DNA of 39,934 nucleotides from Rikenellaceae bacterium. Lineage in GTDB: Bacteria > Bacteroidota > Bacteroidia > Bacteroidales > Rikenellaceae. This document shows positions 1 to 39,934 of this stretch, piece after piece. Both the position numbers and the translations under genes were made by a program. Below the pieces are notes generated by a model, which was not told the origin of the DNA, did not search any database, and was given only the letters and a program-made list of their open reading frames with translations. The stretch is taken from the NCBI GenBank assembly GCA_031262465.1, contig JAISHQ010000117.1, positions 1 to 39,934 of the forward strand. The letters are read 5' to 3'. The stretch's first letter is position 1; each line of letters starts with the position of its first letter.

Positions 1-2
1 AA

Positions 3-455
3 TATTTCGACATTACCGCCGACAGCATCCGCGAGTTCGACGAAAAAAATGCCCGGGTGCGCGTGGTGGCCGGGAAGTATATAAACCACCAAGGGGCCAA
101 AGGGCATCACCTGCCCGCGACCGTGTTGGACATCACCGTCGAGCCGGAGGGTATCTTCGAGATGAAATCCGACCCGACGGAGACCCTCTTTGTCTACATC
201 GTCGAGGGGAGTGCCGCGTTCGGAGCCGAGGGGCGCACGGTGGCGCGCAAAACGGCGGTGCTCTTTGGCGAGGGAGTCGAATTTTACCTGAAAGCCTCAG
301 ACGAAGGCATCCGCATGGTGCTGGCCTCCGCTCCCCCACTCCGCGAAACCGTCGCCTGGGGCGGCCCCATCGTGATGAACTCCCGCGACGAACTATACGA
401 CGCCTTCGACGAGTTGGATCAGGGGACGTTTATTAAGCACAAAATCACCAAGTAA
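3..455 (+). CDS. Pirin family protein, 3' part (start lies outside the window)
   Basis: The frame is open from base 3 to the TAA at 453-455 and codes for about 150 residues; the gene begins before the window. The residues match the C-terminal half of pirins: a stretch like VVAGKY followed by a cupin barrel, then the family ending PLRETVAWGGPIVMN and a C-terminal acidic helix ending in GTF. Pirins are two-domain cupins; some bacterial members act as quercetin dioxygenases or modulate metabolic enzymes, but the metal-binding N-terminal domain is not visible here, so no activity can be assigned. A GTG at 57 could be read as a start, but homology clearly continues upstream, so the gene is truncated by the window edge and not by mutation. 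A structured repeat begins 16 nt after the stop. Confidence 0.85.
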   Translation, partial: YFDITADSIREFDEKNARVRVVAGKYINHQGAKGHHLPATVLDITVEPEGIFEMKSDPTETLFVYIVEGSAAFGAEGRTVARKTAVLFGEGVEFYLKASDEGIRMVLASAPPLRETVAWGGPIVMNSRDELYDAFDELDQGTFIKHKITK

Positions 456-470
456 CCGCCTTTGCTTGAA

Positions 471-925
471 CTGCCGCTTTTAGAAAGCGGCGCAAATCGC
501 GCATTTTTGCAAAAAGGCGCCCCAAAAACTTTTGGGCGCCGGGTTTGCAGGGCGACCATTCCTTTCAGGAACTTCGTTTCATGCTGTATTCCCCCACGGC
601 TTTCAAGCGAGCTTGAGCCGGGGAATACAGCACAAAACGCATTCGCCCACAGGCGAATGTGATCGTCCTGAAAATTCAATTCACTTCAGTTCCCATGTAT
701 TCTCCCTAAAAATAAACAAGAATTCCCAATCGGTTCGCAGAACCGACCTCGGCAGTGGGGTGAAAGGGATGCTTTTGGCCGGTTTTGGCCGCGGTCAGTC
801 GAACGAAACTGTAATTTCGTTCGGCCGCGAGACAAAAACGCAGACAAAAGTATTCCGAAACCCCGGCCGAAAACTTTTCTTTGCTTCTTTCTTTTAGGAT
901 AAAAGAAAGAAGAAGAAAAAATATT
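471..925 (+). repeat. Structured intergenic repeat, copy 1 (two modules)
   Basis: This fills the gap between the convergent pirin and pgpH genes. Module 1 (471-690) has a hairpin GCCGC/GCGGC at 472-490 with loop TTTTAGAAA, a second GCGC/GCGC hairpin around 508-530, and a long nested hairpin whose core pairs GCTGTATTCCCC with GGGGAATACAGC (about 582-630). Module 2 (about 728-925) has CGGTTCG/GAACCG, GAACGAAA/TTTCGTTC (801-822) and a tail palindrome CTTCTTTC/GAAAGAAG (884-912). Related copies lie at 4792-5080 and 21570-21995, and partial ones at 6785-6802, 9279-9297 and 38074-38130. Short reading frames across it differ between copies and are not credible genes. Confidence 0.8.
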
Positions 926-2978
926 AGTTACCCATTGCGGGCGTACCAACGCCCGCATCCCCCCTGTCGGGGTAGCTAATTCGGGTGTGGTAGATGTTGC
1001 AGAGGTATTTTTTGAAGACCTCTTTGATAAGCCCCACGTCGTGGAAGGAGAGTTGCGAACATTGCAAGGCCCCTTCGCGGATTTGGGTGTTCACAATCCG
1101 GTCGACCAGCGCGTCGATCGACTCCTCGGTGTATTCGGGCAGGCTGCGCGAGGCCGCCTCCACGGCATCGGCCATCATGCAGATCGAGACCTCTTTGGCC
1201 GTGGGTTTGGCGCTGTCGTACCGGAACTGAGCCAGCGCGGGTTCAACGCCGCCGTTCAGTTTTTTCTGTTTGTCGTAAAAATAATAGATCAGCGAATCGC
1301 CGTGGTGGCCGGTAATAAAGTCGGTGATGATGGCGGGCAGGCGTTGTTTTTTGGCCAGCGCCACCCCGTCGGAGACGTGATTGCGGATGATTTCGGCACT
1401 TTGCAGGGGGGTCAGCTGGTCGTGCGGGTTGTTGCCGCTCCCCCGGTTTTCGATGAAGAAGCCGGGATTTTTCAGCTTACCGATGTCGTGATAGAGCGCG
1501 CCGGTGCGAGCCAACAAGGCCTTGGCCCCGATCGCCTGAGCCGCCGCTTCGGCCAGATTAGCCACCTGAAGGGTGTGTTGGAAGGTGCCCGGAGCCTGAC
1601 GAGCCAGCTCTTGCAACAGCTTTTGGTTCGTGTCGCTCAACTCGAAGAGGGTGATGTCCGAGACAAAACCGAACATCTTTTCAAAGACATAAATCAACTG
1701 ATACATCCCCAAAAAGAGCACGCCGCTGAAGACGAACCAAACCAGCATCCAGGGGCTGACATCGTGAAGCCCGCCCTCCTGAATGAGCGTCATGGCGAGG
1801 TAACAGACGCAGTTGCTGACCAAAATCGCCGCCGTGGCCAAAAAGACCCGCGCCCGGCGGTAGGTGCGCCCCAAGACAAAGAGGGCAAAAACGCCGCCGA
1901 CAAAGTTAATCAGAATAAATTCCAAAGGCCGGGGCACGACCAGCGAACAGAGCAACAGGATGACGGTCAACTCAAAAATCGACGTGCGCACATCGAAGAA
2001 GGTCAGGATGTAAATGGGCACAATGGCAAAGGGAATCAGGTAGACATTCAGCGCATTCATCCGGTAGATCGCCGCACACAGCCCGACCATCAGCAGGTAG
2101 AGCATGAGGATAAAGAGCACGTTCCGTTTTTGGGTCAGGAAATTTTTCCGGAAAAAGAAGAGGTAGAGGTAGGTGGCCCCCATCAGGATCAGGACAAAGA
2201 GCGAGATGCCCACCGTCGAGCCGATGTAGTTGCCCTCATCGCCCGTCCGGGAGCGGTATTCGGTCTCCAGCGAGTTGAGCTTGTTGTAAATCGTCTGGTC
2301 GATCAGCTCCCCTTTTGAGACAATGACCTCGTTTTGGTAGACGATGCCCCGGGTCAGGGCCACGTTGCGTTGTTCGCGCTCCTGCAAGTTGGCATTGAGC
2401 GTCTGGTTGTAGGTTAGGTTGGGGGTCAAGAGTAACGGCCAACTTTCGGCCAACAGCGAGTCCGGATTGCGACTCATCAGGTACTCCTGCGCGGCGGCCG
2501 GGGTGAAAATTTCCTGCGCGGAGAGCGTCTCAAGCACTCCCTCGCGGTTGATGCGCACAAAGCTATCGCCCGCACTGTCGACAAACGAATGATCCAGCCC
2601 CGAGACTAAACCCTTGCTGTAAATATGCGTTAGAGCCGCCTCCAACTCGTGGGGAAGTACCGCAGGCTCACCGTCCGCTCCGGCCACCGCCTCGCGCTGA
2701 AGTTGCTGACTAACAGCAGTCAACACGCCGGGCAGAACTGCCTCGTCGAGCGAATAGACGGGAATGTAGCTCCGGCGGGTACGTTGGCGGTCTTCGGCCA
2801 CTTCGGCCTCGCTTTTGGATATCGAAAAGTCGAATGGGGCGGTCAGCGTCTCCCCTTTCCATGGGTCGCCGAGCGTAAAGCGTTCGAGGTAACGTCCGCT
2901 GTGGGGAATCATCAGGATGATCGTCACGGTCACGGCCACAAACAAAAGGGCCGAAAAGAGGTATGGTTGTTTCTTCAT
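924..2978 (-). CDS. pgpH: Membrane HD-domain phosphodiesterase, PgpH/7TMR-HDED family
   Basis: The protein has 684 residues. It matches the PgpH layout: one N-terminal membrane helix (MKKQPYLFSALLFV...), an extracytoplasmic 7TMR-HDED region, about seven membrane helices, then a cytoplasmic HD domain with APGTFQHTLQVANLAEAAA, the metal-binding ALYHDIGKLKNP and GHHGD motifs. Studied relatives hydrolyse the second messenger c-di-AMP to pApA; that activity is inferred from the family. The start was set at 2978 (ATG of MKKQPY) because the open frame upstream to 3137 would overlap the divergent ung promoter and start and has no signal-like sequence. The last ~20 residues (after the helix ending KKYLCN) are encoded by a hairpin GCGGGCGT/ACGCCCGC at 937-956 and do not look like family sequence. 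It stands alone on its strand. Confidence 0.88.
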   Translation of the reverse strand: MKKQPYLFSALLFVAVTVTIILMIPHSGRYLERFTLGDPWKGETLTAPFDFSISKSEAEVAEDRQRTRRSYIPVYSLDEAVLPGVLTAVSQQLQREAVAGADGEPAVLPHELEAALTHIYSKGLVSGLDHSFVDSAGDSFVRINREGVLETLSAQEIFTPAAAQEYLMSRNPDSLLAESWPLLLTPNLTYNQTLNANLQEREQRNVALTRGIVYQNEVIVSKGELIDQTIYNKLNSLETEYRSRTGDEGNYIGSTVGISLFVLILMGATYLYLFFFRKNFLTQKRNVLFILMLYLLMVGLCAAIYRMNALNVYLIPFAIVPIYILTFFDVRTSIFELTVILLLCSLVVPRPLEFILINFVGGVFALFVLGRTYRRARVFLATAAILVSNCVCYLAMTLIQEGGLHDVSPWMLVWFVFSGVLFLGMYQLIYVFEKMFGFVSDITLFELSDTNQKLLQELARQAPGTFQHTLQVANLAEAAAQAIGAKALLARTGALYHDIGKLKNPGFFIENRGSGNNPHDQLTPLQSAEIIRNHVSDGVALAKKQRLPAIITDFITGHHGDSLIYYFYDKQKKLNGGVEPALAQFRYDSAKPTAKEVSICMMADAVEAASRSLPEYTEESIDALVDRIVNTQIREGALQCSQLSFHDVGLIKEVFKKYLCNIYHTRISYPDRGDAGVGTPAMGN

Positions 2979-3041
2979 CTGCGCTTGTTCAATAGAATCG
3001 GTATATTTGGGATAAAGATAGTTAAATTCCAAACAAGCTCT

Positions 3042-3049
3042 TACCTTTG
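3042..3049 (+). promoter_or_regulatory. -7 box upstream of ung
   Basis: TACCTTTG matches the Bacteroidota TAnnTTTG -7 element and lies 20 nt before the ung start. No clear TTG is seen 19 nt upstream. The 91-bp region also has to hold the divergent pgpH promoter, for which TAAAGATA at 3013-3020 (TATCTTTA on the minus strand) is a weak candidate. Confidence 0.6.
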
Positions 3050-3069
3050 TATCATAAAAAACAAAGCTA

Positions 3070-3732
3070 ATGGAGGTAAAACTCGCCGAGGGGTGGAAAT
3101 CGCGGCTGGCCCCCGAATTTGAAAAGGAGTATTTCAAAAACCTGACCGATTTTGTCCGGCAGGAGTACCGCGTGGGGCGCGTCTATCCGGCTGGGGCAAA
3201 CATCTTTCGGGCGTTGGATGCCTGCCCGCCGGAGCGGCTGAAGGTGGTCATCATCGGCCAAGACCCCTACCACGGCCCCGGACAGGCCAACGGTTTGTGT
3301 TTCTCGGTCAACGCCGGAGTGCCTGCCCCGCCCTCGTTGCAGAATATTTTCAAGGAGCTTTCGGCGGACTTGGGTCAACCGATCCCCACCAGTGGCGACC
3401 TGACCCGCTGGGCCGAGCAGGGCGTGCTGCTGCTCAACGCCGTGCTGACCGTGCGCGAGCACCAAGCCGCCTCGCATCAAGGCAAGGGATGGGAGCTGTT
3501 TACCGACGCTGTTGTCCACACGATTGCCCGCGAAAAATCCGGAATCGTCTACCTGTTGTGGGGTGCTTATGCCCAGCGCAAGGCCGGATTTGTCGACCGC
3601 GAGCGCAACTGCGTGATCGAGAGCGTACACCCCTCGCCGCTCTCGGCGCATCGCGGCTTTTTCGGGTCGAAACCCTTCTCGCGCGCCAACGAATACCTTG
3701 TCTCACAGGGAAAAGAACCTATCGCGTGGTAA
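3070..3732 (+). CDS. ung: Uracil-DNA glycosylase, family 1 (UNG)
   Basis: The 220-residue protein has the usual length and motifs of family 1 uracil-DNA glycosylases: GQDPYH at 63-68, with Asp65 as the water-activating residue, GVLLLNAVLTV at about 118-128, and HPSPLSAHRGFFG at 187-199 with the catalytic His187. It excises uracil from DNA made by cytosine deamination or dUMP incorporation, starting base-excision repair. The ATG at 3070 follows a TAnnTTTG box and its first residues (MEVKLAEGWK) fit the family. The stop overlaps the GTG start of the next gene, so the two are probably co-transcribed and translationally coupled. Confidence 0.95.
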   Translation: MEVKLAEGWKSRLAPEFEKEYFKNLTDFVRQEYRVGRVYPAGANIFRALDACPPERLKVVIIGQDPYHGPGQANGLCFSVNAGVPAPPSLQNIFKELSADLGQPIPTSGDLTRWAEQGVLLLNAVLTVREHQAASHQGKGWELFTDAVVHTIAREKSGIVYLLWGAYAQRKAGFVDRERNCVIESVHPSPLSAHRGFFGSKPFSRANEYLVSQGKEPIAW

Positions 3733-4748
3733 AAATTGCTGATATATTATTGCCCGATCGCCCGCTGTTTCTGGCTCCGATGGAGGATGTGACCGATCCC
3801 TCGTTCCGGTTTATGTGCAAACGCTTCGGCGCGGACGTGGTTTATTCCGAATTTATCTCCAGCGACGGGCTGATTCGCGATGCCGCCAAATCGCTGGCCA
3901 AGCTCACCATTTTAGCATCCGAAAGGCCGGTGGGCATCCAGCTTTATGGTCATCTGATCGAGCCGATGGTCGAGGCCGCCCGCCGAGCCGAGGCCGCCCG
4001 CCCCGACCTGATCGACATCAATTTCGGCTGTCCGGTCAAAAAGATAGCCAACCGGGGAGCCGGCTCGGGCATGATGCGCGATGTGCCGCTGATGGTCGAG
4101 ATGACCCGGCAGATTGTCCAAGCTGTCCGCGTGCCGGTGACCGTCAAAACGCGGTTAGGCTGGGACGAGGAGCACAAAAACATCGAAGAGATCGCCGAGC
4201 GGTTGCAGGACGTGGGCATCGCCGCCCTGACCATTCATGGCCGTACCCGCAACCAAATGTACAAAGGGCAGGCCGATTGGACGCTCATCGGCCGAGTCAA
4301 AAACAACCCCCGGATCACCATTCCTATCATTGGCAACGGCGACATTGCCTCGCCCGAGCAGGCTAAAACCGCCTTTGACCGCTATGGGGTCGACGGGGTG
4401 ATGATCGGGCGGGCGACCTACGGCAGGCCGTGGCTCTTTCGGGAGTGCCGCCACTTCCTCGACACCGGGGAGTTGCTCCCCCAACCCTCGGTCGCCGAGC
4501 GGGTCGAGCTGGCCAAACTGCACCTAACCAAATCGCTGGAGTTCAAAGGGGGCAAAGTCGGCATTCTGGAGATGCGCCGCCATTTCAGCTCCTATTTCAA
4601 GGGGTTGCCCAACTTCAAGGAGACGCGGATGAAACTCGTCACCCAAAACTCGCCCGAGGAACTCTTCGCCACCCTCGACAGCATCACCGAACAGTGGGGT
4701 GATTTCGATATGAGCAACACTATTCCTTCAGGTATCACCCCGCCATAG
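3726..4748 (+). CDS. dus: tRNA-dihydrouridine synthase (DusB-like)
   Basis: A 340-residue FMN-dependent TIM-barrel enzyme that reduces uridine to dihydrouridine in the tRNA D-loop. Visible motifs are APMEDVTD at 17-24, INFGCPVKK with the proton-donor Cys102, HGRTRNQMY, GNGDI and GVDGVMIGRATYGRPW. The open frame extends far upstream inside ung, but homology starts at VVKIADILLP, so I chose the GTG at 3726, which lies 7 bases inside the 3' end of ung with a purine-rich GGGAAAAGAA about 10 nt before it; the first internal ATG (3780) would cut off the conserved barrel start. The sub-family (DusB versus other bacterial Dus) is likely but not certain. A short GTTCT/AGAAC hairpin and then a structured repeat follow the stop. 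Confidence 0.93.
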   Translation: MVKIADILLPDRPLFLAPMEDVTDPSFRFMCKRFGADVVYSEFISSDGLIRDAAKSLAKLTILASERPVGIQLYGHLIEPMVEAARRAEAARPDLIDINFGCPVKKIANRGAGSGMMRDVPLMVEMTRQIVQAVRVPVTVKTRLGWDEEHKNIEEIAERLQDVGIAALTIHGRTRNQMYKGQADWTLIGRVKNNPRITIPIIGNGDIASPEQAKTAFDRYGVDGVMIGRATYGRPWLFRECRHFLDTGELLPQPSVAERVELAKLHLTKSLEFKGGKVGILEMRRHFSSYFKGLPNFKETRMKLVTQNSPEELFATLDSITEQWGDFDMSNTIPSGITPP

Positions 4749-4751
4749 AAC

Positions 4752-5080
4752 TGTTCTTAGAGAACCAGCACGCCCTCTTTTCAGCCTTTGATTGCCGCTT
4801 TTAGAAAGCGGCGCAAATCGTCTTTGCTTCGACTGTTCTTAAAGAACCATCGCGCCTTTTTGTAAAAAGGCGCCCCAAAAACTTTTCTGCTTGTGTTGGC
4901 AGGACGATCATTCCTTCCGGAACTTCGTCTTATTTTCCATGTCCCCTGCCCTCCAAGCGAGCTTGGGGCGGGACATGAAAAACAAGACGCATTCACCCTG
5001 CGGGCGAATGTGATCGCCCTGAAAAAATAATCTGCATTAATCTGTTATTCCTGAAAAATGAAAAAGAAAGTAGAAGAAAA
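4752..5080 (+). repeat. Structured intergenic repeat, copy 2
   Basis: The 452-bp gap between dus and trpB2 begins with a small hairpin GTTCT-TAG-AGAAC (4753-4765), then GCCGC/GCGGC with loop TTTTAGAAA from 4793, a second small GTTCT/AGAAC hairpin (about 4832-4845), GCGCCTTTTT/AAAAAGGCGC, and a long nested hairpin with core CATGTCCC/GGGACATG (4938-4979), enclosed by CGTCTT/AAGACG. It matches module 1 of the copy at 471. Module 2 is missing; only a tail-like AAGAAAGTAGAAG remains near 5070. The rest of the gap to 5200 holds only the trpB2 promoter and leader. Confidence 0.75.
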
Positions 5081-5124
5081 AACCGATATTTCCTTGATGG
5101 AAGAACAGGTTTCAAAATAATCCG

Positions 5125-5132
5125 TATATTTG
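5125..5132 (+). promoter_or_regulatory. -7 box upstream of trpB2
   Basis: TATATTTG matches TAnnTTTG and lies 68 nt before the trpB2 start, leaving an untranslated leader of about 60 nt that is A-rich and shows no clear riboswitch or T-box. No TTG is found at the usual distance upstream. Confidence 0.55.
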
Positions 5133-5200
5133 TAACAATCCCACTAAAAATAAAACGAAGGGTTAAAAAACTGCCTAATAATCAAACAAAAACTACTATC

Positions 5201-6568
5201 ATGAGCGACAAGAAGAGAAGGATTTTTTTGAGTGAGAAGGAGATACCGACGGCTTGGTACAACATTGTACCCGATATGGTCAACAAACCGATGCCGATCC
5301 TCAACCCGGGCACCAAACAGCCCCTGAAACCCGAAGACCTGTTTCCGATCTTCGCCGAGGAGGTCAGCCGGCAGGAGTTGAACCAGACCGACAGTTGGTT
5401 TGAAATCCCGGAACCTGTTCGGGATCAGTACAAAAAATACCGCAGTACCCCGCTGGTACGTGCCACCGAGCTGGAAAAAGCACTCGACACCCCAGCGCAT
5501 ATCTACTTCAAGAACGAGAGCGTCAGCCCGGTCGGGTCGCACAAACTGAACTCCGCGCTGGCTCAGGCCTACTATTGCAAGGAGCAGGGAATCACCAACA
5601 TCACCACCGAAACCGGTGCCGGGCAATGGGGCGCGGCTCTCTCCTACGCCAGCAAGGCCTTCGGGTTGGATTTGGCGGTTTATATGGTGCGGATCAGCTA
5701 CGAACAGAAGCCTTATCGCCGCTCGATCATGCAAACCTTTGGGGCGCAGGTGATCGCCTCGCCGAGTATGTCGACCAAAGCCGGGCGCAAAGTGCTCACC
5801 GACACGCCGAACCACAGCGGCAGTCTGGGGATCGCCATTTCGGAAGCCATCGAGCTGGCTCTGCAAACGCCCAATTGCAAATACACCTTGGGGAGCGTGT
5901 TGAACCACGTCGCCCTGCACCAGACGGTCATCGGGCTGGAGGCCGAAAAACAGATGGAGATCGCTGGAGAATACCCCGACATCATCATCGGCTGTTTTGG
6001 CGGCGGGTCGAATTTCTCCGGCATCGCCTATCCCTTCATGCGCCACACGCTCAAAAAGGGGAAGAAAACCCGTTTCATCGCGGCGGAACCGTCGTCGTGC
6101 CCGAAATTGACGCGAGGCATCTTCCAATACGACTTCGGCGACGAAGCGGGGTACACGCCGCTGTTGCCCATGTACACCCTCGGGCATAACTTCGCACCGG
6201 CCAACATCCACGCCGGTGGGTTGCGTTACCACGGGGCAGGCACGATCGTCAGCCAGCTGAAAAAGGACGGATTCTTGGAAGCAGTCGACATCCCGCAATT
6301 GGAGTCGTTCCGCGCAGGCACCCTCTTTGCGCAGACCGAAGGGATTATCCCCGCGCCCGAGTCGTGCCACGCCATCGCCTCGGCCATCCGCGAGGCCAAC
6401 CAAGCCAAAGAGGAGGGCGTTCAGAAAACGATCCTGTTCAACCTTTCTGGCCACGGCCTGATCGACATGACGGCCTACGACCTCTTCAACCAAGGCAATC
6501 TGGTCGACTACGACCTGCCCGAAGCCGTCATCCGCCGAAGCATCGACGAGTTAGAGCATATCATTTAA
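5201..6568 (+). CDS. trpB: Tryptophan synthase beta-like PLP enzyme (TrpB2 type)
   Basis: The 455-residue protein is a fold-type II PLP enzyme of the TrpB2 subgroup, longer at the N-terminus than classical TrpB (IPTAWYNIVPDM, then RSTPLVRATELE). The PLP lysine is Lys115 in GSHKLNSA; ETGAGQWG follows at about 137-144, and the phosphate-binding GGGSN is at 267-271. TrpB2 enzymes condense indole and serine to tryptophan and often work without a TrpA partner; indole salvage is a common proposal. No other trp gene is in the window, which fits a stand-alone role. The ATG at 5201 follows an AT-rich leader, and a strong terminator follows the stop by 25 nt, so this is a single-gene unit. Confidence 0.9.
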   Translation: MSDKKRRIFLSEKEIPTAWYNIVPDMVNKPMPILNPGTKQPLKPEDLFPIFAEEVSRQELNQTDSWFEIPEPVRDQYKKYRSTPLVRATELEKALDTPAHIYFKNESVSPVGSHKLNSALAQAYYCKEQGITNITTETGAGQWGAALSYASKAFGLDLAVYMVRISYEQKPYRRSIMQTFGAQVIASPSMSTKAGRKVLTDTPNHSGSLGIAISEAIELALQTPNCKYTLGSVLNHVALHQTVIGLEAEKQMEIAGEYPDIIIGCFGGGSNFSGIAYPFMRHTLKKGKKTRFIAAEPSSCPKLTRGIFQYDFGDEAGYTPLLPMYTLGHNFAPANIHAGGLRYHGAGTIVSQLKKDGFLEAVDIPQLESFRAGTLFAQTEGIIPAPESCHAIASAIREANQAKEEGVQKTILFNLSGHGLIDMTAYDLFNQGNLVDYDLPEAVIRRSIDELEHII

Positions 6569-6593
6569 GGCACAGACATTCAATGTCCAAGCA

Positions 6594-6629
6594 AGCCGAA
6601 GAGTCCCACGGATTCTTCGGCTTTTTTTA
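6594..6629 (+). terminator. Rho-independent terminator of trpB2
   Basis: AGCCGAAGA and TCTTCGGCT form a GC-rich stem around a short loop, followed by seven Ts. It lies 25 nt after the trpB2 stop. Confidence 0.85.
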
Positions 6630-6648
6630 GCCTTTGACTGTTCTTAGA

Positions 6649-6781
6649 CCTACCACCCCGCCCGTTGGGCACCCCTCCTTCCTGAAGGAGGGGATTTTAA
6701 GGGGGGGAGGGGAGATAAAGAAGTCTCCTCCTTCCCCGAAGGAGGAGTACCCGAGCCGATAGGCGAGGGGGAGGTGGTAGG
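6649..6781. repeat. CCTACCACC repeat element, copy 1
   Basis: The 133-bp element has inverted ends CCTACCACC / GGTGGTAGG. Inside are a GCCCGTTGGGC hairpin, a CCCCTCCTTC/GAAGGAGGGG hairpin, an A-rich spacer, a CTCCTCCTTC/GAAGGAGGAG hairpin and a further small hairpin. The same order of parts is found, inverted, at 30111-30248. It sits between the convergent trpB2 and glycosyltransferase genes, squeezed between half of a GTTCTTAGA hairpin and a reversed copy of the GCCGC hairpin (6785-6802). No open frame crosses it convincingly. Confidence 0.75.
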
Positions 6782-6784
6782 CAA

Positions 6785-6805
6785 GACGCTTTCTAAAAGC
6801 GGCAG
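6785..6805 (-). repeat. First hairpin of the 3' structured repeat, minus-strand copy
   Basis: Read on the minus strand this is GCCGCTTTTAGAAAGCGTC, the first hairpin of the repeat found at 471, 4792, 21570 and 38074. It lies about 21 nt after the stop of the minus-strand glycosyltransferase gene and in its sense direction, as in the other copies. Confidence 0.65.
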
Positions 6806-6825
6806 TTCGAGGCGGGGAAAGCCAA

Positions 6826-7572
6826 TTATTCTGGTCGCCTGCGATAGGCGGGTTTTAGGGCGTCGAGGAGGAAGCGCAGGTGTGCCCAGGTGGTGGGGAG
6901 GGTGCCGAAGTGGTGTTTCATGATGGCGTATCGTTCGCGCAAGCTGGCTTTTCGGTGGACGGTCGAGGTGCCGCCGGTGACAAATTCGGAGAGGATAGTG
7001 TGGGTGTTGACGATGGTTTTTGCCCGTTGCAGGGCGAGTAGAACCCATTCTACATCAGCGGCATAGCGGTATTTCTGGTCGTACTGCGGGGCGATTGCCC
7101 GGCGCACGAGGATCGACTGGTGGCACACCACCATGCCCCGGCGGAAGCTCTTCCACGTCATCGCCTCGGGCAACTGCTTTTTGCGCAGACCCAACGCTTG
7201 CCCCTGCTCGGAACGGATCAGCGTCTCGCCATAGTAAATATCGGCCAGCTCGGAGGCACTATCGAAAATCCGGGTGATGGTTTCGGGCTGGTGGATGAGG
7301 TCGCCCGCGTTGATAAACCAAACATACTCGCCCGTGGCACCGCGCAGGCCTTTGTTCATCGCCTCGTAAATGCCGCTATCCGGCTCGCTGACAAAGCGCA
7401 CTCGGTCGCCAAAGGCCTGAACCACAGAGGCCGTGTGGTCGGTCGAGGCTCCGTCGATGACCAGCACTTCCAATGCCGACAGGTTGCTCCGGAGGATGTT
7501 GTCCAGCGTGACACGCAACGCCTCTGCGGCGTTGTAGGTGACGGTGATGATCGAAACTTTGGGGTATTTCAT
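6826..7572 (-). CDS. Family 2 glycosyltransferase
   Basis: The 248-residue protein is a GT-A fold glycosyltransferase of family 2. The N-terminus VSIITVTYNAA, the VLVIDGASTDHT nucleotide-binding segment, SEPDSGIYEAMNKGL and YVWFINAGD (a GD in place of the usual DxD or DD) are typical of the WcaA-like group that transfers sugars onto lipid-linked or capsular glycans. Donor and acceptor cannot be told. I chose the ATG at 7572 (MKYPKVS) over the one 12 bases upstream because family members start a few residues before VSIITV. It is the only glycan gene at this site; a divergent protease gene begins 48 bases away. Confidence 0.9.
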   Translation of the reverse strand: MKYPKVSIITVTYNAAEALRVTLDNILRSNLSALEVLVIDGASTDHTASVVQAFGDRVRFVSEPDSGIYEAMNKGLRGATGEYVWFINAGDLIHQPETITRIFDSASELADIYYGETLIRSEQGQALGLRKKQLPEAMTWKSFRRGMVVCHQSILVRRAIAPQYDQKYRYAADVEWVLLALQRAKTIVNTHTILSEFVTGGTSTVHRKASLRERYAIMKHHFGTLPTTWAHLRFLLDALKPAYRRRPE

Positions 7573-7593
7573 GCGAGAGTGCAAGGTTTTTCC

Positions 7594-7601
7594 TACCTTT
7601 G
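7594..7601 (+). promoter_or_regulatory. -7 box of the S41 protease gene
   Basis: TACCTTTG lies 19 nt before the ATG at 7621 and matches TAnnTTTG. It is directly next to the divergent -7 box at 7604-7611, so the two promoters face away from each other with almost no space. Confidence 0.65.
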
Positions 7602-7603
7602 AG

Positions 7604-7611
7604 CAAAATTA
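7604..7611 (-). promoter_or_regulatory. -7 box of the glycosyltransferase gene
   Basis: On the minus strand the sequence is TAATTTTG, with TTG 20 nt upstream, matching the Bacteroidota -33/-7 arrangement. It lies 31 nt before the ATG at 7572. Confidence 0.6.
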
Positions 7612-7620
7612 GACAATCCG

Positions 7621-9243
7621 ATGGAATATCGCAATTCAAAACGAAATATTTGGGCACCGATCGTCGTCGCGGTGGCGGTGGTGGCTGGCATTTTGTTGGG
7701 GCAACGCCTGCCCAGACCGGTGCAATACGATGGGAGACAGTCGTTTACCCCGCCGATGGCCGGGTTGACCACAGACAAGTTGGATCAGGTGTTGACGCTC
7801 ATTTACGGCCAATATGTCGACGAGCCGCACCTGGATTCGATCGAAGAGTTGGTTATTCCGACGATTTTGGAGAGCCTCGACCCCCATTCGGCCTACATCC
7901 CGGCCGACGAGTTGGCGCAAGTCAACGAGTCGATCGACGGCCATTTCGACGGCATTGGGGTGACATTCAATATGTTGAACGACACAGTACGAATCATTAC
8001 CGTCATCGGCTCAGGCCCCAGCGATCGGGCAGGCATCCGCGCAGGCGACCGCATCCTGACCATCAACGATTCGATTGTGGCCGGTCGGTCGATCCCGCAG
8101 GACAGCATCGTCGGTCGCTTGCGCGGGCCGCGCGGCACCGAGGTTCGCTTAGGCATCGAACGGCAGGGGGTCGACGGGCTGTTGCCGATCACCGTCATCC
8201 GGGGCGTAATCCCGATCCATAGCGTCGACGCGGGCTTTATGGCCGGCTCGGAGGTGGGTTATGTGCGCCTGTCGCTCTTCTCGCGCACCTCGCATCAGGA
8301 GATTGTCGAGGCCGGCGCACGGCTCAAAGCCGAGGGGATGAAGTATTTTATCATCGACCTGCGCGGCAATTCGGGCGGGCTGTTGGATCAGGCGATCTAC
8401 ATCGCCAACGAATTTCTGCCCGCCGATGCGCTGATCGTCTACACCGAGGGGTGGGCGAGCCGCCGCAACGAGCAGTTCAGCAACGGTCGCGGCGTTTTTC
8501 AGGACATCTATCCGATCGTTTTGATCGACGAGGGGACGGCCTCGGCCAGCGAGATTGTCGCCGGAGCTTTGCAGGACAACGACCGGGGGACGATCATCGG
8601 CCGCCGTTCGTTCGGCAAGGGGTTGGTGCAGGAGCAGATCGAATTGGGCGACGGTTCGGCCCTGCGGCTCACCATTGCCCGCTATTATACCCCCGTGGGG
8701 CGAAGCATCCAAAAGCCTTACGAACAGGGCATTGAGGCCTATCAGAACGACCTGCGCGACCGTTTCGAGCACTCGGAACTTTTCTCTGCCGACAGCATCC
8801 GCTTTGCCGATTCGCTGAAATTTACCACCCCCGGGGGCAAGACGCTCTACGGCGGCGGCGGGATTATGCCGGACGTTTTTGTCCCGTTGGATACCACGGC
8901 GCAGAACCCCTATCTGGTTCAGGTCGTCAACCGCAACATCCTCTTTCAATACGCCACACGCTACACCGACCAGCACCGCGAGGCACTCAGCGCCATCCAA
9001 ACGCTCCCGGAACTGACCGCCTATTTCGATGCCGACACCGGGATGTTCGACGGCCTGGTGCGCTATGCCGCCCAGCAGGGCGTGCACCCCAAAGGGGACG
9101 AGTTGGCCACCGCCCGCGACGAGCTGACGGCCTACCTCCGCTCCTTTGTCGGGCGAAATACCCCGCTGGAGGGCAATGCGGCAGTCTATTACCTGTTACC
9201 GTTTGATCCGGAATATCGAGAGGCAGTGTCTGTTATTGAATAG
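7621..9243 (+). CDS. S41 family C-terminal processing peptidase
   Basis: The 540-residue protein has an N-terminal membrane anchor (about 11-27), a PDZ domain (about 100-190, with DGIGVTFN and GIRAGDRILTIND) and an S41 catalytic domain. The Ser-Lys dyad is visible: Ser308 in EGTASASEIVAGALQ and Lys333 in SFGKGLVQ, 25 residues apart as in E. coli Prc. IIDLRGNSGG at 244-253 is the oxyanion-side motif. These enzymes trim C-termini of periplasmic proteins. About 140 residues follow the core, probably a helical domain common in Bacteroidota homologues. The last 11 bases overlap the 3' end of the convergent M56 gene, so both stop codons lie inside the partner's frame. Confidence 0.93.
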   Translation: MEYRNSKRNIWAPIVVAVAVVAGILLGQRLPRPVQYDGRQSFTPPMAGLTTDKLDQVLTLIYGQYVDEPHLDSIEELVIPTILESLDPHSAYIPADELAQVNESIDGHFDGIGVTFNMLNDTVRIITVIGSGPSDRAGIRAGDRILTINDSIVAGRSIPQDSIVGRLRGPRGTEVRLGIERQGVDGLLPITVIRGVIPIHSVDAGFMAGSEVGYVRLSLFSRTSHQEIVEAGARLKAEGMKYFIIDLRGNSGGLLDQAIYIANEFLPADALIVYTEGWASRRNEQFSNGRGVFQDIYPIVLIDEGTASASEIVAGALQDNDRGTIIGRRSFGKGLVQEQIELGDGSALRLTIARYYTPVGRSIQKPYEQGIEAYQNDLRDRFEHSELFSADSIRFADSLKFTTPGGKTLYGGGGIMPDVFVPLDTTAQNPYLVQVVNRNILFQYATRYTDQHREALSAIQTLPELTAYFDADTGMFDGLVRYAAQQGVHPKGDELATARDELTAYLRSFVGRNTPLEGNAAVYYLLPFDPEYREAVSVIE

Positions 9244-11560
9244 TTCCCGCCTCTGACTGCCGCGTTTCAGCCGCAATTGCCGCTTTTTGAAGGCGGCTCA
9301 AATTGCTCTTTTTTGTAAAAACATGAATCGCTCCGTATCTTCCTTTTTCGCCGAAGGTTTCAAGGGCACCTTCGGCTGTTACGACCCTGATTGATTCAAC
9401 CGTACTGATGTCGATTGAATTGGGATCGAAGCCCTGTTCCATCTCTACACCGTCGACAAAGACCAGCAGAGGGCCTTCCGGCTTCTCTGTCGAAGCCATC
9501 GACAGGACAGGCAGGGGTGTCGCGGGACGTATCATCGAATCCGGCTCAAGGGTCGACTGCGTGAAGAACCAAGAGCGAGTATCGTTCTCCGTACCAGCGG
9601 GTTTCTTCCGCTGTCCAGCTCCGACGACAACAACCTCTGAGGGGGCATCTTGCTCCGTTTTATGCTTGCGGGTGGTAATAAGGATCGCCCCGTTTTTACC
9701 CTCCTCGCCATAAATTTCGGTGGCGCTTTCTTTTCTTAAAAAAGAGATACTCTCTACACTATCAGGAAGAATATTTAAGCCCTGTCCCTGTTCCATTTTC
9801 ACGCCATCGACAACCACCAGCCTACCTTTTATACTTTCTGCCGAGGCCGTGGGCTGAGCGGGAGCGGCGGGCTGGGGTGTCGCGGATTTTCGCACGATGA
9901 CACTCGGCAACGAGGGGTCCGTGTCATCCTGGCGAGTCGTTATCAGTACCACCCCGTTTTTCCCCTCCTCGCCATAATAGACCTCGAGAATGCTTTTGTT
10001 TTTTATGACAGAGACACTCGTTATATCCAGTTGCGTAAGATCGGTAGTTCCTATATCCCTTTTTTCGCCGTCGATGAAAAGCAACGGGTCTCCTTCCGGC
10101 ACTTCATCCGTGGCCGAGGCCGAGGCCGAGACCGTGAGCTGAGCGGGAGCGGCGGGCTGAGGTATTGTTTGGCCACGGGAGGTGTAGAGGATTGCGCCGT
10201 ATTTTCCCTCCTCGCCATAGCGTTCGATCGCTTTCTCTTTCTTTAATACCGTGACGCTCGCGTAGTTATTCGGAAGGAGGTTTAAATCCGTAATCCTTTC
10301 TCCATCAAGGAAATATAGAGGCGTTCCCTCTCTTATAAGCATCATTGCGGCCATCGTTACAACACCCTGTTGTGTGTCTTCTTCATATTCGAGCACAAGA
10401 GTGGGGTCTTCCTCCGCTCCATCGCCGAAAGTGGTTATCAAGTACGCACCGTTTTCTCCCTCCGAGCCATACGTTGCGGTGGCGTTTTCGGGGTTTAACC
10501 CGACCCACGTCTCCACGTTATTGACTTTAAACGAGCCAGCTCCTTTTTTCCATTTATCGCCATTGACAATGATTAAGGGTTCTCCTTTCGGCGCCTCTTG
10601 CGAGGTCATGAACGTTTGAGTTTGCGGTGGATTGGCCTGTTCGCCGGGGAACGTCTGGGGTGCGCTTTGGGGTGCGGGTTGGGGTGCGCTTTGGGCGGTG
10701 AACGAGAAGAGCGTCATCAGCAGGGCGCAAGTCGGCAGGGCCAGCGCGATCCGGTATTTCGATCGGCGAGTGTTGGTTCGTGTCATCATAAGCAACCGGT
10801 TTTTAAGGAGCGAGTAACTGAACCCGCTGACAAACTCCGGATGAATGTCGGCCAAGGTTCCGATTAAAAGGGTGATGTATTGTTTGGTGTCGACCCCCAA
10901 ATCGAGCACCGCCGCGTCGGCCTGGTATTCATGAACCTCTTTGAGCGAGCGGCACCAGAGCCACACAAACGGGTTCCACCAAAAGAGGATCAACACCCCC
11001 TGAACAAAAAGCGAATCGTAACTGTGTCCGAGGCGGATGTGGGCCATTTCGTGGGCCACGATCCGGGAAAGGCCGTCGTTGTCGGGGGTCGGCGCAGGGT
11101 TGATGAAAATGTAACGGAAAAAGGAATAGGGCGATTTCACCGTCTCGTGGCAAACGATCTTCACGCCTGCCTGCTCGACAGCCTCGGCACGCCGCACCGT
11201 GCGGCGCATCCTCAGCACGTGGCGCGCAACGCCACCCAAAAGGATTGCCACCCCCAAGAGGTAGACCCACAGCGCGATAGCCTCCCAATGGGGCGCGGCG
11301 GGGGTTTCGGGCATCGGGGTTTCGGGGACAAAATCCAAGTAATCTTGCCATGCACCGAGATCGAACAGTTCGACCGGAACGGGTTCCGGGGCCGGCCAAA
11401 CCGGGATCGACAGCGCGGGGAGGATAAACGCCAACGCCACCGCCCCCAACAGGTAGGCGCGGTTGTGGCCAAAAGCGTTACTCCGGCGCATAAACAGCCG
11501 GTAAACCACCCAAAACAGGGCGATGCAAATTTGCACCTCTATGATATAAGGCAGGTTCAT
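9233..11560 (-). CDS. M56 (BlaR1-like) membrane metallopeptidase with five tandem plug-like domains
   Basis: The 775-residue protein starts with a BlaR1/MecR1-type membrane peptidase: helices at about 4-21, 36-53, 94-111, 186-201 and 278-297, the zinc motif HEMAH at 170-174, and a second metal-ligand region EVHEYQAD near 208-215. In place of a beta-lactam-binding sensor the outside part (300-775) holds five copies of a ~55-residue unit like the TonB-receptor plug: 326-379, 412-463, 490-543, 579-633 and 695-750, each with xVDG, an SI.V.K segment, a YG.EG.NGA turn and an ITT-like strand, joined by Pro/Ala/Gln-rich linkers. The linkers before units 3 and 4 are nearly identical in DNA, showing recent duplication. 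The last ~23 residues are encoded by a degenerate 3' repeat hairpin (9279-9297). It follows the BlaI gene by 26 nt. Such peptidases cleave BlaI-type repressors on sensing; the signal here is unknown. Confidence 0.88.
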   Translation of the reverse strand: MNLPYIIEVQICIALFWVVYRLFMRRSNAFGHNRAYLLGAVALAFILPALSIPVWPAPEPVPVELFDLGAWQDYLDFVPETPMPETPAAPHWEAIALWVYLLGVAILLGGVARHVLRMRRTVRRAEAVEQAGVKIVCHETVKSPYSFFRYIFINPAPTPDNDGLSRIVAHEMAHIRLGHSYDSLFVQGVLILFWWNPFVWLWCRSLKEVHEYQADAAVLDLGVDTKQYITLLIGTLADIHPEFVSGFSYSLLKNRLLMMTRTNTRRSKYRIALALPTCALLMTLFSFTAQSAPQPAPQSAPQTFPGEQANPPQTQTFMTSQEAPKGEPLIIVNGDKWKKGAGSFKVNNVETWVGLNPENATATYGSEGENGAYLITTFGDGAEEDPTLVLEYEEDTQQGVVTMAAMMLIREGTPLYFLDGERITDLNLLPNNYASVTVLKKEKAIERYGEEGKYGAILYTSRGQTIPQPAAPAQLTVSASASATDEVPEGDPLLFIDGEKRDIGTTDLTQLDITSVSVIKNKSILEVYYGEEGKNGVVLITTRQDDTDPSLPSVIVRKSATPQPAAPAQPTASAESIKGRLVVVDGVKMEQGQGLNILPDSVESISFLRKESATEIYGEEGKNGAILITTRKHKTEQDAPSEVVVVGAGQRKKPAGTENDTRSWFFTQSTLEPDSMIRPATPLPVLSMASTEKPEGPLLVFVDGVEMEQGFDPNSIDISTVESIRVVTAEGALETFGEKGRYGAIHVFTKKSNLSRLQKAAIAAETRQSEAGTIQ
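9279..9297 (+). repeat. Degenerate first hairpin of the 3' structured repeat
   Basis: GCCGCTTTTTGAAGGCGGC forms a stem like the first hairpin of the repeats at 472 and 21571 and is followed by the same CTCAAATTG-type spacer and a CTCTTTTTTGTAAAAA run. It lies 35 nt after the S41 stop in its sense direction, but here it is also coding sequence for the C-terminus of the M56 protein on the other strand. Confidence 0.55.
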
Positions 11561-11586
11561 GGTTTCCTATTTTTAGGGGATTCCTC

Positions 11587-11985
11587 TTACTTCTTGGACT
11601 CAATAGCCTGCTTGGCTATAGCCACAATCTCCTCAATCTCGCGGGTCGAAAGATTTTCCCGCTCGGCCAAAAAGGAGAACATTTGCGTGACCGAGTGGTC
11701 GAAAAAATTGCCGACCACGTTCTGCATCAGGGTTTGGGTGTACTCCTCGCGGCTAATCAGCGGGTAATAGCGGTGGCTTTTGCCAAAGGCCTCGTAGGAG
11801 ACAACGCCTTTTTTCTCCAAAATGCGCACAATGGTCGAAACGGTGTTGTAGGCGGGTTTCGGCTCGGCCATCTCGTCGAGAATGTCACTCACAAAGGCTT
11901 TTTCCTTGCGCCAAAGAATTTGCATCACCTCCAATTCGGCGCGCGTAAGTTCCTGCCGGGGTTCGCTGTGTCTGCGGTGTTTCAT
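11587..11985 (-). CDS. BlaI/MecI-family transcriptional repressor
   Basis: The 132-residue protein has the winged helix of the BlaI/MecI/CopY family at about 13-80 (LTRAELEVMQILWRK, then YNTVSTIVRILEKKGVV) and a C-terminal dimer helix region. In the studied systems the dimer blocks its own operon until an M56 partner causes it to be cleaved. The M56 gene follows by 26 nt and the propeller lipoprotein gene ends 8 nt before it, so the three are likely one transcript. The candidate operator is the palindrome at 13233-13256. There is no beta-lactamase or PBP2a gene nearby, so a resistance role is not supported. Confidence 0.92.
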   Translation of the reverse strand: MKHRRHSEPRQELTRAELEVMQILWRKEKAFVSDILDEMAEPKPAYNTVSTIVRILEKKGVVSYEAFGKSHRYYPLISREEYTQTLMQNVVGNFFDHSVTQMFSFLAERENLSTREIEEIVAIAKQAIESKK

Positions 11986-11993
11986 GTTCGGTA

Positions 11994-13157
11994 TTATTTG
12001 AAAGTTATTAACATTAATATCGGATTGTCATTCTCGGTGACCCCTTTGAGCACGGCTTCCAGCTCTTTCGACTCCCATTTGTCGCGGTTTTCGAGCAGGT
12101 TTCCCGGCTGGAGCAGGATTGTTGCATAGCCAGGGTTCAACGTCCGGGCACATCGCTCAATGTTGAGCTGTCCGTTGATCGCCCCGATGCCCAATTTCGC
12201 CATGCCAAGCTCTCTGATTGAAAAAGAGTCCTCTCCGGCAAGGGTGAACCACCGCCCTTTCTGTTTGTCGTACACATAATTCTTTCCCTTCACATCCGGC
12301 GTGATCCACGGCATAGTGAGGATATTGCCCATGATGTATCGTTCGGTCTCGAACAGCGGCAGGAATTGGGCGTTGTCAGGGCCATACAACTCGCTGGGCG
12401 AGGGGTATTTGGTGATGTCGACAAGGGTCGGGATCATTTCGCCCTCGTTGGTCATCCGGTAGATCGTGTCGGTGCGAAGATCGAAAAGCGTCATGCCGTT
12501 CTTGTTGGCAAAGAGGTTGGGATAGGCCATTCGGCCATCCGGATCGTGAGCGTAAGGGATTAAGTCGATCGGGAATTTGCGGACGATTTTCCCGTCCTGC
12601 CGCGAAACGGTAAAGAATCCCTCGTACCCCATTTGGTCGAAGCAGATGATCTCCTCGTCGTTCAGCAACTGCATCCCTCCGAGATAAGCGTTGGATTCGA
12701 TCTTGAAATCGCGTTTAAATTCACCGGTCAGGCTATATACCAACAGGTTATCGAGCATTCCATCGTAAATATAAACCTCGTCCGAAGCCTCGTCGACCCC
12801 GACAAAGTGTTGAATCCAAAGATACTCCCCGGGGCCTCTTCCTTTTTGTCCAATTTTTCGGATCGGGTTGCCCTGCCGGTCGAATACATAGAGTTGGCCT
12901 TGGTTATTGTCTTTGTAGATCACGAATTGATCCGACACATAAGCCTCTCCGGCCTTGGCATTCGTTATTCCCGACATCAAAAAATCGTCCGATGTACCGA
13001 TCGGGATAAATTCGACATCGGCAACGTCCGCAAGGGTCAAATCGCTGGCCGGATAGTTGGTTTTGTAGTCGAAGACGATCACGCCGCCGCCCGCGCCACC
13101 TCCCCGACCACAGGCCATCAAGGTAGAGGCAAAAAGAATAACGAGTAGTTTTTTCAT
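11994..13157 (-). CDS. Six-bladed beta-propeller lipoprotein (DUF5128-like)
   Basis: The 387-residue protein begins with a lipoprotein signal, MKKLLVILFASTLMAC, with Cys16 as the lipidated residue, followed by a glycine-rich stretch. The mature part looks like the Bacteroidota 6-bladed beta-propeller family: FIPIGTSDDFLMSGITNAK, YVFDRQGNPIRKIGQKGRGPGEY and a repeated strand pattern. The function is not known in general; many members lie next to SusCD or signalling genes. I chose the ATG at 13157; a GTG three codons upstream is an alternative. It is the first gene of a probable operon with blaI and the M56 peptidase, so it may be a ligand-binding or regulated output component of that system; this is inference. 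Confidence 0.8.
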   Translation of the reverse strand: MKKLLVILFASTLMACGRGGGAGGGVIVFDYKTNYPASDLTLADVADVEFIPIGTSDDFLMSGITNAKAGEAYVSDQFVIYKDNNQGQLYVFDRQGNPIRKIGQKGRGPGEYLWIQHFVGVDEASDEVYIYDGMLDNLLVYSLTGEFKRDFKIESNAYLGGMQLLNDEEIICFDQMGYEGFFTVSRQDGKIVRKFPIDLIPYAHDPDGRMAYPNLFANKNGMTLFDLRTDTIYRMTNEGEMIPTLVDITKYPSPSELYGPDNAQFLPLFETERYIMGNILTMPWITPDVKGKNYVYDKQKGRWFTLAGEDSFSIRELGMAKLGIGAINGQLNIERCARTLNPGYATILLQPGNLLENRDKWESKELEAVLKGVTENDNPILMLITFK

Positions 13158-13227
13158 GGGATTCACGTGGTTAAAGGTTTATTCTGTATTTTTTGCTCTT
13201 GTTTGGCATTTTCCGCTCTTGTTTCAA

Positions 13228-13256
13228 CAAAGTTACAACTATTTTCTTAGTTGCAA
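13228..13256 (-). promoter_or_regulatory. Promoter with overlapping palindrome, candidate BlaI operator
   Basis: On the minus strand TTG (13254-13256), an 18-nt spacer and TAACTTTG (13228-13235) form a good Bacteroidota promoter. The spacer is filled by an inverted repeat: TTGCAACTA, six bases, TAGTTGTAA (13233-13256; one mismatch in nine pairs). A repressor bound there would cover both boxes. BlaI family dimers bind such two-fold sites, and a BlaI gene is the second gene downstream. Confidence 0.65.
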
Positions 13257-13286
13257 AACTATTTGGGCAGTTTTTTTCATTGAGAC

Positions 13287-13313
13287 AAAAAAAAAAGAGG
13301 CCCGATCGGGCAT
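13287..13313 (-). terminator. Possible second terminator after the GlsB-type gene
   Basis: On the minus strand GCCCGATCGGGC is followed by CTC and ten Ts. It lies beyond the stronger hairpin at 13358-13394 and could be a back-up. Confidence 0.55.
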
Positions 13314-13357
13314 CCTGTAATCTTTTTTCTGTATGGAACTTTTAAACTTTGTCGCAC

Positions 13358-13394
13358 AAAAAAATCCCGGCCAATGTTTGGTCGGGATTTTTTT
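13358..13394 (-). terminator. Rho-independent terminator of the GlsB-type gene
   Basis: AAAAAAATCCCGGCC and GGTCGGGATTTTTTT form a stem with A and T runs on the two sides, so it can work in both directions. It lies about 20 nt after the stop of the minus-strand GlsB-type gene. Confidence 0.8.
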
Positions 13395-13414
13395 CGTCGT
13401 GTTCGACCTCCCAG

Positions 13415-13660
13415 CTATTTGCGTCGCGTAAAGAAGCCCACGATCAGCAACAACACCACAGCACCAACAACGGCGGTAATGAGGCTTCCTAACATCCCCG
13501 AAGCGGAGAAGCCCAAGAGGCTGAATAGCCAGCCACCCAGCAAACTACCGATCACACCGATGACCAGATTCAACAACCAACCCGATCCGGAACCCTTTAC
13601 GATCAGTCCGCCGATCCATCCGGCCGCCAAACCGATCAAAATATACCACAACCAATACAT
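13415..13660 (-). CDS. GlsB/YeaQ/YmgE family membrane protein
   Basis: The 81-residue protein has three hydrophobic segments with many glycines: LWYILIGLAAGWIGGLIV, then WLLNLVIGVIGSLLGGWLF and ITAVVGAVVLLLIVGF, ending in the basic tail FTRRK. This is the pattern of transglycosylase-associated/GlsB stress proteins of the inner membrane. In other bacteria these are induced by general stress, but their activity is unknown. The open frame continues 19 codons upstream; I chose the ATG at 13660 because the family begins right before the first hydrophobic segment and the upstream part is AT-rich leader. Confidence 0.85.
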   Translation of the reverse strand: MYWLWYILIGLAAGWIGGLIVKGSGSGWLLNLVIGVIGSLLGGWLFSLLGFSASGMLGSLITAVVGAVVLLLIVGFFTRRK

Positions 13661-13746
13661 AATGAAATAAGTTTTAATGAATACTTTTATTAAATACCTG
13701 TATTGGTTGTATTTCAATCTTCATGCCGAGTTTGGGGAATGGAGGG

Positions 13747-13842
13747 AATTATGAATTAGGAATTATGAATTATTTCTTTGCTCGTCCATTCCTTGTTTTT
13801 TGCATGGCGAAGCCATAATTCATAATTAATAATTCATAATTA
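13747..13842. repeat. AT-rich inverted repeat
   Basis: The left arm (about 13747-13773) contains AATTATGAATT twice, and the right arm (13814-13842) contains its complement twice; about 40 bases lie between. The arms can pair over about 27 bases with few mismatches. It lies just after the pepT stop and upstream of the GlsB-type gene. Direct-repeat slippage or use as a 3' hairpin of pepT are both possible. Confidence 0.6.
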
Positions 13843-13850
13843 TCTAATTT

Positions 13851-15068
13851 TCATCGTGCCCACAGTTGGGCGATGCGGAGGATGGTTTGGACGGCTTTTT
13901 CCATGGATTGGAGGGAGCAGAACTCGAATTTGCCGTGAAAATTCATCCCGCCGGCGAAGAGGTTCGGGCAGGGAAGCCCCATGTAGGAGAGGCGTGCGCC
14001 GTCGGTTCCGCCGCGGATGGGTTGAATGATCGGGACCACTCCCGCCTCCTCCATGGCCTGTTTGGCGATCGAAATTACTTCGGGGAAAGGCTCGACCTGC
14101 TCGCGCATATTGTAATATTGGTCGGTCAGCGCGAGTGTCACGACCCCCTCGCCGTATCGGGTGGCGATGCGCCCGACGGCTTCCTGCATCGCCGCTTTTT
14201 TCTGCTCGAACAGCGCGCGGTCGTGGTCGCGGATGATGTACTCCATCATGGCCTTTTCGACCGTGCCGTTGACGGCGATCAGGTGATAAAAGCCCTCGTA
14301 CCCCTCGGTATGTTCGGGCCGTTCGGCGGCAGGCAACAGGGCGTGGATGTCGTGGGCGACCTGTAAAGCGTTAATCATCTTGCCTTTGGCATAGCCGGGG
14401 TGGATGTTGCGCCCCTGAATGGTGATCTTGGCGGCGGCGGCGTTGAAGTTCTCAAATTCAAGCTCGCCCTCGAAACCGCCGTCGACCGTATAGGCAAATT
14501 GCGCCCCGAAACGCGGGACATCGAAGAAGTCGACCCCCCGGCCAATCTCCTCGTCGGGCGTGAAGCCGACCCGTATCTTGCCGTGGGGCACCTCCGGATG
14601 GGCAATCAGGTACTCCGCCGCCGTCAGAATCTCGGCAACGCCTGCCTTGTCGTCGGCCCCGAGGAGGGTCGTCCCGTCGGTGGTAATGAGCGTCTGCCCC
14701 TTGAAGAGCAACAGCTCCGGAAAGTCGGCCACGCGCATGGTAACTTCCTCATTCAGTGGAATATCGCTCCCGTCGTAATCGGTGATGATCTGCGGTTTTA
14801 CGTCCTTGCCCGAGAGGTCGGGGCTGGTGTCGACGTGGGCGATGAAGCCGATCACGGGGCGCGCCTCGTAACCCGGCGTGGCCGGAACGGTGCCCGTGGC
14901 GTAACCGTGCTCGTCGATCGCGACTTCGGTCAGGCCGATCGCGGTCATCTCCTCGACAAGGTAGTTCAACAGGGTCAACTGCTTGGCGGTCGAGGGATAG
15001 CTCTCGCTCGACGGATCGCTCTGGGTATCAAACGATACGTATTTCAAAAAACGGTCAATCAGGTTCAT
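13851..15068 (-). CDS. pepT: Peptidase T (tripeptide aminopeptidase)
   Basis: The 405-residue M20 metallopeptidase removes the N-terminal residue from tripeptides in the cytoplasm. Zinc motifs are clear: IAHVDTSPD (His and catalytic Asp), [12 protein letters not shown] (bridging Asp), PDEEIGRG (general base Glu and ligand Glu), [10 protein letters not shown] and the late [11 protein letters not shown]. The N-terminus [18 protein letters not shown] matches PepT from other bacteria and fixes the start at 15068; the longer open frame that runs upstream into the transporter gene is not used. It follows the OPT transporter gene by 11 nt, so peptide import and hydrolysis are likely one operon. Confidence 0.96.
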
Positions 15069-15079
15069 ATTTTTCGCTT

Positions 15080-17071
15080 TTATTCGGCCTTCAGGCCTCT
15101 CTTTTTTCGCATCGAATCCCACATAAAATAGCCGACCAACAGGACGTACATCCCCGCCGACAAGGCCTGCGCCCCCACGGTGCTCTCCCACCGGACGGCA
15201 AACCAATCCGCGCCAAAGTACTTCAACAGCGCGCTCACCACGCCCATCAACGCCCCACCGGCAATGAAACCGGATGCAATCAGCGTACCCCGATCTCGCC
15301 GGGTCTTGTTCACATTTTCGTCCTTGCTGCGGGTCGAGACGTACCAGCTTATCAGCCCGCCGACCAACAGGGGGGTGTTGAGTTCCAACGGGATAAACAT
15401 CCCCAACGCAAAAGCCAGCGCCGGAACGCCGATCATGGTGAGGATCAGCGCCATCGCCGCACCGGCAAAGTAGAGCATCCACGGGGTCGAGCCGCCCTCC
15501 ATCAGCGGTTTGATGACCGCCGCCATGGCGTTGGCCTGCGGAGCGGCCAGCGCGCCGTCGCCCACAAAACCATAAGTCTTATTGAGGAGGATCATCACCC
15601 CGGCCACGGTCGCCGCCGAGACAAAGGTGCCCAAAAATTTCCACCCCTGCTGTTTGGCCGGTGTCGAGCCGATCCAATAACCGATTTTCAGGTCGGAGAT
15701 AAACGCTCCGGCCATCGACAGAGCCGTGCAGACCACGCCGCCGATCACCATCGCCGCCGTCATTCCCCGGGTACCGCTCAGCCCGGCGCTGACCAGCACC
15801 AGTGAGCTGAGGATCAGGGTCATCAGCGTCATGCCCGAGACGGGATTGGTGCCCACAATGGCGATCGCGTTGGCCGCCACCGTCGTAAAGAGGAAGGAGA
15901 CCACGAAGACAATCGCAATGGCAATTACCGACTGCCACCAATTGCCCAACACCCCGAATTGGAAGAAAACAAAGGTGGTCAGTAACGAGGCAATGAGGAC
16001 GCTCAAGATCAATTTCATCGACAAATCGCGCCCGGTGCGAGGCACGGTACCTTCGCTCTTTTGTTTTTTGCCCGTCAACTCGCTGACGGCCAAGCGCAGT
16101 GCGTCGCGGATGATCTTCGACGAGCGGACGATCCCGATCAGCCCGGCCATCGCAATTCCGCCGATCCCGATGTGGCGGGCGTAGTTGGTAAACAGTTCCT
16201 CGGGCGACATTTGCCCCATCAGCGCGGTAACCCCCTCGCCGATGGCGATGGTCTGACCCGGCGCAAAATGGCTCAAAAACGGAATCAGCACGAACCAAAC
16301 GGTGAACGATCCGGCGCAGATAATGGCCGCGTATTTCAGTCCGACGATATAGCCCAAACCCAACACGGCGGCCCCGGTGTTGATTTTGAAGACCACTTTA
16401 AATTGGTCGGCCACCGCCGCGCCCCAGCCCACGACGCGGGTCGAAATGGTCTCCGTCCACCAGCCGAAAGTGCCGATAATAAAATCGTACAGTCCGCCGA
16501 TCACGCCGCTGATAGCCAGCAGTTTGGCCTGCCCGCCCTTTTTCTCGCCGGAGACCAGCACCTCGGTCGTCGCCGTGGCCTCCGGAAAGGGAAATTTGCC
16601 GTGCATCCCCTTCACAAAATAGCTCCGGAACGGGATCAGCAAAACGATTCCCAAAAAACCGCCCAACAGCGAGGCCAAAAAGACCTGATAAAATTGCGCC
16701 TCTAAGCCGAGGATATACAACGCGGGCAGGGTAAAAATAGCTCCGGCCACAATGGCCCCAGACGAGGCTCCGATGGATTGAACGATCACATTCTGCCCCA
16801 GCATATTCCTCTTGCCCAACATATTGCCCACGCCGATCGTGATGATAGCGATCGGGATCGCCGCCTCAAAGACCTGCCCCACGCGCAAGCCGAGATAGGC
16901 CGCCGCCGCCGAAAAAACAATGGCCATCACCAGCCCAAAGGTCACCGAATAGGCCGTAACCTCCTTCGGAGCAGGTTTGTCGGCCAAAATGGGTTTATAC
17001 TCTTCGCCCGGGCGAAGCTCCCGGTAAGCGTTCTCCGGCAGGGAAACCGGCGCGTTGTCTTTTTCACTCAT
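15080..17071 (-). CDS. OPT family oligopeptide transporter
   Basis: The 663-residue protein is a membrane carrier of the OPT family with about 14-16 hydrophobic segments. Family signatures are [40 protein letters not shown] near the N-terminus, [11 protein letters not shown] and a GTNPVSGMT segment in the middle. Bacterial members carry oligopeptides or metal-peptide chelates, driven by protons; the substrate here is inferred to be peptides because pepT is next in the operon. A TAnnTTTG box lies 28 nt upstream of the start. Codon use and GC content resemble the neighbours. Confidence 0.93.
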
Positions 17072-17098
17072 ATCGTTCAGTTTTTTTTATTCAGAGAC

Positions 17099-17138
17099 CA
17101 AAGATACGATTTTTTGTTAAAAACGAACGCTCGTTTTT
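17099..17138 (-). promoter_or_regulatory. Promoter of the OPT-pepT operon with an upstream inverted repeat
   Basis: On the minus strand TATCTTTG (17099-17106) is the -7 box. A perfect 8-bp inverted repeat, AAAAACGA-ACGC-TCGTTTTT, lies at 17119-17138, over the -33 region. Its place suggests an operator, but no regulator gene is adjacent. Confidence 0.55.
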
Positions 17139-17169
17139 AAAATTTGTTTAAATATCTACTTATTTCTTT

Positions 17170-17198
17170 GTTACTTTTGGCCTTGTCCTAAAAGTAAC
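17170..17198. repeat. Inverted repeat upstream of the MATE gene
   Basis: GTTACTTTTGG and CCTAAAAGTAAC pair across a short loop. It resembles the TACTTTC...GAAAGTA tail palindrome of the repeats at 884-912 and 21964-21992. It ends 20 nt before the MATE -7 box. Confidence 0.5.
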
Positions 17199-17218
17199 CA
17201 AAAATAGCATAGATTCAT

Positions 17219-17226
17219 TACCTTTG
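17219..17226 (+). promoter_or_regulatory. -7 box of the MATE gene
   Basis: TACCTTTG lies 24 nt before the ATG at 17251. A TTG is not found at the usual distance. Confidence 0.6.
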
Positions 17227-17250
17227 CACTCCCTTTGCGGGAGAAAAACG

Positions 17251-18576
17251 ATGGAAGTCAGTTACAAAAAAATAGGAACGATTGCCTATCCGATCCTCAT
17301 CAGCCTGTTGATGGAGTACCTGATCGGGTTGACGGACACGGCCTTTTTGGGGCGGGTCGGCGAGGTGGAGTTGGGGGCATCGGCTTTGGGCGGTGTCTTT
17401 TTCACCGCCTTGTTTGTGGTGGGCATCGGCTTCAGCATTGGGGCGCAGATCATGATTGCCCGGCGCAACGGCGAGCGACGGTTGGGGAAGATCGGCGCGA
17501 TCCTGCAACAGGGCCTGATTTTCTCGGTGGTGATTGCCGGGGCGATGATCGCCCTCTCCAAAGCCTTTGCCCCCAGCTTGTTGGAGCGGACGATCCAGTC
17601 CGAGGCGATCTTCCGGGCGACGGTCCGTTACCTCGACTGGCGAATTTGGGGGTTGCTGTTTGCCTTTGTCTCGATGATGTTCCGCGCCTTTTACGTCGGG
17701 ACGACCAACACGCGGATCATGACCCTCAATTCGGTCGTCATGGTGCTGAGCAACGTCGCGCTGAACTACGCCCTGATCTTCGGGCGGTTCGGTTTCCCCC
17801 GGATGGGCATCGCCGGGGCGGCTATTGCCTCGACCTTTGCCGAGGGGGTTTCGATGCTCTTTTACATCCTCTACACCCGCTTCCGGCTCGATTGGCGACG
17901 ATACAAGCTCTTTTCGTGGGCGGGCTTTCGACCTAAACTTTTGGGGCAGATGCTCGGTCTTTCGGGCTTTATGATGATCCAGCAATTTTTGGCCGTAGGC
18001 ACTTGGTTTATCTTCTTTTTGGCCATCGAACATCAGGGCGAACGCCCCTTAGCCGTCACCAACTTGGTGCGGAGCCTCTCGTCGGTCATCTTCCTTACGG
18101 TCAATGCCTTTGCCTCGACCACCAACACGCTTGTGGGCAATCTCATGGGGGCCGGGAGTACGAAACAGGTACTTCCAACTGTTTGGAAATGCGCCAAATT
18201 CAGCTACCTGTGCGTCCTGCCTCTGCTCGTGTTGATGGCGGTGATTCCGGGCTATGTCCTGCGGGTTTACACCAACAATTGGGAGCTGATCGCGGCCTCT
18301 GTCCCCTCACTGTGGGTGATGGCCTCCGCTTACCTGCTCTCCACGCCGGGATTTGTCTATTTCAACGCCATTGCGGGCACGGGCAACACCCGGCAGGCGA
18401 TGTGGATCGAGATCGCCACGCTGTGTATCTATATGGTCTTTGTCGGCTATGTGGTGGTCTACAAAAGTGCCAATGTGGCCGTCTGTTGGAGTTCGGAACA
18501 CGTCTATGGGGGCTTTCTGTTCCTCTTTTCGTACCTCTATTTAAAACGGGCTAAGTGGCAAACGAAAGAAGTTTAG
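17251..18576 (+). CDS. MATE family efflux transporter
   Basis: The 441-residue protein has the twelve-helix MATE pattern: IGTIAYPILISLLMEYLIGLTDTAFLGRVGEVELGASALG at the N-terminus is the typical first two helices, and LPRMGIAGAAIAS-like residues (FPRMGIAGAAIASTFAEG) end the first half. MATE carriers expel drugs, dyes or metabolites in exchange for Na+ or H+. Members with this N-terminus in Bacteroidota are NorM-like, but the substrate is not known. I chose the ATG at 17251 (GGGAG seven bases before) over an upstream one at 17224, which would overlap the -7 box. It appears to be a single gene; the VOR operon has its own promoter. Confidence 0.92.
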   Translation: MEVSYKKIGTIAYPILISLLMEYLIGLTDTAFLGRVGEVELGASALGGVFFTALFVVGIGFSIGAQIMIARRNGERRLGKIGAILQQGLIFSVVIAGAMIALSKAFAPSLLERTIQSEAIFRATVRYLDWRIWGLLFAFVSMMFRAFYVGTTNTRIMTLNSVVMVLSNVALNYALIFGRFGFPRMGIAGAAIASTFAEGVSMLFYILYTRFRLDWRRYKLFSWAGFRPKLLGQMLGLSGFMMIQQFLAVGTWFIFFLAIEHQGERPLAVTNLVRSLSSVIFLTVNAFASTTNTLVGNLMGAGSTKQVLPTVWKCAKFSYLCVLPLLVLMAVIPGYVLRVYTNNWELIAASVPSLWVMASAYLLSTPGFVYFNAIAGTGNTRQAMWIEIATLCIYMVFVGYVVVYKSANVAVCWSSEHVYGGFLFLFSYLYLKRAKWQTKEV

Positions 18577-18620
18577 AACGACTTCATAAAAAATCCTTTT
18601 CAGGATCAAGGAAAAATGCC

Positions 18621-18628
18621 TAAATTTG
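18621..18628 (+). promoter_or_regulatory. -7 box of the 2-oxoacid:ferredoxin oxidoreductase operon
   Basis: TAAATTTG matches TAnnTTTG and lies 25 nt before the first ATG (18654); a ribosome-binding AAAGGA is in between. No perfect TTG is seen upstream. Confidence 0.6.
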
Positions 18629-18653
18629 CCGCTTATAAAGGAATAAATCAGCT

Positions 18654-18878
18654 ATGGCTAAAATCAAGGGAACGATCGTGGTCGACATCGAGCGTTGCAA
18701 GGGTTGCAACGTTTGCGTGGTCAATTGCCCCACGCAGGCAATTGCGCTGAATCGCGATGTCAACGCCAAGGGATACAATTACTTGTACATGGAAAAGCCG
18801 GACGAGTGCATCGGTTGCGCCAATTGCGCGGTGGTGTGTCCGGACAGTTGTATTACAGTGTATCGACAAAAACTTTAA
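18654..18878 (+). CDS. 4Fe-4S ferredoxin subunit of 2-oxoacid:ferredoxin oxidoreductase (delta)
   Basis: The 74-residue protein has two CxxCxxCxxxCP motifs (CKGCNVCVVNCP and CIGCANCAVVCP), each for one [4Fe-4S] cluster, separated by about 30 residues. In four-subunit VOR/KOR enzymes this delta subunit carries electrons from the TPP site to external ferredoxin. It is the first gene of the operon; the alpha subunit gene follows after 134 nt, a gap almost filled by a long-hairpin repeat. The order delta-alpha-beta-gamma is known in branched-chain 2-oxoacid enzymes of this phylum. Confidence 0.92.
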   Translation: MAKIKGTIVVDIERCKGCNVCVVNCPTQAIALNRDVNAKGYNYLYMEKPDECIGCANCAVVCPDSCITVYRQKL

Positions 18879-19000
18879 TGGAGCTCCTACAAGCCCAAAA
18901 TACTGCGTTACGCTCCCTCTGAAAAATGCTCGAGTACCTTTGTACACTGCGCTTTTTCTTCGGTCGCAAGCCTTGTCTTTTGAACTTGTAGAAACTCCAT
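18878..19000 (+). repeat. Long-hairpin repeat (~122 bp), copy 1, inside the VOR operon
   Basis: The ends are ATGGAG...CTCCAT with inner arms CTACAAG / CTTGTAG. The core ACTGCGTTACGCTCC, a CTCGAGTAC/GTACACTGCG middle and GGTCGCAAGCCTTGTC are shared with copies at 20859-20980 and 30669-30795. The element begins at the last base of the ferredoxin stop codon and ends 12 nt before the alpha-subunit ATG. It has no open frame of note. Confidence 0.8.
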
Positions 19001-19012
19001 AAAAATAGGAAT

Positions 19013-20095
19013 ATGGAAGAAGACGTAAGATTAATGAAAGGGAACGAGGCCCTTGCCGAGGCGGCCATCCGTTGTGGGTGCGATGCCTATTTCGGCTATC
19101 CGATTACCCCGCAGAGCGAGGTGCTCGAAACCCTGACCGAACGCGAGCCGTGGAACGAGACCGGCATGGTTGTCTTGCAGGCCGAGAGCGAAGTGGCCGC
19201 GATCAACATGGTATATGGCGCGGCATCGACCGGCAAAAAGGTGATGATCTCCTCCTCCAGCCCGGGCATCAGCCTGATGAGTGAGGGTATCAGCTACTTG
19301 GCCGGTGCGCAGTTACCCTGCGTGGTGGTCAACGTTTCGCGCGGAGGCCCCGGATTGGGGACGATCCAAGGGTCGCAATGCGACTATTTTCAGGCCACCA
19401 AAGCGAGCGGCCACGGCGATTTCAACCAAATTGTGCTGGCCCCCTATTCGGTGCAGGAGACCAACGACTTTGTCGACTTGGCCTTCGATCTGGCCTTCCG
19501 TTACCGCAACCCGGTGATGATCCTGAGCGACGGCGTGATCGGGCAGATGATGGAAAAAGTGACCCTCAGCCCCTTCAAACCGCGTTGGACCGAGGAACAT
19601 ATCTTGGACAATTTTGGCGAATGGGCGCTGACCGGCAAGAAAAACCGGGGGCGCAACATCGTGACCTCCGTGGAGCTTGACCCGGCCCGACAGGAGCAGT
19701 TCAACCAACACCTTCAGGCCAAATACGACAAGGTGCGCGAGCATGAAACCCGATACCAAGAGACCCAGTGCGACGATGCCGACTATGTCTTGGTGGCTTA
19801 TGGCTCTTCGGCGCGCATCTGCCAAAAAGTGGTCGAAATGGCTCGGCAGGATGGGTTGAAAGTGGGGCTGTTGCGCCCGATCACCCTCTTCCCCTTCCCC
19901 GAAAAGCCCCTTCAGGAGCTTTCTAAACGAGTCAAAGGGATGTTGGCCGTCGAGATGAGTGCCGGGCAGTTGGTTTGGGATGTCAAAATGGCCGCCGCCG
20001 AGCGCATCCCCGTTTACCACTATGGGCGCATGGGCGGCGTGGTTCATTCACCGAGCGATGTGTACAACGCGCTCAAAGAGAAATTTAGCTTATGA
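19013..20095 (+). CDS. vorB: 2-oxoacid:ferredoxin oxidoreductase alpha subunit (VorB-like)
   Basis: The 360-residue protein matches the alpha subunit of 2-oxoacid:ferredoxin oxidoreductases: the pyrimidine-binding domain begins MKGNEALAEAAIRCGCDAYFGYPITPQSEV, followed by QAESEVAAINMVYGAASTGKK, SSSPGISLMSEG and SRGGPGLGTIQGSQCDY, and a C-terminal transketolase-like domain with LLRPITLFPFPE. Together with the beta subunit it oxidises 2-oxoacids and CoA to acyl-CoA and CO2. The closest family label I recall is VorB (3-methyl-2-oxobutanoate, from valine), but the substrate may be 2-oxoglutarate or other 2-oxoacids. It overlaps the next gene by 4 nt (ATGA), so the two are translationally coupled. 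Confidence 0.92.
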   Translation: MEEDVRLMKGNEALAEAAIRCGCDAYFGYPITPQSEVLETLTEREPWNETGMVVLQAESEVAAINMVYGAASTGKKVMISSSSPGISLMSEGISYLAGAQLPCVVVNVSRGGPGLGTIQGSQCDYFQATKASGHGDFNQIVLAPYSVQETNDFVDLAFDLAFRYRNPVMILSDGVIGQMMEKVTLSPFKPRWTEEHILDNFGEWALTGKKNRGRNIVTSVELDPARQEQFNQHLQAKYDKVREHETRYQETQCDDADYVLVAYGSSARICQKVVEMARQDGLKVGLLRPITLFPFPEKPLQELSKRVKGMLAVEMSAGQLVWDVKMAAAERIPVYHYGRMGGVVHSPSDVYNALKEKFSL

Positions 20096-20859
20096 TTGCG
20101 CAAAATACCGTAGAAATAAAGCCGGAAAACTTGGTTTACCGGAAGCCGGCGTTGATGACCGACAACACGATGCACTATTGCCCCGGATGTAGCCACGGGA
20201 CAGTTCATAAATTGGTCGCCGAGGTGATCGACGAGTTGGGCATTGCCGACCGCGCGATCGGCATCTCGCCGGTGGGGTGTTCGGTCTTCGCCTACAACTA
20301 CATCGACATCGACTGGGCACAAGCCGCTCACGGTCGTGCCGCCGCTGTGGCCACGGGGATCAAACGAACCAATCCGGACAAGATGGTCTTCACCTATCAG
20401 GGCGACGGCGACTTGGCCGCCATCGGAACCGGCGAGACCATTCAGGCCTGCAACCGGGGCGAAAACATCGCGATCATCTACATCAACAACGCCATTTACG
20501 GGATGACGGGCGGCCAAATGGCTCCGACCACGCTGATCGGCATGAAAACAGCCACCACGCCCAACGGCCGACGGGTCGACCTGCACGGCTATCCGTTCAA
20601 AATCTCGGACATGATCGCCCACCTCGACGGCGTTTCTTACGTCACCCGGCAGGCGGTCAACTCGGCGGCCAATGTGCGCAAAGCCAAGCGGGCGATCCGC
20701 AAAGGGTTTGAAAAAGCGTTGGCTGGCAAGGGGTTGTCGTTCATCGAGATCGTGGCCTCCTGCAACTCGGGGTGGAAACTTTCGCCCGTGGCGGCCAACC
20801 AATGGATGGAGGAGAATATGTTTCCGGAGTACCCTTTAGGCGACCTAAAAGACGCATAG
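20092..20859 (+). CDS. 2-oxoacid:ferredoxin oxidoreductase beta subunit (TPP-binding)
   Basis: The 255-residue protein has the TPP-binding motif GDGDLAAIGTGE, with NNAIYGMTGGQMAPTT completing the Mg-TPP site, and the N-terminal MHYCPGCSHGTVHKL typical of this subunit. It forms the active centre with the alpha subunit and passes electrons to the ferredoxin subunit. Its ATG overlaps the alpha-subunit stop. The gene is followed at once by the second long-hairpin repeat, whose first base is the last base of the TAG stop. Confidence 0.93.
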   Translation: MIAQNTVEIKPENLVYRKPALMTDNTMHYCPGCSHGTVHKLVAEVIDELGIADRAIGISPVGCSVFAYNYIDIDWAQAAHGRAAAVATGIKRTNPDKMVFTYQGDGDLAAIGTGETIQACNRGENIAIIYINNAIYGMTGGQMAPTTLIGMKTATTPNGRRVDLHGYPFKISDMIAHLDGVSYVTRQAVNSAANVRKAKRAIRKGFEKALAGKGLSFIEIVASCNSGWKLSPVAANQWMEENMFPEYPLGDLKDA

Positions 20860-20980
20860 GGAGCTTCTAAAAATCCAAAATACTGCGTTACGCTCCCTCG
20901 GCAAAATGCTCGAGTACGTTTAGTACACTGCGCTTTTGCCTCGGTCGCAAGCCTTGTCTTTTGAATTTTTAGAAACTCCC
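20859..20980 (+). repeat. Long-hairpin repeat (~122 bp), copy 2, inside the VOR operon
   Basis: The core is the same as in copy 1, but the outer arms are different and still pair: GGGAG/CTCCC and CTAAAAAT/ATTTTTAG. It fills the gap between beta and gamma subunits, ending 17 nt before the gamma ATG. Confidence 0.8.
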
Positions 20981-20997
20981 ATAAAATAAGAAAGGAA

Positions 20998-21546
20998 ATG
21001 AAACAAGAGATAATCATAGCCGGATTCGGCGGACAGGGGGTCTTGTCCCTCGGTAAAATTTTGGCCTATTCCGGGATCATGCAGGGGCTGGAGGTCACCT
21101 GGATGCCCTCCTACGGCCCGGAAATGCGCGGCGGCACGGCCAATGTGACCGTCGTGCTGAGCGACAGCCCGATCAGCTCGCCCATAGCGCAGGATTACGA
21201 CACGGTGGTCGTGCTCAACCAGCAGTCGCTCGACAAATTCGAGTGCCACGTCAAACCCGGTGGGGTGCTGATCTACGACCCCAACGGCATCACCCACCCG
21301 CCAACACGCACCGACATAGCCATTTACAAGGTCGATGCCACCCAACAGGCCGCCCGAATGGGCAACCCGCGCACGTTCAACATGATCGTCCTCGGAGCCA
21401 TGTTGCAGGTCAACCCCGAGGTGGTGACGCTCGAAAACGCCTTCAAAGGGCTACAAAAATCACTGCCCGAACGCCTCCACAAAACCCTCCCCGCCAACCG
21501 CCAGGCCATCGAAGTCGGCACCCACATCGTCGAACGGGTACAGTGA
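20998..21546 (+). CDS. 2-oxoacid:ferredoxin oxidoreductase gamma subunit
   Basis: The 182-residue protein has the gamma-subunit fold and begins IIIAGFGGQGVLSLGKILAYSG, with TWMPSYGPEMRGGTANVTVVLSD typical of the CoA-binding region. It completes the four-subunit enzyme and is the last gene of the operon. The start at 20998 has AAGGAA just before it. The structured repeat at 21570 follows after 24 nt. Confidence 0.93.
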   Translation: MKQEIIIAGFGGQGVLSLGKILAYSGIMQGLEVTWMPSYGPEMRGGTANVTVVLSDSPISSPIAQDYDTVVVLNQQSLDKFECHVKPGGVLIYDPNGITHPPTRTDIAIYKVDATQQAARMGNPRTFNMIVLGAMLQVNPEVVTLENAFKGLQKSLPERLHKTLPANRQAIEVGTHIVERVQ

Positions 21547-21569
21547 TTTTTCTGATTCAACGCCTTTAA

Positions 21570-21995
21570 CTGCCGCTTTTAGAAAGCGGCGCAAATCGTC
21601 GCCTTTTGTAAAAGGCGACACCGAAAACTTTTGTGCTTGTGTTGGCAGGTCGATCATCCCTTCAGGACTTCGTCTTATTTTCCATGTCCCCTGCCCTCCA
21701 AACAAGTTTGGGGCGGGACATGAAAAACAAGACGCATTCGCCCACAGGCGAATGTGATCCCCCTGAAAATTCAATTCACATCAATCTATTATTTCTACAA
21801 GGAATCCCATCGGTTCGTAGAACCGACCTCGGCAGTGGGGTGAAAGGGATGCTTTTGGCCGATTTTGGCCGCGGCCAGCCGAACAAAACTGCAATTTTGT
21901 TCGGCCGCGAGACAAAATCGCAGGCAAAAGTATTCCGAAACCCCGGCCGAAAACTTTTCTTTGCTACTTTCTTTTAGGATAAAAGAAAGTAGAAG
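21570..21995 (+). repeat. Structured intergenic repeat, copy 3 (both modules)
   Basis: This fills the 417-bp gap between the VOR gamma gene and the convergent CapF-like gene. Module 1 has the GCCGC/GCGGC hairpin, GTCGCCTTTT/AAAAGGCGAC, and the long nested hairpin with CATGTCCC/GGGACATG (about 21682-21723). Module 2 (21808-21995) has CGGTTCG/GAACCG, GAACAAAA/TTTTGTTC (21881-21902) and the tail palindrome CTACTTTC/GAAAGTAG (21964-21992). It agrees with copy 1 (471-925) over most of its length, except where arms changed in pairs. The tail also codes for the end of the CapF-like gene on the minus strand. Confidence 0.8.
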
Positions 21996-22764
21996 AACAG
22001 TCTGGGCAGTAGGAGAGAAAGGTTCTCCGAAGCTCCTCAAGGTGAGGGTCGGCGGGGGTCGTCACGGCACCCGTGGCGCGGTACTCTTGGTGGAAGCCCT
22101 CTAACAGCCGCAACACTTCGCTCACTTCCATATAGAAATCCGACGTGAGAGCTTCGCAACGGATGCGACTGCTTCCGTCCGTCGCACACTCCCGAATCAG
22201 CGGAATCAGCCGCCGACACAACGAGTCGACATGGATCAGCGGCACCCGGCGCGCCTCGGTGACAACGGGCGCGATCCCGCGAAGCAATTGGCAGGAAAAG
22301 GTGGCGATGAACGAATTGTCGAACGGGCGGGCATCCTCTCCAAAGGTGTTCGGCAGGCGCAGGGTGAGCAACTGCCCGCCGCATCCGGCGGCCCACGCCT
22401 CCAGCTCGCGACGGCACGCCGCTTTCGACTGCCCAAAAGCCGTCGCCTCTCCCTCGCGGATCGACGAGGCGAAAATGACGGCAGGTGGATGCCCCTCAAC
22501 ATCCTGTAACGCACGGATCAACCGCTCGGTCAGGTCGATGTTTGTTTGATAGGTGGACGGATCGTCCGAGGGGCGATTCTGTGCCGCCAAATGCACCACC
22601 ACATCACACGCCTGCACAAAGCGGTGTAGGGCGACAGGGTCGCCGAAAAACGCCCGCTCGAAAGGGACGCGCACGAAATCGGCCTCGACCCCTACCCCCA
22701 GCACCAACCGCCTGCCGATAAACCCGCTCTCCCCGGTAATTCCGATATTTATCGCTTTGTTCAT
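21964..22764 (-). CDS. CapF/WbjC-like NAD-dependent epimerase/dehydratase, probably truncated
   Basis: The 266-residue protein is a short-chain dehydrogenase with the NAD motif GITGESGFIG near the N-terminus, VVHLAAQNRPSDDPSTY, and LTLRLPNTFGEDARPFDNSFIATF, a pattern of the CapF/WbjC reductases that make UDP-N-acetyl-fucosamine precursors for capsules. Two things are odd. The usual YxxxK active site reads FGQSK, from a TTT codon, so the catalytic tyrosine is a phenylalanine. And CapF proteins have a C-terminal cupin domain of about 120 residues, absent here; the frame ends SSTFFYPKRK, encoded by a repeat palindrome that also supplies the stop. The start ATG at 22764 was chosen because the nucleotide motif begins a few residues later. 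It may be non-catalytic or a decayed gene. It stands alone, without other capsule genes. Confidence 0.7.
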   Translation of the reverse strand: MNKAINIGITGESGFIGRRLVLGVGVEADFVRVPFERAFFGDPVALHRFVQACDVVVHLAAQNRPSDDPSTYQTNIDLTERLIRALQDVEGHPPAVIFASSIREGEATAFGQSKAACRRELEAWAAGCGGQLLTLRLPNTFGEDARPFDNSFIATFSCQLLRGIAPVVTEARRVPLIHVDSLCRRLIPLIRECATDGSSRIRCEALTSDFYMEVSEVLRLLEGFHQEYRATGAVTTPADPHLEELRRTFLSYCPDCSSTFFYPKRK

Positions 22765-22881
22765 TTTGTTTTGTGCGAAGATAACCAAAAAAGGAGATGG
22801 GGAGCGTATCATTCAGAGGCATTGTTAATAACTTTTTCTATTCCGCCCGCTAAGAGGCATAAAATCAACGCGGGAAATCTC

Positions 22882-22889
22882 TATCTTTG
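22882..22889 (+). promoter_or_regulatory. -7 box upstream of murC
   Basis: TATCTTTG matches TAnnTTTG and lies 24 nt before the murC ATG. It may be an extra promoter inside the dcw region, as the upstream neighbour lies on the other strand. Confidence 0.6.
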
Positions 22890-22913
22890 CTCTGGTATAA
22901 GGACACGGTTTTC

Positions 22914-24293
22914 ATGGAATTTTCTCACGTATATTTTGTTGGCATCGGCGGCATCGGCATGAGCGCGATTGCCCGCTATTTTCACCATGCCGGGAAGCTG
23001 GTCGCCGGGTACGATCGGACGGCCACGCCGCTGACCCGCGAGTTAGAGAGCGAGGGGATCGCCGTGCATTACAGCGACGACACGGCGCTGATTCCCACCC
23101 CGTTCCGCGATAAATCGCACACGTTAGTGGTCTACACCCCGGCCATTCCGGTCGATCACACGGAGCTTGTGTGGTTTCGCCGCGAGGGCTTCGAGTTGGT
23201 TAAACGCTCGCAGGTGTTGGGGGTGATTGCCCGCGATAAAAGGGTGATGGCCGTGGCCGGAACCCACGGCAAAACGACCGTGACCACCATGACCGCCTGG
23301 TTCAACCGCGTGATTACCGGGGGCGGAAGTGCCTTTTTAGGGGGCATCTCCAAAAATTTTGACAGCAATTTGGTCTTGGGCGACGGCGATCGGTTGGCGG
23401 TCGAGGCCGACGAGTTCGACCGCTCTTTCCTGCAACTCTACCCCGATGTGGCGGTCATCACGGCGGTCGATGCCGACCACCTCGACATTTACGGCGATTA
23501 TGCTTCGGTTCGGGCCGCTTTTTCGGCCTTTGCCTCGCAAATCAAGCCCGGCGGGGCGCTGGTGTTGAAAAATAGCGTTGAGATCGACCTGCCGCAGGAG
23601 GGTTTGACGGTTTACCGCTATGGGTATGATACGCCCTGCGATTTTTACGCCCGAAACGTCCGGATGATTGAGGGCGGCTCCGCTCTGTTCGATTTGGTCT
23701 GCCCCGATCGGGTCGTGGCCGATTGCCATACGGGCATTCCGGGCTGGGTCAATGTGGAAAATACGATCGCCGCCGCCGCGTTGGTTTGGTGTGCCGGAGG
23801 CTTTGACGACGACCGGCTTCGGGAGGCGATCGCCTCGTTTCGGGGGGTTCGGCGCCGCTTCGATTTTTACCTCAACACCCCGCAGATTGTCTACATGGAC
23901 GACTATGCTCACCACCCCGAGGAGCTTCGGGCGGCCATTACCTCGCTCCGGGGAATGTTCCCCGGGCGGACGCTGACCGTGCTTTTTCAGCCTCATCTCT
24001 ATACCCGCACACGCGATTTCGCGGCGGAATTTGCCGCCTCGCTCTCGCTGGCCGACCGGGTGTTGCTCCTGCCGATCTATCCGGCGCGGGAACTTCCGAT
24101 CGAGGGGGTTAATTCAGAAATGCTTCTCCGTCAGATTACTGTGCCCCACAGCCTGATTCAAAAAGAAGAAATTCTGCCCTTTGTCCAGACGGCCGATCTC
24201 GATGTGTTAGTCACCTTCGGGGCGGGAGACATCGACACCTTTTGTGAGCCTATCGCGCAGGAATTGCGTGAAAAATACGCCATTCGCCCATGA
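22914..24293 (+). CDS. murC: UDP-N-acetylmuramate-L-alanine ligase
   Basis: The 459-residue protein joins L-alanine to UDP-N-acetylmuramate, the first step of the peptidoglycan peptide stem. It begins with the Mur-ligase Rossmann motif VYFVGIGGIGMSAIA, has the ATP loop GTHGKTT at 116-122, VEADEFDRSFL, DADHLDIYGD, the C-terminal MDDYAHHPEEL and FQPHLYTRT, all in the usual order. The open frame starts nine codons earlier, but the ATG at 22914 fits the family and the promoter distance. It overlaps ftsQ by 4 nt. Confidence 0.96.
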   Translation: MEFSHVYFVGIGGIGMSAIARYFHHAGKLVAGYDRTATPLTRELESEGIAVHYSDDTALIPTPFRDKSHTLVVYTPAIPVDHTELVWFRREGFELVKRSQVLGVIARDKRVMAVAGTHGKTTVTTMTAWFNRVITGGGSAFLGGISKNFDSNLVLGDGDRLAVEADEFDRSFLQLYPDVAVITAVDADHLDIYGDYASVRAAFSAFASQIKPGGALVLKNSVEIDLPQEGLTVYRYGYDTPCDFYARNVRMIEGGSALFDLVCPDRVVADCHTGIPGWVNVENTIAAAALVWCAGGFDDDRLREAIASFRGVRRRFDFYLNTPQIVYMDDYAHHPEELRAAITSLRGMFPGRTLTVLFQPHLYTRTRDFAAEFAASLSLADRVLLLPIYPARELPIEGVNSEMLLRQITVPHSLIQKEEILPFVQTADLDVLVTFGAGDIDTFCEPIAQELREKYAIRP

Positions 24294-25099
24294 ATCAACG
24301 GTTGAAAATAGCCCTGAACGTGACGCTTTGGGTGGCCTTGGCGGCCTATCTGATCGTGGCGGCGGGCTATTGTTCGCGCCAAAACGCCGACCGCCTCTGC
24401 ACGGGACTGAACATCACCGTGCAAGATAGCAACCGCTTGGGGCTGGTTACTCGCGAGTCGGTTCGCGGGATTTTGGTGAACCAACGGATGCGCCTGACCG
24501 GTGCAAGGCTCGATTCGATCAACCTCTTAGCGGTCGAACAGGCGATCCTTGCCAGCCCGGCCATTGCTCGCGCGCGGGTCTACGCCTCGATGGACGGCAA
24601 ATTGAACATCGAAGTCGAGCAACGCGAGCCTATCGTCCGGGTACAGACCGAAAACGGATACCGCTTCTACCTGAGCGCAGACGGCACGGTGATCCCCCTG
24701 CAAACGGCGCGGTTCATCGACCTGCCGATCGTCACCGGCGCGCCGCAACTCCCTTTCGGCACTGAATTTGCCGGGAGGATTCCCTGGGCCACCGAAGCCG
24801 AAAAAAAATCGGACGAAAAGAGCCTTTTCTTATGGAATCTGATTAATTTTGTAGAATATCTACAACAGGACGATTTTTGGAGCGATCAGGTGGTTCAGAT
24901 CAATGTTTTGGCCGATAACGAAGTGGAGCTGATCCCCCGCCTCGGACGAAGCGTCATTCGGTTGGGCGGGTTGGACGAATACGATGCCAAGTTGGATAAA
25001 TTGTTGAAGTTCTACACCAAAGGCCTGCGTTACGAGGGGTGGGACAAATACGCCACGATCGACCTGCGGTACCGGGGGCAAGTGGTTTGCTCGATTTAA
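24290..25099 (+). CDS. ftsQ: Cell division protein FtsQ/DivIB
   Basis: The 269-residue protein has a short cytoplasmic start, one membrane helix (about 9-27) and a periplasmic part with the FtsQ beta-domain region (ARVYASMDGKLNIEVEQREPIVRVQTENGYRFYLSADGTVIPL), which is the POTRA-like start and the beta domain. It links early and late divisome proteins. Its place between murC and ftsA, with ATGA overlap to murC, is diagnostic since the family is poorly conserved. Confidence 0.9.
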   Translation: MNQRLKIALNVTLWVALAAYLIVAAGYCSRQNADRLCTGLNITVQDSNRLGLVTRESVRGILVNQRMRLTGARLDSINLLAVEQAILASPAIARARVYASMDGKLNIEVEQREPIVRVQTENGYRFYLSADGTVIPLQTARFIDLPIVTGAPQLPFGTEFAGRIPWATEAEKKSDEKSLFLWNLINFVEYLQQDDFWSDQVVQINVLADNEVELIPRLGRSVIRLGGLDEYDAKLDKLLKFYTKGLRYEGWDKYATIDLRYRGQVVCSI

Positions 25100-25128
25100 A
25101 AAAAAAGGAAGCTGAAAAGTATATATTT

Positions 25129-26580
25129 ATGGAGAAAAGCGAAAATTTTGTTGCGATAGACCTCGGGACTTCGAAAGTCGTCACGCTGGTGGGGCGGAAG
25201 GCGGCGGACGGAAAGGCCGAAATCCTCTCCTGTTCGATACACGACTCACTGTCGGGCATTGTCCGGGGCGAGATCAAGAACATCGAGCAGGTCTCTTTGG
25301 CACTGAAAGAGACCATCGACAACATCGAGAAGGAATCAGGCATCTCCATCCGTCAAGCGTGGGTCGGCATCTCCGGCCAGCACATCAAGACCCTGCGCCA
25401 TTCGGGCTATATCTTCATCGAAAACAACGACGGCGAGGTGCGCCAGCGCGACGTACAGCGGCTCAACGATAGTATGAACAACATCCAGCTCCCGTTGGGC
25501 GAAACCATCCTGCACATCCTGCCGCAGGAATACCGCTTGGACGACGAACCGGACGTGCGCGAGCCGGTCGGCATGATCGGCAACAAGTTAGAGGCCTCGT
25601 TCCACATCGTCACCAGCGATAAGGCGACTGTCGGGCTTGTCGACAAAACCCTCGCCAAACACAACATTACAGTCTCCGGTCGGGTGCTGACCCCGTTGGC
25701 CGCCGCCGAAGCGGTACTTATCCCCGATGAAAAGGAGTTGGGGGTCTGCTTGGTCGACATCGGAGGCGGAACAACGAGCCTCTGCATCTACCACGACAAC
25801 ATCATCCGCCACACCGGGATCATCCCCCTGGGCGGCAATATCATCAACAAGGACATCCGTTCCTACGGCATTTTAGAACGCAAGGTCGAGAGCCTGAAGG
25901 TCAAATTCGGCGGCGCGGTCGGGGCGATGGAACAGGCCGACAAATTCATCACCATTCCGGGGCTGAGTGCCCGCGACCCGAAAGAGATTTCGTGCCGCAA
26001 CTTGGCCTCGATCATCGAGGCGCGCCTGTTGGACATCATCGACAGCGTCAACCACGAGATCAAGCGCGCCGGATACGAAAACCGCTTGGGCGCAGGCATT
26101 GTGCTGACCGGCGGAACGGCCCTGACCCGCAACATCGACGTGCTGTTTAAAAACCATACCGGTTACGACGTTCGGGTGGCCATCCCCGACCCTTATGTGA
26201 CCGATGAGAGCCTCGAATTGGTTCACTCTCCGATCTATTCGGTGGCTGTGGGCCTGCTGTTGAAGGCCCTCGGGCTGGGCGATAAGCCGCGTGGAGCGGC
26301 GGCGCGCCCGTTGGTTCAATCGGCCACGGCGACGGTTCAGCGGTCGGGGCAACCTCTCGAAGAGCGCACCAAACCCAAAACCGATCCGGAGGAGACCAAA
26401 ACATCGCCTCGCCGCTGGAGCGAATTGGCCGACACCCGTCGGAATGAAGCGAAAGAGCCTCCCTTTGAACCCGAAGAAGAAGAGCCGGAGGTTGAAAAAC
26501 CCAAAAAAGGCGGCTTTTTCTTTCGGATCAAAGAGCGGCTGACCAACACGTTCGACGTGATTGACGAAGACATAGAATAA
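25129..26580 (+). CDS. ftsA: Cell division protein FtsA
   Basis: The 483-residue protein is an actin-fold ATPase that tethers FtsZ to the membrane. The phosphate motifs are AIDLGTSKVVTLVG at the start and VDIGGGTTSLCIYHD in the middle; GIVLTGGTALTRNID near the end of the fold binds adenosine. After about residue 390 there is a Pro/Glu-rich linker, then GGFFFRIKERLTNTF, a likely amphipathic membrane-targeting helix, and an acidic tail. I chose the ATG at 25129, preceded by AAAAAGGAAG; the open frame upstream lies in the 3' end of ftsQ. Confidence 0.96.
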   Translation: MEKSENFVAIDLGTSKVVTLVGRKAADGKAEILSCSIHDSLSGIVRGEIKNIEQVSLALKETIDNIEKESGISIRQAWVGISGQHIKTLRHSGYIFIENNDGEVRQRDVQRLNDSMNNIQLPLGETILHILPQEYRLDDEPDVREPVGMIGNKLEASFHIVTSDKATVGLVDKTLAKHNITVSGRVLTPLAAAEAVLIPDEKELGVCLVDIGGGTTSLCIYHDNIIRHTGIIPLGGNIINKDIRSYGILERKVESLKVKFGGAVGAMEQADKFITIPGLSARDPKEISCRNLASIIEARLLDIIDSVNHEIKRAGYENRLGAGIVLTGGTALTRNIDVLFKNHTGYDVRVAIPDPYVTDESLELVHSPIYSVAVGLLLKALGLGDKPRGAAARPLVQSATATVQRSGQPLEERTKPKTDPEETKTSPRRWSELADTRRNEAKEPPFEPEEEEPEVEKPKKGGFFFRIKERLTNTFDVIDEDIE

Positions 26581-26591
26581 CAACAAGTTAT

Positions 26592-28067
26592 ATGACAAAT
26601 ATCATTGATTTCCATTTGCCGCAGGCAACGCCCTCGATCATCATGGTTGCCGGCGTGGGCGGCGGAGGCAGTAACGCGGTCAACCACATGTATCACCTCG
26701 GCATCACAGACGTGAGCTTCATGGTGTGCAACACCGATATACAGGCCCTGAACCGAAGCCAGATTCCGATCAAGGTGGTTTTGGGCGAATCGCTGACCCA
26801 GGGGCTGGGCGCGGGCAACAAACCCGAAAGGGGACGGGCCGCCGCCGAGGAGAGTTACGATCAGATCGTCGAAATTTTCCAAAAACACGGCACCCGCATG
26901 GTCTTTGTCACCGCCGGAATGGGCGGCGGCACCGGTACCGGCGCGGCTCCGGTGATTGCCAAAGCGGCGCGCGATTTGGGCATTTTGACCATCGCCATCG
27001 TCACCATTCCCTTCAAAACCGAGGGACGCAAACGCTTCAATCAGGCGTTGGAGGGCATCGAAGAGATTCGCAAATACGTCGACTCGCTGCTGGTCATCAA
27101 CAACGAAAACATCCTGGAGATGCACGGCCAATTGGTGCTTTCCGAAGCTTTCGGTCAGGCCGACGATATTTTGGCCACCGCCGCCAAAGGGATCGCCGAG
27201 ATCATCACCGGCAACAGCTACATCAACGTCGACTTTGCCGATGTGCAAACCGTCATGAAGGAGAGCGGCGTGGCTCTGATGGGGTCGGCGCAGGCCGGTG
27301 GAGAAAATCGTGCCGACGAGGCCGTGCGCGCCGCGCTGGCTTCGCCCCTGCTGAACCATCAGGACATCTCCGGAGCGCGGAATATCCTGCTCAATATCAC
27401 TTCGGGAGCCAAAGAAATCACCTTAGAGGAGACCTACCGGATTACCGATTATGTACAGGAGAAAACCGGCTATGTGGCCGACTTGATCTGGGGAGCAGGC
27501 AAGGACGATTCGCTGGGCGACGAAATCAAGGTGACGATCATTGCCACCGGATACGACAACAGCTCGGTCGAGGATTTTTTGGAAGAGTCCCGCGAGGCGG
27601 GAGCCAAGCGTTTCGACCGCCAACGCCAAACCGAGGAGGAGACTGAAACGCAGGCCGAAGAAACGACTTCGCCCGAGGATACAGCCGATGCACCGGAAAC
27701 GGTCGCTGCCGAAACGCCGAAAAAGAGCTATCCGGTCATCGAACCCGAACAACCGTTCCGTCCCCGGCCTCGTCCGGAGGGTGTGGTCTCCGTTCAATCT
27801 CGTTCGGGAGTCGCAGGCCGCTCGACGGTGGTCGCCGACAACGATTCGGGTTATATCGTGGTCGAACGCCAAGAAACTCCAGCGGTTGCTCAAGAGGAGA
27901 ATGCGATTAATTACGACGAATTGGAGCGCAGTCCGGCGTGGTTGCGCCGCAAAATGACCTTTGCCGATACCGCCTCCGACGAAAAAGGAGCCTCCCGCGT
28001 CACCCTGAAAGAGGACTCCAAAAAACAGGACAAACCCCAACCGCCGAACGGCGACCTGTTCGACTAA
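26592..28067 (+). CDS. ftsZ: Cell division GTPase FtsZ
   Basis: The 491-residue tubulin-fold GTPase polymerises into the Z-ring. Seen: [15 protein letters not shown] near the N-terminus, CNTDIQAL, the tubulin signature GGGTGTG at 111-117, and the T7 loop [11 protein letters not shown] that catalyses GTP hydrolysis of the neighbouring subunit. After the conserved core (to about 325) there is a long linker rich in Glu, Pro and Arg and an acidic C-terminal peptide ending NGDLFD, which fits the Bacteroidota FtsZ tail that binds FtsA. It follows ftsA by 11 nt and ends before a strong hairpin. Confidence 0.97.
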
Positions 28068-28109
28068 CAGCGGGTGGGCGTGACTGCGCAGGATACATGA
28101 AGCCCAAAC

Positions 28110-28154
28110 AGCATAACGCCCCCTCGGTTTTTTAAACCGAGGGGGCGTTATGCT
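28110..28154. terminator. Bidirectional terminator between ftsZ and the POT gene
   Basis: A 21-bp perfect stem with a 3-nt T loop: the left arm starts AGCATAACGCCCCC and the right arm ends GGGGGCGTTATGCT. It lacks a long T run after the stem, but its strength and its place between two convergent genes suggest it stops both. Confidence 0.75.
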
Positions 28155-28171
28155 GAAAGAACAAATTCAGA

Positions 28172-29710
28172 CTATCGGGCGACCCGTTCCAGCCACTTCA
28201 CCATAGCCAGCATGGCTCCCATCGAGAGGGCGCAGGCGCAAACGAAGACCAGCCAAGTTCCCCAAAGCGGGAGCGACTCGTAGAAGAATCCGCCGACCAT
28301 CACCAACAGGTTGCCGACCGCTGTGGCCGCCAACCAACACCCCTGCATCAATCCCTGCAAATGGGGCGGGGCAACTTTCGAAACGAACGAAAGCCCGAGC
28401 GGACTGATAAACAATTCGGCGATGGTCAGAATGAAATAGGTTCCGGTCAACAGCCACGGCGTGACGCGCATCGCGTTGCTTAGCCCTCCCATCGCTTCGC
28501 GGGCGGCCGCGTCGGGCAACCCCACCGAACCCAACATCATCAGAATATAGGCCAGCGCGGCGATTCCCATACCGATCGCGATCTTGCGCGGGGTCGAAGG
28601 TTCTTTGCCCCGCCGCCGCAATGCGGCAAACAGGCCGATGATCGGGAAGGTCAGCAGGACGACCAACACCGGATTGACCGACTGGAAGACCTCTGCACCC
28701 TGAATCCGGGTAAAACCTAAATCGAGGTCGATGCGGCTTAAATCGGTATAATCGCGGGCAAAATAGGTCAGTGTCGCACCGTTTTGGTGGAAGGAGAACC
28801 AGAAGAAAATCACAACGGCAAAGACCGCGAACAGGGCGTAAATCCGTTGTTTGATCTCTTTCGTGTCCATCGTGGGAGCCGCCGTTCCGTCGGCCGCGTT
28901 TGCCTCGACGGCTTTTTTGGTCGAAGGGTCGGGCAATTTATTTTGATTAAAAAGGAAGATCATCAGCGAAACAGCCATCAGCACAACCGCCGCAATAAAG
29001 GCATAGTGAAATCCGGTGGTAAAGGCACTCAGGTAATCGGCGGCAAAGGCATTCAGGTCGGAGACCGGAGTGCGGCTCACCTCGCTGGCCATCTCCGTAA
29101 AACGCCCCATGGCCGTCGGCTCGATCGAACCCTGAAGGAATTGGTGGGCATACTTGGGCAGGTCGGCGTTGTAGAGAAAACCGTGCGATTGCAACGACCA
29201 GTTGCGGATTCCCACCGCGATAAACGGGGCGAACAGCGCGCCGATGTTGATGAACATATAGAAGATCTGAAAGCCGGTATCCCGTTTTTCGGCGTACCGA
29301 GGGTCGTCGTACATCTGGCCGACGACGGCTTGTAGATTCCCCTTGAAAAACCCATTGCCTAAGGCGATGATCAGCAACCCCAAGCAGGTGAGCGTCAACA
29401 TCAACCCCATTTGGGAGACCGGCGTGGCGGTGGGGATCGCGATCAGGGCATAGCCCGTCATCATCAGCAAAAGCCCCCAGACGATCGTCCGTTTGTACCG
29501 CTGTGTCCGGTCGGCGATCACCCCGCCCACCAGAGCCAACACATAAATCAGCGCATAGAAAATCGAATAGATGACTAACGCTTGGGCATCGGTAAGCCCG
29601 AATTTCGACGCCAAAAAGAGCGTCAGAATCGCCATCATGATGTAAAAACCGAAGCGTTCGCCCATGTTGGAGAGCGCCGCACCGATCAGTCCTTTGGGAT
29701 GTCCTTTCAT
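28172..29710 (-). CDS. POT family proton-coupled peptide transporter
   Basis: The 512-residue protein has the POT signature: NMGERFGFYIMMAILTLFL in helix 1 (the ExxER-type motif), then GGVIADRTQRYKRT in the loop and FFKGNLQAVVGQMYDD, and FSFHQNGATLTYF in the second half. It has 12-14 membrane helices. POT proteins import di- and tripeptides with protons. With OPT and PepT it is the second peptide uptake route in this window. The gene stands alone between the ftsZ terminator and tRNA-Cys; no clear TAnnTTTG box was found. Confidence 0.92.
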   Translation of the reverse strand: MKGHPKGLIGAALSNMGERFGFYIMMAILTLFLASKFGLTDAQALVIYSIFYALIYVLALVGGVIADRTQRYKRTIVWGLLLMMTGYALIAIPTATPVSQMGLMLTLTCLGLLIIALGNGFFKGNLQAVVGQMYDDPRYAEKRDTGFQIFYMFINIGALFAPFIAVGIRNWSLQSHGFLYNADLPKYAHQFLQGSIEPTAMGRFTEMASEVSRTPVSDLNAFAADYLSAFTTGFHYAFIAAVVLMAVSLMIFLFNQNKLPDPSTKKAVEANAADGTAAPTMDTKEIKQRIYALFAVFAVVIFFWFSFHQNGATLTYFARDYTDLSRIDLDLGFTRIQGAEVFQSVNPVLVVLLTFPIIGLFAALRRRGKEPSTPRKIAIGMGIAALAYILMMLGSVGLPDAAAREAMGGLSNAMRVTPWLLTGTYFILTIAELFISPLGLSFVSKVAPPHLQGLMQGCWLAATAVGNLLVMVGGFFYESLPLWGTWLVFVCACALSMGAMLAMVKWLERVAR

Positions 29711-29776
29711 TGTGTTATCGTTTTAAATGTCCTAAGTAAACCGAAAATTACTGATTTTTGAGCTATTCCCCAAATG

Positions 29777-29825
29777 AAAAATGTCTTCTGACGCGCAACA
29801 TTAGGGGGCATCAAAAGACATTTTC
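29777..29825 (-). terminator. Probable terminator of the tRNA-Cys transcript
   Basis: On the minus strand AAAATGTCTT and AAGACATTTTT pair around a ~25-nt loop, with a T run at the end. It lies a few bases after the mature tRNA 3' end. Confidence 0.65.
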
Positions 29826-29831
29826 CTGAGG

Positions 29832-29902
29832 AGGTTCAGAGCGGACTCGAACCGCTGTACGAGGTTTTGCAGACCTCTGCCTGACCACTCGGCCACTGAA
29901 CC
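29832..29902 (-). tRNA. tRNA-Cys (GCA)
   Basis: Read on the minus strand, the acceptor stem GGTTCAG/CTGAACC, D arm GCCGAGTGGTCAGGC, anticodon stem GAGGT/ACCTC with loop CTGCAAA (anticodon GCA), a 4-nt variable loop and T arm AGCGG-TTCGAGT-CCGCT fold perfectly. The discriminator base is T, as expected for tRNA-Cys. CCA is not encoded (CCT follows). It has a promoter at 29955-29984. Confidence 0.97.
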
Positions 29903-29954
29903 ATTTACTTGGGGAGAGCTTGTTTGGAATATTCCGCCGAAACTCTTCGGAGTG

Positions 29955-29984
29955 CAAAGATAATCGTTTTTTTTGAATGAACAA
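29955..29984 (-). promoter_or_regulatory. Promoter of tRNA-Cys
   Basis: On the minus strand TTG (29982-29984), 19 nt, TATCTTTG (29955-29962): a near-ideal Bacteroidota promoter, 52 nt before the mature 5' end. Confidence 0.8.
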
Positions 29985-30087
29985 CACGTTGTCGGTTTGC
30001 TTCACGTCCAACGCATTTAAATTTTAAAGAGGTGGCAGTGGCAAAATATCATATCGTATGTAATGTTTTTCGTTATCAAAGAGTAAA

Positions 30088-30260
30088 ACCCTGTAAAGGC
30101 GCAATAATGACCTACCACCTCCTCTTTGCTTATCAGCAAAGGTGCTCCTCCTTCGGGGAAGGAGGAGATACTTTTCTTAATAAACTTCAACAGAGAAAGT
30201 CCCCTCCTTCTCCGAAGGAGGGGTGGCACGAAGTGACGGGGTGGTAGGTTTTTACAGGTT
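30088..30260. repeat. CCTACCACC repeat element, copy 2, within an outer inverted repeat
   Basis: The element proper runs 30111-30248 with ends CCTACCACC / GGTGGTAGG, and holds small end hairpins, CTCCTCCTTC/GAAGGAGGAG, an A-rich spacer and CCCCTCCTTC/GAAGGAGGGG, in the reverse order of the copy at 6649-6781. Outside it, CCTGTAAA (30090 region) and TTTACAGG (30251 region) form a further inverted repeat. The 554-bp stretch between tRNA-Cys and rpmH has no gene; the bases 29985-30087 and 30261-30356 show nothing I can name. Confidence 0.75.
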
Positions 30261-30356
30261 TTCAGCCAGAATTTCTATTTTCACAGCGTGTTCCACCTAC
30301 TTTTTACATTACCCCAAAATTCAAATGCGTGGGACGTGTTAATTTTGCAAAAAATT

Positions 30357-30386
30357 TTGCGGAAATAAAAAACCATCGTATATTTG
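30357..30386 (+). promoter_or_regulatory. Promoter of rpmH
   Basis: TTG (30357-30359), 19 nt, TATATTTG (30379-30386). Both boxes and the spacing are ideal. The leader is 64-70 nt. Confidence 0.8.
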
Positions 30387-30456
30387 CACTCCCTAACGCT
30401 CAGCCGTCAGGGAAAATACCGAAATCGAAAAATAAACAAGATAAAGATAGAACGCC

Positions 30457-30618
30457 ATGAAAAGAACTTTTCAGCCGTCGCAACGCAAACGAGTGAACAA
30501 ACACGGGTTCCGTGAACGGATGTCGACTCCGAACGGACGTCGCGTACTGGCCGCCCGTCGCGCCAAAGGACGGAAAAAATTGACCGTATCGGACGAAGCG
30601 CGCGCGCGTATCCATTAA
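30457..30618 (+). CDS. rpmH: 50S ribosomal protein L34
   Basis: A 53-residue, very basic protein, [20 protein letters not shown] at the start and the conserved [20 protein letters not shown] in the middle, is plainly L34, slightly longer than the 44-46 residues of many bacteria because of a C-terminal tail [11 protein letters not shown]. It is part of the large ribosomal subunit. It has its own strong promoter and a terminator 22 nt after the stop. No rnpA or dnaA gene is adjacent, unlike in many other phyla. Confidence 0.97.
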
Positions 30619-30639
30619 TATCGTTCGCTTACTGCTATA

Positions 30640-30669
30640 AGCCACTCCTCTCCGGGGTGGCTTTTTTTA
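30640..30669 (+). terminator. Rho-independent terminator of rpmH
   Basis: GCCACTCC and GGGGTGGC pair (one G-T pair) around a short loop, followed by seven Ts. Confidence 0.88.
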
Positions 30670-30795
30670 TTGGAGTTCCTCAGCATTTCAAAAGACTGCG
30701 TTACGCTCCTTCGTGAAAATGCTCGTGTACCTTTAGTACACTGTGCTTTTCCCTCGGTCGCAAGCCTTGTCTTTTGAACGCTGAGAAGCTCCAAT
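30669..30795 (+). repeat. Long-hairpin repeat (~127 bp), copy 3
   Basis: The ends are ATTGGAG/CTCCAAT with inner arms CTCAGC/GCTGAG; the core shares ACTGCGTTACGCTCC and CGGTCGCAAGCCTTGTC with copies 1 and 2. It begins at the last bases of the rpmH terminator T run and ends 41 nt before the HAD gene. Confidence 0.8.
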
Positions 30796-30810
30796 ATGAT
30801 TAAAAATCGT

Positions 30811-30818
30811 TATCTTTA
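30811..30818 (+). promoter_or_regulatory. Weak -7 box upstream of the HAD phosphatase gene
   Basis: TATCTTTA differs from TAnnTTTG in the last base and lies 18 nt before the ATG at 30837. It follows the repeat by 15 nt. Confidence 0.4.
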
Positions 30819-30836
30819 AGGCCTGAACTCGAAGCT

Positions 30837-31682
30837 ATGGCAAAGACAAAAATAACCGTTGCGCTGGTCTATGATTTTGACGGGACACTGTCGCCCGGCA
30901 ATATGCAGGAGTATGACTTTATCCCGTCGGTGGGCAAAAAAAACGAAGAATTTTGGGCGCTGAGCAACGAAAAGGCGCGCCGCGAGGATGCCGACCCGAT
31001 TTTGGTCTACCTCTGGAACATGATCCGCGAGGCGCAGATCAACGAAATTCCCGTGCGCCGGGAGGATTTTCACCGCAGTGGCCAAAAAATACGGCTCTTC
31101 GAGGGGGTGCAGGAGTGGTTCGGGCGGATCAACGCCTATGCCGCCGCCAAAGGAATTGTCACCGAACATTACATCAACTCCTCGGGCATCCGGGAGATGA
31201 TCGAGGGCACCTCGATCGCCGGGGAGTTCAAACACATCTATGCCTGCTCGTTTCTGTACGATGCTAACGGAGTGGCGGTCTGGCCGGGGGTGGCGGTCAA
31301 TTACACGAACAAGACCCAGTTCATGTTCAAGATCAACAAGGGCATCGAGGAGGTTTTCGACAGCCAGCGCATCAACCAATATGTGCCCGAGGAGGAGCGT
31401 CCTGTTCCGTTCAAACACATCATCTATTTCGGAGACGGAACGACCGACATCCCCTGCATGAAATTGGTACGCGAAAAAGGCGGCCATTCGATCGCGGTCT
31501 ATAACCCGGACGAACGGGAGAAAAAGCAGGAACGGATGCAGAAGCTGATCGACGAAAACCGCGTCAGTTACGTCTGCGGAGCCGATTACCGGGCCGATGC
31601 CGGGCTGGATCGCTTAGTTAAGCGGATTATTGATAAAATCGAGGCGGACAGCCTGTTAGATGACCTCGCAGGGGTAAGATAA
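30837..31682 (+). CDS. HAD superfamily phosphatase (phosphoserine phosphatase-like)
   Basis: The 281-residue protein has the four HAD motifs: DFDGT at 13-17 (nucleophile and acid Asp), a serine motif in INSSGIREM, a lysine near YTNKTQ, and FGDGTTDIP for magnesium. A helical cap lies between motifs I and II. The family resembles the PSPase-like HAD group found in Bacteroidota; the substrate is not known. It has a poor -7 box and a terminator after it, so it is probably a single gene. Confidence 0.85.
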   Translation: MAKTKITVALVYDFDGTLSPGNMQEYDFIPSVGKKNEEFWALSNEKARREDADPILVYLWNMIREAQINEIPVRREDFHRSGQKIRLFEGVQEWFGRINAYAAAKGIVTEHYINSSGIREMIEGTSIAGEFKHIYACSFLYDANGVAVWPGVAVNYTNKTQFMFKINKGIEEVFDSQRINQYVPEEERPVPFKHIIYFGDGTTDIPCMKLVREKGGHSIAVYNPDEREKKQERMQKLIDENRVSYVCGADYRADAGLDRLVKRIIDKIEADSLLDDLAGVR

Positions 31683-31738
31683 TCTACACCCCACTGCCGG
31701 GTTCGGACTTCGCCCGATTGGGAAATACCCCTTTTCGA

Positions 31739-31771
31739 CCCTTTTAGCTTTTTGAGCCGAAAGGGTTTTTA
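31739..31771 (+). terminator. Terminator after the HAD phosphatase gene
   Basis: CCCTTTTAGCT and GAGCCGAAAGGG pair with a two-base mismatch around TTTT, followed by a T run. It lies 57 nt after the stop. Confidence 0.7.
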
Positions 31772-31912
31772 GTATTTCACGGAGGGGAATAAAGATGTTT
31801 ATTTTTATACGTTTTAATTATTTTTTAATTACTTTTTATTGGTTTTCAAATGCCCTGCTGGCTTTTCTATCGAATTTTTTGTACTTTTAGGCTCTATTTT
31901 TTCGACCGAACT

Positions 31913-33385
31913 ATGGCACCCAAACTTCACTTTCAGCCGCAAGACACGGCTTTTATGCAACAGAAAGGGATTACTCCGGATGTTGTCGAGCGTCAAATTG
32001 ACTATTTCCGGACGGGATTTCCGTTCCTGCCCATCGTCACTGCCGCTGTGGTCGGCGACGGAATCACGCGCCTGACCCCGGAGGAGACCGATCGGTTGGC
32101 CGAGGTATATGACCGGGAAGCCCGGAGGCTCGCGGTGGTGAAATTTGTGCCCGCTTCGGGAGCCGCCAGCCGGATGTTCAAGGAGATGTATGAGTTTGTG
32201 AACGACGGCAAGGAGAGCGATGCGGTGCGGACGGCGCTGAACGAGCTGAAAAAATTTGCCTTTTACGACGAATTGATGTCGCTTCTGCCTGCCGAAGCAG
32301 ACGAGCGGACGATCGTTCAATATATTATAGAAAAGGGACTTAGGTACGGCAAATCGCCCAAAGCGTTGATCTTGTTTCATCGCTATCCCGCCGGGAGCCG
32401 CACGGCCTTGGAGGAGCACCTCTGCGAGGGGGCGTTGTACGCCACTTCGGGCGATGGCACGGCTCATATTCATTTTACCCTCTCGCCGGAGCACGAGGCG
32501 GGCTTCCGCGCGTTGGTCGACCGGGTCAGGGGCGAGTACGAGCGGCAGTTTGGCGTGACCTATCGGATTGATTATTCTCAACAAAAGCCAAAAACCGACA
32601 CCATCGCCGTCGATTTGAACAACGAACCTTTCCGCGAAAAGGACGGCTCGATCCTCTTTCGGCCGGGCGGACACGGAGCGTTGCTCGAAAACCTGAATGA
32701 TATTGACGCCGATCTGATCTTCATCAAGACGATCGACAACGTTTGCCCCGACCGGATGAAGCCCACAACGACCCTCTATAAAAAGGCCTTAGCCGGGCTG
32801 TTGCTTGAACGGCAAACGGCCATTTTCCACTACCTCGCCCGCGCTGAGTGGGACGAGGCGACGACCGAGGACGTGGCTCATTTTGCCCAAGAGCGGCTGT
32901 CGTGGGCACCGGCACCCGATTTCCCGACCCTAAGCACCGCCGAGCGAGAACGCATCCTGCGCAGTGTGCTCGACCGCCCGATTCGGGTGTGCGGCATGGT
33001 CAAAAACGAGGGTGAGCCGGGCGGAGGCCCGTTCTGGGTGCAGAATAGCGACGGATCGTTGTCGCTTCAGATCGCCGAATCGTCGCAGATTGCCCCCGAA
33101 CAAAAAGGGCTGATGCAAGAGGCGACCCATTTCAATCCGGTCGATTTGGTCTGCGGCGTGCGCAATTACAAAGGGGAGAAATACGACCTGACCCGCTATG
33201 TCGACCCGCAAACGGGCTTCATCTCGACCAAATCGAAAGACGGTCGGGAGCTGAAGGCGCAGGAGTTGCCGGGGTTGTGGAACGGCGCGATGGCCCGGTG
33301 GAACACGATTTTTGTGGAGGTTCCGATCGAGACGTTCAACCCGGTCAAAACGGTCAATGACCTGCTGCGTCCCCAGCATCAATAA
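31913..33385 (+). CDS. DUF4301 family protein
   Basis: The 490-residue protein matches the Bacteroidota DUF4301 family, with GITPDVVERQIDYFRTGFPFL, VVGDGITRL, KFVPASGAASRMFKEMYE, LFRPGGHGALLENLND and IKTIDNVCPD. The GHGAL and GD-rich features resemble sugar-phosphate nucleotidyltransferases, and the family has been likened to them, but no activity is known to me. The start is the ATG at 31913; the open frame 21 codons upstream lies in the AT-rich leader. The V-type ATPase genes begin 34 nt after the stop, with no terminator between, so some co-transcription is possible. Confidence 0.85.
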   Translation: MAPKLHFQPQDTAFMQQKGITPDVVERQIDYFRTGFPFLPIVTAAVVGDGITRLTPEETDRLAEVYDREARRLAVVKFVPASGAASRMFKEMYEFVNDGKESDAVRTALNELKKFAFYDELMSLLPAEADERTIVQYIIEKGLRYGKSPKALILFHRYPAGSRTALEEHLCEGALYATSGDGTAHIHFTLSPEHEAGFRALVDRVRGEYERQFGVTYRIDYSQQKPKTDTIAVDLNNEPFREKDGSILFRPGGHGALLENLNDIDADLIFIKTIDNVCPDRMKPTTTLYKKALAGLLLERQTAIFHYLARAEWDEATTEDVAHFAQERLSWAPAPDFPTLSTAERERILRSVLDRPIRVCGMVKNEGEPGGGPFWVQNSDGSLSLQIAESSQIAPEQKGLMQEATHFNPVDLVCGVRNYKGEKYDLTRYVDPQTGFISTKSKDGRELKAQELPGLWNGAMARWNTIFVEVPIETFNPVKTVNDLLRPQHQ

Positions 33386-33419
33386 GAAAGAAAAAACAAA
33401 AATATAAAAACGAAAACTA

Positions 33420-34037
33420 ATGCAAGACAAACTCCAAAAACTGACCCAAAAGCTCTACGAAGAGGGGCTTTCCAAAGGGCGAAGCGATGCCGACGAGCTG
33501 GTGAAAAAGGCCAAAGCCGAAGCGGCCGCGATCGTAAACGAAGCCAAGGTAAAGGCCGAGTCGATCCTCAACGACGCTCGGCGCGGTGCCGAAGAGCTGA
33601 AGAAGAACACCGAGACGGAGGTGGCTCTGGCCTCGCGGCAGGTGATCGCCACGCTCAAGGAGCAGATTCAAAGCCTCGTCACGGCGCGGGAGATCACCCC
33701 GAAGATTCAGGATACCGTCCGGGACGAGGCTTTCCTGAAGGAGGCGATCCTCAACATCTGCAAAAATTGGGAAGGCAATCTGCAAACCGACACCCAGTTG
33801 GATGTCATGTTGCCCCAAAGCGCGAAAGAGGAGTTCCAGCGCGAGTTGAAAAAGATGCTCGCTCAGGCACTCTCCCGACCGGTGGAGGTCAAGACCGACG
33901 ACCGGGTAAAATCGGGCTTCAAGGTGGCACCTCAGGCGGGCGGCTATTACATCAGCTTTACGGACGAGGATTTCGACGCGCTCTTCCGCGAATACCTGCG
34001 CCCCAAAGTGGCAGAACTGCTTTACGGTCAGGCTTAA
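33420..34037 (+). CDS. ntpE: V/A-type ATPase subunit E (peripheral stalk)
   Basis: The 205-residue protein has a long alanine/lysine-rich coiled coil in its first half (DADELVKKAKAEAAAIVNEAK) and a globular C-terminal domain ending EYLRPKVAELLYGQA, like subunit E, which joins the catalytic head to the membrane part as a stator. It is the first gene of the ATPase cluster, preceded by an A-rich leader. Subunits F and G and the C subunit are not seen; DUF2764 next door probably stands in for C. Confidence 0.9.
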   Translation: MQDKLQKLTQKLYEEGLSKGRSDADELVKKAKAEAAAIVNEAKVKAESILNDARRGAEELKKNTETEVALASRQVIATLKEQIQSLVTAREITPKIQDTVRDEAFLKEAILNICKNWEGNLQTDTQLDVMLPQSAKEEFQRELKKMLAQALSRPVEVKTDDRVKSGFKVAPQAGGYYISFTDEDFDALFREYLRPKVAELLYGQA

Positions 34038-34048
34038 CGAGTTAAACC

Positions 34049-34939
34049 ATGGCTCGTAACTATTATTACCTCGTCGCGGGGCTTCGCGAGTATGCCATCG
34101 ACGCCGACACCAAAGGCTTCGATGCGGTGGCTCTGCGCGATGAAATCGCCGAGGGGCTTTGTGAGGCCGACCGGGAGCACCTGCGGGAATTTTATACCTT
34201 CTTCGACATCGTCAACCTCATCTCGCTGTGGAACGAAAAGAGTGGTTTCAACCCGCTCGGCAACCGAAGCAAGGAGGCGTTGGAAGAGGAGATGAAACAA
34301 CCCGAGGGGTTGCCGCCCTACATCGGCGCGGTGATTTTGGCCTATCGCAACCGAATCAAAGAGGACAAATCGAACGACATCGACGAGACGATCGACACCG
34401 ACCTGCCTTTCGGGCGCACCCTGTGGACGCGCTTTTACGAAGCTTGTGCCCAATCGGGCAGTGAATTTGTCCGCCGCTGGTACGCTTTCGACCGGCAACT
34501 GCGCAACATCAGCGCCGCCTATACCGCGCGGAGGTTGGGGCGCGACGTGGCCCCTGAGCTGGTCGGCGAGAGCGAGATCAACGACGCGCTGGCGCGCAAC
34601 TCGTCGGCCGATTTCGGGCTGAAGGCCGAGATCGACTACATCGACACGTTGGTTCAGATTCTCGAAAACAAGAATATGGTCGAAAAAGAGCGGCAACTCG
34701 ACCTGTTGCGCTGGCAGACGGCGGACGAGATGACCGATTTCGACTATTTCAACCTGAATAAGATTTTGGCCTATTGCGTCAAAATCAACATCATACACCG
34801 CTGGATGAGCCTCGACGCGAAGATCGGCAACGAAATGTTCCTGCGCTTGGTCGACCAAATGACCGGTCGGGCGATCGTCAGCCGCGCAGTCGATGCTGTT
34901 GAGGGGCTGGATAACCGGGCGAAACGAGTGAAAAATTAA
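34049..34939 (+). CDS. DUF2764 family V-type ATPase accessory subunit
   Basis: The 296-residue protein starts NYYYLVAGLREY and is mostly helical; it is the DUF2764 family that in Bacteroidota always sits in V-type ATPase operons at the place where other bacteria have subunit C (the socket for the rotor shaft). A role as C-like subunit is inferred from position and the YYYLVAGL start, which recalls subunit C proteins. It starts 11 nt after ntpE and ends 25 nt before ntpA. Confidence 0.88.
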   Translation: MARNYYYLVAGLREYAIDADTKGFDAVALRDEIAEGLCEADREHLREFYTFFDIVNLISLWNEKSGFNPLGNRSKEALEEEMKQPEGLPPYIGAVILAYRNRIKEDKSNDIDETIDTDLPFGRTLWTRFYEACAQSGSEFVRRWYAFDRQLRNISAAYTARRLGRDVAPELVGESEINDALARNSSADFGLKAEIDYIDTLVQILENKNMVEKERQLDLLRWQTADEMTDFDYFNLNKILAYCVKINIIHRWMSLDAKIGNEMFLRLVDQMTGRAIVSRAVDAVEGLDNRAKRVKN

Positions 34940-34964
34940 AAATAAAAATAATAATAGCATTCAG

Positions 34965-36722
34965 ATGAAAACAACAGGGCGAATTAGTGGGATCACGGCG
35001 AACCTGGTGACGGTGGCCGTCGACGGCCCGGTGGGACAGAACGAAATCTGTTACATCTGTCAGGGCGACCTGCGCCTGATGGCCGAGGTCATCAAGGTGA
35101 CCGGCGACAAGGTCTTCATTCAGGTCTTCGACAGCACCCGAGGCATCAAAATCGGCGACAAAGTCGAGTTCGACGGCCACATGTTAGAGGTCGAATTGGG
35201 GCCGGGGCTTCTGTCGCGCAATTACGACGGACTGCAAAATGACTTGGCACAGATGGAGAGCCTCTTCATCGAACGGGGTTCCCGCACCGATCCGCTGGAC
35301 TACAACAGCACGTGGGATTTCAAGCCGATCGCTTCTGTGGGCGACAAGGTCGTGGCCGGCGACTGGTTGGGCGAGGTCGACGAAAAGGGCTTTTCGCACA
35401 AGATCATGGTGCCGTTTGCTTTCAAGGGCGGTTATACGGTCAAAAGCGTGAATGCGGCTGGTAATTACCAAATTACCGACACGATGGCCGTGCTGACCGA
35501 CACAGACGACAAGGAGCACCCGGTGACCATGATCCAAAAATGGCCGGTCAAAATGGCCGTGTTGGCCTATAAGGAAAAACCGCGCCCGTCGAAGATGATG
35601 GAGACGGGGGTGCGCCCGATCGACACCTTCAACCCGATTGCCGAAGGGGGTACGGGATTTATTCCGGGGCCGTTCGGTGCGGGGAAAACGGTGTTGCAAC
35701 ACGCCATTGCCAAACAGGCCGATGCCGACATTGTGATGATGATCGCCTGCGGTGAGCGCGCCAACGAGGTGGTCGAAATCTTCACCGAGTTCCCGGAGCT
35801 GGTCGACCCGCGCACCGGGCAACAACTCATGGAGCGTACCATTATTATATGTAACACCTCGAATATGCCCGTGGCCGCTCGCGAGGCCTCGGTTTATACC
35901 GGCATGGCCATTGGCGAATACTATCGGGCGATGGGGCTGAAAGTGCTGATCTTGGCCGACTCGACCTCGCGTTGGGCACAGGCCTTGCGCGAAATGTCGA
36001 ACCGGTTGGAAGAGCTTCCGGGGCAGGATGCCTTCCCGATGGACCTCTCGTCGATCATCTCGACCTATTATGCGCGCGCCGGTTTGGTTTACCTGAACAA
36101 CGGGCAGACGGGGTCGGTGACCTTCCTCGGGACGGTATCTCCGGCCGGGGGGAACCTGAAGGAGCCGGTGACCGAGTCGACCAAGAAAACGGCGCGCTGT
36201 TTCTACGCCCTCTCCCAACAACGGGCCGACAGCAAGCGTTATCCCTCGATCGACCCGCTGGACAGCTATTCAAAATACTTGGAATACCCCGAAATTGTCG
36301 AATACCTCGACAAAAACGTCGAACCGGGCTGGGCCGCTCGCGTGATGCAGGGCAAGACCATTGTCCGCCGGGGGAAAGAGGCCGCCGAACAGATCAACAT
36401 CCTCGGCGACGACGGGGTGCCGATCGACTACCACGACCGTTTTTGGAAATCGGAGCTGATCGACTTTGTGATCCTGCAACAGGACGCCTTCGACTCGATC
36501 GACGCGATGACCCCGATGCAGCGGCAGAAATATATGTTCAATTTCGTGCTGGAAATCTGTACGATGTCGTTCCATTACGCCGATTTTGAAGATTGCCAAA
36601 ACTTCTTCAAGGAGTTGATTAACCTCTTCAAACAGATGAACTACGCCGAATTTGAGAGCGAGCAGTTTAACACGTACCGCAAAAAACTCGATCAGGTTCT
36701 CTCGACAAAAACCGAAAAATGA
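34965..36722 (+). CDS. ntpA: V/A-type ATPase catalytic subunit A
   Basis: The 585-residue protein is the catalytic subunit: beta-barrel start with TTGRISGITANLVTVAVDGPVGQNE, a 90-residue non-homologous insert with GDWLGEVDE, then METGVRPIDTFNPIAEGGTGFIPG and the P-loop GPFGAGKT at 235-242, GERANEVVE, LILADSTSRWAQALREMSNRLEELPGQDAFP, and the C-terminal helical domain. It binds and hydrolyses or makes ATP in alternation with subunit B. The last four bases overlap the ATG of ntpB. Confidence 0.97.
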   Translation: MKTTGRISGITANLVTVAVDGPVGQNEICYICQGDLRLMAEVIKVTGDKVFIQVFDSTRGIKIGDKVEFDGHMLEVELGPGLLSRNYDGLQNDLAQMESLFIERGSRTDPLDYNSTWDFKPIASVGDKVVAGDWLGEVDEKGFSHKIMVPFAFKGGYTVKSVNAAGNYQITDTMAVLTDTDDKEHPVTMIQKWPVKMAVLAYKEKPRPSKMMETGVRPIDTFNPIAEGGTGFIPGPFGAGKTVLQHAIAKQADADIVMMIACGERANEVVEIFTEFPELVDPRTGQQLMERTIIICNTSNMPVAAREASVYTGMAIGEYYRAMGLKVLILADSTSRWAQALREMSNRLEELPGQDAFPMDLSSIISTYYARAGLVYLNNGQTGSVTFLGTVSPAGGNLKEPVTESTKKTARCFYALSQQRADSKRYPSIDPLDSYSKYLEYPEIVEYLDKNVEPGWAARVMQGKTIVRRGKEAAEQINILGDDGVPIDYHDRFWKSELIDFVILQQDAFDSIDAMTPMQRQKYMFNFVLEICTMSFHYADFEDCQNFFKELINLFKQMNYAEFESEQFNTYRKKLDQVLSTKTEK

Positions 36723-38050
36723 TGAAAACAAAGGCTTTTCAAAAAGTATATACCCAAATCGAAAACATCACCAAGGCCACGGTGACGCTCAAGGCGACCG
36801 GTGTGGGCAACGACGAGCTGGCGACCGTTGGCGGCAAACTGGCTCAGGTGGTGAAAATGGAGGGCGACACGGTGACCCTGCAAATTTTCTCGGGCACCGA
36901 AAATATCGCCACCGACTCGGAGGTGATCTTCCACGGCGCGCCGCCGACCCTGCGGGTGAGCGACGAGCTGGCCGGACGCTTCTTCAACGCCTATGGAGAG
37001 CCGCTCTACGGCGCTCCGATCACCTCGGGCGAAGAGCGCGAAACGGGCGGGCCGACGGTCAACCCCTTCCGCCGGATTCAGCCCTCGGAGCTGATCGCCA
37101 CGGGGATCGCCGGGATCGACCTGAACAACACCATCGTCTCGGGGCAGAAGATTCCCTTCTTCGCCGACACCGACCAGCCCTACAATCAGGTGATGGCCAT
37201 GGTGGCTCTGCGGGCCGAGGCCGACAAAATCATCCTCGGGGGGATGGGCTTGACCAACGACGACTTCCTCTATTTCAAAAACGTCTTCGAGAACGCCGGT
37301 GCCCTCGACCGCATCGTGAGCTTTGTCAACACCACCGAGAACCCGCCGGTCGAACGCCTCTTGGTGCCCGATATGGCGCTGACTGCCGCCGAATATTTCG
37401 CCGTGGACAAAGGGGAGAAAGTGCTTGTGTTGTTGACCGACATGACCCTCTACGCCGATGCGTTGGCCATCGTCTCGAACCGCATGGATCAAATCCCGTC
37501 GAAGGACAGTATGCCCGGCTCGCTCTACTCCGACTTGGCCAAAATCTACGAAAAGGCGGTGCAACTGCCCAACGGCGGGTCGATCACCATCATCGCCGTG
37601 ACCACCCTCTCCGGGGGCGACATCACCCACGCGGTGCCCGACAACACGGGGTACATCACTGAGGGACAGCTCTTCCTGCGCAACGACACCGACACGTCGA
37701 AGGTGATCGTCGACCCGTTCCGAAGCCTGTCGCGCCTGAAACAGCTTGTGATCGGCAAAAAAACGCGCAAAGACCACCCGCAGGTGATGAACGCCGCTGT
37801 GCGTCTCTACGCCGACGCGGCCAACGCCAAAACCAAGTTGGAGAACGGTTTCGACCTGACCGATTACGACGAACGCACCCTCGGCTTTGCCCGCGAATAT
37901 TCGGAAAAACTGCTCTCGATCGACGTGAACATCGACATCACCTCGATGCTCGACACCGCATGGGCACTCTTTGCCAAGTATTTCACCAAAAACGAAGTCG
38001 CCATCAAAGACGAATTTACCGAGAAATACTGGCCGAAAGGCAACGAATAA
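36719..38050 (+). CDS. ntpB: V/A-type ATPase regulatory subunit B
   Basis: The 443-residue protein is the non-catalytic subunit B: QKVYTQIENITKATVTLKA at the start, FFNAYGEPLYGAPITSGEERETGGPTVNPFRR, ELIATGIAGIDLNNTIVSGQKIPFFAD with no P-loop lysine, and LVLLTDMTLYADALAIVSNRMDQIPSKDSMPGSLYSDLAKIYEKA. It pairs with A in the head. The start ATGATG gives two possible Mets; the first overlaps the stop of ntpA. Its stop is followed by a 399-nt gap full of hairpins. Confidence 0.96.
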   Translation: MMKTKAFQKVYTQIENITKATVTLKATGVGNDELATVGGKLAQVVKMEGDTVTLQIFSGTENIATDSEVIFHGAPPTLRVSDELAGRFFNAYGEPLYGAPITSGEERETGGPTVNPFRRIQPSELIATGIAGIDLNNTIVSGQKIPFFADTDQPYNQVMAMVALRAEADKIILGGMGLTNDDFLYFKNVFENAGALDRIVSFVNTTENPPVERLLVPDMALTAAEYFAVDKGEKVLVLLTDMTLYADALAIVSNRMDQIPSKDSMPGSLYSDLAKIYEKAVQLPNGGSITIIAVTTLSGGDITHAVPDNTGYITEGQLFLRNDTDTSKVIVDPFRSLSRLKQLVIGKKTRKDHPQVMNAAVRLYADAANAKTKLENGFDLTDYDERTLGFAREYSEKLLSIDVNIDITSMLDTAWALFAKYFTKNEVAIKDEFTEKYWPKGNE

Positions 38051-38449
38051 CGTTCTTTGAGTACCGTTCAGAACTGGCGCTTTTAGAAAGCGCCGCAAAT
38101 CGTGCCTTTTTGAAAAAAGGCACCCCAAAAACTTCTGGGCGATACTGCGTATCGCATGACTCCGGCAGCTCTGTTCTCTCCGTTTGATCTCGCCGGCAAC
38201 TGGCCGAAGGCCTGTTGTTTTTAGCGAGCTAAGAATTGTTTTCCTGAAAACTTGTTTTCAAAACAATTCTTAACCCGCTAAAAATCGCATTTCATGCGAC
38301 AAACCGGCGAGATGGGCCGAAAAGGCGTGCGCTAAACGCCAAGTAAGGCACTGACATTCCCGGTGATTAAAAGTTTTTAGTGTCGTTTTTTACAAAAAAC
38401 GACGATTTTGGACACTTTTTTAAAAAGTGTCAGTTAAAGGCTAAGATAT
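38051..38449 (+). repeat. Structured gap inside the V-type ATPase operon (repeat copy 4 and further hairpins)
   Basis: It begins with the repeat's first two hairpins: GGCGC/GCGCC at about 38076-38094 and GTGCCTTTTT/AAAAAGGCAC. Then an unrelated nested structure: outer stem ATCTCGCCGG/CCGGCGAGAT (38187-38196/38304-38313) enclosing TTTTTAGCG/CGCTAAAAA and TAAGAATTGTTTT/AAAACAATTCTTA (13 bp). Then TCGTTTTTT/AAAAAACGA (38383-38402) and GACACTTTTT-T-AAAAAGTGTC (38411-38431), which ends 18 nt before the ntpD ATG. No open frame was found. Confidence 0.75.
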
Positions 38450-39049
38450 ATGGCTATAAAATTTCAATACAACAAGACCTCGTTGGGCGACATGGACAAA
38501 CAGCTCAAGATGCGCACGCGGGCATTGCCTACGATCAAGAGCAAGGAGTCGGCCCTGCGCCTGGAGGTGAAAAAGGCCAAGGACGAGGCCACCGAGTACG
38601 GCGAACGACTTCAGCGGCTGATCGCCCGGTACGACTACATGGTCGCGCTGTGGGGCGAGTTCGATCCGGAGTTGTTGCAGGTTGCCGATGTGCGGATGAC
38701 GATCTCGAAGATCGCCGGGGTGCGCATCCCCCTGTTGGAGGAGGTGATTTTTACCGAAAAACCGTATGATCTGTTCAGCTCACCGGCGTGGATTGCCGAC
38801 GGCATCGCCGCGCTCAAGGAGCTGGCCGAAACCGGCTTGAGGCGCGAGTTTATGAACCGGAAGATGGAACTGCTCGACCATGCGCGCAAGAAGACCACGC
38901 AAAAGGTCAACCTCTATGAAAAGGTGCAGATTCCCGGCTATCAGGAGGCGATTTTGAAGATCAAGCGTTTTTTGGAAGACGAAGAAAATCTCTCGAAATC
39001 ATCGCAAAAAATTGTTAAAACCCGTCAGGAACAACAGGCTCAGTCATGA
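38450..39049 (+). CDS. ntpD: V/A-type ATPase subunit D (central rotor shaft)
   Basis: The 199-residue protein has two long coiled-coil helices at its ends and the start IKFQYNKTSLGDMDKQLKMRTRALPTIKSKESALR, typical of subunit D, the shaft that turns inside the A3B3 ring. The C-terminal helix has KVNLYEKVQIPGYQEAILKIKRFLED. It overlaps the next gene by 4 nt (ATGA). A plain Shine-Dalgarno-like AAAGG lies 10 nt before the ATG. Confidence 0.95.
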   Translation: MAIKFQYNKTSLGDMDKQLKMRTRALPTIKSKESALRLEVKKAKDEATEYGERLQRLIARYDYMVALWGEFDPELLQVADVRMTISKIAGVRIPLLEEVIFTEKPYDLFSSPAWIADGIAALKELAETGLRREFMNRKMELLDHARKKTTQKVNLYEKVQIPGYQEAILKIKRFLEDEENLSKSSQKIVKTRQEQQAQS

Positions 39050-39934
39050 TCGTACCGATGATAAAATACAGCTTCGTCCTGTTTTATAAGGATTACGAAG
39101 CATTTCTCGCTCAACTCCAAGAGTTGGGACTGGTCGATATTACGGTCTCGGGGTGGGAACCCAGCGAGGACGAGCGGCGGCTGATGACCGAAATCGACCA
39201 ACAACGCAAGGCGATGAAAACCCTCGCGGAGTTGCGTAAAAACGAGCTTGGCACCCGCGCCGAGGCTTTTGACTCGCCCGAGGAGGCTTTGCGGCACTTT
39301 GTCGAGGCTTCGGCCGAGATCGACCGCCTGCACGCCGAGGCGGCCAAGTTGCAAAAAGAGATTGCCGATTTGGAACCGTGGGGTGATTTCTCCAAGGCAC
39401 GGATCGATCAGTTGGCCGAAAACGGGATCAAACTCCACCTGTTCACCGCTTTTACCAAAGAGTTCGACCTGCGCGCCGAGGGGTGGAAAACCGAATTTGC
39501 CGTCGAAGAGATCGCCCGAAAAAACGGCGTGGTCTACTTTGCAATTGTTACCGGGCACGGGGGAAAACCGGTCGAAATTAACGCCACGGAGGTCAAGATG
39601 CCCGAGCGTACCGCACAGGAGCGCAAAGCCGACCTGACCGACCTCTACCAAGCCTTAGAAACGGAGCGGCAACAGCTCGAACGGGCCGCCGAAAGCCTCG
39701 ACGAACTGGACGAATACGGCAAACAGTTGCGCGAGCAGTTAGACCTGAGCCGGGTCAACACCTCCGCCCTGCGGCAAGCCGACGGGGCATTGGTGGTGAT
39801 GGAGGGCTGGGCACCCGCCGAGGCGCAGGAGAAAGTCGATGCCTTTCTGGCCGACGACGAGACCGCCTACACCACCAAAGAGGAGCCGCAGGCCGAAGAC
39901 GAACCGCCGGTGTTGTTGAAAAACAACCGCTTTG
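39046..39934 (+). CDS. ntpI: V/A-type ATPase subunit I, 5' part (continues past the window)
   Basis: From the ATG at 39046 the frame is open to the last base and gives about 296 residues. The sequence begins MIVPMIKYSFVLFYKDYEAF and shows long helices rich in Glu, Ala and Arg and a middle alpha/beta part (KLHLFTAFTKEFDLRAEG, VVYFAIVTG), the pattern of the cytoplasmic N-terminal half of subunit I; the membrane half lies outside. Subunit I holds the stator and forms the ion half-channels with ring subunit K, expected next. The start overlaps the ntpD stop. Confidence 0.9.
   Translation, partial: MIVPMIKYSFVLFYKDYEAFLAQLQELGLVDITVSGWEPSEDERRLMTEIDQQRKAMKTLAELRKNELGTRAEAFDSPEEALRHFVEASAEIDRLHAEAAKLQKEIADLEPWGDFSKARIDQLAENGIKLHLFTAFTKEFDLRAEGWKTEFAVEEIARKNGVVYFAIVTGHGGKPVEINATEVKMPERTAQERKADLTDLYQALETERQQLERAAESLDELDEYGKQLREQLDLSRVNTSALRQADGALVVMEGWAPAEAQEKVDAFLADDETAYTTKEEPQAEDEPPVLLKNNRF

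Follow-up and report, generated by a model that had tools for sequence, protein, structure and literature searches.

The locus raises the question of whether a near-perfect palindrome, located between the -33 and -7 boxes of a promoter that precedes genes for a beta-propeller lipoprotein, a BlaI-family repressor and an M56 metalloprotease, is the site at which the repressor controls its own operon. A sequence-only reading of the window (the whole stretch of DNA analysed, 39,934 nucleotides) had proposed that a BlaI dimer would block RNA polymerase here, and the comparisons described below supported this interpretation. We put at roughly 0.92 the probability that the palindrome, named O1, is the promoter-proximal operator of the repressor encoded by the second gene of the operon, serving negative autoregulation, with two further promoters under the same control.

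The operon, its promoter and the palindrome

The operon is encoded on the minus strand. Its first gene (positions 11994 to 13157) encodes a six-bladed beta-propeller lipoprotein (PF17170, DUF5128) with the lipobox LMAC, as read from the sequence. The second gene, blaI (11587 to 11985), encodes a winged-helix repressor (PF03965, 111.1 bits; cut-off, 22.6) and is the single PF03965 copy in the genome. It is followed by the gene of a BlaR1-like M56 membrane metalloprotease (9233 to 11560; PF05569, 52.5 bits; cut-off, 31) with HEMAH at residue 170. BlaI has 132 amino acids and zero cysteines and hence lacks the CXC copper motif; in line with this, its score against TIGR02698, the model for the CopY copper repressor, was 53 bits, below the cut-off of 121.95. 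The nearest solved relatives are MecI and BlaI structures (the 1okr group with 1sax and 2d45, and 1sd4 with 1xsd), some of which we take to contain DNA.

In passages of PMC7366714 and PMC4747536, the Bacteroides promoter consensus is given as TTTG at approximately -33 and TAnnTTTG at -7. The window promoter has both elements of a Bacteroidota sigma-ABfr promoter: a -7 box, TAACTTTG, at 13228 to 13235 of the minus strand (consensus TAnnTTTG) and, 18 bp from it, a -33 box, TTTG, at 13254 to 13257. A scan for the sigma-70 consensus was set aside as ill-suited to Bacteroidota. Upstream, a terminator-like hairpin with a T-run (minus strand, 13358 to 13394; -18.5 kcal/mol, z = -4.4) lies 3' of the PF04226 gene, an indication that the operon is transcribed from a promoter of its own. 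The minus strand across the promoter region reads TTTTGCAACTAAGAAAATAGTTGTAACTTTG.

O1 extends from 13233 to 13256 and reads, on the minus strand, TTGCAACTA-AGAAAA-TAGTTGTAA, running on into TAACTTTG; its core, AACTAAGAAAATAGTT, is at 13237 to 13252. The arms of 9 bp are complementary at 8 of 9 positions (one mismatch) and are separated by 6 bp, and O1 ends on the three bases with which the -7 box begins. The coordinates, arms and spacer of the palindrome, as well as its overlap with the promoter spacer and the first bases of the box, had thus been reported exactly. In addition, we detected a second dyad that had been overlooked. This distal operator, O2 (AACTGCCCAAATAGTT; minus strand, 13257 to 13272), has 9 of the 10 specified bases and is located exactly 20 bp upstream of O1, so that the -33 box falls at the O2/O1 junction.

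As a bare palindrome, O1 is not rare. The window contains 15 palindromes of like quality (9-bp arms, at least 8 pairs, 6-bp spacer), compared to 3 to 10 across 20 shuffles, and this count is what favours a chance palindrome in an AT-rich promoter. The complete 24-mer had zero chance matches in shuffles, even with up to three mismatches allowed. The case for O1 is therefore built on conservation and not on palindrome rarity. A chance origin is very improbable given that the site is conserved upstream of blaI in the family and the phylum, as shown below, and that two near-identical copies are present elsewhere in the genome.

The inverted repeat could also act as RNA, in an attenuator or terminator hairpin. 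Indeed, the O1 stretch folds better as RNA than shuffled sequences (-9.6 kcal/mol, z = -3.0). With these fold data considered, we rejected the RNA-hairpin reading because the repeat covers the promoter and precedes the predicted start of its transcript. Furthermore, the half-sites are conserved as letters, they are kept 6 or 7 bases apart, and a tandem pitch of 20 bp suits a DNA element, which together make a role as RNA hardly credible.

Conservation of the operator and its co-occurrence with BlaI

We compared 130 BlaI loci of the family, 30 returned as loci by the initial search together with 100 drawn from its additional listed matches. A separate search for related loci gave five. The absence of the motif from orthologous operons had been named beforehand as a result that would speak against the interpretation; AACTA-N6-TAGTT was found upstream of blaI in 65 of the 130 loci, including 41 of 41 with a BlaI similarity of at least 145 bits. 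When the 129 loci whose upstream sequence reached 120 bp or more were binned by similarity and sites within 250 bp were counted, the motif was present in 38 of 41 loci at 145 bits or more, in 16 of 27 at 131 to 145 bits, in 7 of 22 at 120 to 131 bits and in 0 of 39 below 120 bits; one of these last, L188, carries an exact copy at a greater distance upstream. The reversed control gave 0 in every bin. In the remaining three loci of the top bin, the window's own included, the site precedes an extra first gene and is about 1.1 to 1.3 kb upstream of blaI. In the other two (L031 and L032; that of L031 was read in L107), this gene encodes another lipoprotein, presumably a retropepsin-like aspartyl protease. 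A propeller as first gene was detected only in the window's operon among the 130 (phmmer with the window's propeller, which divergent ones could escape), while the M56 gene follows blaI in 127 of 129 family loci. On contig 1 of one genome (G013), three BlaI matches had identical score, identity and length, perhaps reflecting a repeated element.

An unsupervised dyad search upstream of BlaI recovered AACTA-N6-TAGTT in 61 of the 76 loci of the closer group, which was defined partly by the motif itself; the best shuffled dyad reached 3 to 6. Without grouping, the spacer of ACTA-N-TAGT in the 129 family loci peaked at 6 (73 loci) and 7 (13 loci), with a shuffled mean of 0.35. Two loci with a fairly close BlaI (L137 and L143, helix YST.ST) had no operator form upstream.

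For genome-wide searches, the operator was anchored to the promoter as AACTA-N6-TAGTT-N-TAnnTTTG. Among 200 family genomes, 52 carried this pattern, with 58 sites in total, and its reversed control gave 0 in all 200. In the phylum, 216 of 395 sampled Bacteroidota genomes had a PF03965 match, and the reversed control matched in 5 of the 395. The pattern was confined to genomes with the repressor, both in the family (52 of 123 with BlaI versus 0 of 77 without; Fisher, 4.6e-14) and in the phylum (30 of 216 versus 0 of 179; Fisher, 5e-9), in tests that treat related genomes as independent and thus overstate independence. The strict pattern was missing from 71 of the 123 BlaI-bearing family genomes.

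Of the 58 family sites, 51 adjoin a listed BlaI and one precedes a blaI cut by a contig end (G009). Two of the remaining six are the extra sites of the window's own genome, and four precede a lipoprotein gene. The latter are in four genomes of one other genus (L103 to L106), where the anchored operator is located away from blaI; DUF4837 was assigned to the one lipoprotein that was scanned. In the phylum, blaI was downstream of the site in 27 of 29 loci other than our own, counting L251 and L258, whose script flag arises from an open frame starting 6 bases before the site. The other two sites precede a membrane protein (L235) and no frame (L263). At L235, a tandem operator precedes this long membrane protein, which we take to be ABC permease-like, and there is no BlaI on that stretch. 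In a set of 29 BlaI loci from the phylum, our own left out, ACTA-N6-TAGT was present in 24, each alternative spacing between 0 and 12 in 2 or fewer, and the motif was found in 0 of 29 downstream windows (shuffled mean, 0.32).

The arrangement of O2 and O1 is also conserved, and operators mostly come in tandem, at a pitch of exactly 20 bp. A second copy matching at least 9 of 10 bases was located at exactly -20 in 37 of the 52 anchored family operators, the next commonest offset being +38 (5 operators). In the phylum set, an exact copy was found at -20 in 24 of 29 and at -40 in 8 of 29. Among the anchored family operators, the TTG of the -33 box is usually supplied by the right half of the upstream operator.

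Recognition helix, further candidate targets and proposed mechanism

The recognition-helix motif of BlaI was scored against operator type in the 130 family loci. With YNT.ST (65 loci), the operator had the N6 form in 61, the N7 form in 2 and was absent in 2, while FNT.ST was accompanied by N7 in 10 of 10. YTT.AT (36 loci) went with CTAAANNTTTAG in 22, with no operator in 14 and with AACTA in 0. No operator was found with YTT.ST (7 loci), YST.ST (5 loci) or two singletons; YTT.SS had N6 in 2 and none in 1, and two loci in which the helix was not read had N6. Altogether, operators with a 7-bp spacer were seen in 12 loci, mostly with the FNT.ST helix. Operator type thus tracks the BlaI recognition helix, a correspondence that could act as a small specificity code. 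On the tree there are four independent pairs differing in a helix residue, of which about three agree and none opposes (P = 0.25), too few for power.

The sequence-only reading had also anticipated other targets in the genome. Indeed, a motif search found three exact copies of AACTA-N6-TAGTT, each followed by N-TAnnTTTG, for the one BlaI of this genome. In addition to O1, one (C79:18816-18840) precedes three tandem DUF5128 beta-propeller lipoproteins and the other (C20:11381-11405) a 174-amino-acid Fib_succ_major protein. The copy at -20, which matches 9 of 10 bases in the window, matches only 7 of 10 at these two promoters. Of the 26 DUF5128 matches in the genome, 4 are under an operator, indicating a small regulon and not control of all propellers. 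Relaxed searches were no better than the reversed control (bare 16-mer with one mismatch, 21 versus 71 matches per strand; anchored motif with three mismatches, 7+7 versus 7+9), and our claim is therefore limited to the three exact sites. A two-mismatch site outside these three is located at C25:25183. The sole genus-mate genome compared (82% complete) had neither BlaI nor the site.

That binding by BlaI is something we infer, and that two more promoters of the genome share the site, would suit an operator serving another regulator, with the copy before blaI reflecting control of BlaI by that protein. We consider this improbable, since the sites are confined to BlaI genomes in family and phylum and since both the spacing and the sequence of the operator track the BlaI recognition helix.

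We favor BlaI itself as the ligand and propose the following mechanism. With a BlaI dimer seated on AACTA-N6-TAGTT, the stretch separating the -33 and -7 boxes would be covered, and a second dimer could bind O2, two helical turns upstream and next to the -33 box. The bound repressor would exclude RNA polymerase, resulting in negative autoregulation. BlaI would likewise repress two or more further promoters in the genome, among them those of the three-gene propeller-lipoprotein operon and of the small secreted Fib_succ_major protein. The cotranscribed M56 protease probably relieves repression once its envelope-facing domain is triggered.

The domains of M56 hint at an envelope or TonB-related signal. 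Four stretches fit a YGxxGxxG repeat pattern, and the C-terminal repeats resemble the SusC/RagA plug signature (TIGR04057, 63.5 bits; cut-off, 46.2), while the Pfam matches of the window protein were M56 plus weak M48/DUF6426 only. Among nine M56 relatives, Plug exceeded the Pfam cut-off in four (L111, L118, L119 and L109) and TonB_C in four (L118, L117, L107 and L119). The Pfam scan did not find a penicillin-binding domain in the ten M56 proteins (window plus nine relatives). A PADLOC scan of the three operon proteins pointed to no defence role and gave weak CARF-model matches only. For Porphyromonas gingivalis, a passage of PMC10470040 lists a gene of the BlaI/MecI/CopY family, next to one for an M56 protein, among those whose expression differs with hemin availability (-1.74 as listed).

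More tentatively, and with somewhat less than even odds, Bacteroidota BlaI/M56 may be a phylum-wide non-antibiotic envelope switch. In such a switch, an M56 protein with TonB/SusC-plug domains would sense TonB-dependent transport or the outer-membrane state and free BlaI from operators with the 20-bp tandem pitch. The helix code would pair YNT.ST with N6, FNT.ST with N7 and YTT.AT with CTAAANNTTTAG, and the regulons would consist of surface lipoproteins, here beta-propellers.

Relation to known BlaI-family operators

In Gram-positive bacteria, control by BlaI/MecI is the classic example of inducible resistance to beta-lactams. The operator found here points towards envelope lipoproteins and away from antibiotic resistance. 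In the open-licence PMC literature, we found no paper describing AACTA-N6-TAGTT as a Bacteroidota operator and none assigning targets of Bacteroidota PF03965 repressors. A reliable operator makes Bacteroidota BlaI regulons predictable from sequence.

The window promoter resembles the primary promoter of Bacteroides in its TTTG, 18-bp distance and TAACTTTG but differs in that its spacer is fully taken up by a repressor dyad. With the bla/mec divergons of Staphylococcus and Bacillus licheniformis, the window operon shares a PF03965 repressor gene adjoining an M56 protease gene, a 16-bp dyad with TA at dyad positions -5/-4 and +4/+5, and operators on the repressor's own promoter, several per promoter region. 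The staphylococcal site TACTACATATGTAGTA presumably contains ACTA-N6-TAGT in the same register as the window operator. For the B. licheniformis promoter region, the operators OP1 to OP3 are described in a passage of PMC3305447, OP1 containing TTACATATGTAA. According to a passage of PMC7253601, the CopR/CopY operator is RNYKACANNTGTMRNY, with 16 bases, and BlaI/MecI use TACA/TGTA. The window operator agrees in register with this 16-base consensus, which also argues against a regulator other than BlaI.

When AACTA-N6-TAGTT was aligned to CopY and BlaI sites at the dyad centre, the outer RNYKA half, which AACTA fits, was kept and the inner CA/TG was lost. A and T predominate in the six central bases, which read AGAAAA in the window site, and the CA/TG of TACAnnTGTA occurs in 0 of the 52 anchored family sites. 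Unlike CopY, the window BlaI has no CXC copper motif, and there are no copper genes in the operon. Unlike the BlaI/MecI systems, the operators are in tandem with a 20-bp pitch on a Bacteroidota promoter, the operon is devoid of beta-lactamase and PBP2a genes, and its M56 protein has SusC-plug-like repeats in place of the beta-lactam sensor domain of BlaR1/MecR1. In summary, judged by its sequence, the window operator belongs with the known BlaI/MecI operators as a variant form, and it is well supported as a regulatory element without being exotic.
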